Shown: positions 1 to 64,000 of the stretch, one piece after another
How the letters are laid out: every line of letters starts with the position of its first letter
How positions within the stretch are numbered: position 1 is the first letter of the stretch
Origin: Bacteroidales bacterium
Lineage (GTDB): Bacteria > Bacteroidota > Bacteroidia > Bacteroidales > F082
NCBI GenBank assembly: GCA_024400425.1
Contig: JAKSMV010000005.1
Span: 62,001 to 126,000, forward strand
Direction: 5' to 3'
Length of the DNA stretch: 64,000 nucleotides
Translations under genes and position numbers: made by a program
The notes under the pieces: model-generated
The model's database searches: none
What the model saw: the letters and a program-made list of their open reading frames with translations, nothing else
What the model was told of the DNA's origin: nothing

Positions 1-1
1 G

Positions 2-190
<189 letters not shown>

Positions 191-217
191 TTCTCGTTTT
201 GTTTTTGAACATAAATG

Positions 218-245
218 AAAAAAGCCACCCTCGGGTGGCTTTTTT
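218..245. terminator. Bidirectional intrinsic terminator
   Basis: A perfect stem GCCACCC/GGGTGGC with a TCG loop, flanked by A-run and T-run on either side, so it can end transcription of gap (plus) and of the convergent C25 peptidase gene (minus). Confidence 0.9.
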
Positions 246-265
246 CAGATTAATAAGACTTGTCG

Positions 266-3200
266 TTATTCCACGACCACCTTTTGTACACTGACTTGTG
301 CACCGTTGGTGAGGCGGATGAAGTAGATGCCCTTGGCCATGCTGCTGACGTTGATGCTGTGTGAACCTGAGGCTTCACCAGCGGCTACTTGTTGGCCCAT
401 TCCGTTATACATCACATAGCTGTATTGTGAACCGCCATTGATATATAAGGTGTTGTTGACAGGGTTAGGATAAATCGTGAATCCAACTTCGGTTTCGTTC
501 ACGTCAAGAACGTTCTGCACTTCGACGCATGTAGGAACTGAGACGTTTTCTTCAGCATCGCGTGCTACAACGCAATAGGTGTAGAAGTCGGCACTGGTGT
601 TCTCGTCGATGTAAGTAGGTTCGGTCACTTCGTCAATCACTAAACCGTTGCGTGAGATGACATAAGCGACGGCGCTTTCGACAGGATCCCATGTGAGGAC
701 TACGTTGCTGCCATCCATAACGGCTTGCAGGTTTTCGACAGGGTCGATGAAATCAGTGCTGCTGCCACCTGAGCAGTTGGCTGTGAAGGTGATTGGGTTG
801 TAGAAAGATCCGTTCTGCTGCACGATTTGGCTGCCGTCTTCATAATGGACAACGAACGAGCATTCGCTATCCCAACTGCCGTTACGCCAAGTAAGTGTGA
901 CTTCAACGCCATTGCCAACTTCAACAGTGTAGCTTTGTGTGTTGCCACTGCTGATTGTCATGGTTTGTTGTGGTGTGCCATCGCTGAAGGAGGCAACCAA
1001 AGATGCGCCATTCCAACCGTCACCATAGCTGTCAGTGAGGTCGAAGATGACGTTGCAACTGTTCTTCAGCGTGATGCTGCCTTGGGCCGAAAGTTGACCA
1101 TCGGCGACAATGTCGAAGTTGAGCACGATTTGTTCTGTTTCAGGGCATGCTGGATCAATGGTGATGGCAAATGCGCCTGTGCCAAGACCTTCTGGGTCGA
1201 TTGAACCAATGTTTGCGGTAGGTTCAGCAATCGTGACATACTGGTTTTCGGTGCTCATGGTGGCTACAACATTGGTGGCAAGATAATGACCTTCGTTGAC
1301 TACGCCAAGGACAAGGTCGAGGGTCTCGCCAGGAACAAATTCGCCCTTCCAGTTAACGCCACCAAAGTTGATGATGGCTTTTCCGGCAGTGATGTTGAAT
1401 CTTCCAATCCAGACTTCGTTACCGCAGGTCATGGTTGCGATGCAGTTGAACACGGTTCCGTCTTCAATGTTTTCGGCGATGATGTATGAGAAAGCATCGG
1501 TGAGTTCGATGGTCTCGTTGCCGCCGACAATGCCGAATGTGGTTTCGCCGTTGACGAATTGGATGCCTTCGCTTTCGCAGCTAAGCACCATGTTGGTTTC
1601 GCCTTCGGTTGGGTCGTTGCCGACGTTCTTGAGGGTGAAGCTCAGGCTCGTTTCGCGATTGACAGGGGCGAAGCGTGGCGAGTAGTCGTTCACTGTGATG
1701 AAAGCGCCATCAGCAGGAATCACTTCGATGTCCATCACTTCGGTGACCTTGTTGTAACCGATGACGGTGAGTGTGAGGTTGCCGACGTTGTCGAGTGGTT
1801 CGAAATTGATGTTGGCAGCTCCACCTTCGATATAAGCTGAACCGAGCACTTCGACATCACCAACACCATTGATGCGGCTCAAGGTGGCGATACCGAATTG
1901 GGTTTCGGCATTCACAGTGAGTTCGCTCATGCCAATCAACAGGGTTGAAGGCGAGGTGGTGACATTCATGCTGCCAGGATTGTCGGTGCGGACTAAGAGG
2001 CTCGGGTCGCCGAACAGAATCCACGTGTTGTGGGTGTCGCCTTGGTCGCTTGGTGAAGCATCAAGAATGTATTCGTCACCATTGAGGAAATAGCCACCCA
2101 TGGTGTGGTTGAACATGTCGGCACTGTGCCATTCGGTAAGGATGTCGATCATTTCGTCTTGACCGTATTGTGGAGGAATCCAAGGCTGTGAAATCCAGCT
2201 GAACATGCCGCCAACGGCACCGGTAGGAATGCTTTCGTCTTGGTTGTTCGTAGCGCGGAGCCATGTTTCGCCGAAGCAAGGTTGGTTGTGGTTGAACTTT
2301 CCGTTCAAGCAAGCAACGGAAATGATCATAGGCCACATGTAGTCGTTGGTCAGGGCATTGACGTGGCTGTTGCTGTAGTTGGCAACGCCCCAGCTGGTTT
2401 CTGAACCGTGGTTGCAATAGTTGATGATGCTGACACCGTTGTTGACAGCGGCACTGATGGAACTTGTGCTGGCACCAGCTCCTTGGTGAAGGTCGGTTAC
2501 ATTGGCGTAAGTGTAGTGGAGCAGGGTGTCGCGGATGAGGTCGATGTGTTGGTAGTCATCTTCACCGAAGTGACCTGTACCAGCGCCAATGGCACCGATG
2601 CCCAAACCTTGGTTAACCCAAGTGACATCGCCTTGCATGTCGCGCTCGTAATAAAGCACCTTGTTGACGTGTGTTTCAACGTCGTGGACGCTTTCAACCG
2701 AGAAACGACCGACAAAAGCCTCGAGATAGTAGTCGTTACCTTCAAGCATGGCGAACCAGTTGTCGGAACGACCGCCATTCATCGAGTGAGGGGTGATGTC
2801 GTTGTAGTCGCCAACGAAAAGAATGAACTCAAGATTATCTTTGTCATACATGTCTTGGATGAAGTTCTTGATGTTGTTTTCGTTGTTGCCGCCTACCTCG
2901 GCTACGCTGACCATCGTGCATGGACGACCTGATTGGTTCTTCCAGTCAACGAGGGGCTGCATGGCTTCCATATATTGTTCGGGGCAGATGACGAGCATGG
3001 CACCACGGTCTTCGGTGAAGTCGTATCTGGTTTGACCGAAGTTGATGAAACGGTGGCTGTAAGCCTGCTTCATTTCTGGGTCAACCTTGATGTTGTTCGA
3101 CTTGCGGGCGGCTTTTTGGTTTTCGCCGTTGTCGCTCACCTTGTTCATGGCGATGGTCATGTTGGTGAACACACGCAAGGTCTTCGTGACAGGGTTGTAG

Positions 3201-3718
3201 GCGAAAGGTGTCACCATGATGTTTTGGCCACGGAAATCGCGCGAGATGTAAGGTGCTTCCAGATAGGCTTGGGTAGCTGGATAGAAAGCATCTTGGCTGT
3301 ACATGGCACCATAGGTGTAAGGCACGTCGTCAGGATTGACCTGACGGCTGATGTTGCCTTTCGAAGGAGCCACTTCGATGTTGAAATCGGTGAATTGGGC
3401 ATCAATCACACTGACTTGCATCTCGGCGCGGTCGCCGATGATGGCGGGAACAGGGAATTGAGGCAGGTCGGGCACGCCAGCTACAAGAGGGGCGACCATT
3501 TTCGGAACAGAGATGATGTTTTGGATTCCATTAGGAGTCTCGACACGGTTGGTGTAGAAGCCTTCCAATGAAAAACTTACAACAATCTGCTCCTCGCTGC
3601 TTGAGATGAGTTCTACTTGCGGACGAGCAGGTGTGTCGCTACCCATCGCAGTCCATCTCTGGCCGAATGTCACGAATGACAATGCGGCAAACATGAGGGT
3701 TAATAATGCTTTTTTCAT
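266..3718 (-). CDS. Gingipain-like C25 family cysteine peptidase with T9SS sorting domain (C25 copy 1)
   Basis: A secreted 1150-residue cysteine endopeptidase. Residues 1-20 form a signal peptide. A propeptide-like region (about 20-225) is followed by the C25 catalytic domain (about 230-590) with the His-Gly motif YCNHGSETSW (His437) and the nucleophile motif SVACLNGKF (Cys470). Then come beta-sandwich repeats, a segment with DSYGDGWNGASL near residue 897, a fibronectin-III-like domain near 995 and the T9SS type A sorting domain from about 1079 (YPNPVNNTLYINGG), which should be removed on export and surface attachment. A TACATTTG -7 box lies upstream on the minus strand at 3759-3766. The closest relative in the window is the peptidase at 12374-15859; their sorting domains are almost identical although the catalytic domains differ. 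Family assignment is firm, substrate specificity (Arg, Lys or other) is not. Confidence 0.92.
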   Translation of the reverse strand: MKKALLTLMFAALSFVTFGQRWTAMGSDTPARPQVELISSSEEQIVVSFSLEGFYTNRVETPNGIQNIISVPKMVAPLVAGVPDLPQFPVPAIIGDRAEMQVSVIDAQFTDFNIEVAPSKGNISRQVNPDDVPYTYGAMYSQDAFYPATQAYLEAPYISRDFRGQNIMVTPFAYNPVTKTLRVFTNMTIAMNKVSDNGENQKAARKSNNIKVDPEMKQAYSHRFINFGQTRYDFTEDRGAMLVICPEQYMEAMQPLVDWKNQSGRPCTMVSVAEVGGNNENNIKNFIQDMYDKDNLEFILFVGDYNDITPHSMNGGRSDNWFAMLEGNDYYLEAFVGRFSVESVHDVETHVNKVLYYERDMQGDVTWVNQGLGIGAIGAGTGHFGEDDYQHIDLIRDTLLHYTYANVTDLHQGAGASTSSISAAVNNGVSIINYCNHGSETSWGVANYSNSHVNALTNDYMWPMIISVACLNGKFNHNQPCFGETWLRATNNQDESIPTGAVGGMFSWISQPWIPPQYGQDEMIDILTEWHSADMFNHTMGGYFLNGDEYILDASPSDQGDTHNTWILFGDPSLLVRTDNPGSMNVTTSPSTLLIGMSELTVNAETQFGIATLSRINGVGDVEVLGSAYIEGGAANINFEPLDNVGNLTLTVIGYNKVTEVMDIEVIPADGAFITVNDYSPRFAPVNRETSLSFTLKNVGNDPTEGETNMVLSCESEGIQFVNGETTFGIVGGNETIELTDAFSYIIAENIEDGTVFNCIATMTCGNEVWIGRFNITAGKAIINFGGVNWKGEFVPGETLDLVLGVVNEGHYLATNVVATMSTENQYVTIAEPTANIGSIDPEGLGTGAFAITIDPACPETEQIVLNFDIVADGQLSAQGSITLKNSCNVIFDLTDSYGDGWNGASLVASFSDGTPQQTMTISSGNTQSYTVEVGNGVEVTLTWRNGSWDSECSFVVHYEDGSQIVQQNGSFYNPITFTANCSGGSSTDFIDPVENLQAVMDGSNVVLTWDPVESAVAYVISRNGLVIDEVTEPTYIDENTSADFYTYCVVARDAEENVSVPTCVEVQNVLDVNETEVGFTIYPNPVNNTLYINGGSQYSYVMYNGMGQQVAAGEASGSHSINVSSMAKGIYFIRLTNGAQVSVQKVVVE

Positions 3719-3758
3719 TGTGTGAAAATTGAGTTAGTGATAAATTCGAATTTGGCTG

Positions 3759-3766
3759 CAAATGTA
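3759..3766 (-). promoter_or_regulatory. -7 box of the C25 peptidase 1 promoter
   Basis: TACATTTG on the minus strand matches the Bacteroidetes TAnnTTTG consensus, about 40 bases before the start codon. It shares a 135-base divergent region with the DnaJ/TerB gene promoter. Confidence 0.6.
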
Positions 3767-3801
3767 CGTTTTTTTCGAAAAGGATAATGGCTTTTTTTGT
3801 T

Positions 3802-3809
3802 TACTTTTG
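3802..3809 (+). promoter_or_regulatory. -7 box of the DnaJ/TerB gene promoter
   Basis: TACTTTTG followed by CAGC, a context seen before several genes in this window, 45 bases before the ATG at 3854. Confidence 0.6.
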
Positions 3810-3853
3810 CAGCCGCGAATTGAAATTTTGAAGAAAACAAAAGGTTTGAGATA

Positions 3854-4588
3854 ATGAGTTGCTTTACAAGATTGGCTTTAGGTGGATTAGGATGGGTATT
3901 TTGGGGTCCTATTGGTGGTATTATTGGGTTTGTCCTGGGTGGCGTGTTTTCTGACTCTAGTCCGAGACAACTTCGTGAAGATGTGAATGAAAACCTGGGC
4001 AATACGCAAGAGAAACGCGATTTCAACGTGAGTCTGCTGGTGCTTTCGGCTGCCGTGATGAAAGCCGATGGCGCGGTCAAGAAATCGGAACTCGATTATG
4101 TGAAGCGGTTCTTCTTGCAGAATTTCGGTCAGGAACGGGCAGAGAATTATATCAAGATGCTGCGCGAAATCTTGAACCGAGATTATAACCTATACGAGGT
4201 GAGCCAACAGGTGGGAAAGAATATGGACTATTCGTCGCGCCTGCAACTGCTTCACTATCTGTTTGGTATTGCGCAATCTGATGGTCAGGTCTCTGATTCG
4301 GAACTTTCGGTCATCAATGTGATTTCCGACTATATGGGCATTTATGCTTCCGATTTCGCTTCGGTGAAGGCCATGTTTGTCAAGGAAAACGACAATGCCT
4401 ATACCATCTTGGGCATCGACCCGTCAGCCACCGACGAGGAAGTGAAAAAGGCCTATCGTGAGATGGCCAAGAAGAATCATCCTGACTTGGTGAGCAACCT
4501 CGGTGATGAGGTGCGTGAGGCTGCCGAGAAGAAGTTCCAGGAAATCAATGCGGCCTACGAAACCATCAAGAAGCAACGTGGGTTATAA
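3854..4588 (+). CDS. DjlA-like TerB/DnaJ-domain membrane co-chaperone
   Basis: A 244-residue protein. A glycine-rich hydrophobic N-terminus ([15 protein letters not shown], about residues 16-32) resembles the DjlA membrane segment. A TerB-like helical domain spans roughly 50-165, and a C-terminal J domain starts near residue 180 ([19 protein letters not shown]) and carries the HPD motif at about 209-211 that stimulates DnaK ATPase. This arrangement is that of DjlA-type membrane-anchored co-chaperones. Its 3' end overlaps the convergent HD-domain gene by 6 bases. The J domain is certain; the role as DnaK partner at the membrane is inferred from the family. Confidence 0.88.
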
Positions 4589-5080
4589 ACCTAATTTACT
4601 ATAATCGTTTCCACTCGTTTTCATGTATTCTTCGAAATTGGCGGCGAATTGCTTGCCTTTTTCTGAAGCCATTTTTTGAGGATGGGGCCAAATCCCTACA
4701 CGAATCAGGTCGAGCCGGTCGGCATCGAAGCAAGCATCAATGGTGGGAATGCCGGTCTGGTGATGCGAGGTGTGTTTCTCGATGGCTTCCTTTAGGAGGG
4801 CAAATTGTTGGTCGGTCAAACCTTTTAGATAACTGTCTTTCAGTGTCTCGATGAATTTTGCAGCGCGAGGGCCGTGCTCGTAGTCAACGCCATTGCTGAA
4901 TCGGCAACTGTCGTGCAAGTAAGCGAAACAACGGATGACCGTAAGGTCACATTCTGGGGTGGCGAGCAGTTCGCCGTTGCGTTCGACGCGCTTCCAGTGA
5001 GGTGCTCCATGCAATTCGTCGAGGCGCCAACGTCCGATGGCAAATTCTTTTAGGGCATCAAGGTCGAAAGTGTTATTCAT
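4583..5080 (-). CDS. HD-domain protein
   Basis: A 165-residue cytoplasmic protein with a small HD fold: HGAPHWKRV near residues 24-32 supplies the first metal-binding His, FAYLHDSCR supplies the HD pair, and KHTSHHQTG a later His cluster. Such stand-alone HD proteins are metal-dependent phosphohydrolases of uncertain substrate. It reads towards the DnaJ/TerB gene and overlaps its end by 6 bases. No operon partner on the same strand is adjacent apart from the terminated delta-60 gene upstream. Confidence 0.75.
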
Positions 5081-5121
5081 GGTGACGTTTTTTTTTGAGT
5101 TGGCAAAATTACATAAAGTTT

Positions 5122-5153
5122 AAAAAAAAAAGCCAGCATGCGCTGGCTTTTTT
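5122..5153. terminator. Intrinsic terminator downstream of the delta-60 protein gene
   Basis: The stem AGCCAGC/GCTGGCT with a short loop (ATGC) is bracketed by a ten-base A run and a T run, so it works for the minus-strand gene ending at 5180. Confidence 0.88.
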
Positions 5154-5179
5154 CGTTTCAAATAGGTTCGTGAATCGAA

Positions 5180-6769
5180 TTACTTCATGAATCTTGTCTT
5201 GATGATTTGGCTGCCGTCAATCAGTTCGACGAAGTAGTTGCCTGAAGTGAGTTTCGAGACGTTCAATGCGCTTTCGGCGGAAACCGTTTCGCACATGACC
5301 AAGCGGCCCATGGCGTCATAGACATTAGCGACGCATTCGTTTTCGAGGTTGACGAAACGAACTTCATTTACGGCTGGGTTAGGATAGGTGTAGATGCCGT
5401 TTCCGATAGTGTTTTCTTCGACATCGTCGAGGCTGGCAGCGGTGTGAAGACGGATGAGCAAGTAATCGGCGAAGGTTTCTTCGTGTTCGAAGTGACCTAC
5501 GGCAACGATTTTACCATCATCTTGGATGGCGATATCAGTAGCGCAGCTGGTCTTGTCGCCACCAAAGGTGATGTGGTCGAAGCCATATTCGCCGAAGCTT
5601 TCGTTCAGTGTGCCGTCGGCGTTAAATGCGGTAATCAGCATGTCTTTCAGTTCTTCCCAAACATAACCGGCGAGATAGATTTCGCCATTGTCGGCTACGG
5701 CCATTTCGAGGCAGGTGTTGTATGAGTTTTCTATGCATTGAACCATGGAGAAACCATTGTCACCGAAAGTATTGTCGAAAGAGCCATCTGGGTTCAGTTT
5801 GGCGACAAATATGCTGTAAATGGGTTGGCCTTGGATTTCATTATAGGTTTCTGCGGCACCAGCAATCAGCAGCTTGCCGTCGTCCATGACTTTGCAAGCG
5901 TTGATGAAGTCGATGACTTCGCTGAAACTGTATTCCCAGACGCCATCGTCGCCAAAAGTAGTAACGAAATCGCCGTTTTGGTCAACGCAAATGATCTTGC
6001 TGCTGTAAGGTGATCCCCACTCTTCGCTAGGTGTGACTTCCCATCCGCAGAGGTAGATGCGGCCGTCGGGACCGACAGCAATGCTTTCGCCTACTGCCAT
6101 GACTTGCCATCCGTAGGAATCGTATGATTCATGGAGCACCATGCCGTTGTCGCCGAATGTGGTGTCGAGCTGACCGTCAGCCGTGAAACGCAAGATGCAG
6201 GAAGCGTAATCGTATTGGCCATATTCGCCACCTACGAGAATCTTGCCGTCATCCTGAATGGCTAATGATCTTGGAACCAATGTCCAGTTGGTTTGTTTGT
6301 TGTAGGTCGCATAACCATTATTGCCGAAAGAAGTGACAACGTTACCATCGGAATCAAGTTTCATCAGAAACATGTTGCCACCATTGCTGCCATAGGTATA
6401 AGCCAAGATAAGCATGTTGTCGTTTTCAACGATTTTTGAATCGTAAGAAAAAAAGTTTGTGTTGCCAATCGGAGCCATGTGGACATAACCGTTTTCGCCA
6501 TACGAGGTGTCGATAGTGCCATCGACGTTGTGACGCATGAGGAGAATTTCGGCAGTGCCGCCATTACTGTATTCAGTGAAAACCACGGATTTGCCATCCG
6601 ACTGGAGAACTAAAGAACTTTTCCCAGTCATGAAAACACAGAGGTTGTTTTGCTCTTCAAGGACTATGCCCCACTCGCCGAAATCGTAGTCGAAACCGCC
6701 AGGAATGTCTTGTGCTTTAGCGAAGCTGAATGTTATCAGCATCATTAGGATAAGTGATAATTTTTTCAT
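5180..6769 (-). CDS. Secreted delta-60 repeat protein with T9SS sorting domain
   Basis: A 529-residue exported protein. A signal peptide of about 19 residues (SFAKAQ) is followed by six or more delta-60/beta-propeller-like repeats recognised by units such as DGKILVGGEY, DGRIYLCGWE and DGKLLIAGAAE, each followed by an FGDNG-type segment. The C-terminus (from about residue 455) is a T9SS type A sorting domain: YPNPAVNEV, DAMGRLVM and a terminal Lys-rich strand. Delta-60 proteins are typically surface or extracellular with unknown ligands. A TATTTTTG -7 box sits on the minus strand at 6822-6829. Export route is well supported, function is not known. Confidence 0.85.
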   Translation of the reverse strand: MKKLSLILMMLITFSFAKAQDIPGGFDYDFGEWGIVLEEQNNLCVFMTGKSSLVLQSDGKSVVFTEYSNGGTAEILLMRHNVDGTIDTSYGENGYVHMAPIGNTNFFSYDSKIVENDNMLILAYTYGSNGGNMFLMKLDSDGNVVTSFGNNGYATYNKQTNWTLVPRSLAIQDDGKILVGGEYGQYDYASCILRFTADGQLDTTFGDNGMVLHESYDSYGWQVMAVGESIAVGPDGRIYLCGWEVTPSEEWGSPYSSKIICVDQNGDFVTTFGDDGVWEYSFSEVIDFINACKVMDDGKLLIAGAAETYNEIQGQPIYSIFVAKLNPDGSFDNTFGDNGFSMVQCIENSYNTCLEMAVADNGEIYLAGYVWEELKDMLITAFNADGTLNESFGEYGFDHITFGGDKTSCATDIAIQDDGKIVAVGHFEHEETFADYLLIRLHTAASLDDVEENTIGNGIYTYPNPAVNEVRFVNLENECVANVYDAMGRLVMCETVSAESALNVSKLTSGNYFVELIDGSQIIKTRFMK

Positions 6770-6863
6770 AGTTTGAACTTTTAATTATTGATTTGTTGAA
6801 ATTTCACGTTTTATTGAACGGCAAAAATACAACTATTATTGAAATGGAACCCAAATTTGCTCT

Positions 6864-7178
6864 TTATTCGGCATTTTCGTCCAAGGCTTCGATAAGGAAA
6901 CTGACTGGGCGGAAGCCGTCGTTGCACGAAATCATGGCTGACTTCGGGTTTTTCATCCAGCCGTCGTAGAAGTTTTCGCCGCCGTGGGCGAGGGTCATCA
7001 CGAATGGCGACATCGTTTCCCAGGCACTTTCGCACATTCCTTCGGGGCGTTGCCAGCCGTTGGCGATAAACACTTGACCTTCCTTCAGTTCGCAGGCGTG
7101 TTCGATAGGGTTTTCGTATTGTGCCATCAGGTCGTTGTAGCAAGCCATCCTGATGACGGTGATTTTCACTTTTTTCAT
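6864..7178 (-). CDS. TIGR04076 family protein
   Basis: A small 104-residue protein matching the TIGR04076 family of unknown function: the start KKVKITVIRMACYNDLM, the centre CELKEGQVFIANGWQRP and the end SAMISCNDGFRPVSFLIEAL are characteristic. It has two conserved-looking cysteines and no signal peptide, so it is probably cytoplasmic. A 21-base perfect inverted repeat lies just upstream at 7225-7277, overlapping where a -33 element would be and so able to act as an operator. It is the next gene downstream of the MerR/GyrI regulator on the same strand, about 190 bases apart. No function should be inferred beyond family membership. Confidence 0.82.
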   Translation of the reverse strand: MKKVKITVIRMACYNDLMAQYENPIEHACELKEGQVFIANGWQRPEGMCESAWETMSPFVMTLAHGGENFYDGWMKNPKSAMISCNDGFRPVSFLIEALDENAE

Positions 7179-7224
7179 TGTCGTAACTTGTTGGAATCAA
7201 AAATGAATTATGCTGCAAAAATGG

Positions 7225-7277
7225 TAAATTTCCGTACAGAAAAAACGATTGTCATTTTTTTTCTGTACGGAAATTTA
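7225..7277. repeat. Perfect 21-base inverted repeat upstream of the TIGR04076 gene
   Basis: Arms at 7225-7245 and 7257-7277 are exact reverse complements (core TTTCCGTACAG / CTGTACGGAAA) with an 11-base loop. It may be an operator for the downstream small gene or a factor-independent stop for the MerR gene; there is no clean T run after the stem on either strand beyond that in the arms. Confidence 0.75.
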
Positions 7278-7301
7278 CTATTTGTTGATTTTGGGTTAGT
7301 A

Positions 7302-7359
7302 GAGACGTAGCTACGTCTCAATTTAGGCGAGGTAGAAACGTTGCGCGCAACGTCTCTAC
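7302..7359. repeat. Two adjacent REP-like palindromes
   Basis: A perfect 18-base palindrome GAGACGTAGCTACGTCTC (7302-7319) is followed by a second one at 7332-7359 built around ACGTTGCGCGCAACGT and flanked by GTAGA/TCTAC with one mismatch. Both share the GTAGAGACG edge of the dispersed family seen at 11692, 20596, 24427 and 48107. Confidence 0.75.
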
Positions 7360-7367
7360 AATCGGAA

Positions 7368-8195
7368 TTATGCCTTCTCCACAGGCACCTGAATCATGGT
7401 CAGCCATTTTTCTGGGTCTTCCTGATTCCAGATTCCGTCGATGTAGTTGGCGCGGGGCGCACCGATGACCTTATAACCTTGCTGCTCGATGTATTTGAAA
7501 AGTTCGACATAGCTTTGGTAGAGCCTTTCGTATGGGCCGTAATGCTTCATGCAGATTGCCTTTTCGACTGCCGAAATCTTCTTGAACTGAATGATTTCGG
7601 AGTCTTTGCCCATTTCCTCGACTTGTTCGCAATATTCGATGTCGATGTTGGTCGGGCGGTATTCGTTGTGCTCGATGGTGAAACAGTAGCCGGGTTCGGG
7701 ACATTTGCAGCCTAAACGTGCCATTTCGGGACCGATGACCTCGCAGCAAAGGCGGCCTAAATCGTTGTACGAACTGATGGTTTTGCGGTGGGACGCGACG
7801 ATAACCTCAGGAAGAGATTGAATGCTAATTTGTTCCATTTTTTGAATTTTGTTTTGCGAGTCAACCAAGTTGCGGAGCATGGTGCAGCGTTGCTGAAGCT
7901 TATGAAGTTCTCGCTCACTTTCGGCAATCTTCTTTTCGAGGGTCTGAAGGGTGGGCTTCAGGCTGCCCGAAGCGAACATTTCGATGATTTCGTCGAGCGA
8001 AAAGCCCATTTCCTTCAGACGGCGGATGTTCTCCATGGCTTGCATCTGGCTCACGTTGTAATAACGGTAACCAGTCCATTCATCCACCTCGAAAGGTTGC
8101 AGCAAGCCGATTTTCTCGTAGTGCCTCAAGGTCTTGACCGTCACTCCGCAGAGCAGGGAAAACTCTTTGATTTTTAACTTGTTGTTTACTTTCAT
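7368..8195 (-). CDS. MerR family regulator with GyrI-like effector-binding domain
   Basis: A 275-residue transcription regulator. The N-terminal MerR winged helix spans about 8-75 (KEFSLLCGVTVKTLRHYEKI, WTGYRYYNVSQ), followed by the dimerisation coiled coil (about 80-120) and a GyrI/AraC-type ligand-binding domain from about 125 to the end. This is the BmrR-like architecture, in which a bound small hydrophobic ligand activates transcription of an elongated-spacer promoter. A TAATTTTG box lies on the minus strand at 8222-8229. No efflux pump is adjacent; the nearest downstream gene on the strand is the TIGR04076 gene, so its target is unknown. Confidence 0.9.
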   Translation of the reverse strand: MKVNNKLKIKEFSLLCGVTVKTLRHYEKIGLLQPFEVDEWTGYRYYNVSQMQAMENIRRLKEMGFSLDEIIEMFASGSLKPTLQTLEKKIAESERELHKLQQRCTMLRNLVDSQNKIQKMEQISIQSLPEVIVASHRKTISSYNDLGRLCCEVIGPEMARLGCKCPEPGYCFTIEHNEYRPTNIDIEYCEQVEEMGKDSEIIQFKKISAVEKAICMKHYGPYERLYQSYVELFKYIEQQGYKVIGAPRANYIDGIWNQEDPEKWLTMIQVPVEKA

Positions 8196-8285
8196 GATAG
8201 CGCTATTTCTGAATCAGGCTGCAAAATTAGTCTATGCCCTTAGGTACGAGTCAAGGGAAAAATGAAAAAATCGTGTTTTTAGGCG

Positions 8286-9110
8286 TTATTTCATAAGAGC
8301 ATGGAATTGCGGCATGTAAACGCTCGCATTGCGCTCAATGAGCAAGGTCTTCAATCCGGAATAAGGACGAATCATTTCCGTAACTTCTTCAAGATTGGCA
8401 TTCTCGCCAAAATATTCTTTGACAAAATATTTCCAGAATTCATTGGCGGTTGCCAGTTCCATGTGGAAGTTTTCGCGTACGAAATCCTCGTCATCGTAGC
8501 AGCAAGTCAAAAGCACTTGGCCGAGGTCGAAATACGGATGGCCGTAAGCGAAATCGCCGAGGTCGATGAAATATTTCTTGTTGCCCGCCATGATGGCATT
8601 GCCAAAGTGCAGATCGCCATGCAAAGCGGTGTCGGTATCGGGAATGGACGCTAAAAAATCTTTTACCCATTGGCGTTCGTTTTCAGTGAAATACGGATTG
8701 TTTTCCAACATTTCGAGGTTCACTTCCTTCATGTTTGGAAATTGCGTTTTGTCGATATGTGTGGCATGTAGTTTCAGGCACATTTGGGCAAATTCGCGGG
8801 CATATGTTTCAACGCGATGTGGTTCCTCGCCGATGGCGCGGGCAAAGGATTTCTTCCCTGCAATGCGTTGAAAGCGAATGCCATAACGCCCATTTCCATC
8901 GGTGATGAAATCGCCTGGTTTTGGTGTCGGAAGGCCTAAGTCATAAACTTTTTGGGCCAAAATCAATTCGTTTTCAACGATTTTGTAAGGCGCAGAGGCG
9001 AAATAGAGTTTCATCATGGCATCGGGATCGGCTTTGTGGTAAAAGCTTTCGCCATTGGCGCCTTCGCCGGAATGGATGTAATCGTTTAAGTTGATGAGTT
9101 TAGGAATCAT
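8286..9110 (-). CDS. Aminoglycoside-phosphotransferase-like kinase
   Basis: A 274-residue protein of the APH/choline kinase fold. The Brenner-type catalytic loop HGDLHFGN lies near residue 166 and the metal-binding acidic motif FIDLGDFAYG near 185. The N-lobe is short, with a recognisable YHKADPDAMMKLYF strand and Lys. It resembles the Fibrobacter paralogous family (TIGR02172) of uncharacterised APH-like kinases more than true resistance enzymes. It lies 21 bases downstream of the CDF transporter gene and is probably co-transcribed with pepD and CDF. A small-molecule kinase role is likely; antibiotic resistance is not implied. Confidence 0.82.
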   Translation of the reverse strand: MIPKLINLNDYIHSGEGANGESFYHKADPDAMMKLYFASAPYKIVENELILAQKVYDLGLPTPKPGDFITDGNGRYGIRFQRIAGKKSFARAIGEEPHRVETYAREFAQMCLKLHATHIDKTQFPNMKEVNLEMLENNPYFTENERQWVKDFLASIPDTDTALHGDLHFGNAIMAGNKKYFIDLGDFAYGHPYFDLGQVLLTCCYDDEDFVRENFHMELATANEFWKYFVKEYFGENANLEEVTEMIRPYSGLKTLLIERNASVYMPQFHALMK

Positions 9111-9131
9111 AATATATTGAATAATTTATTG

Positions 9132-10049
9132 TTAATCAGCGTTTTCATCAGGTTCAACATGAATTGCAATCAATGTGCCGGCTCCATATTCCTGACGCAA
9201 GGCCGCTTCAATTTTCACGGTGATGTCGTGTGCTTCGGCAACGGTCATCATCGGGTCGAGGACAACGTGCGCATCAATAATGTAGTTTTGTCCGTTACGG
9301 CAAGTCCGCAAATCGTGGACGTTTTCGACCTTTTCAACGGATTGGATGATGCCCATGATTTGGCTTTCGATTTCATCGGGCAGAGAGGCATCGGTCAGTT
9401 CGTTCAGGGCGGGAATCGAAATCTTGACGGCCACCACAATGATGACGATGCTGATGATGCAACCCACAATCGGGTCGAGGACGGTCCATTTGCCGCCCAG
9501 CAAAATGGCGCCACCAATGCCGACAAGCGAACCGACCGACGACAACGCATCGGAGCGGTGATGCCATGCGTTGGCAATCACGGCCTGACTTTCGACGGCT
9601 TTGCCTACACGCGCCGTCCATAGGTAAAGGATTTCCTTCACGGCGATGGAGATGACGGCAGCCCAAAGGGCTATCATGCTTGGCTTTTCGATAGTGCCGC
9701 CGCCAATGACGAAGCGTATGCTTTCGATGCCCTTCGACATCAAGCCGACACCTACGACCAAGAGCAAGAGGCTGACTACCAGCGTGGCCAATGTCTCGAA
9801 TTTTCCGTGGCCGTAGTCGTGGCTTTTGTCCTTGCCTTTTGATGAGATCTTCACCATGACCAAAACCACGGCATCGCTGATGAGGTCGGTCAGGGAATGG
9901 ACGGCATCGGCGGTCATGGCGGCACTCTTGCCGAAAATGCCGGCAAGGAATTTCACCAAAGTCAACAGTAGGTTGGCAATGGCACCCCAAAGGGTGATGC
10001 GCGTTATGCGTTGGTTGCGGGATTTTTCCATTTTGTCATTTATTTTCAC
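9132..10049 (-). CDS. Cation diffusion facilitator (CDF) family metal transporter
   Basis: A 305-residue inner-membrane divalent metal/proton antiporter, probably exporting Zn or a similar ion. About six transmembrane helices occupy residues 15-210; the two metal-site motifs are DAVHSLTDLISD in TM2 (about residue 47-58) and HHRSDALSS in TM5 (about 163). A cytoplasmic ferredoxin-like domain with VENVHDLRT follows. It starts inside the pepD stop (ATGA overlap at 10046-10049), so translation is coupled to pepD. Ion specificity cannot be read from the sequence. Confidence 0.93.
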   Translation of the reverse strand: MKINDKMEKSRNQRITRITLWGAIANLLLTLVKFLAGIFGKSAAMTADAVHSLTDLISDAVVLVMVKISSKGKDKSHDYGHGKFETLATLVVSLLLLVVGVGLMSKGIESIRFVIGGGTIEKPSMIALWAAVISIAVKEILYLWTARVGKAVESQAVIANAWHHRSDALSSVGSLVGIGGAILLGGKWTVLDPIVGCIISIVIIVVAVKISIPALNELTDASLPDEIESQIMGIIQSVEKVENVHDLRTCRNGQNYIIDAHVVLDPMMTVAEAHDITVKIEAALRQEYGAGTLIAIHVEPDENAD

Positions 10050-11515
10050 GCCAATCTTTTCAGCAATTCCACCGTCACCTTCCAGATGTCATCGGCGGTT
10101 TCAAGATTGACGCGTTCGGAAGTGGAGTGCGGTTCGATGATGAGCGGGCCGATGGAGGCAATTTCCACGCCTGGGTATTTCTGCACATAATAAGCGGCTT
10201 CCAGCACAAAGTGCATGGCGACTTTCTTCGGCTCAAAGCCAAGCACATCCTTGAAAGTCTGGCAAGTAAGTGCCAACAGCGGCGAGTCGGGGCGCTCCAC
10301 CCAAGCGGGCGTGTCCATCAGGAGTTGGACGGTTTTTGCGCCGTGTTTCTTGAAAGTTTCCGTAATGCCTTGCCCAAGTCTGCGCATCTCCTCATTGCTG
10401 AAACTGCGCGAGTGGCACGAAATGGTCACTTCGTTTGCATCGGTGCAGATGCGGCCTACGTTGTTGCTCGTCATCACCGTGTCAGGCATGTCTTCGCGCA
10501 TGGCAATCATGCCGACTGGCAGTTCCTCAACGGCTTGCATGATGTCGCTGGCATTGCCCAAATACTGTTTGCGGGGCTCAGTTTCTTCGCAGCGCATATT
10601 GATGGCGGCATCGGTCTGCGCATATTTCTTTTGCAGCATGGCATTGTATTCCGCAGCGGCATTTGCCAAGGCATTTCCGTTTTCGGGTTTTATGGCAAGC
10701 ACGACCTCGGCCACCGAAGAAATGGAGGCATTCGCCGTGCCGCCATTGATGGCGCAAATCAACATATCTTTATTTGCCAAATCATTGATGAAATGACAGA
10801 TTTCCTTGTTGGCATGGCAACGGCCTTTGTTGATGTCGACACCCGAATGACCACCCAAACCGCCATCAATCACGATGCGACGGAAGACATAACCTTCGGG
10901 AATGGGCTTCCAATCAGCCTCGAAATGAGCAATTTGCAGATAAGCGCCAGCGGCACCCACTGTGATTTCATCGTAGGCTTCCGAATCGAGGTTGATGACT
11001 TTGCGGCCACGGATGAAATCGGTGCTGAGGGCCTCGGCGCCGCTCATGCCGTCTTCTTCGTTGGTAGTGGTCAGCACTTCCAACGGGCCGTGAACGATGC
11101 TGTCGTCGGCCAGAATGGCCAAAGCCATGGAAAGGCCCATGCCATTGTCGGCGCCAAGCGAAGTGCCTTCGGCTTTCATCCAGCGGCTTTCCGTTCCGTC
11201 AGGATTTTTAATGATTTCGATATAAGGTCTGATTTCATCATTGAGCGGGTCAAACGGATGACCGTCACGCAGATAGCCGTCTTTTGCCACACAAACCATG
11301 TCCATGTGATTGAGGATCACGACGGGTTCGGCATTTTCGTGGCCAGGCGTGGCATCCTTTTCAATCACGACGCAATTCTGCGCATCGCGGCGGTAACGCA
11401 AACCGTGATTTTCGGCAAAATTGCAGAGGTAATCGGCCACGCGCTCTTCGTGATGTGATGGTCGTGGCGTGTTGTTTAGCTGATGAAAAATATCGTAAAA
11501 TGTTTCGTTGTTCAT
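10046..11515 (-). CDS. pepD: Aminoacyl-histidine dipeptidase (peptidase D, M20 family)
   Basis: A 489-residue cytosolic dizinc dipeptidase that splits Xaa-His and related dipeptides. Metal and catalytic motifs of the M20C family are visible: NHMDMVC near residue 70, LGADNGMG near 122 (bridging Asp), TTNEEDGMSG near 152 (catalytic Glu pair) and INLDSE after it. A glycine-rich GGLGGHSGVDI lid/dimerisation segment follows, and the length is typical. It is the first gene of a likely pepD-CDF-kinase operon, with a TATTTTTG box on the minus strand at 11545-11552. Confidence 0.95.
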   Translation of the reverse strand: MNNETFYDIFHQLNNTPRPSHHEERVADYLCNFAENHGLRYRRDAQNCVVIEKDATPGHENAEPVVILNHMDMVCVAKDGYLRDGHPFDPLNDEIRPYIEIIKNPDGTESRWMKAEGTSLGADNGMGLSMALAILADDSIVHGPLEVLTTTNEEDGMSGAEALSTDFIRGRKVINLDSEAYDEITVGAAGAYLQIAHFEADWKPIPEGYVFRRIVIDGGLGGHSGVDINKGRCHANKEICHFINDLANKDMLICAINGGTANASISSVAEVVLAIKPENGNALANAAAEYNAMLQKKYAQTDAAINMRCEETEPRKQYLGNASDIMQAVEELPVGMIAMREDMPDTVMTSNNVGRICTDANEVTISCHSRSFSNEEMRRLGQGITETFKKHGAKTVQLLMDTPAWVERPDSPLLALTCQTFKDVLGFEPKKVAMHFVLEAAYYVQKYPGVEIASIGPLIIEPHSTSERVNLETADDIWKVTVELLKRLA

Positions 11516-11596
11516 AGTCGGAATGTTTTTAACGTGTTGACTTGCAAAAATAACAATAATGTTTGGTTTGAAAACAATCTGTAAAATTGATCATTT

Positions 11597-12292
11597 TTAT
11601 CTTTTCAAAGTCCGCAAATATTGCTTCTGCTCGTCGCTAATCCGATAACTTTCGCAGGCTTTCTGAATGGTCTTGTTATGCACCCATGTCGGTAGAGACG
11701 CGATTGATCGCGTTTCAAAATTGTTTTGTAAATACACGATTGTGCTGTCCCATTGTTTGGCCAAGGCCGTGGCGAAAAACCACGCAATCATCATGTTGAC
11801 ATAGTATTCTTCGCTACGAACGGCGGCTGGAATTTCCAAATGTTCAGCCTCGAAATCATCGTCTAGGAAATGGCTCATCAGCATTTCAATGCCGAAACGG
11901 ATGGTGTAGGTTTTGTCGGAGGCCGTCCATTCGCGGATTTTGTCCATCAGTTCGGTTTTGTGTTTCTTGAAGACCTTTGGCGACATGATGTCGCACACCG
12001 CCCAGTTGTCGACAAAAGGCAGAAATCGGTCGGTTTCCTCGATGCACTTCTTATAGTCCTTGATTTCGGAAACCAGAAGTCCGTGGAGCATGTTCTCGTC
12101 GTAATACTGATGCGGCAAGTCGTGGATAAACTGCTCGTGTTCAGGGTCTTTGATATATTCCTTTGCCACTTTGCGCACATTCGGCACACGCACGCCGATG
12201 AATCTGTCTGCCGGAATTGTCGGTGTCAGTTTTGCCTGAAATGCGGCATATTCCTTGTCTTGCAGTTCAAAAAGTCGAGATTGGATTTCCAT
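11597..12292 (-). CDS. DNA alkylation repair protein (AlkC/AlkD-like HEAT-repeat family)
   Basis: A 231-residue all-helical protein of the DNA alkylation repair enzyme family (AlkD superfamily), which excises or binds alkylated bases using HEAT-like repeats. Typical segments are RFIGVRVPNVRKVAKEY, the YDENMLHGLLV helix and FVDNWAVCDIMSPKVF. An oddity: the codons for ETRSIASLP near the C-terminus come from a REP-like palindrome (11692-11716) inserted in frame. Whether this copy is still active is unknown. It stands alone between two differently terminated units. Confidence 0.88.
   Translation of the reverse strand: MEIQSRLFELQDKEYAAFQAKLTPTIPADRFIGVRVPNVRKVAKEYIKDPEHEQFIHDLPHQYYDENMLHGLLVSEIKDYKKCIEETDRFLPFVDNWAVCDIMSPKVFKKHKTELMDKIREWTASDKTYTIRFGIEMLMSHFLDDDFEAEHLEIPAAVRSEEYYVNMMIAWFFATALAKQWDSTIVYLQNNFETRSIASLPTWVHNKTIQKACESYRISDEQKQYLRTLKR
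11692..11716. repeat. REP-like palindrome inside the DNA alkylation repair gene
   Basis: GTAGAGACGCGAT followed by GATCGCGT forms a hairpin of the same family as the intergenic copies at 20596 and 24427, differing by a few bases. It is read through as an in-frame insert. Confidence 0.75.
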
Positions 12293-12322
12293 GGTTGATT
12301 TGCGTTTTGTTCAATAGAAAAT

Positions 12323-12354
12323 ACGAAAAAGCCACCCTTCCGGATGGCTTTTTC
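12323..12354 (-). terminator. Intrinsic terminator of C25 peptidase 2
   Basis: Stem CGAAAAAGCCACCC/GGATGGCTTTTTCG with one mismatch, 20 bases after the minus-strand stop codon at 12374, with a T run on the minus strand. Confidence 0.82.
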
Positions 12355-12373
12355 GAAATGATAAGTCGTGTTA

Positions 12374-15300
12374 TTACTTCACAACTACCTTCTGCACACT
12401 GACTTGTGCGCCGTTGGTGAGGCGGATGAAGTAAACGCCTTGAGCGATGCTGCTGACGTTGATGCTGTGTGAGCCAGAGGCTTCGCCGGCGGCCACTTGT
12501 TGGCCCATGCCGTTGTACATCACGTAGCTGTATTGTGAGCCACCATTAATATATAAGGTGTTGTTCACTGGGTTAGGATAGATGCTGAATTCAATTTCGG
12601 CTTCTTCCACATCCAGGACATTGGTGACTTCAACGCAAACTGGCATTGAGCCATTTTCGTTAGCATCGAGAGCGATGACGCAGTAGGTGCAAACGTCTGC
12701 TGATGGAGCATCGTCGGTGAAAGTGGTCTCGGAGGTGAAGCCGAGAGCAACGCCGTTGCGGAGGACTAAGTATTCTACAGCATCAGCTGAAGCTGTCCAT
12801 GTGAGGACAACGTTGCCGCCATTGAGTGTGCCAACGAGGTTGGTGACAGGAGCTACTTCGCTGCCTGAACCGCCAGTGCAGTTGACGTCGAATTGACCAC
12901 CCTGGCCACCGGCACCTTGCATGATGATGGTGCCATCCTCGTATTTGACGACGTATGAGCATTCGCTGTCCCATGAACCATTGTGCCAAGTCAATGTGAC
13001 ATGGACACCGTTTCCAATTTCTAATTCAAAGCTTGCGCTGTTGCCAGAACCAATGGTCATGTTCTGGTCAGGTGTGCCATCGCTGAATGAGGCGGTCAGT
13101 GAAGCGCCATTCCAACCGTCACCATAGCTGTCGGTGAGTTCGAAGATGACGATGCAGCTGTTCTTCAGTACGCCAGTGCCTGAAGCGGTAAGGCCACCGT
13201 CGGCAGTGATGTTGAAGTTGATGGCAATTTGTTCGGTTTCAGGGCATGAAGCATCAACGGTGACGTTGAAGACTGCAACGCCAGAACCTTCTGGATCGAT
13301 GGTGCCAACATTGTAGCTGCCTTCGTTGATGGTGAGATGTGGGTTATTTGAAGTCAAAGTAGCGACGGCATTGGTAGCCATGTAGTGACCTCTGTTGTCG
13401 AATGCGACTGCGATGTCGAATGATTCGCCAGGAACAAATTCGCCCTTCCAAGTGTATGAGTTATATTGGAGGACGGCTTCGCCAGCGGTGATGTAAGCCT
13501 TGCCTTCCCAAACGTCGCTGCCGCAAGTGGCTGTGGTGTGGAAGGTGAAACGGGTGCCGTCGGCTACGCCTTCAGCAATGGTGTAGCTGAAGTTGAGGGT
13601 CTCGCTGATGGCTTCAGGAGCGAGAGAACCAAATGAACCAGTGCCGTTGACGATGGTCACTTCGGGAGCGTCGCAAGTGAGGGTGACAGTGGTGGTGCCA
13701 CTTGTGGTTTCGGTTCCAACGTTCTTGAAGTTGATAGCCAATGGGCTTTCTTCACCAACGTGGACATTGGTAGGATTGTATTCGTTCACAGCGATGAAAG
13801 CACCATCGAGGGCGGCTGCTGTGATGACTTCAATGTAAGGGATGTGTTGTGGATGGGTCACGCAAAGGGTGACTTCACCGCCAGTGGTGACAGGCTCGAC
13901 TTCAACTTCGAGAGTGCCGGTTTCGCCAACGAGACCGACGCCAATCAATTCGCCGTCCTTAGAGAGAGCGACGTATGAACCAGGAGCAGCGCTCACTTCG
14001 TAGGTGCTCATGCCGATTGGGAAAATGGCCATGTGGCTTACTTCGTTTTCTGTAGGTTGCACGCGGAATGGCATGACTGAACCATCGCCAAGGGCGTGGT
14101 AGGCTTGCCAACAGTAGAGAGTGTTGATATGGAGGGTGTAGCCAAGGGCTTGAGCAGCATTGCTGGCCAAGTTACCAATGAAAGGAATGGCGCAAACGGT
14201 GTTGTAGGCATCGTCGTTCCAAATGGCGTCGTAGCAACCCATTGTGGTCTCTTCGTAAGTAGGCATGGTACCATCGGCACGATTGGTAGCACCAACGGCA
14301 AAGTAGTAGTCGTTGAGCCAGTAGGTTGATGGGCATGAACCGATGTAAGCGTAGGCAGCCTTGTTGGCGGCGCGCACCATGGCTTCGCCGAAGCAGGTGC
14401 CGCTGATACCCCAGTCGGCAGCTTCGCAGCAGTTACCCATGGCAAGGAAGTACTTGTGTTCGTTGGTTAGGTTGTTGACATCGTTGACGGTGAGTTGTGG
14501 GCCAGCCCAACTGGTGTTCGAACCGTGAGCGGTGTAGTTGACGAAACCGACGCCAGTGTTCAAGTGAGCGTAGCAACCATTCCATTGGCCGTGGCTGTAT
14601 TCGTAAACGTTTTCAAAACCATGTTCTTCGTTGTAGTAGTAGTTTGTGGCATACCAAATGGCAGGGCGACCTACGGTGACACCCCAACCGTTGTCATCAC
14701 CGGCGATGAGAAGGACGTTGTTGAGGTAGCTTGGGTCAGGCATGGTGTATTGTTCATACTCCAAGGCTTTGTTCAGCATGGCTTCCATCTGTTCGACGTT
14801 TTCAGCTGGGAAACGGCTGTGGAACATTTCTGGGAATTCGTCGCCATCGGTGCTCATGTAGTAAAGGTCGGTGACGCAGTGGGTTTCGTTACCAGTGGCC
14901 GAAGCAGCAACTTGGTTCTTGTCGCCCATGATCATGAGGAAGGTAGGAGCGGTTTCCTGATATTTCTGTTGGATGAAGCTCTTGATAGCGTTGGCTGATG
15001 TGCCGATTTCGTCGGTGTAGTTGATGTCCATGTAGAAACCTTTCAGGTTCTTCCATGCAGCCCAGTCTTCGATGGTCTTTTCGAACATGCGGTCGGTGAT
15101 GACCAGCATCTTGACAGGCGACTGCCAAAGGTCAGGGTGTTGGTCATAGATGTCGTCGCGCCAGTTGAACATTTGACGGTAGATGCCTGCGAAGTAAGGT
15201 GAGAAGGTGCGAGCGAACTCGTTGTAGGCAACGGTTTCGTCGTATTCGCCATAGCTCACTTCAACGACGATGTCGTTATACACGCGAATGCTGTTGTTGG

Positions 15301-15859
15301 CAGCGTCGTATTGAACAGGATTAATGGTTAGCGAACCAATTTGGATACCACGCATGGTGCCTTGGATTTCAAACTGTGCGATAGGCATTTCTCTGAAACC
15401 GCGTGTGGCATATGCTTCAGCGTTGTAAGCGAAAGGAAGGTCGCCTGGCTTTTGGTCCTTGCGGAGCATAGGCTGTTGAGGATAAAGGGTGGCAATGCCG
15501 TATTCGGTAAGGCTGTAAGTGGTGGTGCTGAAGCTCTTCACTTCAACGCTGACGTTGCTGGCGCCAAAAGGCATAGCGATGAGCTTGTTGACTGCTGGAA
15601 CTGTTGGTTCACCAATCATGCCGAATGGGTAGGTGTTGTCCATCGTGATGCTGGAAAACACGCCTTTTTCAGTGTTGACCTTCTCTGATTCAATGCTGCT
15701 GAACGAGAAAGTGGCGGTGAAACCATTTGCGTTGTTGTCAACACATTGTTGTGCCGACTTGGCTCCTCCTAAGTCGATGCGGCCTTGGGCCTTGACTTGG
15801 GAACCGAACAGCATCCCCATCATGAGGATTGCCGACAAGAGTAAACTTGCTTTTCTCAT
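12374..15859 (-). CDS. Gingipain-like C25 family cysteine peptidase with T9SS sorting domain (C25 copy 2)
   Basis: An 1161-residue secreted peptidase with the same plan as copy 1: signal peptide (about 1-25, ending near VKAQG), propeptide, C25 catalytic domain with NYTAHGSNTSW (His445) and MGNCCEAADW (nucleophile Cys477 by alignment with Cys470 of copy 1, followed by another Cys), beta-sandwich repeats, DSYGDGWNGASL near residue 911, a fibronectin-III-like domain near 1003 and a T9SS sorting domain from about 1090. The double Cys at the active site distinguishes it from copy 1. The terminal 70 residues differ from copy 1 at only a handful of positions. A TACTTTTG -7 box lies on the minus strand at 15916-15923. 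Confidence 0.92.
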   Translation of the reverse strand: MRKASLLLSAILMMGMLFGSQVKAQGRIDLGGAKSAQQCVDNNANGFTATFSFSSIESEKVNTEKGVFSSITMDNTYPFGMIGEPTVPAVNKLIAMPFGASNVSVEVKSFSTTTYSLTEYGIATLYPQQPMLRKDQKPGDLPFAYNAEAYATRGFREMPIAQFEIQGTMRGIQIGSLTINPVQYDAANNSIRVYNDIVVEVSYGEYDETVAYNEFARTFSPYFAGIYRQMFNWRDDIYDQHPDLWQSPVKMLVITDRMFEKTIEDWAAWKNLKGFYMDINYTDEIGTSANAIKSFIQQKYQETAPTFLMIMGDKNQVAASATGNETHCVTDLYYMSTDGDEFPEMFHSRFPAENVEQMEAMLNKALEYEQYTMPDPSYLNNVLLIAGDDNGWGVTVGRPAIWYATNYYYNEEHGFENVYEYSHGQWNGCYAHLNTGVGFVNYTAHGSNTSWAGPQLTVNDVNNLTNEHKYFLAMGNCCEAADWGISGTCFGEAMVRAANKAAYAYIGSCPSTYWLNDYYFAVGATNRADGTMPTYEETTMGCYDAIWNDDAYNTVCAIPFIGNLASNAAQALGYTLHINTLYCWQAYHALGDGSVMPFRVQPTENEVSHMAIFPIGMSTYEVSAAPGSYVALSKDGELIGVGLVGETGTLEVEVEPVTTGGEVTLCVTHPQHIPYIEVITAAALDGAFIAVNEYNPTNVHVGEESPLAINFKNVGTETTSGTTTVTLTCDAPEVTIVNGTGSFGSLAPEAISETLNFSYTIAEGVADGTRFTFHTTATCGSDVWEGKAYITAGEAVLQYNSYTWKGEFVPGESFDIAVAFDNRGHYMATNAVATLTSNNPHLTINEGSYNVGTIDPEGSGVAVFNVTVDASCPETEQIAINFNITADGGLTASGTGVLKNSCIVIFELTDSYGDGWNGASLTASFSDGTPDQNMTIGSGNSASFELEIGNGVHVTLTWHNGSWDSECSYVVKYEDGTIIMQGAGGQGGQFDVNCTGGSGSEVAPVTNLVGTLNGGNVVLTWTASADAVEYLVLRNGVALGFTSETTFTDDAPSADVCTYCVIALDANENGSMPVCVEVTNVLDVEEAEIEFSIYPNPVNNTLYINGGSQYSYVMYNGMGQQVAAGEASGSHSINVSSIAQGVYFIRLTNGAQVSVQKVVVK

Positions 15860-15915
15860 TTTTAATAGTTTTAGTTAATTTTTATGATTGAAAATTCAAA
15901 TTCTATAATATCGGG

Positions 15916-15923
15916 CAAAAGTA
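15916..15923 (-). promoter_or_regulatory. -7 box of the C25 peptidase 2 promoter
   Basis: TACTTTTG on the minus strand, about 57 bases before the start codon, in an AT-rich leader. Confidence 0.55.
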
Positions 15924-15980
15924 GCAAAATAACCTATACGGATACTTACTATAAAAAATAAATAATTTTAGTAAAAAGAC

Positions 15981-16011
15981 GAAAAATCCCGCCAGCTTCT
16001 TCTGGCGGGAT
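15981..16011 (-). terminator. Intrinsic terminator of the 621-aa T9SS protein gene
   Basis: Perfect 10-base stem ATCCCGCCAG/CTGGCGGGAT, loop CTTCTT, T run on the minus strand, 28 bases after the stop codon at 16039. Confidence 0.9.
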
Positions 16012-16038
16012 GGTGGATGTGTGTTGATAGTCAATCAA

Positions 16039-17904
16039 TTATTTGTTGCTGATGACAATCTTCTGGTTGACGATTTGGCCATCGCGGCTTGTGCCTCTGA
16101 CGATATAGATACCATTGCTTAGGTTGTCGATATCAGTGGTGCGCATCAACTGACCGCTTAATGTGTAAATCTGCTGGACTTCGATTATGTTTTGGCCACA
16201 TGCCTCATTGATGCCAGTTACGACGATTTCTACGTGGTCTTCGCCGCCTTCGGTGAGAGCATAGTCTGATTCGCAGTCTTCGTAAACGGCGGTCAGGCGA
16301 TAGGTGTAGTTGCCTACGGGCACTTCGTCGAAGTAGCTTGTCAAGGTTCCGTCAATGTTGATGATAGATGCGTCTTCGGCTCTGTAGAGGTTGTATGAAA
16401 TCGGTTGTGTTTCAGGTGTTTCCCATGAAATTATGGTGCCGAAAGCTTCACTTTCTTCGTCCCAGAAATACTCGCCTTGCAAGTTAGTGGGAGGAAGGCA
16501 GATGGATGGCACGGTTACTCCCAATGTGCCTTTTTCGTCGATGTTTTGGCCGTAGATGTTGCCATCGGCTTGGTTAGTCCAAACAAGGATGTTTTGCCCA
16601 TTGTGGAAACCTGTGCTGTTGTCGGCATCGGTCTTTTCGGTAGGGACTGAGTTTATTTGTGTGTGCCATTCCTGGTTGCCATCCATGTCGAAACCGAAGG
16701 CTTCGATGGTAGTGTCGTAATATGAACCGCCAGGGCTGTGTTGGAATGAAACCATAAATCCAGAACCATCGGGATATGCGTCAATTTTTGCTGCTGTATA
16801 TTCCAGCCCGTCGTTGTCGGCAATGAGGATGCCTTCGCCCCAAAGGACTTCGCCTGTCGAAGTGATGCGGTTCATGTAAAGTCTCGATTCTGACTGAGTG
16901 TAAGAGTCGCTTTGGCGATAAACCAGAATGATGTCGTGTGTCACGGGATCAATGGTGGCGTATGGATTGCCGTAGAAGTTGGCGGGGTCGGTGGTGTGGA
17001 CCATGGCACCATTTGGGCTGCTGATGGTTGACGCACCATTGGCATCGAAGTGGAAGACATAGGTGTTGAAAGCCTCGGCGATGCCTGAGTGGAAGATGTA
17101 GGCATAACCGCCGCCGTTACCATCGGAAATCTCATAATGAATGTAGGTGTTGCCAAAGACTTGCGTTGCCATGAGTTGGGTGTGAGGTGTGACGAGTTCG
17201 CCAGCGGTGCTGAAACCAGCAACCCAGATTTGTTTATCGACATACCATCCGGATCCCGTTTTTTCGTAGGTCACAAAGACAACGCCGTCATGGCCAGGTG
17301 TCAGGAGACCGAAAGTGCAATTCACGCCTGGCTCGGAAATGATTGCTGTAGCGTTGAGCGTGCCGTCGGCATTGATGTAACGCAGGTAAGAGGCCTCGGT
17401 ATCGGAGACTAATACCCAGACTCCGCCATCGTTGCCGGCCTGAAGTTCCACTCTTGAGCATCCGTAGCTTCCGGCAGGAAAATCGATAACCGAAATGCCT
17501 TGTTCGCCCCAAAGCGCGTTGCCGTCCTTGTCGAATTTCATGGCAATGCATTGGCCATCGTAATTGGCGAAGCAGGTCACCACGCAGTTGTCGGATGTGG
17601 CGCTCATGGCATATCCTTGCGACCATGATGCAAACTGGTGGCTTCCAATATGGATGCCTTGGTCGCCCCATTGAGGAACACCATGAACGTCAATGCGTTG
17701 CAGATTGACTGCCCATCCGTTGGAAGCCATGTCGCTCCATTGGATATAGGTGTCGCCTGTGGCTTCGTTTGTGCTTAGGTAAATTTCACTAGCATCGTCT
17801 GATGCGATGGCCATTCTTGTGTTGATAGTCGGGTCGTCAACCCATTGCGCTTGCAGCGAGATGGCTGCTGCTAAGGCAAGAGCAAGTAAACTTATTCTTT
17901 TCAT
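16039..17904 (-). CDS. Secreted T9SS cargo protein of unknown function
   Basis: A 621-residue exported protein. A signal peptide of about 19 residues (AAISLQAQ) precedes a long region with repeating W-G-x-Q-G/WG-type strands (GVPQWGDQGIHIG, GNALWGEQGISV, GEVLWGEGILIAD) that suggest a beta-propeller-like fold. A fibronectin-III-like domain (about 480-560) and a sorting-domain-like end follow (IYTLSGQLMRTTDIDN, SNGIYIVRG, QKIVISNK). A TATCTTTG box is present on the minus strand at 17985-17992. No enzyme motif was recognised; surface display by T9SS is the only supported inference. Confidence 0.8.
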   Translation of the reverse strand: MKRISLLALALAAAISLQAQWVDDPTINTRMAIASDDASEIYLSTNEATGDTYIQWSDMASNGWAVNLQRIDVHGVPQWGDQGIHIGSHQFASWSQGYAMSATSDNCVVTCFANYDGQCIAMKFDKDGNALWGEQGISVIDFPAGSYGCSRVELQAGNDGGVWVLVSDTEASYLRYINADGTLNATAIISEPGVNCTFGLLTPGHDGVVFVTYEKTGSGWYVDKQIWVAGFSTAGELVTPHTQLMATQVFGNTYIHYEISDGNGGGYAYIFHSGIAEAFNTYVFHFDANGASTISSPNGAMVHTTDPANFYGNPYATIDPVTHDIILVYRQSDSYTQSESRLYMNRITSTGEVLWGEGILIADNDGLEYTAAKIDAYPDGSGFMVSFQHSPGGSYYDTTIEAFGFDMDGNQEWHTQINSVPTEKTDADNSTGFHNGQNILVWTNQADGNIYGQNIDEKGTLGVTVPSICLPPTNLQGEYFWDEESEAFGTIISWETPETQPISYNLYRAEDASIINIDGTLTSYFDEVPVGNYTYRLTAVYEDCESDYALTEGGEDHVEIVVTGINEACGQNIIEVQQIYTLSGQLMRTTDIDNLSNGIYIVRGTSRDGQIVNQKIVISNK

Positions 17905-17984
17905 ACGATTTGAGTTTTAGTGAGGATCCAATTATTTTACCTTTTGCAAAAGATTGTGAATGCGTCTATTGCTGGAATTTCTCG

Positions 17985-17992
17985 CAAAGATA
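17985..17992 (-). promoter_or_regulatory. -7 box of the 621-aa T9SS protein promoter
   Basis: TATCTTTG, an ideal TAnnTTTG match on the minus strand; it is back to back with the plus-strand box at 18006-18013. Confidence 0.6.
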
Positions 17993-18005
17993 CGTTTTAT
18001 TTCTG

Positions 18006-18013
18006 TATTTTTG
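18006..18013 (+). promoter_or_regulatory. -7 box that fixes the start of the 112-aa gene
   Basis: TATTTTTG lies inside a longer open frame that begins at 17960, so transcription would start downstream of that upstream ATG; the ATG at 18035 is therefore preferred. Confidence 0.5.
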
Positions 18014-18034
18014 CGTTTGTTTAAGAAAAAAGAA

Positions 18035-18373
18035 ATGGAAGTGCAATTTTCACGTGACGAGCAAGAAGCAGTGGCTCATGTGCTTTTTAATTTGGTAAAA
18101 GCTGATTTTTCGAGTCATAACGATGAGAATGAATGCTTGAAACAATGTCTTGCTGAACTTGATTTTGACGATAATGACTTTATTCCTATCCCGCAAAACG
18201 AGTTGCAGAAAAAGGTATATGACACTCTGAAAAACATGACTAAAGAGAAGAAAATCGTTTTCTCTCGGATGATGACGCAAGTATCACGCTCCGACGGCAA
18301 TTTCGGAGTTCACGAGAGGGCTTTAGTCATAGAAATTCTTGAGATGTGCGATGTGCCTTTTGTACACAAATAA
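18035..18373 (+). CDS. Small TerB-like or uncharacterised cytoplasmic protein
   Basis: A 112-residue acidic, mostly helical protein starting MEVQFSRDEQEAVAHVLFNL. The pattern of helices and the C-terminal SRSDGNFGVHERALVIEILE segment resembles the second half of TerB-like domains, but the similarity is weak. There is no signal peptide with this start. An earlier in-frame ATG at 17960 would add 25 residues with a hydrophobic stretch; the promoter box at 18006 argues against it. It converges on the S41 protease gene with a 5-base gap. Function unknown. Confidence 0.6.
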   Translation: MEVQFSRDEQEAVAHVLFNLVKADFSSHNDENECLKQCLAELDFDDNDFIPIPQNELQKKVYDTLKNMTKEKKIVFSRMMTQVSRSDGNFGVHERALVIEILEMCDVPFVHK

Positions 18374-18378
18374 GGATA

Positions 18379-19974
18379 TTATTTTAGCAACTTATTGTAT
18401 TCTTTGTCGTTACATAGGATTTCCATGGCTTTCTGAACGCCATCGTCTTCGCTGATGACGACTTCATAGTATTGCTGCATTTCCCAAAGATTTCTGGCAA
18501 TCAGGGCTTTGATTTGCATCCGGATGAATTTCTCGGAGCGTGCAAATTGTTCATCGTCCCATTCCACTTTGCCGTCAGCTGCAGCTTGTTTCAGACCTTC
18601 AACGAACTTGTCGGTTGCAACAAAGTTCTTGTTGTAGTCGGCAAAAGTCGGGTAGGTGGCCTTCATTTCGTCGCGATGCTTGAGGGCATAGTCGGTGGTG
18701 AAGCGGTTGAGGATGCCTTTGCGGACGAGGTTGGTATAAAGCTTGCTGCTGAAGCTGGTGTCGGCAGGGATGAAGATGTCGGGCATGATGCCGCCTCCGC
18801 CATATACGATGCGTCCGTTCTCGGTCTTGTATTTCAGCGAGTCAGGGAAATGTATGCTGTCGGCATGGAAGTATTCGCCGTTTTTCATGCGGTCGGTTAA
18901 ATCCTTATAATAGTCTTCTACGCCTTTTTCGTAGGGACGTTGGATGCAGCGGCCCGATGGAGTGTGGTAGCGTGCGGTCGTGAGGCGAATCTGTGCACCA
19001 TCGGGCAGGTTGAAGGGTCGTTGGACCAGTCCCTTGCCGAACGAACGGCGGCCGATGACTATGCCTCGGTCGTGGTCTTGGACGGCTCCGGAAAGGATTT
19101 CGGAGGCCGAAGCTGAACCTTCGTCAATCAAGATGACGAGTTTCCCTTGTTCGTAAACGCCTGATTTCGTGCATCTCAATTCTTGACGAGGCTGATGGGT
19201 GCCTTCGGTGAAGACAACGAGTTGGTCATCGCCAAGGAATTGGTCAACCATTTCGACAGCGGTGTTGAGATAGCCACCCGAGTTGCCGCGAAGGTCGAGG
19301 ACGAGTGAAGTCATGCCTTGTGCGCTGAGCTTGTTGAAGGCATTCTTGAATTCTTGGGCCGATTCTTGCGCAAAGCGGTCGAGCTTGATGTAGCCAACTC
19401 CGTTGTCGAGCATGAAGGCTGCGTTGATGCTGTTCAACGGAATCTTGTCGCGGACGATTTCAAAATCAATGAGTTCTGGGTCGTTTCCGCGCTTAACGCT
19501 GACGGTCACTTTCGAACCTTTCTTGCCGCGAAGGTGTTTCTGCACGTATTCGTTGTCGATTTTCTTTCCTGTCGATTCTTCGCCGTCAATCTTGATGAAT
19601 TGGTCACCTGCCATGATGCCCACTTTTTTTGAAGGGCCGCCAGGCACTGGGGAGATGACGGTGATGGTGTCGCGGATAAGCTGGAAAGTGACTCCGATGC
19701 CTTCGAAACTACCCACTAAAGGTTCGTTGGCTTTCTGGACGTCTTTTTTCGAGATGTAGGCCGAGTGAGGGTCGAGCTCTTTCAGGGCGGCTATGATGGC
19801 ATCTTCAACAATCTTGTCGCTATTAGTGGTGTCAACATAATAGTTCTCAATGAGATAAAGTGTATTTGCGAACTTTTGCGCGTTAAGTTGCGACTTTGAA
19901 GGTTTGCCTTGATTTTGGGCGGAGGCTATTGTGGAAATGAAAACGATAGCCAGAAGAAAAAGCGTTCTTTTCAT
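18379..19974 (-). CDS. C-terminal processing peptidase (S41 family)
   Basis: A 531-residue exported serine protease of the CtpA/Prc type. Signal peptide about 1-19 (STIASAQ). A PDZ domain spans roughly 85-170 (GSFEGIGVTFQLI, MAGDQFIKIDGE). The S41 core follows, with the oxyanion-side strand LDLRGNSGGYLN near 225-240, the catalytic Ser in DEGSASASEIL near 290, and the general-base Lys in GRRSFGKGLVQ near 315. The C-terminal region is helical. Such proteases trim or degrade periplasmic proteins. It lies 5 bases after the L-threonylcarbamoyladenylate synthase gene and is probably co-transcribed with it. Confidence 0.94.
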   Translation of the reverse strand: MKRTLFLLAIVFISTIASAQNQGKPSKSQLNAQKFANTLYLIENYYVDTTNSDKIVEDAIIAALKELDPHSAYISKKDVQKANEPLVGSFEGIGVTFQLIRDTITVISPVPGGPSKKVGIMAGDQFIKIDGEESTGKKIDNEYVQKHLRGKKGSKVTVSVKRGNDPELIDFEIVRDKIPLNSINAAFMLDNGVGYIKLDRFAQESAQEFKNAFNKLSAQGMTSLVLDLRGNSGGYLNTAVEMVDQFLGDDQLVVFTEGTHQPRQELRCTKSGVYEQGKLVILIDEGSASASEILSGAVQDHDRGIVIGRRSFGKGLVQRPFNLPDGAQIRLTTARYHTPSGRCIQRPYEKGVEDYYKDLTDRMKNGEYFHADSIHFPDSLKYKTENGRIVYGGGGIMPDIFIPADTSFSSKLYTNLVRKGILNRFTTDYALKHRDEMKATYPTFADYNKNFVATDKFVEGLKQAAADGKVEWDDEQFARSEKFIRMQIKALIARNLWEMQQYYEVVISEDDGVQKAMEILCNDKEYNKLLK

Positions 19975-19979
19975 GTGGA

Positions 19980-20552
19980 TTATTGTCTGATGATTTCAAA
20001 AGTGTTGTCGTCGTTGAGTTTGATGATGGTGGAACTTTTGGGCTTGCTGATGTCGTCATGAAAGAGCTGGACGGTATAGTCAACAGCTTGCTTGAGTTCC
20101 TCGGATATATCGTTGAAAGTCAGTGCGGAAGGTTGCCCAGAGAGGTTGGCTGAGGTGGATGTGATAGGCTTCCCGAGGCGGCGTATGACTTCTTGGCAAA
20201 ACTCGTTGTTGACCACGCGGATGCACACCGACTTGTCGGCTGAGACGTTCTTTGCAAGGTTTTTGCTTTCGGCATAGATGATGCTGAGCGGAGTGGTGGC
20301 ATGCTTGATGAGGTCGTAGGCGATGGCCGGCACGTCAGCGACATAGTCCTTCAGCCTTTCGGGACTGTCAACCAAGATGATGAGGCTCTTGTTGGCTGGG
20401 CGTTTTTTTGCCTCGAAAACGCGGTCGCAGGCCTTCGAATTGGTGGCATCGCAGCCTACGCCCCAGATGGTGTCGGTAGGGTAGAGTATCGTCTTTCCGG
20501 CTTTCAAAGCCGCTACAGTTCGTTCTATTTCTTTTTCTATAAGTTCGTCCAT
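19980..20552 (-). CDS. L-threonylcarbamoyladenylate synthase (YrdC/Sua5 family)
   Basis: A 190-residue cytoplasmic enzyme that makes threonylcarbamoyl-AMP from Thr, bicarbonate and ATP for the t6A modification of ANN-decoding tRNAs. The family's hallmark segments are present: ILYPTDTIWGVGCDATN near residues 20-36, AKKRPANKSLIILV near 48-61 and KPITSTSANLSGQPS near 137-151. The length is that of the single-domain YrdC/TsaC form without the Sua5 C-terminal domain. It precedes the S41 protease gene with a 5-base gap. Confidence 0.93.
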   Translation of the reverse strand: MDELIEKEIERTVAALKAGKTILYPTDTIWGVGCDATNSKACDRVFEAKKRPANKSLIILVDSPERLKDYVADVPAIAYDLIKHATTPLSIIYAESKNLAKNVSADKSVCIRVVNNEFCQEVIRRLGKPITSTSANLSGQPSALTFNDISEELKQAVDYTVQLFHDDISKPKSSTIIKLNDDNTFEIIRQ

Positions 20553-20556
20553 TTAT

Positions 20557-20586
20557 GTTGTTGAATTGTTTGTTGTTGAATTGTTT
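20557..20586. repeat. Two 15-base direct repeats
   Basis: GTTGTTGAATTGTTT occurs twice without a spacer just 5' of the threonylcarbamoyladenylate synthase gene (minus strand). Confidence 0.8.
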
Positions 20587-20595
20587 ATTTGACTT

Positions 20596-20622
20596 GGGGA
20601 CGCGATGAATCGACGTCTCTAC
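20596..20622. repeat. REP-like palindrome (GTAGAGACG family)
   Basis: Read on the minus strand it gives GTAGAGACGTCGATTCATCG then CGTCCCC, a close copy of the element at 24427-24452, in the gap between the glycosyltransferase and threonylcarbamoyladenylate synthase genes. Confidence 0.7.
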
Positions 20623-20624
20623 AA

Positions 20625-20687
20625 ACTTTCCACTATCACACTTTCCACTATCACACTTTCCACTTTCCACTATCACACTTTCCACTT
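20625..20687. repeat. Tandem repeat of about four 15-base units overlapping the end of the glycosyltransferase gene
   Basis: Unit ACTTTCCACTATCAC at 20625-20639, 20640-20654, an interrupted third copy and a fourth ending near 20676, plus partial units. The stop codon of the glycosyltransferase lies in the array, so unit number can change the C-terminus. Confidence 0.85.
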
Positions 20688-21436
20688 CTCACCTTCTCTC
20701 TGAGCAAATTATATTTATGTCTCGTGGCTTTCATCGCTGTCCAACAGATGAAGAATCCTGTCTTTCCTTCAAGAATGCCGCCTTTGATGAAATAGGTGCG
20801 AATGAAGTTGATGGCCGGACTGAAAATCCAATACACGGTTCCGGTCTTTTTCTTACGGTCGTAATAGGATTGTGCGTTCAGTTCGGCGAAGTGGAACAGT
20901 TGTTTTTTGAAGGCTTCTGGCGAGTCGTAGGAATAATGCAGGAGGTCGCCGTTGAGCAAGGTCTTCTTGGGTTCGCTCTCGTATTTTAGCCATTCGTGAA
21001 TCAGGCCTTCCCATTGGGCGAAGCCGCGTCGCCAAATGCGCACCTTGTTTTCCGGATAATAGCCGCAACGCTTGATCCATTGCCCCCAGAAGTTGTTCAG
21101 TCTGTTCATCGAAAATACTTCGTTGTCAGCGATTTGGCTTTCCTTCAAAGTTTGAATGGATTTCTTCAACTCGTCGGAAAGGGCTTCGTCGGCATCGATG
21201 GAGAAGATGAGGTTGCAAGTGGCGAGATTGTCGGCAAGGTTTTTCTGTTCGGAATAACCTAACCATTTCTGTGTCACGAATTTGACATCATATTGTCGGC
21301 AGATTTCTTCCGTGGCATCGGTCGAGTTGGAATCGACGACGATGATTTCGTCGGCAATGTCTTTGACCGAATCTAGGCATTGGCCAATCTTTTTCTCTTC
21401 GTTGAAGGTGATGATGACGACTGAAAGGGTGTGCAT
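20651..21436 (-). CDS. Glycosyltransferase family 2 (LPS-core type)
   Basis: A GT-A-fold glycosyltransferase of 261 residues, similar to the KdtX/WaaE-type enzymes that add sugars to the lipopolysaccharide core. N-terminal TLSVVIITFNEEKKIGQCLD, the nucleotide site VDSNSTDATEEI and the metal motif FSIDADEALS (near residue 85) are visible; the C-terminal half has the conserved W/R-rich region RIWRRGFAQWEGLIHEW. The start MHTLSVV was chosen because a TACCTTTG box on the minus strand at 21452-21459 lies within an upstream extension. The last residues (SGKCDSGKWKV) are encoded by a 15-base tandem repeat. Confidence 0.88.
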   Translation of the reverse strand: MHTLSVVIITFNEEKKIGQCLDSVKDIADEIIVVDSNSTDATEEICRQYDVKFVTQKWLGYSEQKNLADNLATCNLIFSIDADEALSDELKKSIQTLKESQIADNEVFSMNRLNNFWGQWIKRCGYYPENKVRIWRRGFAQWEGLIHEWLKYESEPKKTLLNGDLLHYSYDSPEAFKKQLFHFAELNAQSYYDRKKKTGTVYWIFSPAINFIRTYFIKGGILEGKTGFFICWTAMKATRHKYNLLREKVRSGKCDSGKWKV

Positions 21437-21451
21437 GGGCTTATTTTTATG

Positions 21452-21459
21452 CAAAGGTA
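21452..21459 (-). promoter_or_regulatory. -7 box fixing the glycosyltransferase start
   Basis: TACCTTTG on the minus strand, 16 bases before the chosen ATG at 21436; divergent from the fabG promoter. Confidence 0.6.
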
Positions 21460-21503
21460 CACCAAAATGCCGAATGCAGAGCCGTTGTTGCGGAATTAAT
21501 TGC

Positions 21504-21511
21504 TATTTTTG
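21504..21511 (+). promoter_or_regulatory. -7 box fixing the fabG start
   Basis: TATTTTTG, 22 bases before the ATG at 21533, inside a longer frame starting at 21500 that is therefore unlikely to be translated from its first codon. Confidence 0.6.
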
Positions 21512-21532
21512 CAAACTTTAATCGAAAAGAAA

Positions 21533-22279
21533 ATGGAATTACTGAAAGGAAAAGTTGCCCTGATTACGGGTGCCGCTCGTGGAATCGGCAAGGCTATCGC
21601 ACTGCGTTTCGCTCAAGAAGGTTGCGATATTGCATTCACTGATTTGGTTATCAATGAATTGGCTGAACAAACAAAGTCGGAAATCGAAGCCATTGGTGTG
21701 AAGGTGAAGGCCTATGCTTCTGATGCCTCCAATTTTGAGGACACGCAAAATGTGGTGAAGCAGGTGGCCGAAGATTTTGGACATATCGATATTTTGGTCA
21801 ACAATGCGGGCATCACCAAGGATGTGGCATTGAAGCGCATGACCGAGGAACAGTGGGATGCTGTCATCAATGTGAATTTGAAATCGGTGTTCAATTTCAC
21901 TAAGGCCATTCAACCTGTCATGTGGCGGCAAGGTTCTGGTAGTGTGATAAATATGAGTTCTGTCGTTGGCTTGGGTGGTAATGTCAACCAATGCAACTAT
22001 GCTGCTTCGAAGGCTGGCATCATTGGCTTCACGAAGTCGGCGGCAAAGGAGATGGGTGTGCGCAACATCCGCCACAACGCCATTGCTCCTGGTTTCATCC
22101 TTACCGAGATGACTAAGAATCTGCCTGAAGAGATACTGAAACAGTGGGAAGCCAACATCCCGCTGCATCGTGGCGGAACGCCTGAAGACATTGCCAATGT
22201 GGCTGTGTTCCTTGCTTCCGACTTGTCGTCGTATGTCACAGGTCAGGTGATTCACGTTTGCGGTGGCATGGCAATGTGA
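21533..22279 (+). CDS. fabG: 3-oxoacyl-[ACP] reductase
   Basis: A 248-residue short-chain dehydrogenase that reduces 3-ketoacyl-ACP with NADPH in fatty acid elongation. The cofactor motif TGAARGIGKAIALRF lies near residues 12-26, NNAGITKD near 88, the catalytic Ser in INMSSVVGLGG near 138-145, and the YxxxK pair in NYAASKAGIIGF near 155-165. The C-terminus GQVIHVCGGMAM is typical of FabG. The start MELLKGKVALITG is set by the promoter box at 21504. Other SDRs can look similar, but the pattern is that of FabG. Confidence 0.92.
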   Translation: MELLKGKVALITGAARGIGKAIALRFAQEGCDIAFTDLVINELAEQTKSEIEAIGVKVKAYASDASNFEDTQNVVKQVAEDFGHIDILVNNAGITKDVALKRMTEEQWDAVINVNLKSVFNFTKAIQPVMWRQGSGSVINMSSVVGLGGNVNQCNYAASKAGIIGFTKSAAKEMGVRNIRHNAIAPGFILTEMTKNLPEEILKQWEANIPLHRGGTPEDIANVAVFLASDLSSYVTGQVIHVCGGMAM

Positions 22280-22331
22280 ATTTAAAGATTTAAGATTCAA
22301 ATATTTATAAGTTAACTGAATCTTCTTCAAA

Positions 22332-24404
22332 ATGAATGTGGGTTTGCCGATATGGATGTTGTTGGTTGCCTTGCTTTCGGGCTTGGCAGCAGCTGCTTTG
22401 CTGTATGTCGCCAACAAGAAACAACATTATGGCAAGCCGTTGACAATCATCTTGTTCGCTTTACGAACCTTGTTGGTCGGTCTGGTGGTCCTGTTGTTGT
22501 TCAACCCCTATATGCGGCAGCAGTTCAGCTCGGTTGAGCAGCCTGTTGTGGTTGTTGCTCACGACAATTCGGCCTCTATCGTGTTGGGCAAAGATTCCGC
22601 ATTCTACCAAAACGATTATCTTAGGCAATTCTCTGATTTTGAGACTTCTATAAAGGAAGATTTTCAAGTCGATGAATACCTTTTTGGCCAGGAAGTGCGC
22701 GATTTTACCATTTTGGATTTCACTGACCAGCTGACGGATGTGTCGTCGTTGCTGAAGAGTGTCGAGCGTCGTTATTATAAACGTAATGTGGGTGCGGTCG
22801 TGTTGCTGTCTGATGGTATCTATAATCGTGGCTTCGAGCCTGAATTGCTTGCCGAGAAGTTCCCATTTCCTATACATACTGTCGTCTTGGGTGACACCGT
22901 TTCTCGTCCCGATTTGGCAGTTCGGAATGTACACTACAACCGGCAGGTCGCCCTCGGAAGCACTTTCCCCGTTCGTGTGACGGTCAGCGCCCGCGATTTG
23001 GCCAATAGAAAGGCTACGCTGACGCTTTCAAGTCGTGGGAATGTGATTGAAAAGCAGGAGATTGAGATTCCGTCAAACCGTTTTTCAAAGGAAATCGATT
23101 TCATGCTCGAAGCGGATGCTAAGGGCGTGAAACAGATTGATATTGAGCTTTCTGGCATTGCCGAAGAGGAACAACTGCTTAACAATGTGAAGCACATTTT
23201 TGTTGAGGTCCTCGACCAGAAATACAAGATTCTTTGCCTCGCCCAATCGCCTCATCCCGACTTGGCGGCCATCAGTAGCGTACTCAACGATAATTACGAG
23301 GTCGATTTTGCTTTTGCTAAAGACGGAGTCCCAGATTTCGATTCATACGATTTGCTTGTCTTGCATCAGATGCCTTCGGCTCCCGCTGATTTCGAACCTG
23401 TCAAGAAACAGCTTGAACAAAATGCCAAATTGCCTGTGCTTTTCGTGGTTGGTCAAGCCACTGATTTGGAACTTCTTGACAAACTGCAAGATGCTTATGG
23501 AATCAGGAACGGGGCAACGAATACGGTCTTGGATGTCAAAACGCACTTGAATACATCTTTTAGCACTTTCACTATCGATTCGAAGTGTGATGAGATGTTG
23601 GCGAATTATCCGCCTTTGGCTATGCCTCATGTCGAATTGTCGCCTTCAAAATCGCATGACGACTTGTTGCTGCAAGATGTCTTGGGTGTGAAATCGGGAT
23701 TGCCGCTGTTGAGTTACGTACGTGGCGACCGCAAGATGGCTTTCCTTTTCGGCACCAACGTGTGGCGCTGGCGTTTGTATGAATATTATCAGTCGAAGAA
23801 CCATGCCGTTTTCGATGAGGTTTTCTCCAAGTCGCTGAAATACTTGCTGCTTACTTCCGACGATGGCTCGGCTATCTATTGCAAGGAAGAATTCTATTCT
23901 AATGAACCAGTCATCATTACTGCTGAATTGCGAAATTTGGCTAACGAGCTGGTGACCGAACCTGAACTTAAAGCGCAACTTGTCAATAAGTTGACAGATG
24001 AAACTTACGATTTTGTCTTTTCAAAACGTGACCACGATTACGAACTGAATGCGGGTATCCTGCCTGAGGGACTATATATATATAAGGTGGAAACCATGAT
24101 GGGCGACCGACTGATTTCAGCCTCTGGCTCATTTTCGGTAGTCGCTCTTGGCATTGAAGCTCAGCAGCTTACAGCCGATGCCTCGCGTTTGCGCAGCTTG
24201 GCTCAACTGACGAATGGAAAATGTTATTCTGTCGATGAGTTGCAGCAACTTGCGGCTGATTTGCGTGCCGATAAGCGTATCACTTCGGTGGAACATCACG
24301 AAAGTCGCTTCCAGGATCTGATTCACTCGCGTTGGATTTGGTTCGTGTTGGTCGGATTGGCTGCCGTCGAGTGGGTGTTGCGAAAAATGTTTGGAAGTTA
24401 TTAG
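22332..24404 (+). CDS. Membrane protein with von Willebrand A-like domain
   Basis: A 690-residue inner-membrane protein. Two N-terminal transmembrane helices (about 6-25 and 36-56) precede a VWA-like periplasmic region with a MIDAS-type DNSAS motif (residues about 80-84) and GAVVLLSDGIYNRG; a long extracytoplasmic segment and a final transmembrane helix (WIWFVLVGLAAVEWVL) close it. This is a common Bacteroidetes type related to BatA/glutamine-amidotransferase-like membrane proteins of unknown role. It starts 52 bases after fabG on the same strand and may be co-transcribed. Confidence 0.8.
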   Translation: MNVGLPIWMLLVALLSGLAAAALLYVANKKQHYGKPLTIILFALRTLLVGLVVLLLFNPYMRQQFSSVEQPVVVVAHDNSASIVLGKDSAFYQNDYLRQFSDFETSIKEDFQVDEYLFGQEVRDFTILDFTDQLTDVSSLLKSVERRYYKRNVGAVVLLSDGIYNRGFEPELLAEKFPFPIHTVVLGDTVSRPDLAVRNVHYNRQVALGSTFPVRVTVSARDLANRKATLTLSSRGNVIEKQEIEIPSNRFSKEIDFMLEADAKGVKQIDIELSGIAEEEQLLNNVKHIFVEVLDQKYKILCLAQSPHPDLAAISSVLNDNYEVDFAFAKDGVPDFDSYDLLVLHQMPSAPADFEPVKKQLEQNAKLPVLFVVGQATDLELLDKLQDAYGIRNGATNTVLDVKTHLNTSFSTFTIDSKCDEMLANYPPLAMPHVELSPSKSHDDLLLQDVLGVKSGLPLLSYVRGDRKMAFLFGTNVWRWRLYEYYQSKNHAVFDEVFSKSLKYLLLTSDDGSAIYCKEEFYSNEPVIITAELRNLANELVTEPELKAQLVNKLTDETYDFVFSKRDHDYELNAGILPEGLYIYKVETMMGDRLISASGSFSVVALGIEAQQLTADASRLRSLAQLTNGKCYSVDELQQLAADLRADKRITSVEHHESRFQDLIHSRWIWFVLVGLAAVEWVLRKMFGSY

Positions 24405-24426
24405 TGTTGAATCTTTAATATGTCTG

Positions 24427-24452
24427 TAGAGACGCGATTCATCGCGTCTATC
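24427..24452. repeat. REP-like palindrome (GTAGAGACG family)
   Basis: TAGAGACGCGAT TC ATCGCGTCTA: an exact GACGCGAT/ATCGCGTC stem between the VWA protein gene and the SlyD-type gene. Confidence 0.75.
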
Positions 24453-24525
24453 GAAAAAAAGAATGAATAATCAGTTTAGATGAATCTTTAAATTTTAAAT
24501 ATTAAATTTTAAATCAAATAGTTAC

Positions 24526-25062
24526 ATGAAAATTCAAGATCAAACCGTCGTGACAATGACATATGTCTTGCGCGAAAACGATGAAAACGGTCCTATCCTT
24601 CAAGAGACCACCAAAGAACAACCTTTTGTTGCCATTTTCGGCATGCATCAGCTGCTCCCAAAGTTTGAAGAAAACCTGATGGGCAAGGAACCTGGCGATA
24701 AGTACGCATTCCATTTGACCCCAGCCGAAGCCTACGGCGAACGCGATGAGGCTTACATCATGGATTTGGACAAGGAAATGTTCTGCAACAATGGTGTCCT
24801 CATGGACCTCGTGAAAGTCGGTGCCCAACTGATGATGCAGACCGCTGATGGTCGCCCGATTGCCGGTATCGTCCGTGAAATTGGCGACAAGTTCGTCAAG
24901 ATGGACTTCAACCACGACATGGCTGGCAAGCACCTCCATTTCTCAGGCGAAATCATCGATGTCCGTGAAACAACGGATGAAGATTTCAACGATAGTTGTG
25001 GCTGCGGCTGCGACGACTGCAACTGCGAAAGTTGCGGCGGTGGTTGCGAAGGCTGCCATTAA
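24526..25062 (+). CDS. slyD: FKBP-type peptidyl-prolyl isomerase, SlyD type with metal-binding tail
   Basis: A 178-residue cytoplasmic prolyl isomerase/chaperone. An FKBP domain with the inserted flap of SlyD-like proteins is recognisable from TMTYVLRENDENGPILQET, MHQLLPKFEENLMGKEPGDK, TPAEAYGERDE and MDFNHDMAGKHLHFSGEI. The C-terminus is a Cys/His-rich tail (SCGCGCDDCNCESCGGGC) of the type that binds nickel or zinc in SlyD and supplies hydrogenase maturation in some bacteria. A palindromic terminator-like element follows at 25081. The tail is unusually regular, with ten Cys within 22 residues. Confidence 0.9.
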   Translation: MKIQDQTVVTMTYVLRENDENGPILQETTKEQPFVAIFGMHQLLPKFEENLMGKEPGDKYAFHLTPAEAYGERDEAYIMDLDKEMFCNNGVLMDLVKVGAQLMMQTADGRPIAGIVREIGDKFVKMDFNHDMAGKHLHFSGEIIDVRETTDEDFNDSCGCGCDDCNCESCGGGCEGCH

Positions 25063-25080
25063 TTTGTGTAAATAGGTTTT

Positions 25081-25104
25081 GGGGAAAAGCTGCAGCTTTT
25101 CCCC
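25081..25104 (+). terminator. 24-base perfect palindrome downstream of slyD
   Basis: GGGGAAAAGCTG/CAGCTTTTCCCC, 19 bases after the stop codon; no long T run follows, so function as terminator is likely but not certain. Confidence 0.6.
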
Positions 25105-25145
25105 ATGCTTTTGAGTATGGAATCGAGGGCAGATTACTTTAGTCT

Positions 25146-26801
25146 ATGCTGAAAAGGATTCTTTTCTTGTTGATGTTGGCAATCGTGGCAGACAGTTGCA
25201 ACAAATCTGCAACGTCTGACGACAGGTTGGAATTTTATCATCAGCAATGTGAATCGTTGATAGATTGCTTCGACTACAACTCTCTGGATACGATGTCGTT
25301 GCAATATTTAAATGAATTAGCTGGCAGCAACGATAGCCGGCATCTTGCTTATGCGCATTTTTATCGTGGCGCGACTTGTCTCTATACTGGCCGTATGGAG
25401 ATGGCTTCTGCCGAACTGTCACTCTCAAAGGATTATGCTGCTCAGATTGACAACGACTCTATCGTTGCCTTGGCACTCAATAGCATTGGAATCCATGAAG
25501 CGACTGCCAACAACAATCTTTATTTGGCGCAATGGTATTTTGTTGAAAGCCTGAAGCATGCTCAACGGACTGGTTATTCCAAATTGGAATGTACAATTTA
25601 TGGTAATCTGTGTACACTGGCTAAACTCCAGAATGATACTTCTTTGATGTCGTATGTCCGTGAAAGCTATGACTATGGCATAGAACATGAAGATCAGCAT
25701 GTCGTGTTTCTTGCTGCCCTTAATTTGGGTGGAATGTATGGCCTAAAGAAAGAGTACGATAGTGCTTGTTATTATTGCCAAAGGGCGGTTGACATAGGTA
25801 AACAAAACGGGCTGAACAAGTTGCCTATCGCCTATGTTGCATTGTCGGAAGCCAATCTTGATTTGGGCAATCTTGAGGGGGCGGACAAATGGGCGCAGAC
25901 GGCTATTGATTTGGCTGAGAAAGAAGCAGACCAGATGGTCCTGGTCAATGCGTATAATAAGAAGGCCATGGTCTGTAGTCATAAAGGAATGTTTTCCGAG
26001 TCCAATGAATGGTTGTATAAGGCATTGGATATGAGTGAATTTATCGATATGGAGAAATCGAAGATTTATCATCTTATGGCCGAAAACTACGAGTCGTTGG
26101 GCATGGTGGAAAAAGCTTTGGAGTTCATGAGACTTTCCAATGAGTCCCTTGAATCAACAAATGCCAGTGATCGCGAGCGTATGAAACGCGAGCGAGATGT
26201 GTCGTTTAACGTAATTGACCAGGAGCGTCAGCTGGAGTTCAACCGCCGTCAGTTGCAAAGCCGTAACTTAATTATTGGAGGATTGGTGCTGCTTGTAGTT
26301 CTTCTTGCCTTCATGCTATGGATGGGCATACGTGTCTTGCGCAAACGTAATGCTTTGTATGAACGTATCGTGCGTCAGCAGATTGAGTCGGTTGAACGTG
26401 AGAAGGTGGTGGAAAACCTTCCTGATATTTCTAGACCTTCTGAAAAATCGCGTCGCATTTATGAAGAGGTTTGCCGATTGATGGAAGAGGAACGCATCTA
26501 TGCTGACCCTCAAATCAGTCGTGAGAGCCTTGCACAAAAGTTGGGGACGAACAAAACGTATCTTACAAATATCATTAGCGAATGTTCGGGAGGCATGAAT
26601 CTTTCGCAGTTTGTCAACCAGTACCGTTTGCGTGAGGCATTGCGCTTGCTATCCGACAAACAATACATAGACTATCCTCTCAAGCAGATGTCTTCAGACC
26701 TTGGTTTCGGCTCGATTTCTACATTCTATAAGCTTTTTCAGGACAAGGTGGGTGTGACGCCTTCTGCTTACCGCAAGTCGTTCATCAAAGTGTCAAAGTG
26801 A
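25146..26801 (+). CDS. TPR-sensor membrane regulator with AraC-type DNA-binding domain
   Basis: A 551-residue one-component regulator of the type common in Bacteroidetes. The N-terminus is a signal-like hydrophobic segment followed by a Cys (IVADSCNKS, possibly a lipobox), then tetratricopeptide repeats across about 40-350 outside the inner membrane. A transmembrane helix (LIIGGLVLLVVLLAFMLW, about 374-392) leads to a cytoplasmic coiled segment and a C-terminal AraC helix-turn-helix pair (LAQKLGTNKTYLTNII near 460; SDLGFGSISTFYKLFQD near 515). It most likely senses an envelope signal through the TPR domain. The secreted protein gene 170 bases downstream is a candidate target. Confidence 0.87.
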   Translation: MLKRILFLLMLAIVADSCNKSATSDDRLEFYHQQCESLIDCFDYNSLDTMSLQYLNELAGSNDSRHLAYAHFYRGATCLYTGRMEMASAELSLSKDYAAQIDNDSIVALALNSIGIHEATANNNLYLAQWYFVESLKHAQRTGYSKLECTIYGNLCTLAKLQNDTSLMSYVRESYDYGIEHEDQHVVFLAALNLGGMYGLKKEYDSACYYCQRAVDIGKQNGLNKLPIAYVALSEANLDLGNLEGADKWAQTAIDLAEKEADQMVLVNAYNKKAMVCSHKGMFSESNEWLYKALDMSEFIDMEKSKIYHLMAENYESLGMVEKALEFMRLSNESLESTNASDRERMKRERDVSFNVIDQERQLEFNRRQLQSRNLIIGGLVLLVVLLAFMLWMGIRVLRKRNALYERIVRQQIESVEREKVVENLPDISRPSEKSRRIYEEVCRLMEEERIYADPQISRESLAQKLGTNKTYLTNIISECSGGMNLSQFVNQYRLREALRLLSDKQYIDYPLKQMSSDLGFGSISTFYKLFQDKVGVTPSAYRKSFIKVSK

Positions 26802-26873
26802 TGCTTTTCGGTTGGCTCCCGTTAGTCTGGAATCTTTCAATGAGCCGGTTTCTGCTGTAAATATGTCAAAATA

Positions 26874-26906
26874 ATTCCGAAAAAGGCAATTTGCTTTTTC
26901 TGGAAT
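26874..26906 (+). terminator. Imperfect hairpin between the AraC-type regulator and the secreted protein gene
   Basis: ATTCCGAAAAAGGCAA pairs with TTTGCTTTTTCTGGAAT with two bulges, followed by TAGTTTTATTT; either a terminator for the regulator or an operator for the next gene. Confidence 0.4.
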
Positions 26907-26937
26907 AGTTTTATTTACAGCCATTTGCCTAATGTGC

Positions 26938-26945
26938 TACTTTTG
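26938..26945 (+). promoter_or_regulatory. -7 box fixing the start of the YD-like secreted protein
   Basis: TACTTTTG followed by CAGC, 26 bases before the ATG at 26971. Confidence 0.6.
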
Positions 26946-26970
26946 CAGCATGATTCAAATAAATAGAAAG

Positions 26971-28866
26971 ATGAAAAGATTGTTTTTGTTTTCAATTATG
27001 CTTGGGTGCTTTTCTTTGGCATCTTTTGCTCAGGGTGCATCTGCGAAAGTCGGTAAAGTGTACAATGACCGTATTCAGGTGCGTGAAGTCGTTACCCCAC
27101 GATTCAAATTGCGCGATAAGGTGGACGCAGACTCATGGATGAAACCATTTTATCACAGCGAGAACCCCGAAGAGGAACGATTCGGTGCAGAAAAATGGAA
27201 TCCGGCTCCTGTGCGTGACGGGTGGTCAGAAAGGCTTGATAGTGTCTTGTACTTTAATGCTCAAGGTTCTGCCGGAAATCCTGTTGAAAAGCATGCTTTC
27301 CAGTATGACGAACAAGGACGTCCGCTGCATCGTTCATGCTATAGCATTTCCGGGTCGGAATGGGGACTTTATGGAGAAGACGATTTCGAGTATGATGAAC
27401 TTGGCCGTGTCGTCAGGCAATCTTCATTAACATTCGGGGCTGGCTATACCGATGGTTATAAGTATGAGTATCTTTATGAAGGCAGCAACACTTCATGTAG
27501 TGAAGCAAATTATTATTGTCTTAGTGGCGGTGAATGGGTTATAGCGCAAAAAGCAGTCTATACTTATGATGCCCAAGGGAATACGACAAGTCAGGCTCTG
27601 TATTATTCCGATGATGGCATAAATTTGGTAGGTTTTGAAAAAGAAACGGCATCCTATAATGCAATGGGGCTGATGGACACTTACTATCCTTACGATTGGG
27701 ACTTTAGCCTTAACGATTGGGTCGGAAGCGCTATCAAGCACGGACAAAACTTTTACTATCGTGCTGATGGTCAGGATGATTGGGTTGAAACTTTTGTCTG
27801 GGAAAATGGACAATGGTCCAATTACTGCCGTGAATTCTATTCGTACGACGACCACGACTTGTTGTCTCGGATTGAATATAATTATTGGAACCGCGAACAT
27901 CAGGACTGGTTAGGTGGCGATGTGTTTGGCCCAAATGGCTTTGTGGAATATAATAGCATTTACGAGTATGTTCGAGACGATATGGGCCGCGCCACAAGTG
28001 AGGTGAATAGCGTGTGCGAACGTGATGCGGAATATGTGGTCAACTACATGCTTACCCGTGATTTTACCGATCTCGACAATGGTCATGTCATCAACGAAGA
28101 AAAAGAATACGGATGGATAAACTCAAATGAACTGGAACTATACAGCCACGATACCTATGAGACCAATGCCTATGATTTTGAGGTCCATTATTTGCACCGT
28201 TACTATATGGATGATGCCCATGGTGTCCGTAACATGCACGAGATGGTCAGGGATTATGATGATGCGACTGGATGCTATAACTGGACATACTTTTACGCTT
28301 ATACGCTTGATGCAGCCAACATCCGTTATGGTTTGAATTATGAAACTTGTTTGTATGATGAAGATGGCAATATAAGTCATTATCATCACATGAAAGGCAC
28401 GGATGCGTACTATACTGACACGGTTTGGTATGAGGATGACGACTATGCCTTCTCATATATGTATGATGCCTACGGAAATCCGGTAAAAGTGAGTACGGAG
28501 GCGACCCGCTATGAAAATGGGAACTGGGTTCCATTCTATGGTTTTTCTGGTCGTTACGATTTTTCGGTTAATGTTGAGGATTGTATGCTCTGGCCTTTGG
28601 AAGATTTGAGCGAAAACTTCAACTATTATAAGACACTCGAAGAATATAACTATTCTATCTATGATGGATATGTGTATGAGACAACGGAGGCCCTTTATTA
28701 TAGCAAGTATGACCCCACGTCAGTCTCTGAAAACGATGCGGAAAAGCCTCAACCAGTTGGCGAATTGCAATATTACGATGTCTTGGGGCGGCGCGTGAAT
28801 GCCGATGCTCATGGCCTTATTATTGTGCGTGACGCTGAGGGAAATGTGTACAAATTGAATAAGTGA
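26971..28866 (+). CDS. Secreted protein with YD/RHS-like repeats
   Basis: A 631-residue exported protein. A signal peptide (about 1-21, SLASFAQG) is followed by many Tyr/Asp-rich units such as FQYDEQGRPLHRS, FEYDELGRVVRQS, YTYDAQGNTTSQ and YMYDAYGNPVKVS, which resemble YD/RHS repeats and suggest a spiral beta-structure at the cell surface. The C-terminus YDVLGRRVNADAHGL, IIVRDAEGNVYKLNK looks like a shortened sorting domain, so export by T9SS is possible but not certain. The start was set by the -7 box at 26938. It follows the TPR/AraC regulator and may be under its control. Confidence 0.78.
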   Translation: MKRLFLFSIMLGCFSLASFAQGASAKVGKVYNDRIQVREVVTPRFKLRDKVDADSWMKPFYHSENPEEERFGAEKWNPAPVRDGWSERLDSVLYFNAQGSAGNPVEKHAFQYDEQGRPLHRSCYSISGSEWGLYGEDDFEYDELGRVVRQSSLTFGAGYTDGYKYEYLYEGSNTSCSEANYYCLSGGEWVIAQKAVYTYDAQGNTTSQALYYSDDGINLVGFEKETASYNAMGLMDTYYPYDWDFSLNDWVGSAIKHGQNFYYRADGQDDWVETFVWENGQWSNYCREFYSYDDHDLLSRIEYNYWNREHQDWLGGDVFGPNGFVEYNSIYEYVRDDMGRATSEVNSVCERDAEYVVNYMLTRDFTDLDNGHVINEEKEYGWINSNELELYSHDTYETNAYDFEVHYLHRYYMDDAHGVRNMHEMVRDYDDATGCYNWTYFYAYTLDAANIRYGLNYETCLYDEDGNISHYHHMKGTDAYYTDTVWYEDDDYAFSYMYDAYGNPVKVSTEATRYENGNWVPFYGFSGRYDFSVNVEDCMLWPLEDLSENFNYYKTLEEYNYSIYDGYVYETTEALYYSKYDPTSVSENDAEKPQPVGELQYYDVLGRRVNADAHGLIIVRDAEGNVYKLNK

Positions 28867-28896
28867 TGCGTGATTTATGGCGCGTTCATGGAAATG

Positions 28897-29391
28897 TCAA
28901 AAGGGGCTTCGGCCCCTTTTTTCGTGTTCCAAAAGCCAGATTTTTCTTTCTATGCCTCCCGCAAACCCCGTGAGTTGCCCGTTTGTTCCAACGACGCGGT
29001 GGCATGGAATGATGATGCCGATAGGGTTGCGGCCAACGGCGTTGCCAATGGCTCGGGGAGAAGTGCCAAGCAGTTTCGCCAAATCGCCATAACTGACGGT
29101 CTCGCCGTATGGAATGCCGAGAAGTGCTTCCCAGACCCGCAGCTGAAATGGACTTCCGCTTGGCAACAGCGGAAGCTCGAAAGGATTGGGATGGCCGTCC
29201 TCGAAATAGCGATTGAGCCATTCCGAGGTTGTCTTGAATAGGGGCAAATCGTTGTCTCGCTTTGCGTCTTTTATGATTTTACCATCGAAATGCTTTTGCG
29301 AATCGAACCGAAGGCCACACAACGAAGTGCCATCGGAGAGTAAGGTCAGGTCGCCAAGTGGTGAGGAATATGAGGTGAAATGGACTGACAT
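28897..29391 (-). CDS. ogt: Methylated-DNA-[protein]-cysteine S-methyltransferase
   Basis: A 164-residue suicide repair enzyme that transfers the O6-methyl group from guanine to its own cysteine. The active-site motif IPCHRVVGTNGQLTGFAGG is at about residues 130-148 with the acceptor Cys in PCHRV; the helix-turn-helix segment VSYGDLAKLLGTSPRAIGNA precedes it. The last codons (GRSPF) are part of the terminator hairpin of the convergent secreted-protein gene. Confidence 0.94.
   Translation of the reverse strand: MSVHFTSYSSPLGDLTLLSDGTSLCGLRFDSQKHFDGKIIKDAKRDNDLPLFKTTSEWLNRYFEDGHPNPFELPLLPSGSPFQLRVWEALLGIPYGETVSYGDLAKLLGTSPRAIGNAVGRNPIGIIIPCHRVVGTNGQLTGFAGGIERKIWLLEHEKRGRSPF
28899..28922. terminator. 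Terminator embedded in the 3' end of ogt
   Basis: AAAAGGGGC TTCG GCCCCTTTTTT: a 9-base stem with a stable TTCG tetraloop, ending the plus-strand secreted-protein gene and coding for the last residues of ogt on the other strand. Confidence 0.88.
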
Positions 29392-29424
29392 AGGCGAAAA
29401 TAATTTGCAAAGATGCGGAAAAAG

Positions 29425-29457
29425 AAAAAATCCGTCCTCAATGGGCGGATTTTTTTT
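29425..29457 (-). terminator. Intrinsic terminator of valS
   Basis: AAAAAATCCGTCC TCAAT GGGCGGATTTTTT just after the valS stop (29479), with T runs available on both strands. Confidence 0.85.
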
Positions 29458-29478
29458 GATGGTTTGATGTTTTTGACT

Positions 29479-32163
29479 TTACTTTCTCAATCCGGCCAGC
29501 TGCTGCTCGATGACAGCGATTCTGGCTTCGGCATCGGATTTCTTCTTGCGTTCCTTATCGACGACTGCAGCAGGAGCGCCATTCACAAAGCGCTCGTTGG
29601 AAAGTTTCGCTTCAACGCCTTTGAGGAAACCTTGCGTGTATTTCAACTCTTCTTCCAATTTCTTGATTTCGGCTTCGACATCGATGTTGTCGGTCAGAGG
29701 AATGAAGAATTCGGTGCTGCCAACGATGAAACCGAAGGCGCCTTCGGGAGCTTGTTCGACATAATTGATATTGCCGACATTGCAGAGTTTGCTGATGATG
29801 CAGTCGAAGTCCTTGTTGGTGGCATTGTCCTTCACGACAAGTTCAATGGCATCGCGGAACGGAATGTTCTTTTCGGCACGGACTTTACGGACATTGTTGA
29901 TGACTTCTTCGGCAAAGGCAAATTGTGCGAGGATTTTTTCGTCAACGCTTTGTGCCTTAGGTTGTTGTGCGATGATGATGTCTTCGCCTTCGCCACGTTC
30001 GGCAATGGTGTGCCAGATTTCTTCGGTGATGAATGGCATGAATGGATGCAAGAGTTTCATCAGGTTTTCAAAGAAAGTGATGGTGGCATCGTAAGTGACC
30101 TTGTCAACAGCCTGACCCATAGGTGCTTTCACCATTTCAAGATACCATGAGCAGAAATCGTCCCAAGTGAGTTTGTAAACGCCCATCAGGGCATCCGACA
30201 GACGGTATTTGTCGATGTTGTCGTTCATCTCGTTCAGCACTTGGTTGAAGCGGGCATCGAACCATTTAACGGCCATCTTGGCGGTGTCGGGTTGAGCAAG
30301 TTTTTCATCAACGGTCCAGCCTTTCACAAGACGGAGGGCGTTCCAAATCTTGTTGCAGAAATTGCGGCCTTGTTCGCAAAGCGATTCGTCAAACAGGATG
30401 TCGTTGCCGGCAGGAGCGGAAAGCATCATGCCCATGCGCACGCCGTCGGCACCGAATTTCTCAATCAGTTCGATTGGGTCGGGCGAATTGCCGAGCGACT
30501 TCGACATCTTGCGGCCTAACTTATCCCTGACAATACCAGTGAAATACACATTCTTGAAAGGCACTTCCTTCTGATATTCTTCGCCAGCCATAATCATACG
30601 GGCCACCCAGAAGAAAATGATGTCAGGGGCGGTAATCAGGTCGTTGGTCGGATAATAATATTTGAATTCTGCATTTTCCGGGTCGAGGACACCGTTGAAA
30701 AGCGACAGAGGCCACAGCCATGAGGAGAACCAAGTGTCGAGGCAGTCGCTGTCCTGACGCAGGTCTGCGGCTGTGAGATTGGCGTTGCCGGTCTTCTCGA
30801 TGGCGAGTTTCAGGGCTTCGTCAATGTTTTCGGCAACCACAAAACCGCCTTGAGGCAGATAGTAGGCCGGAATCTGATGACCCCACCACAACTGACGGCT
30901 GATGCACCAGTCCTTGATGTTTTCCAGCCAGTGACGGTAGAGGTTGACGTATTTTGAAGGATAGAACTTGATGCCGCCATCCAAAACAGGCTTCAAGGCA
31001 ATGTCGGCCAAATGTTCCATCTTGAGGAACCATTGCATGGAAAGTTTCGGTTCAATCGGCACGTTGGTGCGTTCCGAATAGCCTACCTTATTATTATAGT
31101 CTTCAATCTTTTCGAGCAATGTGGCTGCATCAAGGTCTTTTACGATTTGCTTGCGGACATCTTCGCGGGTCATGCCGACATACATACCAGCAGCCTCGCT
31201 GATGGTGGCATCATCATTGAAAATGTTGATGCTCTGCAAATTGTGCTTTTCGCCCAACATATAGTCGTTCACATCGTGGGCAGGTGTGACCTTCAGGCAA
31301 CCTGTGCCGAATTCGATATCGACATAGCCATCTTCGATGACAGGAATCACTCTGTTGACCAACGGCACAACGACTTTCTTGCCTCGCAGCCATTGGTTTT
31401 TCGGGTCGGCAGGGTTGATGCACATGGCGGTGTCGCCCATGATGGTTTCAGGACGTGTGGTGGCGACCACGGCATAACGGCGGCCTTGTGCATCGGTGTG
31501 AATGATTTCGCCTTCCTGACCGGTGGCGCCAGTGCCGTCATCTTCAAAAAGGTAATATCTGAGATAGAACAACTTGCTGTGCTCGTCCTTGAAAATGACT
31601 TCTTCGTCACTTAAGGCGGTGAGGGCTTTCGGGTCCCAGTTCACCATGCGCACGCCACGGTAAATCTGGCCTTTGTTGTAAAGGTCAACGAAAGCGTGGA
31701 TGACGCTCTTTGAGCGGGTCTCGTCCATGGTGAAAGAGGTGCGTTCCCAGTCGCAGGAGCAGCCTAAGCGGCGCAATTGCTTCAGGATGATGCCGCCGTG
31801 TTCGTGCGTCCAGTCCCAAGCGTGCTTGAGGAACTCGTCGCGGCTCAGGTCGGTTTTCTTGATGCCTTGCTGTGCCAGTTTGTTCACCACTTTGGCTTCC
31901 GTAGCGATGGAGGCGTGGTCGGTGCCAGGCACCCAGCATGCGTTCTTGCCTTGCATACGGGCGCGGCGAATCAGGATGTCCTGAATGGTGTTGTTCATCA
32001 TGTGACCCATGTGAAGCACGCCGGTCACATTCGGTGGCGGAATCACGATGGTGTAAGGTTCGCGTTCATCGGGAGTGGAGTGGAAGTAGTTCTTCTCAAT
32101 CCAATGCTCATACCATTTGCCTTCGACTTCCGAAGGACTATATTTGCTACTGATTTCGGTCAT
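29479..32163 (-). CDS. valS: Valine--tRNA ligase
   Basis: A class I aminoacyl-tRNA synthetase of 894 residues that charges tRNA-Val and edits mis-activated threonine. The HIGH-type motif [18 protein letters not shown] is near residue 50, the editing domain carries [14 protein letters not shown], and the KMSKS motif [14 protein letters not shown] lies near 553. The anticodon-binding domain and the C-terminal coiled coil ([20 protein letters not shown]) complete it. The start [10 protein letters not shown] is chosen over an ATG 30 bases upstream because a TATTTTTG box on the minus strand (32191-32198) overlaps the extended leader. Confidence 0.97.
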
Positions 32164-32190
32164 TTTACGTTGAATTTTCGTTTTGAGGCG

Positions 32191-32198
32191 CAAAAATA
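32191..32198 (-). promoter_or_regulatory. -7 box fixing the valS start
   Basis: TATTTTTG on the minus strand, 28 bases before the chosen start codon at 32163. Confidence 0.55.
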
Positions 32199-32263
32199 GT
32201 GTTTAATTGGGAAATGATGAACTTATTGTTCAAAATTCTGCCCAATTAATGATAGAAGTGGAT

Positions 32264-33944
32264 TCAAATCTCCTTGATGGTCTTTGCGACATTGATGAAA
32301 TGGTCGGCAATGCGTTCCACATTCGATGAAAGCGAAAGATACTGAGCGCCAACGGCGGCAGAACACAAACCATCCGAAAGGCGGCAAATGTGTTTTTCTT
32401 CCATGCCTTTTGTGAAGTCGTCGATGCTGTCTTCTACGATGAAGGCGGATTCCAGTGCATCATTGTCTTTGTCGCTGTAAGCCTTAATGATGAGGCTGTA
32501 AAGTCTGGAAATCAGATTCTTGGACACTTGTATTTCGTGAATGGCCTCATTCGAGAATTTCATGCCTAAATCCCTGAGGCTTTCGGCATATTCAATGATG
32601 TTCTCTGCATAGTCGCCAATGCGTTCCAAATCGCGCACCGTCCGGTAGGTCGTAGCAAGATAGCGGTGGTCTTCGCTGTTGATTTGCCTTAAATTCGACA
32701 ATCTGGTTGTGAAATCTACGATGCTTTGGTTGAGGTAATTGAGTTCTTCCTCGTTCTTCCTGAAAGTGTCGATTTCGGAAAAATCAAGTGTGGTGATGAT
32801 GTCGAGAGAAAGGTCGAAATTGTCTTTCGCTATCTTGGCCATGTTGATGATTTCCTTTTTCGTCTGTTCCACGGCGATGGGCGGCGTTTTCAACATGTTG
32901 TAGTCGATATAATAAAGGTGTGGCTGGTTTGCTTTTTCGGCATCTTCCTTTTCGGGAATGATTTTCGTGACCAACTTGACGAGACTATTGGTCAATGGCA
33001 TGATGGCCAAAACCGTAATCACATTGAAAACCGTGTGGAACATGGCGAGTTGAGTCTGTGGTGCTGACGGAAACAGCGAGGCAAACATGGTTCCGTAGGT
33101 GATGTTTCCTTTCGTGGCGAGGGAGATGATGCCTTCGGCAACGAGGAACAGTACAACGCCGCTGATGTTGAAAATCAAGTGAATCAGTGCGGTTCTTTTG
33201 GCGTTTTTGCTTCCCGAAATGGAGGCAATGATGGCCACCACGCACGAGCCAATGTTCGAACCCATGGTGAGAAAAATGCCTTGGTCGAGGTTGATGAGTC
33301 CGGTGACGACCATGGCAATGGCGATGGATGTCATCACCGATGAACTTTGAATGATGGCTGTCAGGATTGCACCGATGACTACCAAAAGAATAGGATTCCC
33401 TATTTGCGCCAAAAACATTTTGACGGAGTCGAGGGCGGCGAAGTCGCTCATCGAACTGCTCATCATGCTCAAGCCGACGAACAACATGCCGAATCCGGCC
33501 AAAATGCCACCAATGGTTTTTGTCTTGGCTTTTTTTGCCGAAAAGCGAGACCATGGCGCCGATTCCCGCAAAAGCCGAAAAAATGATGGTGGTCGAAATG
33601 GAGTTGCTTCCGAACATGCCAAGGGCTACAATCTGCGCCGTTACCGTTGTGCCGATGTTGGCGCCGTAGATGATAGTTGCGGCTTGTGCCAGCGAGATGA
33701 TGCCTGCATTGACAAACCCGATGACCATGACGGTTGTGGCACCCGAACTCTGAATGGCGGCTGTTCCCAAAGTGCCAATGCCGACACCCAGCCATTTGCT
33801 GCCCGATGCTTTGGAAAAGAGTTGTTTCAGTTTGTTGGAACTTGCTGCTTCCAGATTGTCGCTCATCATTTTGCAGGCAATCAGGAAAATGCCTATTCCG
33901 GAAATGAGCGTTAGGATGGCGGAAATAATGGTAGTTGTGGTCAT
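32264..33944 (-). pseudogene. Na/Pi cotransporter family protein with PhoU-like domain, frameshifted
   Basis: Two overlapping minus-strand frames together encode one Na/phosphate cotransporter. The first part (from 33944) gives LISGIGIFLIACKMMSDNLE and the QSSGATTVMVIGFVNAG motif of the family; the second frame (from about 33536 to 32264) continues with TIGGILAGFGMLFVGLSMM, the second QSSSVMTSIAIAMV motif and a C-terminal PhoU-like helical domain (from about residue 360). The join lies at a run of seven T on the plus strand (33530-33536, A7 in the message); a six-base run would restore one frame. This may be a sequencing or assembly error in a homopolymer, a true mutation, or slippage. If functional, it is a phosphate importer of about 560 residues. 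Confidence 0.82.
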
Positions 33945-34092
33945 TGACTTTCGTTTTTGTACTGCAAAAATAGCGTGAAAAAGAAATAGCTTTTTGTGCC
34001 TGATGCCGAATTAGTATAGAATTAACAATTTGCCGGGTTTCGATGTTTGATAGATGTTTTTCAAAAATAGGACATTGTAATGAAATAATCAT

Positions 34093-34100
34093 TACTTTTG
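34093..34100 (+). promoter_or_regulatory. -7 box upstream of the DUF234-type ATPase gene
   Basis: TACTTTTG followed by CGCC, 46 bases before the ATG at 34146. The leader between them is very AT-rich. Confidence 0.55.
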
Positions 34101-34145
34101 CGCCATAAATGTAAATGTGTATTTATATAAATAGGTATTTATATT

Positions 34146-35459
34146 ATGAAATTCTATGATAGGATAAAAGAGTTGGAGATATTGCAAGAGAATGAAATAC
34201 AGTCATTTGAGAATGCTGTTTTTATGGTTATGATGGGCAGACGCAGAGTCGGGAAAACCTCGCTCGTCACAAAGGCGATGGAAGGGAAGGAATATGCTTA
34301 TCTGTTTGTGTCGAAAGATTCCGAAGCGTTGTTGTGCCATAGTTTCCAAAGAGATTTGGAGCAACAGATCGGATTGAGTGTCTATGGTGAAATCACTCGG
34401 TTTAAGGATTTGTTCGAGGTGATTATGAAAGAAGCCCAGAAGCGTCATCTGACGATTGTGTTTGATGAGTTTCAGATGCTCTACAAAATTAACCCTGCCA
34501 TTTTTGGTGACATTCAGAATGTTTGGGACAGATATAAGGGCACGGCAAAGATTAACTTGATTGTGCTTGGCAGCATCCAGTCGCTGATGAAACGGATTTT
34601 CGAGGAATCGTCAGAGCCTCTCTATGGCCGCCCGACCTCGAAGTTCACACTCCGTCCATTCACTATCGATGTCTTGAAACAAATTCTTCGCGATGCAAAC
34701 CCGAACTATCAGCCGGAAGATCTGTTGTGCCTGTATGCCATAACGGGCGGTGTGGCGAAATACGTTGAGCTTCTCATCGATGCCAAATGCTATACCAAAG
34801 AAAAGATGTTGAACTATGTTTGCCGTCAGGATTCGTATTTCCTTACAGAAGGGAAAGACCTTCTGAATCAGGAGTTTGGTGCTGAATCGGGCACGTATTT
34901 TTCTATCCTGCAGGTCATTGCTGCCGGCAAGACAAAACGAAGCGAGATAGATAGCATCCTGCAAAAGGACACGGGTGCTTTCCTCCAGAACCTTGAAGGC
35001 AGATACGACTTGATAAGCCGTGTGAAACCATTGCTGGCAAAGCAGAATGGAAAGGTGACGTCGTACGAAATTCACGACAACTTCCTGCGCTTTTGGTTCC
35101 GATTCATCTATCCTTACCAATCGTTGATTGAGCGAAACCTTTTCCCTTTACTCAGGAGCAATATGACCAATGGCTATGATGGCTTCACGGGAAGGACTTT
35201 GGAACGTTATTTCCAAGACATGATGATGGAGACAGGCCGATTCACCCAGGCTGGCAATTGGTGGGACAGAAAGGGACAAAATGAGATTGATTTGATTGCC
35301 ATCAATGAATTTGACCATACTGGCATTGTTGCCGAAATAAAACGTAATGCGCAGAAAATCAGTGTTCAGAAGCTGAAAGAGAAAGTAACAGAACTGCCAG
35401 GCAAGGATTTCGGTGCTTATCATCTTGAACTGAAAGCCTTGTCGCTGGAAGATATGTAA
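34146..35459 (+). CDS. AAA+ ATPase with DUF234/PDDEXK-like C-terminus
   Basis: A 437-residue protein of the archaeal-type ATPase family. The N-terminal ATPase has a Walker A MGRRRVGKTSLV near residues 30-41, a Walker B TIVFDEFQML near 100-109 and LIVLGSIQSLMKRI as sensor region. A winged-helix segment follows (about 240-290) and the C-terminal DUF234 domain carries a nuclease-like signature: WWDRKGQNEIDLIAINE and GIVAEIKRN (E-x(n)-D and E-x-K spacing of PD-(D/E)XK enzymes). The family is often linked to mobile or defence-associated regions, but its substrate is unknown. It stands alone between the cotransporter and the two-component system. Confidence 0.85.
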   Translation: MKFYDRIKELEILQENEIQSFENAVFMVMMGRRRVGKTSLVTKAMEGKEYAYLFVSKDSEALLCHSFQRDLEQQIGLSVYGEITRFKDLFEVIMKEAQKRHLTIVFDEFQMLYKINPAIFGDIQNVWDRYKGTAKINLIVLGSIQSLMKRIFEESSEPLYGRPTSKFTLRPFTIDVLKQILRDANPNYQPEDLLCLYAITGGVAKYVELLIDAKCYTKEKMLNYVCRQDSYFLTEGKDLLNQEFGAESGTYFSILQVIAAGKTKRSEIDSILQKDTGAFLQNLEGRYDLISRVKPLLAKQNGKVTSYEIHDNFLRFWFRFIYPYQSLIERNLFPLLRSNMTNGYDGFTGRTLERYFQDMMMETGRFTQAGNWWDRKGQNEIDLIAINEFDHTGIVAEIKRNAQKISVQKLKEKVTELPGKDFGAYHLELKALSLEDM

Positions 35460-35460
35460 T

Positions 35461-35468
35461 TAAATTTG
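35461..35468 (+). promoter_or_regulatory. -7 box of the two-component operon
   Basis: TAAATTTG directly behind the ATPase stop codon, 21 bases before the response regulator ATG. Confidence 0.5.
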
Positions 35469-35488
35469 TCCTGCAAAAATTCCAATCC

Positions 35489-36166
35489 ATGAAAATTCTG
35501 GTCGTTGATGATGAATCTGACATTAGGGAAATCCTGAAATTCAATCTTGAAAAGGCTGGTTTTGAGGTGCTTGAGGCAGACTCGGCTGAGGATGCGAAAC
35601 CGTTGCTGGCACAAGATGTTTCCTTGATTTTGCTCGACATCATGTTGCCGGGCGTTTCGGGTGTCGAGTTTTCAAAAATAGTTCGTGCAAAGTATGGAAA
35701 CGCAATTCCGATAGTTTTCCTGACGGCAAAAACCACTGAGGAAGATTTGCTGGAAGGTTTTGACGCGGGTGGCGATGACTATATCTGTAAGCCTTTTTCG
35801 GTGAAGGAGGTCGTTGCCAGGGTGAAGGCCGTGCTGAAAAGGTGTGGCTTCGTTTCGGAATCTGCCGAAAGCAATCGTTTGTGTTTTGGCCCGCTGTCGG
35901 TCGCGATGGGTTCGAAGACGGTTTTTGTCGATGGCAAGGAAGTCTATTTTCCAAAGAAGGAATACGAAATCCTTGTGTTGCTGATGGCTCATCCAAATAC
36001 CTATTTTCAACGTTCGGATTTGATTGCCGAGGTGTGGAAGGATGCTCCATACGTCCTCGACCGCACGATAGATGTTCATATTGCCAGGATAAGGAACCGC
36101 CTTGGCGTGTATCGCGAAATGCTGAAAAACAAGACAGGTTTCGGTTATTGCATTGAATTGAAATGA
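35489..36166 (+). CDS. OmpR/PhoB-type response regulator
   Basis: A 225-residue two-component regulator. The receiver domain has the acidic pair VVDDESD, the phospho-acceptor Asp in LILLDIMLPG (about residue 51), the Thr in FLTAKTTEEDL and the Lys in CKPFSVKEV. The C-terminal winged helix ends with TIDVHIARIRNRLG, the recognition helix. It overlaps the histidine kinase gene by 4 bases (ATGA), so the two form a translationally coupled pair. Its resemblance to PhoB and RprY is general; the stimulus is unknown. Confidence 0.94.
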   Translation: MKILVVDDESDIREILKFNLEKAGFEVLEADSAEDAKPLLAQDVSLILLDIMLPGVSGVEFSKIVRAKYGNAIPIVFLTAKTTEEDLLEGFDAGGDDYICKPFSVKEVVARVKAVLKRCGFVSESAESNRLCFGPLSVAMGSKTVFVDGKEVYFPKKEYEILVLLMAHPNTYFQRSDLIAEVWKDAPYVLDRTIDVHIARIRNRLGVYREMLKNKTGFGYCIELK

Positions 36167-37392
36167 AGAAAAAACTTTGGCTCTGGTTTGTCGGTCTGTT
36201 CCTGCTGTTTGGAACGTTTGTCATCACGGTCGTGATGCTCGATGAAAACAATTACAAGAAAGCGGTTTTGAAGGCGAAACTCGAAAGTTACGCTAACGTT
36301 CTGGCCGCATCTGCCGATTCATTTGAAACCATTGGATTCTTGCCGCCAAACATTCGCCTTACGGTTATGGATACCGCGGGCTTCGTGTCTTTCGATTCTT
36401 ACGAGTTGGCTGATTTGCTGAGCAATCATCTGATGCGCCCCGAGGTGAAGGACTGCTTGTCGGGGACGGAAGGCTATTCCATCAGGCGGTCGGAGACATC
36501 TGACAAGACTTTCTTTTATTATGCGAAAAGATACGACAATCTGATTGTCAGGTTGGCGCTGCCTTACGAAGTCGATGTCAGGAACTTTTTCCGTCCGAAT
36601 TGGCTTGTCGTTTCGCTTTTGATAATCTTGTTTGCCGTCTTGACAATGTTGGTAATCAGCCTCGTGCAATGGAACGACAGGAAAATGACCATCGAAGAAA
36701 GAGGCAGGACAAAGGCACTGAAGCATGAAATGACGAGCAACATTTCGCACGAACTGAAGACACCGGTCAGCAGCGTGAGGGGATATTTGGAGACCATCAT
36801 CAATAATCCTGATTTGGATGAAGAAAGGAAGCAACTGTTTATTGAAAGGTCGTATCTTCAGACGATTCGCTTGTCTGATTTGATTCGCGACATTGCACTG
36901 ATAACCAAGATGGAGGAACAACCCGAACAGTTTAGAAAAGATGTTGTTGATGTGAACCAACTAGTTGACCTTGTTTTCGATGAGTTTTCCGATGATTTTA
37001 AGGCTCTTGACATGTCGGGCGAAAACAAGGTCCCAAAAGACTTGCAAGTTATCGGAAATTATAGCTTGCTGTATGCTCTGTTTCGGAATCTGGTGGAGAA
37101 TTCGGTCCGCTATGCGGGCAAAGGAAGCACCGTAGTTGTACAATACAATTTAAGGCAGAAGCATGCCCATTTTACCTATTATGACACGGGCAAGGGTGTG
37201 GCAGACAATGAATTGGAGAAAATTTTCGAAAGGTTCTATCGCGTGCAGGACGAGAAGTCGCATAAGGCCGAAGGTTCGGGCTTGGGCTTGTCGATTGTGA
37301 GGAATGCTGTCGATTTTCATGGAGGAACAATATGCGCTTCACAACATCAAGGTGGCGGCCTCCAGTTTGATTTTGATATTTGCGCTGAGTGA
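36163..37392 (+). CDS. Sensor histidine kinase
   Basis: A 409-residue inner-membrane kinase that partners the preceding regulator. Two transmembrane helices (about 4-26 and 146-168) bracket a short periplasmic sensor of about 120 residues. The dimerisation/H-box ISHELKTPVSSVRGYLE puts the phospho-His near residue 197; the N-box RNLVENSVRYAG, G1 YDTGKGVADNE and G2 GSGLGLSIVRNA of the HATPase domain follow. There is no separate PAS domain. The layout is PhoR-like. Confidence 0.93.
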   Translation: MKKKLWLWFVGLFLLFGTFVITVVMLDENNYKKAVLKAKLESYANVLAASADSFETIGFLPPNIRLTVMDTAGFVSFDSYELADLLSNHLMRPEVKDCLSGTEGYSIRRSETSDKTFFYYAKRYDNLIVRLALPYEVDVRNFFRPNWLVVSLLIILFAVLTMLVISLVQWNDRKMTIEERGRTKALKHEMTSNISHELKTPVSSVRGYLETIINNPDLDEERKQLFIERSYLQTIRLSDLIRDIALITKMEEQPEQFRKDVVDVNQLVDLVFDEFSDDFKALDMSGENKVPKDLQVIGNYSLLYALFRNLVENSVRYAGKGSTVVVQYNLRQKHAHFTYYDTGKGVADNELEKIFERFYRVQDEKSHKAEGSGLGLSIVRNAVDFHGGTICASQHQGGGLQFDFDICAE

Positions 37393-37502
37393 GCGGCATG
37401 GGAAATAATTGTTGCGCAAAATGTCGGAGCATTTGCATTTTTCCCTATTTTTGTCGCTTGTTGAATTAAAAAGACAATCATTATTAATTAAAATCAAGTA
37501 AT

Positions 37503-39200
37503 ATGAATTTGTTATCCATTCAAACGCTTTGGCAGAATCACGCTACATGGGTGATTTTCGCCATCATCCTGATTGTGGTGATTCCTTTTTTGATTTTCTA
37601 TCTGAAGGAAGCCAAGAAACACCCTAAAGGCCTGATTGCCGCCGCCTTGAGTAACATGGGCGAACGCTTTGGCTATTACATCATGAACGCAATCCTTTTG
37701 CTGTTCATCGTGTCGAAGTTCGGCTTGTCTGATGGCACCGCCGGTCTTATCTACTCATTCTTCTACTTTGGTATTTATGTCTTGAGTCTGGTAGGTGGTA
37801 TCATTGCCGACCGTAAGCAAAACTATCACGGCACCATCCAATGGGGTCTGATTATCATGGCTATCGGTTATGTGGGCATGGCCATTCCGTTGTTCAGCAA
37901 GAATGCTGACGGCATCATTGCCGACGGCACCGGTACTTGGTTGGTTTATCTGGTCCTCACTTGCATCTTCCTGCTCTGCATCGCTTTTGGTAACGGTCTG
38001 TTCAAGGGCAACTTGCAGGCTTTGGTTGGCCAGATGTATGACAATTTCGAAGCCGAAGCTGCCAAGAAAGGTCCTGAGGCTTTGGCTGAAGCCAAGGATA
38101 AGCGCGACAGCGGTTTCCAAATTTTCTACGTGTTCATCAACATCGGTGGTGTTATTGCTCCTTTCATTGCTCCTTTGCTCCGCGAATGGTGGCTCAAAGC
38201 TCACAATTTCGTGTATAACGCTGATATGGCTGGCCTCTGCCACCAGTATCTCGCTAATGGCGAAGTGACGACCAAGTTCACCGAGACAATGGCAAACTCA
38301 GTGCTGCCTGCCGCTAACTATGGCGACAACCTGGTGCAGTTCTGCTCCGATTATATCCTTACCTTCAACCAAGGTGTCCATTTCTCATTCATCGTGTCAG
38401 TCATTGCCATGATGATTTCATTGGTTATTTTCTTTACCCAAAAGAAGAAGTTCCCTCAGCCTGGTAAGAAAGTCGCTGCTGAAACTGTCGGTTACACCGC
38501 AGCTGAAAAGGAAGCTATGGCAAAGGAAATCAAACAACGTATGGCTGCTTTGTTTGCAGTGTTGGGTATTGCCGTGTTCTTCTGGCTTTCGTTCCACCAG
38601 AACGGTCAGTCGCTTTCAGTTTTCGCCCGCGATTTCGTCAATTCCGATATGCTCGCTCCTGAAATCTGGCAGGCTTTGAATCCTTTGTTCGTTATCATCC
38701 TGACGCCATTGGTTATGGGTATCTTTGCTGCTTTGGCTCGCAAGGGCAAGCCTGTTTCAACACCTCGCAAGATTGCTTTGGGTATGGGTATTGCCGGTTG
38801 CGCTTACCTCTTCCTGATGGTGTTCTCTATCATTAAGAACTATCCTTCGGGCGATGCTTTCCGCGCTATGGACGCTCTCCAGATGGCTGAAGCAGGTCTC
38901 GCTAAGGCTGCTCCTTGGGTAATGATTGTGACTTATTTCTTCCTGACCGTGGCTGAATTGTTCATCTCCCCACTGGGTCTGTCATTCGTTTCAAAGGTGG
39001 CTCCTCGTCACATGGTTGGTCTCTGCCAAGGCTTGTGGCTCGGTGCAACCGCCATCGGCAACCTGTTCATCTTCGTTGGTCCTATCATGCTGAATGCATG
39101 GCCAATCTGGAAGTGCTGGGGCGTGTTCCTCGCCATCTGCTTCGTGTCGATGTGCGTCATGTTCGGCATGGTGAAATGGCTCGAAAGAGTTACTGAATAA
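37503..39200 (+). CDS. POT family proton-dependent oligopeptide transporter (copy 1)
   Basis: A 565-residue major-facilitator transporter importing di- and tripeptides with protons. The POT signature segment MGERFGYYIMNAILLLF lies at about 54-70, and the PTR2 element FYVFINIGGVIAPFIAPLL at about 205-223; about 14 transmembrane helices can be counted, as usual for bacterial POT proteins with the two extra helices. The promoter box TATTTTTG is at 37446-37453. It is followed by an intrinsic terminator and by a second POT gene. Confidence 0.93.
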   Translation: MNLLSIQTLWQNHATWVIFAIILIVVIPFLIFYLKEAKKHPKGLIAAALSNMGERFGYYIMNAILLLFIVSKFGLSDGTAGLIYSFFYFGIYVLSLVGGIIADRKQNYHGTIQWGLIIMAIGYVGMAIPLFSKNADGIIADGTGTWLVYLVLTCIFLLCIAFGNGLFKGNLQALVGQMYDNFEAEAAKKGPEALAEAKDKRDSGFQIFYVFINIGGVIAPFIAPLLREWWLKAHNFVYNADMAGLCHQYLANGEVTTKFTETMANSVLPAANYGDNLVQFCSDYILTFNQGVHFSFIVSVIAMMISLVIFFTQKKKFPQPGKKVAAETVGYTAAEKEAMAKEIKQRMAALFAVLGIAVFFWLSFHQNGQSLSVFARDFVNSDMLAPEIWQALNPLFVIILTPLVMGIFAALARKGKPVSTPRKIALGMGIAGCAYLFLMVFSIIKNYPSGDAFRAMDALQMAEAGLAKAAPWVMIVTYFFLTVAELFISPLGLSFVSKVAPRHMVGLCQGLWLGATAIGNLFIFVGPIMLNAWPIWKCWGVFLAICFVSMCVMFGMVKWLERVTE

Positions 39201-39222
39201 TTGTAATTCATTCAATATTGTG

Positions 39223-39252
39223 GAAAGGCTGCCTTTTTCGAGGTGGCCTTTC
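39223..39252 (+). terminator. Intrinsic terminator between the POT genes
   Basis: GAAAGGCTGCC pairs with GGTGGCCTTTC (two G-U pairs) and is followed by TTGTTTTT, before the second POT promoter box TATTTTTG at 39264-39271. Confidence 0.75.
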
Positions 39253-39296
39253 TTGTTTTTCGCTATTTTTGTCGGCAAATCTAAAATCTAACAACT

Positions 39297-40979
39297 ATGT
39301 TTAAAGGACATCCAAAAGGGCTTTACGCCCTCGCATTGGCCAACACGGGTGAACGCTTCGGCTATTACACCATGCTGGCAATTTTCGTTTTGTTCCTGCA
39401 AGCCAAGTTTGGCTTCGACGAAGCTCAGGCAGGCAACATCTACGGCATCTTCTTGGGGTGCGTCTATTTCATGCCTCTGATTGGCGGTATTCTTGCCGAC
39501 CGTTTTGGTTATGGCAAAATGGTGAAATCGGGCATCATCGTCATGTTTTTGGGTTATCTTCTGCTGGCGGTTCCCATGCTTGGACCAGCCGCCAAGGTGA
39601 CGATGTTTTCGGCTTTGGGCCTGATTGCCATCGGAACAGGTCTGTTCAAGGGCAACCTTCAGGTTATGGTCGGCAACCTTTATGACGATTCAAAATACAG
39701 TGCTTTCCGCGATAATGGTTTCAGCCTTTTCTATATGGCCATCAATATCGGTTCGATGTTCGCTCCGATTACGGCTACCAAGGTGACTGACCATTTCCTC
39801 GCCAAGGCTGGTTTCTCGTATGTGCCACAGATTCCGTCATTGGCGCACCAGTATTTGGACGGAACGATTTCGGCGGACGCACTGTCGAATTTCGAAGCTT
39901 TGGCTGTCCAGCAAGGTTACGCTTTGGATAACTTGACAGGTTTTGCAAACGATTATATCAATTCATTGTCAGGTGCTTACAATTATGGCTTTGGCGTTGC
40001 CTGCATCTCTTTGGTGCTTTCAATGGCCATTTATCTTTGCTGCCGCAATTGGTTCAAACATGCTGATGTAAATACCAAACAAGCCAAGAACATGGAAAAC
40101 ACAACCGTGCATGTCGAGGAATTGTCGCCCGAGCAGACCCGTCAGCGCATTACGGCCTTGGTGTTGGTGTTCGTTGTGGTCATTTTCTTCTGGATGTCGT
40201 TCCAGCAAAGCGGTTTGTGCCTGACTTATTTCGCCCGCGATTACACGCAAAACACGGCAACGGGCTTCACCCGTATCGGCTTCAACATCTTCGCATTGAC
40301 TTTGATTGCCATTTCCGTTTACACCTTGTTCTCGACTTTCCAATCGGAAACCAAGAAAGGCAAGACGATTTCGGGGCTTGTCACTTTGGCTTTGTGGGGC
40401 GGTGCGTTTGCATTATATAAAGGTATGGATCCGGTCATCAACACGCTGCCGCAACAGTTCCAGCAGTTCAATCCGTTCTTTGTCGTTGCCTTGACACCTG
40501 TCTCAATGGCTGTCTTTGGCGCTTTGGCCAAGAAAGGCAAGGAGCCTTCGTCACCAAGAAAAATTGGTATCGGCATGGTTGTGGCGGCTTTGGGCTTCTT
40601 GATTATGGCTGCCGCTTCAATCCCGTTGGCAAGTCCGGCGGAATTGAAATCGGTTGGCGGTGTGAGCAGTGTTTTGGTTTCTCCAAATTGGCTGATTAGC
40701 ACTTATTTCGTGCTGACTTTCGCCGAATTGCTGCTGAGTCCTATCGGCATTTCGTTTGTCACAAAGGTCGCACCTCCAAAATACAAAGGCATGATGATGG
40801 GCTTGTGGTTCTGCGTCACGGCTATCGGTAATTACCTGACCAGCGTCATTGCCCGCATTTGGGGCACGGGTATGCCTCTGTGGATGGTTTGGGGCGTGCT
40901 GATTGTGCTGTGCTGCCTGTCGGCCATCTTCATTTTCTCGATTATGAAGAAATTGGAAGCTGCTACAAAGGACTGCTGA
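39297..40979 (+). CDS. POT family proton-dependent oligopeptide transporter (copy 2)
   Basis: A 560-residue paralogue of the preceding transporter, with its own promoter box and its own terminator. It lacks about 40 N-terminal residues of copy 1 and starts at the cytosolic end of helix 1 (FKGHPKGLYALALANTGER). The motif GERFGYYTMLAIFVLF and FYMAINIGSMFAPITATKV define it. Length and helix number are typical. The pair probably covers different peptide sizes or affinities; this is inference from duplication only. Confidence 0.92.
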   Translation: MFKGHPKGLYALALANTGERFGYYTMLAIFVLFLQAKFGFDEAQAGNIYGIFLGCVYFMPLIGGILADRFGYGKMVKSGIIVMFLGYLLLAVPMLGPAAKVTMFSALGLIAIGTGLFKGNLQVMVGNLYDDSKYSAFRDNGFSLFYMAINIGSMFAPITATKVTDHFLAKAGFSYVPQIPSLAHQYLDGTISADALSNFEALAVQQGYALDNLTGFANDYINSLSGAYNYGFGVACISLVLSMAIYLCCRNWFKHADVNTKQAKNMENTTVHVEELSPEQTRQRITALVLVFVVVIFFWMSFQQSGLCLTYFARDYTQNTATGFTRIGFNIFALTLIAISVYTLFSTFQSETKKGKTISGLVTLALWGGAFALYKGMDPVINTLPQQFQQFNPFFVVALTPVSMAVFGALAKKGKEPSSPRKIGIGMVVAALGFLIMAAASIPLASPAELKSVGGVSSVLVSPNWLISTYFVLTFAELLLSPIGISFVTKVAPPKYKGMMMGLWFCVTAIGNYLTSVIARIWGTGMPLWMVWGVLIVLCCLSAIFIFSIMKKLEAATKDC

Positions 40980-40998
40980 TGAAGCAGTTCAATATCAC

Positions 40999-41030
40999 AA
41001 AAAAAGTCGGTCATCAAGGCCGACTTTTTT
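40999..41030 (+). terminator. Intrinsic terminator after POT copy 2
   Basis: AAAAAAAGTCGG / CCGACTTTTTT with a nine-base loop. Confidence 0.88.
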
Positions 41031-41067
41031 GGTTTTTACCCAAACGTTCGACAACCTTCATTGCATT

Positions 41068-41107
41068 ATGAAAAAATGCTTTTGTTTTCAGGAAAAAATG
41101 CTTTTCT
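41068..41107. repeat. Short direct repeat upstream of the small barrel gene
   Basis: GAAAAAATGCTTTT occurs twice, about 22 bases apart, each followed by a T-rich tail. No clear promoter box was seen for the gene at 41175. Confidence 0.5.
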
Positions 41108-41174
41108 TTGCAAAGCAAAATAGAAGAAGCCGAAAATCTATAATAGAGTAGGCGCAACTTAATTAAAATGAGAT

Positions 41175-41693
41175 ATGAGAAAACTCTTATTGACAACGGT
41201 TATCGTTTTCGTTAGTTTCTTTTCGGCCAATGCCCAGTTATGGTTGGGCGGAAGCCTCGACCTGTTGAAGAATGACGCGTATTTTACATTTACCGCAGCC
41301 CCTGAAATCGGTTATAGTTTTTCCGACTCGCCGTGGTCGGTTGCTGCTACTTTGGGTTATTCCACGGTTCACGTTTATAAATACAGTGGTACTTTAATTG
41401 ATGAGGCATATACCGTGGCTCCTTTTGTCCGTTACAATGTGAAACAGGTCGAAAAAATCACTTTCTTTTTTGACATAGCAATGGAAATGATGTTTTACGA
41501 AGGATTGAAAGCAAAACGCTTTGGTCTTCATCCTGGAGTGCTCTTCAAACCAACGGATCATTTTGCGATTGGCTTGCATGTGGGTTTTGTTGGTTATGGC
41601 GATGGTGGATTGCCCGAGCTGATGGGCGACAAAGGCTTTGCCATAACTTGGAACCGGACGCTCCCGACATTCAGCATGAACTATTGCTTCTAA
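41175..41693 (+). CDS. Small outer-membrane beta-barrel protein
   Basis: A 172-residue exported protein with a signal peptide (about 1-20, FFSANAQ) and alternating hydrophobic strands ending in aromatic residues (AAPEIGYSF, WSVAATLGYSTVHVY, FSMNYCF), typical of an 8-stranded outer-membrane barrel. The terminal Phe-type residue fits the C-terminal barrel signature. It lacks a recognised family name. It is followed by two lipoprotein genes on the same strand. Confidence 0.72.
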   Translation: MRKLLLTTVIVFVSFFSANAQLWLGGSLDLLKNDAYFTFTAAPEIGYSFSDSPWSVAATLGYSTVHVYKYSGTLIDEAYTVAPFVRYNVKQVEKITFFFDIAMEMMFYEGLKAKRFGLHPGVLFKPTDHFAIGLHVGFVGYGDGGLPELMGDKGFAITWNRTLPTFSMNYCF

Positions 41694-41735
41694 TGAATGG
41701 TGAAATCAAAGTGCTAACTGAAAACTCGATGCTGT

Positions 41736-42749
41736 ATGATGAAAAATAAGTTTATTGCTTTAGCCCTTTTGCTGCCGTGCCTTTTGTGTGGTTGCAAGAA
41801 GGACTCATTTGTGCCACGGGTGGAAATCGCGGAGATCCTTGAAGTGTCCTATACTTCGGGAGCGTTTGCTGTCAGGGTGGATGAGGCCATCGTCAAAGGC
41901 ATGACACCGAACGACCTAGTGGGTGTGCGTTGTGCGATGAAGCCTGAGTCAGAGGCTAATGACTATAATTATTACAGTGCTAAGTATTATGCTAATTTGG
42001 ATGATGCGGTTGATAATGTTTTTATCGTTCGTACTGACTATTTCAATTGCTATAATTGGTATGTCAAACCTTTCGTCGTGTTAGATAACAAGTTCTATTA
42101 TGGCGATGAAGAGATTTTTATTCAATTACCACCTCACGGCCAATTTATTTATACCCATGACATTGAAGAGGTGACGGCTACTTCGGCTGTTTGTGGCGGA
42201 GAAATCGAAGCAGTTGAGGGTGTTGAATTGACAGAGAGGGGAGTCTGTTGGGGTACTGAAAAATATCCAAAATTGGAAAATGATTTTTATACCGTTGATG
42301 GCACTGGTGTTGGTGTTTTCACAAGCCATTTGACTGACTTGACGGAAGGTCAAGAGTATTATGTACGTGCCTATTCGAAGACATTGTATAATGCCGTGTA
42401 TTATGGAGAGGCGAAGAGCTTCTTTGCAGGCAATGTCCCTGAAGTCGTTACTGGAGAAGTGATATTTGTATCGTATAATTATGCTAGAGTTACAAGTGCC
42501 ATTGTGAACGAAGGTACTTTCCGCCCCACTTATCGAGGTGCTTGCTGGGGTACGGAGCCTAATCCTACAATAGAAGATTGCCAATATACTAGGCACACTT
42601 GGCACGACCTAGAGACTGTAGAAACGATTACGGACTTGGAACCAAATACGACTTACTATGTTCGCGCTTTTGCCGAAAACGAGGTTGGGATTGGATATGG
42701 TGACCAAAAGGTCTTTACTACTCTAGGTAAAAGTGGTAATTCTGATTGA
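41736..42749 (+). CDS. Lipoprotein with fibronectin-III-like domains
   Basis: A 337-residue exported lipoprotein: the N-terminus ends in LLCGCKKD, a lipobox followed by the acylated Cys at about residue 20. Two or three FN3-like domains follow, seen as repeated endings LTDLTEGQEYYVRAYSKT and ITDLEPNTTYYVRAFAEN with a preceding RGVCWGTEKYP / RGACWGTEPNP strand. These Bacteroidetes domains are surface or periplasmic spacers. No catalytic motif. It lies 74 bases before the next lipoprotein gene, which has a shorter FN3-like part. Confidence 0.78.
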   Translation: MMKNKFIALALLLPCLLCGCKKDSFVPRVEIAEILEVSYTSGAFAVRVDEAIVKGMTPNDLVGVRCAMKPESEANDYNYYSAKYYANLDDAVDNVFIVRTDYFNCYNWYVKPFVVLDNKFYYGDEEIFIQLPPHGQFIYTHDIEEVTATSAVCGGEIEAVEGVELTERGVCWGTEKYPKLENDFYTVDGTGVGVFTSHLTDLTEGQEYYVRAYSKTLYNAVYYGEAKSFFAGNVPEVVTGEVIFVSYNYARVTSAIVNEGTFRPTYRGACWGTEPNPTIEDCQYTRHTWHDLETVETITDLEPNTTYYVRAFAENEVGIGYGDQKVFTTLGKSGNSD

Positions 42750-42823
42750 CGGAGCCAACATCTATGATAATATAAATAGGTATTTGACAAATATGAATGA
42801 GTATTAACCGAAAAATTGTCACG

Positions 42824-43969
42824 ATGAAAAAACATATATTTCTTTTTGCGGTCTTGGCGACCATGGTTTTGTGCGGTTGTAAGAAAACCCTAATGATGCC
42901 TTATGATGTCATTGAAGTCGTCTCAGTGGATGATGTCACTTTTACGGGGGCGACAATTAGTTGCAATTACGACCTGTCGAAAGTGCCTGTTGGTTCGAAA
43001 CCGCCAGCGTATGTGCATGTTATCGTTTCAAGGGTGAGCCCTGCTACAAATAATAATTTAGATGAATGCTACGATATTACGGATGAGGAAAGCGGGACTA
43101 TTGTCATTCCTTTCAAGGGGCTGCAGCCTAATACGAAGTATTATGTGAGGCCATATATTGTCCTAGAGGACAATTTATATGTCCGTTATTATGGTGAAGA
43201 GATGGAGTTTGTCACCGAAAAAGTGCCTGGAGGCGGTAGGGTGTTGGATGGCGAGTTCTCGGTGAGTGATACGAAAAAAGTGCGTTTCACTTCGGGTAAC
43301 TTGCAATATGTGAACTACGGAAAATACTGGCAGATTGCTGCCCACCAATATGATTGCATAGGCAATGGACAATGCTATCAAGGACGCGACTTGTTCGGTT
43401 GGGGTGATTTGACAGGCTCGAATGCCAGCGTGAATAATGCAGATTATTTGTGGACAGAAGACTGGGGCAGCCTGTTTGATGATGAAGGATTGTCGCTCAG
43501 AACCTTGAAGAGAAATGAATGGGCGTATCTGCTTGGCTATAAAGATGATGAACCTCACCGACCTAATGCCGATAGTCTTATTGGTGTTGCCATGGTGGGT
43601 TTAATCAATGGCATAGTGCTTCTGCCTGATAATTGGGTAACCTCAGAAGGATTGCACTTTAAGCCAGGATCGGAATATAGTCATTATTTGTATGGCTCAT
43701 ATTCAGTGGTTAACTCGTACACGCTTGATGAGTGGCAGGTTATGGAAGCAGCTGGCGCAGTTTTCTTGCCTTTCACTGTTTGGAGTAAGTATTATGATAA
43801 TAGTTTGGCCGTTGATGGGTATGGCTACTATGGTGATTATTGGTCTTCAAGTATTTATGACTTGGATGAGGCATGGTGTGTTCATTTCTATGGTTATGCT
43901 TCACGTAGTATTTATCATGTAGATAAATATGAGGATTATGCTGTCCGCTTGGTGATGGATGTGAATTGA
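42824..43969 (+). CDS. Lipoprotein with Fibrobacter-type major paralogous (FISUMP-like) domain
   Basis: A 381-residue lipoprotein (LCGCKKT lipobox). An N-terminal FN3-like domain (LQPNTKYYVRPYIV) is followed by a domain of about 230 residues that begins GEFSVSDTKKVRFTSGNLQY and ends YWSSSIYDLDEAWCVHFYG, AVRLVMDVN. This is the pattern of the Fibrobacter succinogenes major paralogous domain, which is related to the formylglycine-generating sulfatase-modifying fold but is of unknown function. The start was placed at the lipoprotein signal, 27 bases inside a longer frame. It is followed by a bidirectional terminator. Confidence 0.78.
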   Translation: MKKHIFLFAVLATMVLCGCKKTLMMPYDVIEVVSVDDVTFTGATISCNYDLSKVPVGSKPPAYVHVIVSRVSPATNNNLDECYDITDEESGTIVIPFKGLQPNTKYYVRPYIVLEDNLYVRYYGEEMEFVTEKVPGGGRVLDGEFSVSDTKKVRFTSGNLQYVNYGKYWQIAAHQYDCIGNGQCYQGRDLFGWGDLTGSNASVNNADYLWTEDWGSLFDDEGLSLRTLKRNEWAYLLGYKDDEPHRPNADSLIGVAMVGLINGIVLLPDNWVTSEGLHFKPGSEYSHYLYGSYSVVNSYTLDEWQVMEAAGAVFLPFTVWSKYYDNSLAVDGYGYYGDYWSSSIYDLDEAWCVHFYGYASRSIYHVDKYEDYAVRLVMDVN

Positions 43970-43990
43970 GATGCAGGTTCCTGTTATATG

Positions 43991-44019
43991 ACAAAAGGCT
44001 ACCAACGGCAGCCTTTTGT
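43991..44019. terminator. Bidirectional terminator
   Basis: ACAAAAGGCT and AGCCTTTTGT form a perfect 10-base stem between two convergent genes. Confidence 0.85.
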
Positions 44020-44036
44020 GTTTGTGTAGATGCGAT

Positions 44037-44783
44037 TTATCGCTTGTGATAAAATCCTTTTGCCTCGCTGTAAATTAAGAACACTGCTGGCTTTTTGTTC
44101 AAATCGCCTTTGAATTTCTTCCATTCCGTAATGTCTTGGCTGATAATCTGTTCGTCTTCACAAGTGATGTTGGAGGCTATGCAAAGTCGTGTCGAAGGGT
44201 GGCAGTTCTTGCAGAGGTCTTCCAACATGGCGTTGTTGCGAAAAGGCGTCTCGATGAAAAGTTCGGTTTCGTCGTTGGCGGCTGAGCGACGCTCCAAATC
44301 CTTGATGGCGTTTTGCCTTTCGGGGTTTTTGATGGGTAGATAGCCGTGGAAAGCGAAGGCCTGTCCGTTGAATCCCGAAGCCATCAAGGCCAAAATCATG
44401 GCGTTTGGTCCGGTGAGCGGGACGACTTGAATGCCAGCGGAATGTGCCAAATCGACGACCAAAGCGCCTGGGTCGGCGACGCAGGGCGTGCCGGCTTCCG
44501 ACATCACCCCCATGTCTTCGCCGTTGAGGCAGGCACCGAGATGTTCCACGAGGTCGAGGTTGCGGGCATTGTGCTTGTCCAACTCGATGAATTCGATTTC
44601 GTCGATGGGCGTGTCCATGCCGATACGGCTGAGCACGCGGCGCGTGGTGCGTGTGTTCTCGACGACGAAATGCTTCAGTTTCTTGACGGTTTCCAAGGTT
44701 CCTGCGGGCAACACTTGTTCGGGTTTGGTGGCACCGAGAAGGTTAGGCACCAAATAGAGTTTTCCGAAATTTCCGGTTATCAT
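44037..44783 (-). CDS. SAM-dependent methyltransferase, tetrapyrrole methylase family (RsmI-like)
   Basis: A 248-residue protein of the tetrapyrrole (corrin/porphyrin) methylase fold. GVMSEAGTPCVADPG near residue 93-107 and VVPLTGPNAMILALMASG match the family; the protein is the shorter RsmI relative found in Bacteroidetes next to a separate full RsmI, so the rRNA C1402 target should not be assumed. It ends at a degenerate copy of the GTAGA-type repeat (44026-44045). Just upstream on the strand, 21 bases away, lies the end of dnaA. Confidence 0.85.
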   Translation of the reverse strand: MITGNFGKLYLVPNLLGATKPEQVLPAGTLETVKKLKHFVVENTRTTRRVLSRIGMDTPIDEIEFIELDKHNARNLDLVEHLGACLNGEDMGVMSEAGTPCVADPGALVVDLAHSAGIQVVPLTGPNAMILALMASGFNGQAFAFHGYLPIKNPERQNAIKDLERRSAANDETELFIETPFRNNAMLEDLCKNCHPSTRLCIASNITCEDEQIISQDITEWKKFKGDLNKKPAVFLIYSEAKGFYHKR

Positions 44784-44804
44784 AAGTCTTTGTGATTGTG
44801 TGTT

Positions 44805-46223
44805 TTATATGGCCATCTTCTTTTCGATGTCAGCCAACATCATCTTGAATTGCTTGTCGGTCTCAAGTCGGTCGGAGACGGTCTTGCATGCATGATAGAC
44901 AGTGGCGTGGTCTTTCTTGCCACATTGCTGGCCAATCGAGTTCAGGCTGGCACTCGAATATTTCTTTGAGAGGTACATGGCAATCTGACGGGCTTGCACC
45001 ACTTGGTGCTTGCGCGTGTTGAGGGCCATCTGCTCTGGTGAAATGCTGAAATATTCGCAAACCATATTGATGATGTATTCCACCGACACTTCCTTGACGG
45101 AGTTGCGTATGAAACGCTCGATGATGTTCTGGGCAAGGTCGATGGTGACGGCTTTTTTGTTGAGTGACGACTGGGCGACGAGCGATATCAGCACGCCTTC
45201 CAACTCGCGAACGTTGGTCCTCACGTTGGTGGCAAGATAGCTGATGATTTCATCGGGGAAGACAATGCCGTTGTTGTAGAGCTTGTTGCGAAGGATGGCA
45301 GTGCGTGTGTCGGCATCGGGCATCTGAAGGTCGGTAGTCAAACCCCACTTGAAACGCGATAATAGGCGAGGGGCAATGTCCTTGAGGTCGGCGGGCAACT
45401 TGTCGCTGGTGATGACGAGTTGCTTGTTGTTCTGGTGCAAGTAGTTGAAGATGTGAAAGAAAACGTCTTGCGTGGAAGGCTTCTTGGCCAAAAACTGGAT
45501 GTCGTCGATGATGATGACGTCGATCATTTGGTAGAAGTGCACGAAATCGTTCTGGTTGTTGTTCTTCGAAGCAGTTGCCCACTGGTTGAGAAACTGCTCG
45601 GCTTGGACGTAGAGGACAGTCTTCTGTGGATAGAGTCGCTTGATCTCGTTGCCTATGGCGTGGCAAAGGTGGGTCTTGCCCAATCCGGTTCCGCTGTAGA
45701 TGAGCAGTGGATTGAAGACGGTCTTGCCTGGATTCTTGGCCACTTCCAAACCGCCTTGACGCGCCACACGGTTGCATTCGCCTTCCACGAAGTTGTCGAA
45801 AGTGTAGTTCTCGTTGAGCTGCGAGTCGATTTGCAACTTCCTAAGCCCGGGAATGATGAACGGGTTGACGATGTTCTGCGATAGGTTCTCGACAGGCGCA
45901 CGGCCAATCGGGTTCTTCGTGTTGCCCCGGCTCGAGCCTGGAAGCACCATGGTGTACGAATTGTCACTACTGTCCATGATGATCTTGTATTCCAGCTTTC
46001 CGCTGTCGCCAAGCACCTTCTTGATTGTTGTGCGAAGCAGGTCGATGTAGTGTTCCTCTAACCATTCGTAGAAGAACTGGCTTGGCACCTGAATGGTAAG
46101 GATGTTGTCTTTGAGGCTGACAGGGACAATAGGTTTGAACCAGGTCTTAAAAGCCTGCTCTTGGGTGTTGTCCTTGATAACCTTCAGACACTCTCTCCAT
46201 ATTTCAATATGGTTGTTTTCCAT
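44805..46223 (-). CDS. dnaA: Chromosomal replication initiator protein DnaA
   Basis: A 472-residue initiator of chromosome replication. Domain I (about 1-85) starts WRECLKVIKDNTQEQAFKTW; domain III has Walker A YSGTGLGKTHLCHAIG near 185, Walker B VIIIDDIQFLAKK near 245 and the sensor RLLSRFKWGLT; domain IV has the DnaA-box recognition segment KKDHATVYHACKTVSD near the C-terminus. Length is normal. A hairpin occupies the probable 5' leader at 46259-46289. No cluster of recognisable DnaA boxes was seen near the gene, so oriC is not assigned here. Confidence 0.97.
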   Translation of the reverse strand: MENNHIEIWRECLKVIKDNTQEQAFKTWFKPIVPVSLKDNILTIQVPSQFFYEWLEEHYIDLLRTTIKKVLGDSGKLEYKIIMDSSDNSYTMVLPGSSRGNTKNPIGRAPVENLSQNIVNPFIIPGLRKLQIDSQLNENYTFDNFVEGECNRVARQGGLEVAKNPGKTVFNPLLIYSGTGLGKTHLCHAIGNEIKRLYPQKTVLYVQAEQFLNQWATASKNNNQNDFVHFYQMIDVIIIDDIQFLAKKPSTQDVFFHIFNYLHQNNKQLVITSDKLPADLKDIAPRLLSRFKWGLTTDLQMPDADTRTAILRNKLYNNGIVFPDEIISYLATNVRTNVRELEGVLISLVAQSSLNKKAVTIDLAQNIIERFIRNSVKEVSVEYIINMVCEYFSISPEQMALNTRKHQVVQARQIAMYLSKKYSSASLNSIGQQCGKKDHATVYHACKTVSDRLETDKQFKMMLADIEKKMAI

Positions 46224-46416
46224 CGGTGTTTATTCTACTTTAGCCTTGCTTGATTGACACAAAAACGGCGGGGAAATCCTCACCGTTTTGAGGCTGCAAA
46301 ATTGGAGAATTAATTGTTTACAAAAAAATTTTTTTACTATTGAAAATGAATTATTTTTTCTCTAAAATACGAGGCGAATAATGATTGGATAGTAAAAAGT
46401 GATATAAATAATTGAT

Positions 46417-47028
46417 TTATATCGTTTTGATGTGGCTTATTTTTACTCCGAAAAGATTGCGGAAACGGGTGGCAATTCTTTCGGCTTCATTTCTCCTTGT
46501 TGAAAACTCAAGGTAACAATCCATCTCGAAACGTGGATTCATCTGCTCAAGATTTTCCTCTTTCATGATGCGCATCACCTCGTTCATCAAGGGGTAGCCG
46601 AACTCGAGAGCGAACACTTCATCGATGGTTTTCTCAACGATTACGGCATTGTCCAAGGCTTCGCGGGCTGCCGTTTTGTAAGCGTTGATGAGTCCCGAAG
46701 TCCCCAGTTTTATGCCGCCGAAATAACGCGTCACAACTACGCATACGTTGGTCACGTCTTTCGACAGAATCTGGTTCAGTATGGGCTTGCCGGCGGTGCC
46801 CGATGGCTCGCCGTCGTCCGAACTGCGGAAATTGGCTTTTTCGGGTCCAATCATGTAGGCGAAGCAGTGATGACGGGCATCGTAATACTCTTTCTTGATT
46901 TCGGCAATGGCTCGTTTGGCTTCGTCTTCGCTGAAGACGGTGAAGGCCGAGGCGATGAACTTGCTGCCTTTCTCCTTGTAGAGACCTTCGCCGGGCGCTG
47001 AAAGCATTTGGTAGGTGTCGTCGGTCAT
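46417..47028 (-). CDS. YigZ/IMPACT family protein
   Basis: A 203-residue protein of the IMPACT/YigZ family: KGSKFIASAFTVFSEDEAK, AYMIGPEKANFRSSDDGEP SGTAGKPIL and CVVVTRYFGGIKLGTSGL are the family's conserved blocks in order, followed by the C-terminal ferredoxin-like domain. Members bind nucleic acid or ribosome-associated factors; the bacterial role is unclear. The start MTDDTYQML was chosen because it overlaps the stop of the upstream EamA gene by 4 bases (ATGA at 47025-47028), so the pair is an operon. Confidence 0.9.
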   Translation of the reverse strand: MTDDTYQMLSAPGEGLYKEKGSKFIASAFTVFSEDEAKRAIAEIKKEYYDARHHCFAYMIGPEKANFRSSDDGEPSGTAGKPILNQILSKDVTNVCVVVTRYFGGIKLGTSGLINAYKTAAREALDNAVIVEKTIDEVFALEFGYPLMNEVMRIMKEENLEQMNPRFEMDCYLEFSTRRNEAERIATRFRNLFGVKISHIKTI

Positions 47029-47882
47029 GGCTTGAAGGTGATGAGGATGACGGCAATGATGGCAATGGCCAAACCGATATAGTTTTTCAAGGTCAGTTTC
47101 TCTTTGAACAGCAGCCAACCCGTGAGGGCGGTGACGCTGACCACGCCAATGTTATAGATGGGGAACAGGAATGTGTTGTCGAACATACTCATTCCTTGAT
47201 ACATGCAATAACTTGAGAAATAGTTCACTATGCCTAATCCAAAGCCACCGATGGCGTTTTTCCATTGCCATTTCGACTTGCCTTTCGTGAGGTCGAAAAC
47301 CACGATGCCGATGCCGAAAAGCATGGCGATGAAATAGATGAAGGCAATCATGAAAGTCATGTCGTCGCTCTGGTTGAGCCGTTCGGTGAACTTCATGAGC
47401 ATGTCGCCGATGCCTGTGCCGAAGAAGATGACGAGAGGCAAAAGCCATCCTTTGCTTCGCTTGTCTTCGCTTTTGCCTTTGCTGACGACAAGGCAAAGCG
47501 CCACGATGGAAAGGACGATGCCGCAGGTGGCGATGAAATTGAGTCGCTCGTGGAAAAGCACCACGCCCAGAGTGGTTGGAATGACCACCGACAGCTTGCT
47601 GGAAAGCGAGGTGATGGTGACGCCCGAGCGTTGGCTTGAGGTGGTCATCAGCAGATAGGTGAAGATGAACCAGAAGCCGGTGAGCAGCGAAAGCCCAAAC
47701 CAAGGCTCGCCCACAAGTTGCGGGAGTGTGTCGGTCTGCTGGCTCATCAGGAAACCTGTCCCGGCGGCAACGGCGTAGTTCCACGCCAACGCTTGGTGGT
47801 TGTCGAGGTAGAAGCGCTCGAACAGACGCATGGCCACGAAGACGCAGGTCGAAAATACTATGGCAAGGATGAGATATTGCAT
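47025..47882 (-). CDS. EamA/DMT family transporter
   Basis: A 285-residue inner-membrane protein with ten predicted helices and a duplicated EamA unit (RSGVTITSLSSKLSVVIPTT and NTFLFPIYNIGVVSVTALTG), typical of drug/metabolite exporters. The start MQYLILAIVF is fixed by an ideal TATCTTTG box on the minus strand at 47890-47897, only 8 bases upstream, so the message would be almost leaderless. Substrate unknown. Confidence 0.88.
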   Translation of the reverse strand: MQYLILAIVFSTCVFVAMRLFERFYLDNHQALAWNYAVAAGTGFLMSQQTDTLPQLVGEPWFGLSLLTGFWFIFTYLLMTTSSQRSGVTITSLSSKLSVVIPTTLGVVLFHERLNFIATCGIVLSIVALCLVVSKGKSEDKRSKGWLLPLVIFFGTGIGDMLMKFTERLNQSDDMTFMIAFIYFIAMLFGIGIVVFDLTKGKSKWQWKNAIGGFGLGIVNYFSSYCMYQGMSMFDNTFLFPIYNIGVVSVTALTGWLLFKEKLTLKNYIGLAIAIIAVILITFKP

Positions 47883-47889
47883 AACTCGG

Positions 47890-47897
47890 CAAAGATA
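47890..47897 (-). promoter_or_regulatory. -7 box fixing the EamA transporter start
   Basis: TATCTTTG on the minus strand, ending 8 bases before the ATG at 47882; it drives EamA-YigZ. Confidence 0.65.
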
Positions 47898-47950
47898 CGG
47901 AACTGTTTTGATTTCTTTCAAAATCTGTTTTGACTTTTCAAAAAAAACTT

Positions 47951-48039
47951 ATGTCATACCGACGAAGGAGAGTATCTATAGGTTTTTTTGAATGAAACAA
48001 ATTGCAATGTCATTTCGACCGTAGGGAAGAAATCTATTG
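47951..48039. repeat. Two copies of a dispersed short repeat (ATGTCATTTCGAC family)
   Basis: ATGTCATACCGACGAAGGAG with CTATAGG after it, and ATGTCATTTCGACCGTAGGG with CTATTG after it. The related copy at 60126-60181 lies inside prmC. Confidence 0.65.
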
Positions 48040-48106
48040 TTATTTGTCTCACCTAAATAAAAACAAACTCTCAAAAAGATTTGAATGAAAAAGTATAGAG
48101 TTTGAT

Positions 48107-48135
48107 GTAGAGATGCCGGTCTATCGCGTCCTCTC
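48107..48135. repeat. Degenerate GTAGAGACG-family palindrome
   Basis: GTAGAGATGCCGGTCTATCG with CGTCCTCTC after it; the stem is imperfect. Confidence 0.5.
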
Positions 48136-48190
48136 AACATAGTATCAACAAGTGACCAAGGCCGCACTTTTTTCGCCGTTTCCGCACACT

Positions 48191-48245
48191 TTCTTCGGAG
48201 TTTCTTCGGTCATCACCGAAGCATCACCGAAGAAACCCCGAAGAA
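48191..48245. repeat. 20-base inverted repeat with 15-base loop
   Basis: Left arm 48191-48210 (TTCTTCGGAG TTTCTTCGGT) and right arm 48226-48245 differ by one base; the loop and flank repeat CACCGAAG and CGAAGAAAC. Read on the minus strand the mismatch becomes a G-U pair, which suggests the RNA is made from that strand. Confidence 0.75.
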
Positions 48246-48391
48246 ACAGCGAAGAAACTCACTACTTGACACGGCGGAAGGAGCGGCTTGTCTGGGCTTT
48301 CTTCCCCGCTTCAGCCGCTTGTTTTTCGGACTTCATTCCTTCGTGATGCCTTCGTGATCCGTTCGAGAGGCCATGTCTTCAAATCACACGG

Positions 48392-48399
48392 CAAAAGTA
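48392..48399 (-). promoter_or_regulatory. Orphan -7 box on the minus strand
   Basis: TACTTTTG on the minus strand followed after 17 bases by an ATG (48374) opening a 13-codon frame, whose stop overlaps the start of a 24-codon frame ending at 48262. Confidence 0.45.
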
Positions 48400-48506
48400 C
48401 TGCTGCCCGACATGGTCTTTTGTGCGATTTGATACGTTTCGTGCGATTTGAGGACGTTTTGTTGAGAAAAGTTGAATGTTGATGTTTTTAGTCAAGGCAA
48501 AAGCCC

Positions 48507-48552
48507 GCCTGCTTTTTGAAAAAGGCGGCGGCCTTTCTGGTAAAAGCAGGCG
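48507..48552. repeat. Nested inverted repeat
   Basis: Outer arms CGCCTGCTTTT / AAAAGCAGGCG enclose a second stem AAAGGC/GCCTTT; it ends 45 bases before the plus-strand promoter box at 48597. Confidence 0.7.
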
Positions 48553-48596
48553 ACCTTATAATGCTCCCTGAAATTTAGGCCAAAGGTTAAAGTGGT

Positions 48597-48604
48597 TATC
48601 TTTG
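48597..48604 (+). promoter_or_regulatory. Strong -7 box before a 65-codon frame
   Basis: TATCTTTG followed by CAG, an ideal match; transcription should begin near 48610, 16 bases before an ATG. Confidence 0.6.
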
Positions 48605-48625
48605 CAGAAACGAAAGGGAAAAAAG

Positions 48626-48823
48626 ATGACCAACACGAAGACAAGGAGCCACCTAAGCGATGCGAGCAGGCGCAGGGGTCGGCAGCGCGGAGAGGCGTTA
48701 ATGGAGCGTAGGCCACAGAGAGGCACGAACCGTGGCCGTAGCGGAATGGTAGCCCGTAGCACTGACGGCCACAAGACAAACGCTTCGCTGGGGGCGGAAC
48801 ACCTCTACGGGTTGGGAAGGTGA
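48626..48823 (+). CDS. Candidate small basic protein or structured RNA
   Basis: A 65-codon frame behind an ideal promoter box. The product would be extremely basic (SRRRGRQRGEALMERRPQRG) with no recognised family and no membrane segment. The same DNA contains an 8-base inverted repeat GTGGCCGT/ACGGCCAC (about 48732-48772) and other complementary stretches, and its base composition is much more GC-rich than the flanks, so a non-coding RNA is as likely as a peptide. No ideal ribosome binding site, though AAAAAAG precedes the ATG. Not recognised; function unknown. Confidence 0.3.
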   Translation: MTNTKTRSHLSDASRRRGRQRGEALMERRPQRGTNRGRSGMVARSTDGHKTNASLGAEHLYGLGR

Positions 48824-48937
48824 TGCTTTAGTACTCCCCTATCGATGGAGCTTCAGGAACGGCGAGGGATGCACCCAAAGAGAGATTTACAACCTTGCAA
48901 AAAACAAAACAATCAAGATAACCAATGTAATTTTGCA

Positions 48938-48945
48938 TAACTTTG
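48938..48945 (+). promoter_or_regulatory. -7 box of the DUF1848 gene
   Basis: TAACTTTG, with a second possible box TAATTTTG ten bases upstream; the ATG at 48970 follows after 24 bases. Confidence 0.55.
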
Positions 48946-48969
48946 CAGCGGATAAAAAAGTAGTGAAAG

Positions 48970-49992
48970 ATGGCCCAGTGGCAAAAAACACAAATCCAGC
49001 GAGATAACGGCATGATGGCCGAGGCACAAGCCCCCGTCATCATCTCGGCGAGTAGAAGCACGGACATCCCGGCTTTCTATGCCGACTGGTTCTTTCATCG
49101 GCTGAAGGTGGGCTATTCCGCTTGGACGAATCCGTTCAACGGTGTGAAGAGTATTATTTCGTATGAGAAATGCCGCTTCATCGTGTTTTGGTCGAAGAAT
49201 CCGAAGCCATTGCTTGAGCATTTGGATGAACTGAAGGAAAGAAACATCGGTTGCTATATCCAATACACGCTGAACGATTACGAAAAGGAAGGCTTGGAGA
49301 AGGGCGTTCCACCCTTGGAGGAAAGAATTGATACATTCAAAAGGTTAGTGGACAAATTGGGCCAAGGGCGTGTGATTTGGCGCTTCGACCCGCTGATTCT
49401 GACGGACCAAATCAACATGGACGACTTGTTGGAAAAAGTGGAAAACATTGGTGACCAACTGAACGGTTACTCGGAAAAGCTCGTTTTCAGTTATGCCGAC
49501 ATCGCATTATATAAAAAGGTGAAAGCCAACCTTGAGAAAAGCAACATCAATTATTCGGAATGGTTGCCGGAGCAGATGGTGGAATTTGCCAAACGGTTGG
49601 TCGAATTGAACAAAGCAAAAGGCTGGAACTATGCTTTGGCAACCTGTGGCGAGGCGGCCAATCTTGATGGTGTGGAGCACAACCGTTGCGTGGATGATGA
49701 CCTGATGATTCGTTTTGCCCACCACGACAAGGCTTTGATGGACTTTCTCGGCATGGAGATTACCGAAGGCGACCTCTTCGACCCCAAACCGACCATCATC
49801 AAGCACCGCGACAACCGCGACAAAGGCCAGCGACAGTTCTGCGGCTGTATGGTGAGTAAGGACATTGGCGAGTACAACACTTGCCCGCATTTGTGTGAGT
49901 ATTGCTATGCTAATGCGAGTAAGGAGAAGGCGCAAGAGAATTATAACAAACACGAAATGAATCCTTTGGGAGAAACAATAGCGGGAAAATAA
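48970..49992 (+). CDS. DUF1848 family protein
   Basis: A 340-residue protein of the DUF1848 family. The N-terminal strand IISASRSTDIPAFYADWF, then FIVFWSKNPKPLLEHLDEL and QYTLNDYEKEGLE, match the family; the C-terminus carries a Cys cluster FCGCMVSKDIGEYNTCPH, LCEYCYANAS that looks like an Fe-S or zinc site. The fold is predicted TIM-barrel-like in this family, related by some to radical-SAM/spore-photoproduct-lyase proteins, but no activity is established. A 38-codon decayed copy of its tail lies at 51291-51407, beyond the DUF1016 gene. Confidence 0.85.
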   Translation: MAQWQKTQIQRDNGMMAEAQAPVIISASRSTDIPAFYADWFFHRLKVGYSAWTNPFNGVKSIISYEKCRFIVFWSKNPKPLLEHLDELKERNIGCYIQYTLNDYEKEGLEKGVPPLEERIDTFKRLVDKLGQGRVIWRFDPLILTDQINMDDLLEKVENIGDQLNGYSEKLVFSYADIALYKKVKANLEKSNINYSEWLPEQMVEFAKRLVELNKAKGWNYALATCGEAANLDGVEHNRCVDDDLMIRFAHHDKALMDFLGMEITEGDLFDPKPTIIKHRDNRDKGQRQFCGCMVSKDIGEYNTCPHLCEYCYANASKEKAQENYNKHEMNPLGETIAGK

Positions 49993-49994
49993 TC

Positions 49995-50002
49995 TATATT
50001 TG
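49995..50002 (+). promoter_or_regulatory. -7 box of the DUF1016 nuclease gene
   Basis: TATATTTG, starting 2 bases after the DUF1848 stop, 20 bases before the ATG at 50022; so the nuclease has its own promoter. Confidence 0.6.
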
Positions 50003-50021
50003 CACATCAAAAACAAGGCAC

Positions 50022-51227
50022 ATGAACCAACCAGCGACATACAACAAGGCAGTAGAGACTATCAAGACAGCCATTTTGCAAGGACAATACGAAGCAGCCA
50101 AAGGCGTGAACCGTATACAATTAGCGGTTTATTTTGGCATCGGAAAATACATCTCGCTCAACACGCGGAAAGGCGTTTGGGGAACAGGCGCATTGGAAGT
50201 CATTAGCCAGCAACTTCGGAAAGAATTGCCTGGGTTGCGTGGCTTTGCCCCATCAAGCATGAAAAACATGCGACAATTTTATGAGGAATGGGCGATGCTG
50301 GATGCCAATTCGCCAATTGCAATTGGCGAATTACAACAGGCTAATAATCAGACGGATAATAAATCGCCAATTGAGATTGGCGATTTGGAAGGATCTAATT
50401 CGTCGGTTACGACCGACGAATTACAAGTAGTTGATAACAAGATTGATATTTATCATTCGTTGTACATTCCCGATGCGATGGCCTTCCCTGCAGAAGATTT
50501 TTTCAAGGTGCCTTTTACCCATCACTCGCGCATTTTGGCTGGTGCTAAAACATTGGAGGCTCGTTACTACTACATTCACCGCACGGCAGAAGAGAATTTG
50601 TCGGTGGAGGCATTACAATCTCTACTCAAAGAGAATGCCTACGAGCGCAGAAATACAATGCCGAGCAACTTTACAAACACACTTCCTGATGCGAAACTTG
50701 CCCGCAAAGCGGTGATGATGTTCAAGGACGAGTATTTGCTGGATTTCATCAATGTGGAGCAGATTGGCGAGCGCGAGTCCATTGATGTGGACGAGCGCGA
50801 GGTGGAACAGCAGATTGTCCAAAATGTCAAGAATTTCATCATGACTTTCGGAAACGATTTTGCGTTTATCGGGAACCAATACCATTTGGAGGTATATGGT
50901 GTGGAGCATTTCCCCGACCTGTTGTTTTTCAACCGCGAACTGAACGCCTTGGTGGTAGTGGAACTGAAGACGGGCGACTTCAAGTCATCTTACCTTGGAC
51001 AATTGATGTCGTATCTTTCCATTTTGGATGCCAAAGTGAAGAAGCCTCACGAAAACCCGTCTATTGGCATAGTGCTGTGCAAATCGGCCAAGCGTGATTA
51101 TGTGGAGTTTGTCATCCGCGACTACAACAAGCCCATGGGCGTGGCCACCTACAAAACCACAGCCGAAATGCCAGAGGAACTGCGGAAAGCAATGCCCGAT
51201 ATTGAGGAATTGAAGAAACTGCTGTAA
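50022..51227 (+). CDS. DUF1016/YhcG family protein with PDDEXK nuclease domain
   Basis: A 401-residue protein. The N-terminal DUF1016 helical domain (about 8-95: AVYFGIGKYISLNTRKGVWG, GFAPSSMKNMRQFYEEW) is followed by a variable linker and the YhcG-type PD-(D/E)XK domain: FIGNQYHLEVYGVEHFPDLL supplies the Asp and ALVVVELKTGDFK the E-x-K, near residues 288-320. The linker (about 96-134) is encoded by three perfect hairpins in frame, giving SPIAIGELQ, SPIEIGDLE and SSVTTDELQ. YhcG proteins are frequent neighbours of restriction-modification and other accessory genes; their target is uncertain. Confidence 0.86.
   Translation: MNQPATYNKAVETIKTAILQGQYEAAKGVNRIQLAVYFGIGKYISLNTRKGVWGTGALEVISQQLRKELPGLRGFAPSSMKNMRQFYEEWAMLDANSPIAIGELQQANNQTDNKSPIEIGDLEGSNSSVTTDELQVVDNKIDIYHSLYIPDAMAFPAEDFFKVPFTHHSRILAGAKTLEARYYYIHRTAEENLSVEALQSLLKENAYERRNTMPSNFTNTLPDAKLARKAVMMFKDEYLLDFINVEQIGERESIDVDEREVEQQIVQNVKNFIMTFGNDFAFIGNQYHLEVYGVEHFPDLLFFNRELNALVVVELKTGDFKSSYLGQLMSYLSILDAKVKKPHENPSIGIVLCKSAKRDYVEFVIRDYNKPMGVATYKTTAEMPEELRKAMPDIEELKKLL
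50307..50422. repeat. Three consecutive perfect hairpins inside the nuclease gene
   Basis: A 26-base palindrome at 50307-50332 (AATTCGCCAATTG centre), 11-base arms at 50361-50371/50376-50386 with a TGAG loop, and 11-base arms at 50397-50407/50412-50422 with a TACG loop. All keep the frame. Confidence 0.88.
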
Positions 51228-51290
51228 AAGAGGATCTACAATGATGATAGAACAAAACACCAACTATGCCTACAAGCTGAAACACAAGCC

Positions 51291-51407
51291 GACACCTGCC
51301 CTCATTTGTGCGAGTATTGCTATGCGAATGCGAGCAAGGAAAAAGCGCAAGAGAATTTTAATAAACACGAAATGAATCCTTTGGGAGAAACGATAATGGG
51401 AATTTGA
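51291..51407 (+). pseudogene. Decayed duplicate of the DUF1848 C-terminus
   Basis: The 38 codons from DTCPHLCEYCYANASKEKAQ to the TGA repeat the end of the DUF1848 gene (49873-49992) with mostly silent changes (for example TGTGAG/TGCGAG, GCTAATGCG/GCGAATGCG), but nothing upstream in frame belongs to DUF1848. It is a remnant of a second copy, separated from the first by the DUF1016 gene. Confidence 0.8.
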
Positions 51408-51457
51408 AATGGTTATATGGATCAATCCACAAACATAATCTAAATCCGATAAACAGT

Positions 51458-52807
51458 ATGCTAAAAACGCCTTTTAATTCTTCAAGACAATCACAATCAA
51501 CAACGCTACATGCAGATTACAATTATGAAATCAATCGGAGGAAACCATTGAGTTTTGATACGATTCGTAAATACGCATCAGAATTGTATTCTCAAAAAAC
51601 TCAAATTGAACAAAATAAGTTACATGATTGTCTTGAACATGGAACAAAAATACTAGACAATATGAATGAGCTTTATGCATACTTGCACTCGTACGGGAAA
51701 ATGCATCAAGCTAAATTAAATCTTGCTTTTGATAACATACCAAAAGCATTCTTTCAGAACAAGGAAATCAACATTGTTGATTACGGCTGTGGCCAAGCTG
51801 TTGGAACCATGTGCTATGCTGACTATATTCGCAAGTCTCATCATAATCAAAAGGTAAAAAGCATAACCTTAATTGAACCTTCAAAGAAGTGTCTTGATCG
51901 GGCAGAACTACATGCTTCATTGTTCTTTCCTGGTGTTAAAATCATCCCAATTCATAAGAAATTTGAAGAATTGACTTCGCAAAATTTCATTGAAAATCAA
52001 GGTATTCCAACGCTTCATATTCTTTCTAATGTATTAGATTTAGATTTTGATTTAGAAAAATTTGCCAAATTGTTAATGGACTCTTATAGTGGACACAACC
52101 AATTCGTTTGTGTCGGTCCTAGTATTTCCAATTCAAAAGACGATAGAATTCATGATTTTGCTCGCTATTTTAACCCAAATCCTGACAATGAATCATCCGG
52201 TGAATTATCCGAATATCAATTGAATCCTGATGAAAAATGGACATGTGTTTATCATTGTTTCGTTTACGATGCTAAAAAAGATGACAACCGTCAAGTAGCC
52301 GTACAAACACGGGATCATCACGATGAAGTAACGACAATTACAACGGATTCTAAACAAGTTGATGCAGAAGCACTCTATTGTCTTGGGATGAGTTATTGTA
52401 ATGGATTGGAGATTGAACAAGATTTGTTCAAAGCCTACAATTGGTTAAAAAAAGCAGCAGAAAAGGGGAATAGTAAAGCAATAGAAATGCTTTCTTATTG
52501 TGACGACACAATAGAGATTAGCCCAGGGTGGCAACGCTCTGATACTGAACATTGTAATTATCTTGAGTTTAAAAAGAAATACAATCAAGGCAATTCTTTT
52601 GTCTTCAAAGAGACTCCCAATGGTACACTTTATACGATAATCCGTATTGTATATAATGGCAAGCCAAGGTTAATCCGTTTATATGTCTTATCCTCAGTTA
52701 CTTCATTGAACAGAATGAGTGTTTATTTGGCAAAGTATGGTAATGGCAAGATGTTTTACTATTTGGACGTAGAAGAAGAAACCAATTTGACTCGTTATGA
52801 TGATTGA
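51458..52807 (+). CDS. Methyltransferase-like protein with Sel1 repeat and a C-terminal repeat unit
   Basis: A 449-residue cytoplasmic protein, AT-rich in codon use. A helical segment with LEHGTKILDNMNELYAYLHS leads to a Rossmann-type SAM-binding motif NIVDYGCGQAVGTMCYADY near residue 106, an acidic strand SITLIEPSKKC after it and TLHILSNVLDLDFD further on. Residues about 310-345 look like one Sel1 repeat (LGMSYCNGLEIEQDLFKAYN). The last 80 residues (YLEFKKKYNQGN to the end) correspond to a unit found three times in the next gene. The start M is chosen after an upstream segment without homology; the longer frame opens at 51404. It overlaps the next gene by 11 bases. The family is not recognised; a methyltransferase role is inferred only from the motif. 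Confidence 0.72.
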   Translation: MLKTPFNSSRQSQSTTLHADYNYEINRRKPLSFDTIRKYASELYSQKTQIEQNKLHDCLEHGTKILDNMNELYAYLHSYGKMHQAKLNLAFDNIPKAFFQNKEINIVDYGCGQAVGTMCYADYIRKSHHNQKVKSITLIEPSKKCLDRAELHASLFFPGVKIIPIHKKFEELTSQNFIENQGIPTLHILSNVLDLDFDLEKFAKLLMDSYSGHNQFVCVGPSISNSKDDRIHDFARYFNPNPDNESSGELSEYQLNPDEKWTCVYHCFVYDAKKDDNRQVAVQTRDHHDEVTTITTDSKQVDAEALYCLGMSYCNGLEIEQDLFKAYNWLKKAAEKGNSKAIEMLSYCDDTIEISPGWQRSDTEHCNYLEFKKKYNQGNSFVFKETPNGTLYTIIRIVYNGKPRLIRLYVLSSVTSLNRMSVYLAKYGNGKMFYYLDVEEETNLTRYDD

Positions 52808-54629
52808 AAACAACACCGATTATAGCAGAACACTAAAATACATTATAGGGAATGATGCCCCTTCTTTTGAAATAGTTAGAGATGTTGCAAAGGCTATATT
52901 AAAAAGGCAACCTGATAATGTACAACAACACGCATACGATTCCCTCGAACACGGAACGGCCGTCCTTTTCCATGGCCTTCAAATGGATGCTTATTTGCAC
53001 GCTTATGGAAGGATGCACCAAGCGAAACTCAACTATGCATATAAGCATATACCCGAGACTTTTTGGGCTCAAAATGAAATCAATATAATAGATTACGGTT
53101 GTGGGTTAGGAACTGGAATTATGTGCTTTGCGGATTTCCTTCATAAACAAGGATTCGTTCTGAAAGTCAATACTATTACATTGATAGAACCTTCTGTACC
53201 AACTTTAAAAAGAGCTGCCCTTCATAGCCGACTCTTCTTTCCTAATGTAAATATCAATACTATAGATAAAGACTTCGATAAATTATCTGAAGAAGACATC
53301 GTTTGCAAAGATGATATACCAACCCTTCATATACTTTCAAATGTGTTGGATTTAGATTTCAATTTTGAGCGTTTCTCATTACTAATTCGAGATTGTCTGA
53401 AAGGATACAATCAGTTTGTTTGTACTGGGCCATATTTTTATGACTATGAAAAGGACGAAAGAATGGAATTGTTCGCCGACAAGTTAATGGGTAACAATGT
53501 AGAGTACGATAAAAATGACGAGTTGGACCCTAACGAAGATTGGACTTGTGCAATCTGTTGTTTCAATGCTGGGGATGTGACAATAAACGAGAATCTCAAT
53601 GCTGACAACCTCATTTTATATCCAATAAAGAACAGGTATCAATCTGAAAAAGTTATTCTAAACCCTTTTAATGATTATGAGGATTTCAAGAAGCAGTTCA
53701 ATCAGGGAGAAAAAATTAAATTCTATCATAATCAAAATGGACTTCTCGAATCTTTCCCCTTGGCTGTGAAGAAATCCAGAAGGTCAAATGTGTTTATTAA
53801 AGTTCTTGTTAGTGAAAGTTGCGACATTAACAATCCTTTACACATTGATGTTGTTTCTATTGATAACAAGTATTATTACTTTATTGACAACCAATGGGAA
53901 ATTGAAATGCTTCTCCAAATGAATCCATCATTCGAAAAAAGAGAGCTAACAAATAACAGTAAATATTATAAAATAACCGACCTAAATGCTTTTTTGAAAC
54001 AATCCAATAATAATCAATTTATTGAATTCAGAATCAATCAATTTGGTTGCTTTGAAGCGACTAAATGCATTATTATTAATGGGAAAGAAGAACAGGTTAG
54101 TTTTTTCATCAGACCGGGTTGCAATGTTAATAAACCCATGACTATAAAGATTGTTGAAACCAATCATAACGGCAATCAATATTATGCGTTTATAGACAAT
54201 CAATGGAAATATCGTGTTGATTGTAGTGATGTTTCTTCTCATCAATTTAATGCATTAAGAGACGATGAATGGGCATATTATATTGAGTATCGCAGCAGTT
54301 CTCCTTTATATCAACAGTACGTCAGGATGGGAAAGGCAGTTCGACAAAAGACATCATACAGAATTGATATTTTTGAATATGAGGATTTTAAAAAGCAATT
54401 CAATAATGGAGAGAAATTCTCATGGGTACAAACGCATAACAACCTATTGGTTACCTATGCAGAATTGACATTCAATCACCATGAGAGTTTGACGAAAACA
54501 ATCGCATCAATATTTTGGAATGAAGACGTTGTTTCAGAAAAAAATAGAATAGTTGAATTGTACTTAGATACATATTCAGGGAACTACACAGGGACACTAA
54601 AGAATGTCGATGAAATTATCGAATTATAA
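52797..54629 (+). CDS. Methyltransferase-like protein with three C-terminal repeat units
   Basis: A 610-residue paralogue of the preceding protein. The N-terminal half aligns with it throughout: LEHGTAVLFHGLQMDAYLHA, NIIDYGCGLGTGIMCFADF (near residue 97), NTITLIEPSVPTLKRAALHS and TLHILSNVLDLDFNFERF. The C-terminal half holds three diverged copies of a unit of about 80 residues that begins DFKKQFNQGEKIKF (near 293), DLNAFLKQSNNNQ (near 395) and DFKKQFNNGEKFSW (near 527). No signal peptide or membrane segment. Its start is inside the preceding gene (11-base overlap), so the two proteins are made together. Function unknown; the tandem pair is the most promising undescribed unit here. Confidence 0.72.
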   Translation: MMIENNTDYSRTLKYIIGNDAPSFEIVRDVAKAILKRQPDNVQQHAYDSLEHGTAVLFHGLQMDAYLHAYGRMHQAKLNYAYKHIPETFWAQNEINIIDYGCGLGTGIMCFADFLHKQGFVLKVNTITLIEPSVPTLKRAALHSRLFFPNVNINTIDKDFDKLSEEDIVCKDDIPTLHILSNVLDLDFNFERFSLLIRDCLKGYNQFVCTGPYFYDYEKDERMELFADKLMGNNVEYDKNDELDPNEDWTCAICCFNAGDVTINENLNADNLILYPIKNRYQSEKVILNPFNDYEDFKKQFNQGEKIKFYHNQNGLLESFPLAVKKSRRSNVFIKVLVSESCDINNPLHIDVVSIDNKYYYFIDNQWEIEMLLQMNPSFEKRELTNNSKYYKITDLNAFLKQSNNNQFIEFRINQFGCFEATKCIIINGKEEQVSFFIRPGCNVNKPMTIKIVETNHNGNQYYAFIDNQWKYRVDCSDVSSHQFNALRDDEWAYYIEYRSSSPLYQQYVRMGKAVRQKTSYRIDIFEYEDFKKQFNNGEKFSWVQTHNNLLVTYAELTFNHHESLTKTIASIFWNEDVVSEKNRIVELYLDTYSGNYTGTLKNVDEIIEL

Positions 54630-54652
54630 CCCTTGGCAAACACTTTATTATT

Positions 54653-55462
54653 ATGTTAGGATCAATCATTGGAGATATCATAGGCTCAAGATTTGAAGGC
54701 TACAACAGCCGAATCAAGACTACGGATTTTGAGCTGTTCGATAAAAGCAGCAAGTTCACCGATGACACCGTGCTGACCGTCGCCGTGGCCGACTGGCTGA
54801 TGCGAGACCCCAAGCATCAACACGCAACTTTGGTCAAGATTATGCAAACATACGGGAGGATGTATCCTGGTGCGGGCTTCAGTCATGCCACTAAAGCATG
54901 GCTCAATAGCGAAGACCCACAGCCTTACGGCTCCTTCACGAATGGAGCCGCCATGCGTGCCAGTCCTGTCGGATGGGCTTTTGAAAGCATGGAAGAGACG
55001 TTGGAAGTAGCGAAACGCTCAGCTGAGGTGTCGCATAACAGTGAGCAAGGCATTACCGCTGCCCAAGCCGTTTCGGCTGCCATATTCATGGCTCGGCATC
55101 AGGCAAACAAAGCAGAAATCAAATCCTTTGTCGAGGAGCGATTCCATTTCGACCTTAATCACACAATCGAAGAAATACGTCCGCACTATGATTTCGATTG
55201 TTCCTGTGAGGGAAGCGTTCCCGAGGCCATCATGGCTTTCATGGATGGCGAAGACTATGAGTCCGTCATCCGTCTGGCCGTTTCGCTGGGTGGCGACAGC
55301 GATACACAAGCCTGTATTGCCGGAGGTATCGCTGAAGCGTATTATGGTTGTATCCCGAAAGAAATCATCAAAAAAGCCGTGCATCATCTGCCTAGCCATT
55401 TCCGCAAAGTCATCACTGACTTTGCCATGGCAACGGAATATAGATTGCCAAAGTTCATTTAA
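54653..55462 (+). CDS. ADP-ribosylglycohydrolase family protein
   Basis: A 269-residue all-helical hydrolase of the DraG/ARH family, which removes ADP-ribose from proteins, nucleic acids or small molecules. The metal-binding elements are visible: GDIIGSRFEGYN near residue 8-18, KFTDDTVLTVAVADWL near 35-50 (Thr-Asp-Asp) and LGGDSDTQACIAGGIAEAYY near 215-235 (Asp-x-Asp). Length is usual. It starts 23 bases after the second methyltransferase-like gene on the same strand and could be co-transcribed with it. Target unknown. Confidence 0.9.
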   Translation: MLGSIIGDIIGSRFEGYNSRIKTTDFELFDKSSKFTDDTVLTVAVADWLMRDPKHQHATLVKIMQTYGRMYPGAGFSHATKAWLNSEDPQPYGSFTNGAAMRASPVGWAFESMEETLEVAKRSAEVSHNSEQGITAAQAVSAAIFMARHQANKAEIKSFVEERFHFDLNHTIEEIRPHYDFDCSCEGSVPEAIMAFMDGEDYESVIRLAVSLGGDSDTQACIAGGIAEAYYGCIPKEIIKKAVHHLPSHFRKVITDFAMATEYRLPKFI

Positions 55463-55508
55463 ATAAAAAAGTTATCAACACCTCTTGCGGGGCGCGGGTA
55501 TTCAGCAT

Positions 55509-55516
55509 TAACTTTG
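55509..55516 (+). promoter_or_regulatory. -7 box of the first lipoprotein gene
   Basis: TAACTTTG followed by CATAG, 36 bases before the ATG at 55552. Confidence 0.55.
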
Positions 55517-55551
55517 CATAGTCGAAAGGCAAACAAGAAGATTTGTTCATC

Positions 55552-56457
55552 ATGAAAAAACGATTTGTCGCTATTATATTAGTCGCATTAGCATTAACTG
55601 GTTGCATTCAAAAACAACCGAACTCTGACTCAAATAAGCAGACTGTGGATTCTGTCACACAACAGAAACCAAGCATTGATAGCTTACTGAATACCATAGT
55701 TAGGCCAAGCCAAATGGAACTGCCGATGGTATGGACTGATACGATTTATGACACTTGCTTCACGAATTGGTCTCACGACAGAAAATATGCCGTGTTTGTT
55801 GGCAGAACTGAGGAAGACAAAATACTTGGAGACCAGCATTTGACATGCTATGGCGTATTAAGCATGGATGAGCGCAACTCCATTTTCCTTTATGATGCCG
55901 GTGAGAACGCCATATCTTTATTGATGACGACAAGCCCAGAAGGGTTCGGCTTGTATCTGCCAAAGATAGACATGAAACGCGATTGGGTATATTATTTCAG
56001 GGAATATGGAGCGACAACCATGAGCTTTATGCGGTATAATCTTAAAACCAAAGAAGAGGAGTTTCTGACAGGTTGCTATTATCAAGTCTTATTTGATGTT
56101 AAACCCAATGGGAACATCTTATTCCAGAATGTGAGAGAAGATGTATTAGTTATTGACACAAGTCTGTTGGAGGATGAAAACGGTTGGCTGGGCTATGTGT
56201 TTTGTGACATTGAAATGACACCGGAAGGGATTTGCGTCAACAAAGGCAAATATTACAACTTTGACGACATGGATACAAAGACAGGAAAAACACTTGACGT
56301 GAGTGAAATGATTATCCTAAATAACAAACAGTATAGACCACGTTGGGAGCCTTCGGATATTGGTGACTTTAATGAGTTCTATGACAAAAAAGGCAATCAT
56401 GTTGGAAGCACATATAATACCATCGAAAGCTATGATGGTTGGAATGGGCAGAAATAA
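55552..56457 (+). CDS. Exported lipoprotein of unknown function
   Basis: A 301-residue lipoprotein (lipobox LALTGCIQK, acylated Cys near residue 18). After an Asn/Ser/Gln-rich linker it has beta-rich sequence with repeated strands (YAVFVGRTEED, GENAISLLMTTSP, DWVYYFREYGATT, EEFLTGCYYQVLF) compatible with a beta-propeller. No family name recognised. It is first of three lipoprotein genes in a row on the plus strand, with the next one starting 19 bases downstream. Confidence 0.7.
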   Translation: MKKRFVAIILVALALTGCIQKQPNSDSNKQTVDSVTQQKPSIDSLLNTIVRPSQMELPMVWTDTIYDTCFTNWSHDRKYAVFVGRTEEDKILGDQHLTCYGVLSMDERNSIFLYDAGENAISLLMTTSPEGFGLYLPKIDMKRDWVYYFREYGATTMSFMRYNLKTKEEEFLTGCYYQVLFDVKPNGNILFQNVREDVLVIDTSLLEDENGWLGYVFCDIEMTPEGICVNKGKYYNFDDMDTKTGKTLDVSEMIILNNKQYRPRWEPSDIGDFNEFYDKKGNHVGSTYNTIESYDGWNGQK

Positions 56458-56476
56458 ACGAAAAAGGAATGTTGGC

Positions 56477-57736
56477 ATGAAAAAGACCATTAGAATTTTG
56501 ACAGCCTTGGTACTTGGTATCATGGTTTATGCTTCATGCGGCAGGAAAAAAGTCGAGAATCCTTGCGTTTATTACGATGAGCTGGTTAATGGCAATAAGG
56601 TTGTTATTTTATTAGACCGACATGTAATAGATGGGAATTCTGCGGATGCGTGTATTTTTCTTTGTAATGATTCAAATACATGGATGGTCAGGCAACCTAT
56701 TTTCATTGGTGAGTTTCTGGAATTGTTCGGTAAAGACTTAAAGAATGCTGTAGCTTGGAATTACTATTATGACGAAACAAAAGGGCCGCACCTGGATTGG
56801 AGGACGATTGTGGCATTTGATGACTATGATTTTGATGGAGAAAAGGAGTTGGCTGTTTGCGGCCATCCACGACCTTTTCGGGAAGGTGTTGAGCGTCATT
56901 GGTTGGATTGCGAGGACTTTACCTTTTATGAACTTACGCAATACGGATATACGGAAATAAATAGTAAAGCATTTGATGAATTGGCCAGCGGCTTATGCAG
57001 GACACATTACGATTTTGACACAATCAACCGTACACTAACGCTGATAGGTGTTGAGAGTGCGTTTGAGGTCGATACATCCATTTTTTATTTTCAAGACGGT
57101 GAAATTGTGGATGTAATAACAAATACTGTCGAGGATGAAATGGATTTATACAACGCTGTTTTAAATGCAGCATCCAGCGAAGATTATCATGAAAACATGA
57201 AAAGCAGTGTAATAGAGGCGGTTTTACCGTTCTGTAAGAGTAAAACAAATTCTGCTGCGGCACAAGCCATCTTGGATTCAGCACGACATGATGATTTAGA
57301 ATCAGCCGAGGCTATTCTGAAGGAAACGATTGACGATTTCATTAGTGACAAAAACATTTGCGGAAACAAAGAATTGCTTTCTCTGCTGAAATGTCTTTAT
57401 GTTATTTATTCCACTTATATCGGTGAGCATTTTGCGGCATATATGGTTTGTGAGCGTTGCACAGAATTAGTAAACTATATGGTGAGCCCTACTAGTGACG
57501 CGAAGGAAATACTAAGCATGGCCGACTGGAGATTTGTCATTTCGGTTCATGCGAAGAATGGAAAGCAGGATGCCTATACAAAACTGCTTGACGAATACTC
57601 TAGCTGGATTATTCGCAAATATGGAGAATACAGTATTGAAGCCAAAAAAAGTGAAGCCATTAGAGTAATAGCTAATGACGAATACCTATATTGGCAGAGG
57701 TATTATGGGCCGATTGACGACAGTTTATGTGAATAA
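56477..57736 (+). CDS. Exported lipoprotein of unknown function
   Basis: A 419-residue lipoprotein; the start MKKTIRILTALVLGIMVYAS with Cys following is preferred to an upstream in-frame ATG at 56360 that overlaps the preceding gene by 98 bases. The first half has VAFDDYDFDGEKELAVCGHP, an EF-hand-like/FG-GAP-like acidic loop (DDYDFDGEKE), consistent with a calcium-binding beta-propeller blade; the second half is helical with Cys-containing TPR-like segments. It is separated from the previous gene by 19 bases. No enzymatic motif. Confidence 0.68.
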   Translation: MKKTIRILTALVLGIMVYASCGRKKVENPCVYYDELVNGNKVVILLDRHVIDGNSADACIFLCNDSNTWMVRQPIFIGEFLELFGKDLKNAVAWNYYYDETKGPHLDWRTIVAFDDYDFDGEKELAVCGHPRPFREGVERHWLDCEDFTFYELTQYGYTEINSKAFDELASGLCRTHYDFDTINRTLTLIGVESAFEVDTSIFYFQDGEIVDVITNTVEDEMDLYNAVLNAASSEDYHENMKSSVIEAVLPFCKSKTNSAAAQAILDSARHDDLESAEAILKETIDDFISDKNICGNKELLSLLKCLYVIYSTYIGEHFAAYMVCERCTELVNYMVSPTSDAKEILSMADWRFVISVHAKNGKQDAYTKLLDEYSSWIIRKYGEYSIEAKKSEAIRVIANDEYLYWQRYYGPIDDSLCE

Positions 57737-57758
57737 ACCTTACAATACACGTTGAAAT

Positions 57759-58706
57759 ATGATTAAACAATGTTTGGCCATTATATTGGCAATGTTGGTC
57801 ACGGCATCATTCTATGGATGCGCCAACGATAGAAAGCAGGGAGAAGAAGTTCAGGACATCAGTCTTAGACAAAAACCCAAGGAAACATGGGATGATTTTC
57901 AGAGGCGTAAAGATTCTCTTTGGACTGTGTTCAATGAATCGACTGACGAAGCAGAGGTTGATAAGGCGAGGGTTATGCTCTTCGATATGGGCTGTAATGC
58001 TGACTGGGGTATGATCGTTTCGACAGATTATGAAAGGCATAAAGCATGTGTTGAAAAGGAGTACCTACAATTTATCTCTGCTCATCCAGAGCAGGAGGCG
58101 CTTTTCCGCGAAGAGAAAGAAAGATGGGAGAATTACCATGAAGCAGTTTCGGCGGTGGCGGAGCTTGAGGACCACGGTAGTAGTGGCGCTTTGTATATCA
58201 CCGGTGTTTTGGAACAAAGCGTGGATCTTTGGCTAGCTTCTTTTCATAACCTTTGGCTATTTGATCAAAACCAAGACATGTCATTTTCGGAAACAATATT
58301 TACTACCCGTATGATTGATGATGCTTATAAGGCATATTTCAAACAGGCTGATGGTTGGGCTAGGTCATACTGCTTTGAAGAGAAAGACGGATTAAAAGAG
58401 CACCATGATGCCTTGGTGCATGAGAGAAAAAGATGGAACGAGTGGATGGCTTTTCGCAAGACGGTTTCAAAGTCTCTGCCAAAGGATATGCGCAAAATAT
58501 ATGATGGCTGCACAAACCTTACGATGAGGACAAAATTGCATCAACTGAAGAATCAAAATGAAGGGCTTGGACTAATGAGTGATGACGTTTCGAATTGTTT
58601 ACTGCCAGATTCCTGTTCCGACAAAGCTTTGTTGGAATATCCAGGATTAAATGTTGTTCTAGAAAAGCATTGTGCTGATTTGAATTGGTATCCCGAATTT
58701 GATTGA
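57759..58706 (+). CDS. Exported lipoprotein of unknown function
   Basis: A 315-residue lipoprotein (ASFYGCAND, Cys near residue 21). The remainder is highly charged and helical with many Trp (WDDFQRRKDSLW, ERWENYHEAV, ERKRWNEWMAF), resembling periplasmic LprI-like or DUF1311-like helical proteins only superficially. It starts 22 bases after the preceding lipoprotein gene. Downstream is an AT-rich gap followed by gene remnants and an insertion element. Confidence 0.66.
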   Translation: MIKQCLAIILAMLVTASFYGCANDRKQGEEVQDISLRQKPKETWDDFQRRKDSLWTVFNESTDEAEVDKARVMLFDMGCNADWGMIVSTDYERHKACVEKEYLQFISAHPEQEALFREEKERWENYHEAVSAVAELEDHGSSGALYITGVLEQSVDLWLASFHNLWLFDQNQDMSFSETIFTTRMIDDAYKAYFKQADGWARSYCFEEKDGLKEHHDALVHERKRWNEWMAFRKTVSKSLPKDMRKIYDGCTNLTMRTKLHQLKNQNEGLGLMSDDVSNCLLPDSCSDKALLEYPGLNVVLEKHCADLNWYPEFD

Positions 58707-58753
58707 TTGTTTATGAAAAAATTCCAAAACGTAAGGAATTATTAGTTTCCTTA

Positions 58754-58883
58754 TTAATGCACATTAACGGTATTATCTATTTTTATTTGCGGATTGTTAT
58801 CAGGTTTTGGTCCACAACGAATAATATGCTTATATTCTGATGTATTACCTCGAAGGTCAGTTACAATAACAGGTAAATAATTA
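58754..58883 (-). pseudogene. Remnant of a minus-strand gene, C-terminal end
   Basis: Read on the minus strand from the insertion element, 42 codons give NYLPVIVTDLRGNTSEYK, HIIRCGPKPDNNPQIK and a stop at 58754-58756. The 5' part is cut off at the IS target site. The family is not recognised; the sequence looks like the end of an exported beta-sandwich protein. Confidence 0.5.
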
Positions 58884-59631
58884 ACGTGAGTTCGATATAA
58901 TCAATCAGAAGATAGTCAATTGGTTATCAGGGCAGGCTTCAACAGAGATGGAAGGTTTCTTAGGGAAGAAGCAGTATGCGGCGATGGCGGCCACGGCATT
59001 GACGATGAAGTTGTTGAACGAGCGGTGCCTTGAATGCTCCAGTTGTGCGATGTTCTTCAGTTCGTCGTTGACCGACTCAATGACCGCCCTTTTGCGAAGC
59101 AGTATCTTGTCGGAGACGCTCATCAGGCAGTTCTTCATGTTGCTCTTCACCTTGGTTATCAGCTGGATGCCATCGACGAACAGTTCCCGGAACAGCTCTT
59201 TTGATATGTGGCCCTTGTCTCCGACCAGCAGCAGCGCGACTCCACGCTCCAGCTTCACGAACCTGCTGTATGACACGGTCTTAGGGAACAGGTGCGTCCA
59301 ATGCCGGCAGACGAATTCAAGGTAGAAATGCTTGAGGCAACGGTGTCCGCCCATGTGGAAGGCGACGAGAATGGTGATGACCTCGGCATCCGAAAGGCGG
59401 TTGGGCTTGTTGCGGTGGCGCTTCCCGCCGGGTTCCTCCAAAGCGTTGTTTTTCACCGTTTCGCTGTAAAACTTGCAGAAATCGTCTGCCAAGCAATAAA
59501 TTTCCGTAATTTTGTCCTCTGATAATAACATAGCGTGCTTTTTTGTGTTGTCTTATTTTTACACTACAAATATACAAAAAATATCGCTATGTTATTCTTT
59601 TTCAAGCAATTATTTTATATCGAACTCACGT
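58884..59631. mobile_element. Internally deleted IS982-family insertion sequence
   Basis: A 748-base element with perfect inverted ends (ACGTGAGTTCGATATAA at the left, its complement at the right) flanked by a 6-base target duplication TAATTA (58878-58883 and 59632-59637). It carries a transposase gene shortened in frame. Intact ends and duplication show that the element moved as a short form, presumably with transposase supplied in trans. Confidence 0.88.
58905..59531 (-). pseudogene. IS982-family transposase with internal deletion
   Basis: 208 residues instead of about 300. The N-terminal part (LADDFCKFYSETVKNN, RLSDAEVITILVAFHMGG) and the C-terminal part (VGDKGHISKELFRELFVDG, KRAVIESVNDELKNIAQLEH) are well conserved, but the segment between LERGVALLL and VGDKGH, roughly 90-95 residues including the first catalytic Asp region, is missing without a frameshift. 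It cannot be an active DDE transposase. Confidence 0.88.
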
Positions 59632-59637
59632 TAATTA

Positions 59638-59729
59638 AAGGCATGTCCGGCACTGCCGAAATCATCACGGAAAACCTGACCGTTTTCGACAGACTGCTCA
59701 ATCCAATCAAAGCCGTAGTGAAACGGTGA
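59638..59729 (+). pseudogene. Remnant of an HlyD-family secretion protein gene
   Basis: The last 30 codons, KGMSGTAEIITENLTVFDRL and LNPIKAVVKR, match the C-terminus of HlyD/membrane-fusion proteins (GMxGTAEI segment). The upstream frame is closed by a stop even if the insertion element is removed, so the gene was truncated before the element arrived. Confidence 0.6.
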
Positions 59730-59779
59730 TTTTCCCCCAATCAGGATAGGTTCTCAAAAACAGTTTCTCGGGATTTTCC

Positions 59780-59787
59780 TATTTTTG
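59780..59787 (+). promoter_or_regulatory. -7 box of prmC
   Basis: TATTTTTG ends 4 bases before the ATG at 59792, so the message should be leaderless if this box is used. Confidence 0.5.
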
Positions 59788-59791
59788 CGGC

Positions 59792-60709
59792 ATGATTGGC
59801 TTTAATCTCACATTTGTCAGGCGATATTTTCGGTCGCAACTCGTCCGGAAGTTCAGCGAGAGGGAGGCGGAACAGCTGCTGCGCATTCTGTTTGAGGACT
59901 TGTTTGGTCTCGACAGAATGAAAATCCTGATGACGCCGACCTTGAGCATCGATGAATTTCAGTATCATCAGATGGAGATGGCTGTCGCCGACTTGCTGAA
60001 CGACAAGCCGATACAATATGTGACGGGCGTGGCCGAGTTCTGCGATTTGAAATTCAAGGTCAACGAATCGGTGCTGATTCCGCGTCCCGAAACGGAGGAA
60101 ATGGTGCAGATGATTTGTACAACCAGTCTCCTATGTCATTCCAACGTAGGATTGCGCGAAGGCATGGAATCTATAGGAGACGGCGCAAAACATCAACCCA
60201 TGAGAATTTGGGACATCGGCACGGGTTCGGGCTGCATCGCTATCGCTTTGGCCAAGCATTTCACTGATGCCGAAGTCTTTGCTTTCGATGTCTCGGAAAA
60301 GGCGCTTCAGGTTGCCGAAAGCAATGCTTTGTTGAATAAGGTGAAGGTGAATTTCGTTCATGATGACGTGCTGAATCCGCATTCCGAAATCTTTTCACAG
60401 CCTGTCGATTTGGTGGTGAGCAATCCGCCGTATGTCTGCGAAAAAGAACGCAAGACGATGGAAAACAACGTGTTGGATTGGGAACCCGAAAACGCGCTTT
60501 TTGTCCCCGATGCCGATCCGCTGCTTTTCTATCGGCAGATTCTACGTCTGTCGAAGAAACAGTTGAGCCCCGATGGTGCAGTGTGGTTCGAAATCAACGA
60601 GGCGATGGGGAAGGAGATGCTTGACTTGTGCCATGCTGAGGGTTTTGCCAAAGCAGAGATTTTTGATGACTTTGCAGGGAAAACGAGAGTTTGCAAGGCA
60701 GGAGTGTAG
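59792..60709 (+). CDS. prmC: Peptide chain release factor N5-glutamine methyltransferase
   Basis: A 305-residue enzyme that methylates the Gln of the GGQ motif in RF1/RF2. The helical N-terminal domain (REAEQLLRILFEDLFGLDR) and SVLIPRPETEEMVQMI lead to the SAM motif RIWDIGTGSGCIAIALA near residue 142 and the substrate-binding NPPY tetrad in VVSNPPYVCEKE near residue 210. Between the two domains (about residues 111-132) is an extra segment TSLLCHSNVGLREGMESIG that is encoded by a repeat element (60126-60181) not present in the usual protein. Whether activity is kept is unknown, though the insertion is in a loop that varies in length. Confidence 0.93.
   Translation: MIGFNLTFVRRYFRSQLVRKFSEREAEQLLRILFEDLFGLDRMKILMTPTLSIDEFQYHQMEMAVADLLNDKPIQYVTGVAEFCDLKFKVNESVLIPRPETEEMVQMICTTSLLCHSNVGLREGMESIGDGAKHQPMRIWDIGTGSGCIAIALAKHFTDAEVFAFDVSEKALQVAESNALLNKVKVNFVHDDVLNPHSEIFSQPVDLVVSNPPYVCEKERKTMENNVLDWEPENALFVPDADPLLFYRQILRLSKKQLSPDGAVWFEINEAMGKEMLDLCHAEGFAKAEIFDDFAGKTRVCKAGV
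60126..60181. repeat. Dispersed repeat inside prmC
   Basis: GTCTCCTAT and ATAGGAGAC bound a 56-base element containing ATGTCATTCCAACGTAGG, related to the intergenic copies at 47951 and 48007. Confidence 0.75.
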
Positions 60710-60765
60710 AAATACCGATATTGAAGAATTATTTGGGGAAAGTTTTGAAGGTTGAGATTTTTTAC

Positions 60766-60773
60766 TAACTTTG
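60766..60773 (+). promoter_or_regulatory. -7 box of the BspA-like gene
   Basis: TAACTTTG, 27 bases before the ATG at 60800, inside a longer frame that opens at 60752. Confidence 0.55.
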
Positions 60774-60799
60774 TCGCCGAAAACTCAACTTTTATTGCT

Positions 60800-63152
60800 A
60801 TGAAAAAGAATATTTTATTTGCTATTGCAGTTGTTTTCTTCTGCATGGGTAGGACTTGGGCCTACGACTTTTCGGCAGTGTGTCCGACGGGGCAAACTTT
60901 GTATTACAACATTACGGATTCCATAAGCCACGAGGTGGAAATGGTGTGCCCGACAGGTGACATCAACCATCCTTGGGAAGGTTTCACAGAGCCATCGGGC
61001 AATATCGTTCTGCCAGAAACGGTGGAATACGATGGCGAGTCCTACACTGTGACCTTGATAGGAATGACGGCTTTTGAGGGATGTTCCAACTTGACGGGCG
61101 ATCTTGTCATTCCAAATTCCGTTACCAAGATTGACTTCTGTGCCTTCGCGGATTGCAGCGGCTTCACAGGCGACTTAGTCATTCCTAGCTCCGTGACCAT
61201 AATTGAAGGTTCTGCCTTCTCTGGCTGTAGCGGTTTCACGGGTGAATTGCTCTTGCCGAATTCCGTGACCACGATTCGAGGATATGCTTTCTCTGGTTGT
61301 AATGGTTTCACAGGCCCGCTTGTCATCCCCAACTCTTTGACCAGGATTGAAGTTGGTACATTCGAAAATTGCACGGGTTTCACGGAATTGGTTATTCCCA
61401 ACTCTTTGACTATCATTGGACCTTGGGCCTTTAAGAATTGTACGGGTTTCGAGGGCGAATTGGTTCTCCCTGAATCCCTAGTCAAGCTTGACTTCAATGC
61501 TTTCGATGGTTGCTCTGGTTTCACGGGCGACCTTGTCATCCCCAACTCTGTGGCTTATATTCGTCGCGATGCATTCCACGGATGTAGCGGTTTTACGGGC
61601 AACTTGGTGATAGGAGAAAGCGTGACTTCGATTGGCGATAGAGCTTTTGCGAACTGCTTCAGATTTTCGGGCAACTTGGTGATGGGTGAGGCTGTAAAGG
61701 AAATCGGCAATGATGCCTTTCGCGGATGCAGAGGCTTTGCCGGTCCTCTCACCTTTGGCGATTCGTTGACATCGATAGGCAATTATGCTTTCAAAGGATG
61801 CGGCCAGTTGTCGGGCAATTTGGTCATCCCAAATTCTGTCACCAGCATAGGCGCCGAGGCATTCTGCCAATGCAGTGGCTTCACGGGCGGCCTGTCTATT
61901 CCAGATTCTGTGACGGTGATTCTCCCTGGCACTTTCCATGGTTGTAGCGGCTTCAATGGACGTCTGGTCATCCCCAATGGCGTGAAGGAAATCGGCAGCG
62001 AGGCTTTCTGTGGCTGTGGCTTCACGGGTGACTTGATCCTGCCTGATTCGTTGACGAATATCAACTCTTCCGCTTTTTATAACTGTAGTGGATTCAGCGG
62101 AGGTCTGGCTATCCCCGACATGGTGAATCGGATTGGGGACCAGGCTTTTTGCAATTGCACCGGCCTTTCGGGCAACTTGACGTTTCCCGATGCAATGACC
62201 GAGATAGGAAGGCATGCTTTCCGCAACTGCAGCGGCCTTATAGGCGACTTGACAATTCCTGATGCGGTGACTATAATTGGGCAACATGCTTTCGATGGTT
62301 GTAGCGGCTTCACGGGCGAATTAGTGATGGGCAAATCGCTGAGGTCGATACAGGAAGCTGCCTTTGAAGATTGCAGTGGCTTGACAAGCTTGACCTTCAA
62401 TGCAAGAAACTGCGCTGAAGCGGACTATATTTTCTGTTCGCTGACCAACTTGAAGGAAATCACCTTCGGGGAAGAAGTTGATACCATTCCAGAATATGCG
62501 TTTTATGGTTGCGGAAGCGTGGAGCGCATCATTTCGAAATGTGAGATTCCGCCTATAGTTGGAACAAATGCCTTCTTTGGCATTCCTGCAACTATCCCTA
62601 TCCAACTTCCAAGGTGCACAACCTCGCTTTATAAAGCCCCTGAAGAATGGAACAGATTCGACAATTATATTCGAAGGCCCGTTTAAATATCAAGTGTTTC
62701 TAGAATCGAATTTTGAGGAAATGGGAAGCGTTTCCATCGCTCAGGAACCTGATTGTGAGGTAAATGCCATAGTTGAGGCAGTGCCGAACGAAGGATGTTA
62801 TTTCACGGTCTGGATGGAGAACGACCGTATCGTGTCGGCCAATCCGAGGTATTCGTTTGCTGTGGACAGAGACCGCCATCTCGTTGCCCATTTCAACACG
62901 ACGGGCGTTGACGATAATGCAGCGGAGGGTATCCAACTCTATCCCAATCCTGCCAATAATGTCTTGACTGTCAGTGGTGAAAACCTCAAGCTGGTTGAGG
63001 TGAGTAATATGATGGGCCAAAGCCTTGAAACCTTCTCTGTAGAAGGTCCGGAAACACGCATCGATATCGGCAAGCTGCCAGTTGGGATATATCTCGTCGG
63101 TATCACTGACGAACATGGGAAACGCTTTGTGAGGAAATTGGTGAAGGAATGA
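60800..63152 (+). pseudogene. BspA-like leucine-rich-repeat protein with T9SS sorting domain, frameshifted
   Basis: The first frame (60800-62686) has a signal peptide (about 1-22) and about twenty LRR_5/BspA-type repeats of 23-24 residues in the pattern GCSGFTGDLVIPNSVTSIG. It ends in a stop at 62686 while a second frame, overlapping from about 62660, continues with FEGPFKYQVFLESNFEEMGS, a beta-sandwich segment and a complete sorting domain (YPNPANNVLTVSG, GIYLVGITDEHGKRF) to 63152. A single-base change near 62665-62675 joins them into a protein of about 783 residues. BspA proteins are adhesins or surface binders. The break may be real or a sequence error. Confidence 0.82.
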
Positions 63153-63163
63153 AGAAAATTCCC

Positions 63164-63171
63164 TACTTTTG
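63164..63171 (+). promoter_or_regulatory. -7 box of rnpB
   Basis: TACTTTTG followed by CAGCG, 6 bases before the presumed RNA 5' end. Confidence 0.65.
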
Positions 63172-63176
63172 CAGCG

Positions 63177-63550
63177 CGATTCAGGCAGACTGTCGCGGGT
63201 CGGGAAAGCCGGCGCGAGGAAAGTCGGGACAGCATAGAGCACCGTACTTCTTAACAGGAAGGTATCTGCGAGGATAACTGCAAGTGCCACAGAAATATAC
63301 CGCCCTGAGCTTGTCGAAGGGTAAGGGTGAAAACGCGAGGTAAGAGCTCACGCATCGGGTGGCGACATTCCGGTGAGGTAAACCATACGGGCTGCAAGTC
63401 CATGTATAGAGACGATGGCTTCTTCGGAAGCCGAAAGGGTCGCTCGCCCGAGTCTCAGGGTAGGGCGCTGGAGCCTGCGGGTGACTGCAGGCCTAGAGAA
63501 ATGACAGTCGCCCCGAAAGGGGAACAGAATCCCGCTTACACGCCGAATCG
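63177..63550 (+). ncRNA. rnpB: RNase P RNA (class A)
   Basis: The catalytic RNA of ribonuclease P, which matures tRNA 5' ends. The P1 helix is formed by CGATTCAGGC (63177-63186) and GCCGAATCG at the 3' end; conserved blocks GAGGAAAGTCGGGACAGC, CAGAAATA, GGTAAGGGTGAAA, CGAGGTAAGAGCTCACG and CAGAATCCCGCTTA follow in the usual order. Length of about 374 bases is normal. A palindrome CCCTGAGCTTGTCGAAGGG at 63303-63321 occupies a variable helix in the middle. A terminator follows at 63557. Confidence 0.93.
63303..63321. repeat. REP-type palindrome inside rnpB
   Basis: CCCTGAGCTTGTCGAAGGG, a palindrome widely dispersed in bacterial genomes, replaces or extends a variable stem of the RNA. Confidence 0.65.
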
Positions 63551-63556
63551 TAACCA

Positions 63557-63586
63557 TAAAAGCCTCGCGAAAGCGGGGCTTTTTTC
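63557..63586 (+). terminator. Intrinsic terminator of rnpB
   Basis: AAAAGCCTCGC GAAA GCGGGGCTTTTTT, one G-U pair, GAAA tetraloop and a T run. Confidence 0.9.
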
Positions 63587-63660
63587 GTGGCACAATAATT
63601 GACCAACTTTAGCCGTTATTTCAAAAAGAAAACGTATTTTCGTCCCAAAATTCTGAACTA

Positions 63661-64000
63661 TGAAATTCCTGCGTCTCCCTATCGTGCTGACTCTGATGGT
63701 TTGTATGTTATCTATCACTGTATCAGCTCAAAAACATATCGAAAAGCTCAATCCTGATGCCCTTTTCGACGAAGGCGCCGTTCTGTTCCAGAACCATGAA
63801 TATGGCGCGGCTCAGTCGGCATTTTCGCAATATATGGCTTCGACGACCGACGAAAAGTCGCAACGCTATGTCGATGCACTGTATTATGAAGCGGTCAGCG
63901 CCTTGTATCTCGGCAATGCCGATGCAGCGGCCAAAATCATCCGTTTCGTGAACGACAATCCCAGCAGCCTTTGGGCAGGACATGCCAATTTCTTGTATGC
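63661..64000 (+). CDS. Secreted tetratricopeptide-repeat protein, N-terminal part
   Basis: The open frame runs off the right edge. A signal peptide (about 1-23, SITVSAQ) is followed by TPR-like helices: LNPDALFDEGAVLFQNHEYG, AAQSAFSQYMASTTDEKSQ and ALYLGNADAAAKIIRFVND. This resembles the periplasmic TPR proteins of Bacteroidetes that pair with outer-membrane assembly or T9SS parts, but the visible 113 residues are not enough to name it. A weak promoter box TATTTTCG precedes it. Confidence 0.7.

Follow-up and report, generated by a model that had tools for sequence, protein, structure and literature searches.

The 64,000-nucleotide stretch analyzed here (the window; Bacteroidales bacterium contig JAKSMV010000005.1, positions 62,001 to 126,000) carries two overlapping genes, ORF1 and ORF2, that share an N-terminal block (MTN) and belong to a family whose members recur beside, or fused to, a DUF1848 gene or, mainly in lineages that we take to be aerobic, an AlkB gene. 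The explanation that we favor, at about even chances, is a mobile modular conflict system, probably directed against phages or other mobile elements, with a core made of the Rsm22-like MTN domain and a partner enzyme, DUF1848 in anaerobes or AlkB in aerobes.

The DUF1848, YhcG/DUF1016, ORF1, ORF2, and ADP-ribosylglycohydrolase genes of the window lie in the same orientation (Table 1). ORF1 begins at a TTG at position 51404 or at an ATG at 51458, ends at 52807, and overlaps ORF2 by 11 bases; both frames are open. Their MTN blocks span about 260 residues and are 45–46% identical, confirming the overlapping gene pair with a common N-terminal block described in the initial annotation. The Sel1 repeat reported for one of the two genes resides in ORF1, where it scores 30.1 bits, just below the Pfam cut-off of 30.7, but is genuine.

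Table 1 Features of the module and its flanks in the window.
Feature	Position	Strand	Evidence
DUF1848 gene, core partner; predicted radical-SAM enzyme with C-terminal CX3CX2C	48970..49992	+	Pfam PF08902 E 1e-88
YhcG/DUF1016 PDDEXK nuclease gene, an occasional insert between DUF1848 and MTN	50022..51227	+	PF06250 E 7e-47, PF17761 E 1e-22; PADLOC PDC-S02 E 3e-117
Recombination scar: MTN gene start followed by a second copy of the 3' end of DUF1848	51241..51402	+	
ORF1: MTN block, Sel1 repeat, and one repeat unit	51458..52807	+	
Sel1 repeat of ORF1	52364..52471	+	PF08238 E 6.4e-7
Repeat unit of ORF1	52544..52804	+	
ORF2: MTN block and three repeat units	52797..54629	+	
MTN block of ORF2, Rsm22-like class I SAM-methyltransferase domain	52797..53591	+	Model; fold and profile matches
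ORF2 repeat unit 1	53661..53915	+	
ORF2 repeat unit 2, diverged	53964..54221	+	
ORF2 repeat unit 3	54366..54626	+	
ADP-ribosylglycohydrolase gene, flanking, probably outside the module	54653..55462	+	PF03747 E 4e-37

Structure prediction, which the initial annotation had proposed as a check, yielded a confident AlphaFold model for the MTN block of ORF2 (pLDDT mostly above 90), but not for the repeat units. The best structural match to this block is METTL17 (Z 16.1 over 222 residues, model residues 21–265, including the leading helical part), Rsm22 scores Z 15.4, and the next unrelated match is EgtD (Z 14.1); we take the METTL17 and Rsm22 chains to be such from the titles of mitoribosome assembly entries and general knowledge, the identity being explicit only for 8om2. 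MTN and Rsm22/METTL17 share a class I methyltransferase fold with leading helices, a motif I of the DWGCG type, and a profile match (hhalign probability 96.7 to bacterial Rsm22), and weak outside matches of the MTN profile include genes also found by PF09243 (G305, G177, and G251). PF09243, the Rsm22/METTL17 family, has no match to ORF1 or ORF2 at E up to 1, and the Rsm22 cysteines C200, C206, C218, and C286 (L179 numbering; conservation read from four Rsm22 rows) are absent from MTN, which makes MTN a relative of Rsm22 rather than a member. MTN also differs in its variable tails, its DUF1848 or AlkB partner, and its defense-rich loci.

Across 66 MTN family members, eleven residues never vary (Y66, H74, K77, D99, C102, G103, E131, P132, N182, D185, and P212), and all are intact in ORF1 and ORF2. 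Four of them, D99, C102, G103, and E131, form motif I and the acidic residue after strand 2 and are found in 66/66 rows; C102 of motif I is the sole invariant cysteine. Judged from its sequence, MTN appears to be an intact class I SAM-methyltransferase-like domain that would use SAM. The methyltransferase-like character initially proposed for the N-terminal block thus held up in motif I, the modeled fold, and the conserved residues. No library family covers MTN above its cut-off, and the library scan found no known family spanning both halves of these proteins, an outcome that the initial annotation had named as refuting its idea. No PADLOC model extends over most of MTN, the only hit being C3a159 to ORF1 (72 residues, E 4e-5), with none to ORF2; PDB sequence searches with the MTN and DUF1848 profiles gave no convincing match.

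MTN is encoded in 414 stretches of GTDB representatives from several phyla, 79 of which were read as loci. According to the record titles, the taxa represented are Bacteroidota, Bacillota, Actinomycetota, Chlorobi/Ignavibacteria, Kapaibacteria, and Deferribacteres. Within the host's family, the distribution is patchy (29 of 173 genomes), and the homologues are not the scattered single housekeeping genes that the initial annotation had considered as an alternative. The block is followed by exchangeable tails: a helicase of the DEAD/RecQ type, in many cases combined with an MTES_1575 nuclease domain; a UvrD-like helicase, which matches the NERD+UvrD and GajB models; an Upf1-like AAA_11/AAA_12 helicase, to which PIN may be added; or LRR_5, Sel1, Lcl_C-like, and 85-residue-unit tails. 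On the MTN tree, a helicase-tailed clade is separated from a repeat-tailed clade with LRR, Sel1, or unit tails and no helicase; ORF1 and ORF2 both fall in the latter, on long branches. RecQ-type MTN genes are directly followed in 31/34 cases by a coiled-coil gene whose product has a C-terminal hydrophobic segment (tail-anchored). Among viral contigs, ORF2 of the window has no confirmed match and the MTN profile has four; the phage-collection record MT836254.1 carries the pair, but its other genes are not clearly phage-like, and we rejected a viral origin.

DUF1848 is the most frequent partner of MTN. By tblastn, it occurs in 66/83 MTN loci, AlkB in 17/83, and one or both in 77/83. ORF calling, which misses some DUF1848 genes lying under longer opposite-strand ORFs, places DUF1848 immediately upstream of MTN or fused to it in 57 loci, and in three of the loci analyzed (L067, L118, and L121) the two form one protein. 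In the host's family, 28/29 genomes with MTN contain DUF1848, versus 38/173 overall (hypergeometric P 9e-23). The initial annotation had suggested that a recurrent partner in many genomes would support a system; such a pairing exists, but with DUF1848 (or AlkB) and not with ADP-ribosylglycohydrolase or DUF1016. We rejected ADP-ribosylglycohydrolase as a partner because 88–89% identical copies of this flanking gene lie downstream of differing cassettes in the genus (L040, L046, L047, and L049) and the gene is rare near the module elsewhere; copies in the genus usually have the same lipoprotein-like neighbor. YhcG/DUF1016 was likewise rejected as a core component, being present in a minority of MTN loci and also found after DUF1848 without MTN.

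The DUF1848 protein of the window, modeled with a pLDDT of 92.9, is predicted to be a radical-SAM enzyme. Foldseek alone returned a mixture of barrels with no E below 0.001; when the candidates were realigned, the best 24 rows were all radical-SAM enzymes (Z 7.7–9.1, a modest margin), including spore photoproduct lyase at Z 8.9. The CX3CX2C motif lies at residues 305–312 of 340, with C305, C309, and C312 each present in 50/51 DUF1848 rows. Four further cysteines are conserved (C226, C240, C291, and C293), so that all seven are found in at least 50/51 rows, and the family-invariant residues are intact in the window protein. DUF1848 thus resembles the radical-SAM superfamily (spore photoproduct lyase, the PA0069 family, and Elp3) in its CX3CX2C motif, (beta/alpha) barrel, and top structural matches, but differs in the C-terminal position of the motif, in the extra four-cysteine set, and in scoring below the Pfam Radical_SAM cut-off (14.8 vs 29.5 bits). 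Unlike what is expected of a radical-SAM enzyme, it has no motif near the N-terminus ahead of the barrel strands. Its alignments to spore photoproduct lyase and the PFL-activating enzyme start after their cluster loop, as expected for a circular permutation. Reordering the DUF1848 profile lengthened the alignment to PA0069-type sequences from 21 to ~187 columns with no gain in score, which makes a permutation likely without proving it; DUF1848 is probably circularly permuted.

In aerobic lineages, the gene ahead of MTN mostly encodes a ~204-residue AlkB-type 2OG-Fe(II) oxygenase (PF13532, E 6e-35; 121.6 bits vs a cut-off of 31.2). AlkB is present in 11/11 aerobic-lineage loci versus 6/68 others, and DUF1848 in 1/11 versus 61/68, in a locus sample that is phylogenetically clustered. 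The aerobic set comprises Flavobacterium, Runella, Gillisia, Aequorivita, Algoriphagus, Fluviicola, Haloflavibacter, Chryseobacterium, and Robertkochia, and we assigned the aerobic and anaerobic labels from general knowledge of the lineages. Mapped on the MTN tree, the presence of AlkB has switched four times or more. AlkB lies directly upstream of MTN in G248 and behind an Upf1-type MTN gene in L109, and a Moraxella osloensis plasmid encodes a bare 280-residue MTN followed after 9 bases by AlkB, with a viperin gene nearby. The module's AlkB is set apart from other members of its family by its operon linkage to MTN and its place in the DUF1848 slot. AlkB requires oxygen, and radical-SAM enzymes are oxygen-sensitive. 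The swap according to the oxygen use of the lineage points to an O2-dependent and an O2-independent enzyme for one job, and thus suggests that AlkB and DUF1848 do equivalent jobs. If the known chemistry of AlkB is a guide, their shared substrate may be an alkylated base.

The setting is of the accessory or conflict type, in agreement with the initial annotation. At a threshold of 1e-10, 100 proteins around MTN loci match 329 PADLOC models, versus 8 for 68 control proteins from seven arbitrary Bacteroidota regions; the models are redundant, so that this ratio is indicative only. The matches include Gabija-, Septu-, and type I RM-like models, and the Pfam families of the neighbors include SLFN_AlbA_2, AAA_21, N6_Mtase, YhcG, and PglZ. 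Such defense neighbors can reflect a general accessory-gene hotspot. Plasmid and mobile contigs are found among the MTN carriers. Between YhcG and ORF1 in the window sits a recombination scar, of which positions 51229–51286 are 86–96% identical to the spacer of other loci and the beginning of their MTN genes, and positions 51292–51402 are a second copy of the 3' end of DUF1848, 89% identical to 49877–49987. In related genomes, the same type of DUF1848 is followed by YhcG, by an AlbA/HATPase gene, or by an LRR gene without most of MTN, and broken DUF1848 or MTN copies occur. The scar and the varied genes behind DUF1848 mark this slot as a site of cassette exchange.

Under our preferred explanation, MTN would act as a writer that methylates, or modifies with SAM, a nucleic-acid target, and DUF1848 or AlkB would act as an eraser or editor on the same alkylated base, removing the group or processing it further. 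The tail fused to MTN would set where this happens and what follows: helicase and nuclease tails may process the marked nucleic acid, and LRR, Sel1, and 85-residue-unit tails are more likely to bind a protein or another trigger. ORF1 and ORF2 would then represent a recognition-tail form of the module. The guess that a methyltransferase is joined here to a repeat for recognition agrees with the MTN fold and the repeat-bearing tails, the recognition role being a proposal of this scheme.

Other readings account for part of these data. It is unlikely, in our view, that the genes form a nucleic-acid repair or stress-tolerance operon, in which AlkB or DUF1848 would undo alkylation or similar damage, with DNA processing left to the RecQ-type fusion. 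Both AlkB and spore photoproduct lyase repair by direct reversal, DUF1848 resembles the latter, and the RecQ-type fusion has its frequent tail-anchored companion, all in keeping with repair; the patchy occurrence, the defense-rich flanks, the plasmid and mobile contigs, and the existence of a whole clade whose tails contain no helicase argue against it. MTN could also be an inactive SAM-binding scaffold, a role proposed for METTL17/Rsm22, that would attach to RNA or ribosomes and leave the work to the tails. METTL17/Rsm22, its best match in fold and profile, has a proposed part in ribosome assembly, and MTN may accordingly bind RNA without methylating it. We nevertheless find the scaffold improbable: the SAM site and regions outside motif I alike contain invariant residues (among them Y66, H74, K77, N182, and D185), which argue for an active site, and the conserved Rsm22 cysteines are missing.

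A toxin–antitoxin pair, with MTN adding a harmful methyl group to RNA or DNA of the host and its partner, AlkB or DUF1848, taking it off, would fit the minimal two-gene form in Moraxella, the tight coupling and fusions, and the enzyme exchange at the partner slot. The fusions, however, place both halves in one polypeptide, which is unusual for an antidote, and the window has two MTN genes per one DUF1848; we consider this reading quite unlikely. That the tandem pair of the window is a decaying, functionless product of cassette recombination in this genome is very unlikely: the scar, the long branches of ORF1 and ORF2, and the broken copies in related genomes are in keeping with decay, but the family-invariant residues are intact in ORF1, ORF2, and DUF1848, and both frames remain open and overlapping.

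We regard the modular conflict system as new on the grounds that it is named in none of the libraries and papers tested and that none of the systems compared contains a counterpart of its core pair. The literature searched, thin on subscription papers, contained no paper on DUF1848 or PF08902, on the combination of MTN, DUF1848, and AlkB, or, among the titles listed, on a circularly permuted radical-SAM enzyme. The Dpd system, which places 7-deazaguanine in DNA, likewise has nucleobase enzymes beside a helicase and nuclease, and the RecQ-type part matches DpdF; neither MTN nor DUF1848 belongs to Dpd, and among the module genes scanned only the helicase models DpdF and DpdJ were matched. The same helicase part matches PsyrT of PsyrTA, but in the module it is fused to MTN and a nuclease, and the partner genes differ. 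Module genes also match, weakly to clearly, the PADLOC families RTasDUF1848 (DRT-associated), C3a159, C3a187 NERD+UvrD, and CARF_2OG; unlike DRT and type III CRISPR systems, the module has no identified reverse transcriptase or CRISPR gene, and the combination is not described. More tentatively, and with considerable doubt, we propose a new class of immunity in which a methyl writer with interchangeable sensor or helicase–nuclease tails is paired with an oxygen-matched eraser of two unrelated kinds, AlkB or a permuted radical-SAM DUF1848, the latter acting as an O2-independent nucleic-acid dealkylase. If true, this would give DUF1848 a function, AlkB chemistry an oxygen-independent counterpart, and one enzymatic core with many tails, including leucine-rich repeats, a place as a widespread modular conflict system; the novelty would shrink if the module proved to be of the restriction–modification or toxin–antitoxin type. 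The AlkB/DUF1848 exchange itself makes a testable prediction about the substrate.

The repeat unit at the end of ORF1 and ORF2 was initially described as an 80-residue element starting with DFKKQFNQG and present in one and three copies. The copy numbers stand and the copies are related, but the unit measures ~85 residues, and within ORF2 only copies 1 and 3 start with DFKKQFN, copy 2 reading NAFLKQSNNN. ORF2 unit 1 matches a profile of the other units at E 3e-16, compared with 0.007 for the best of 2000 shuffles; unit 2 escapes the leave-one-out profile of units and is recognizable mainly because it matches unit 1 (E 2e-10). We consider the units related because these scores exceed the shuffled controls. 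In the AlphaFold model of ORF2, units 1 and 2 have a pLDDT of about 30–40 and part of unit 3 reaches 50–80. The unit is rare: of 99 genomes in the genus, only the window genome and G109 clearly have it, and in G109 too it comes after MTN and Sel1.

Beyond the ADP-ribosylglycohydrolase, the window encodes three lipoprotein-like genes without a clear Pfam family, the last of which is found again near an ADP-ribosylglycohydrolase in three compared loci (L040, L046, and L049), and a transposase-like ORF that is likely the insertion element named in the initial annotation.

Window genes beyond the ADP-ribosylglycohydrolase
Feature	Window positions	Strand
Three lipoprotein-like genes	55543-58706	
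Last of the three	57759-58706	
Transposase-like ORF	58905-59531	minus

Within the genus, several copies of DUF1848 or MTN (Rsm22-like methyltransferase block) are split or interrupted by stops (loci L031:4918-5929 and L169:2456-3478; genomes G102:C82 and G118:C58), sequence features pointing to frequent decay of the cassettes. In L165:5574-7819 and L166:5486-7708, a cysteine-rich gene encoding about 290-300 residues lies upstream of a DUF1848 gene of another, MTN-free type, suggesting a further pairing of DUF1848; the L165 partner has no match in Pfam.

Trypsin-like protease genes adjoin DUF1848/MTN-helicase genes in several loci, for example at L044:9886-10491 and L193:6961-7539, and TerB genes lie downstream of the UvrD-like MTN form in L055-L057. 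A radical-SAM activase-like gene sits immediately 3' of an MTN gene with a Sel1 and LRR tail (L133:5766-6407, L138:13671-14315), and the Moraxella osloensis plasmid pSKB0120-4 carries a viperin-family gene (L192:4754-5680) ~3 kb from an MTN-AlkB pair.
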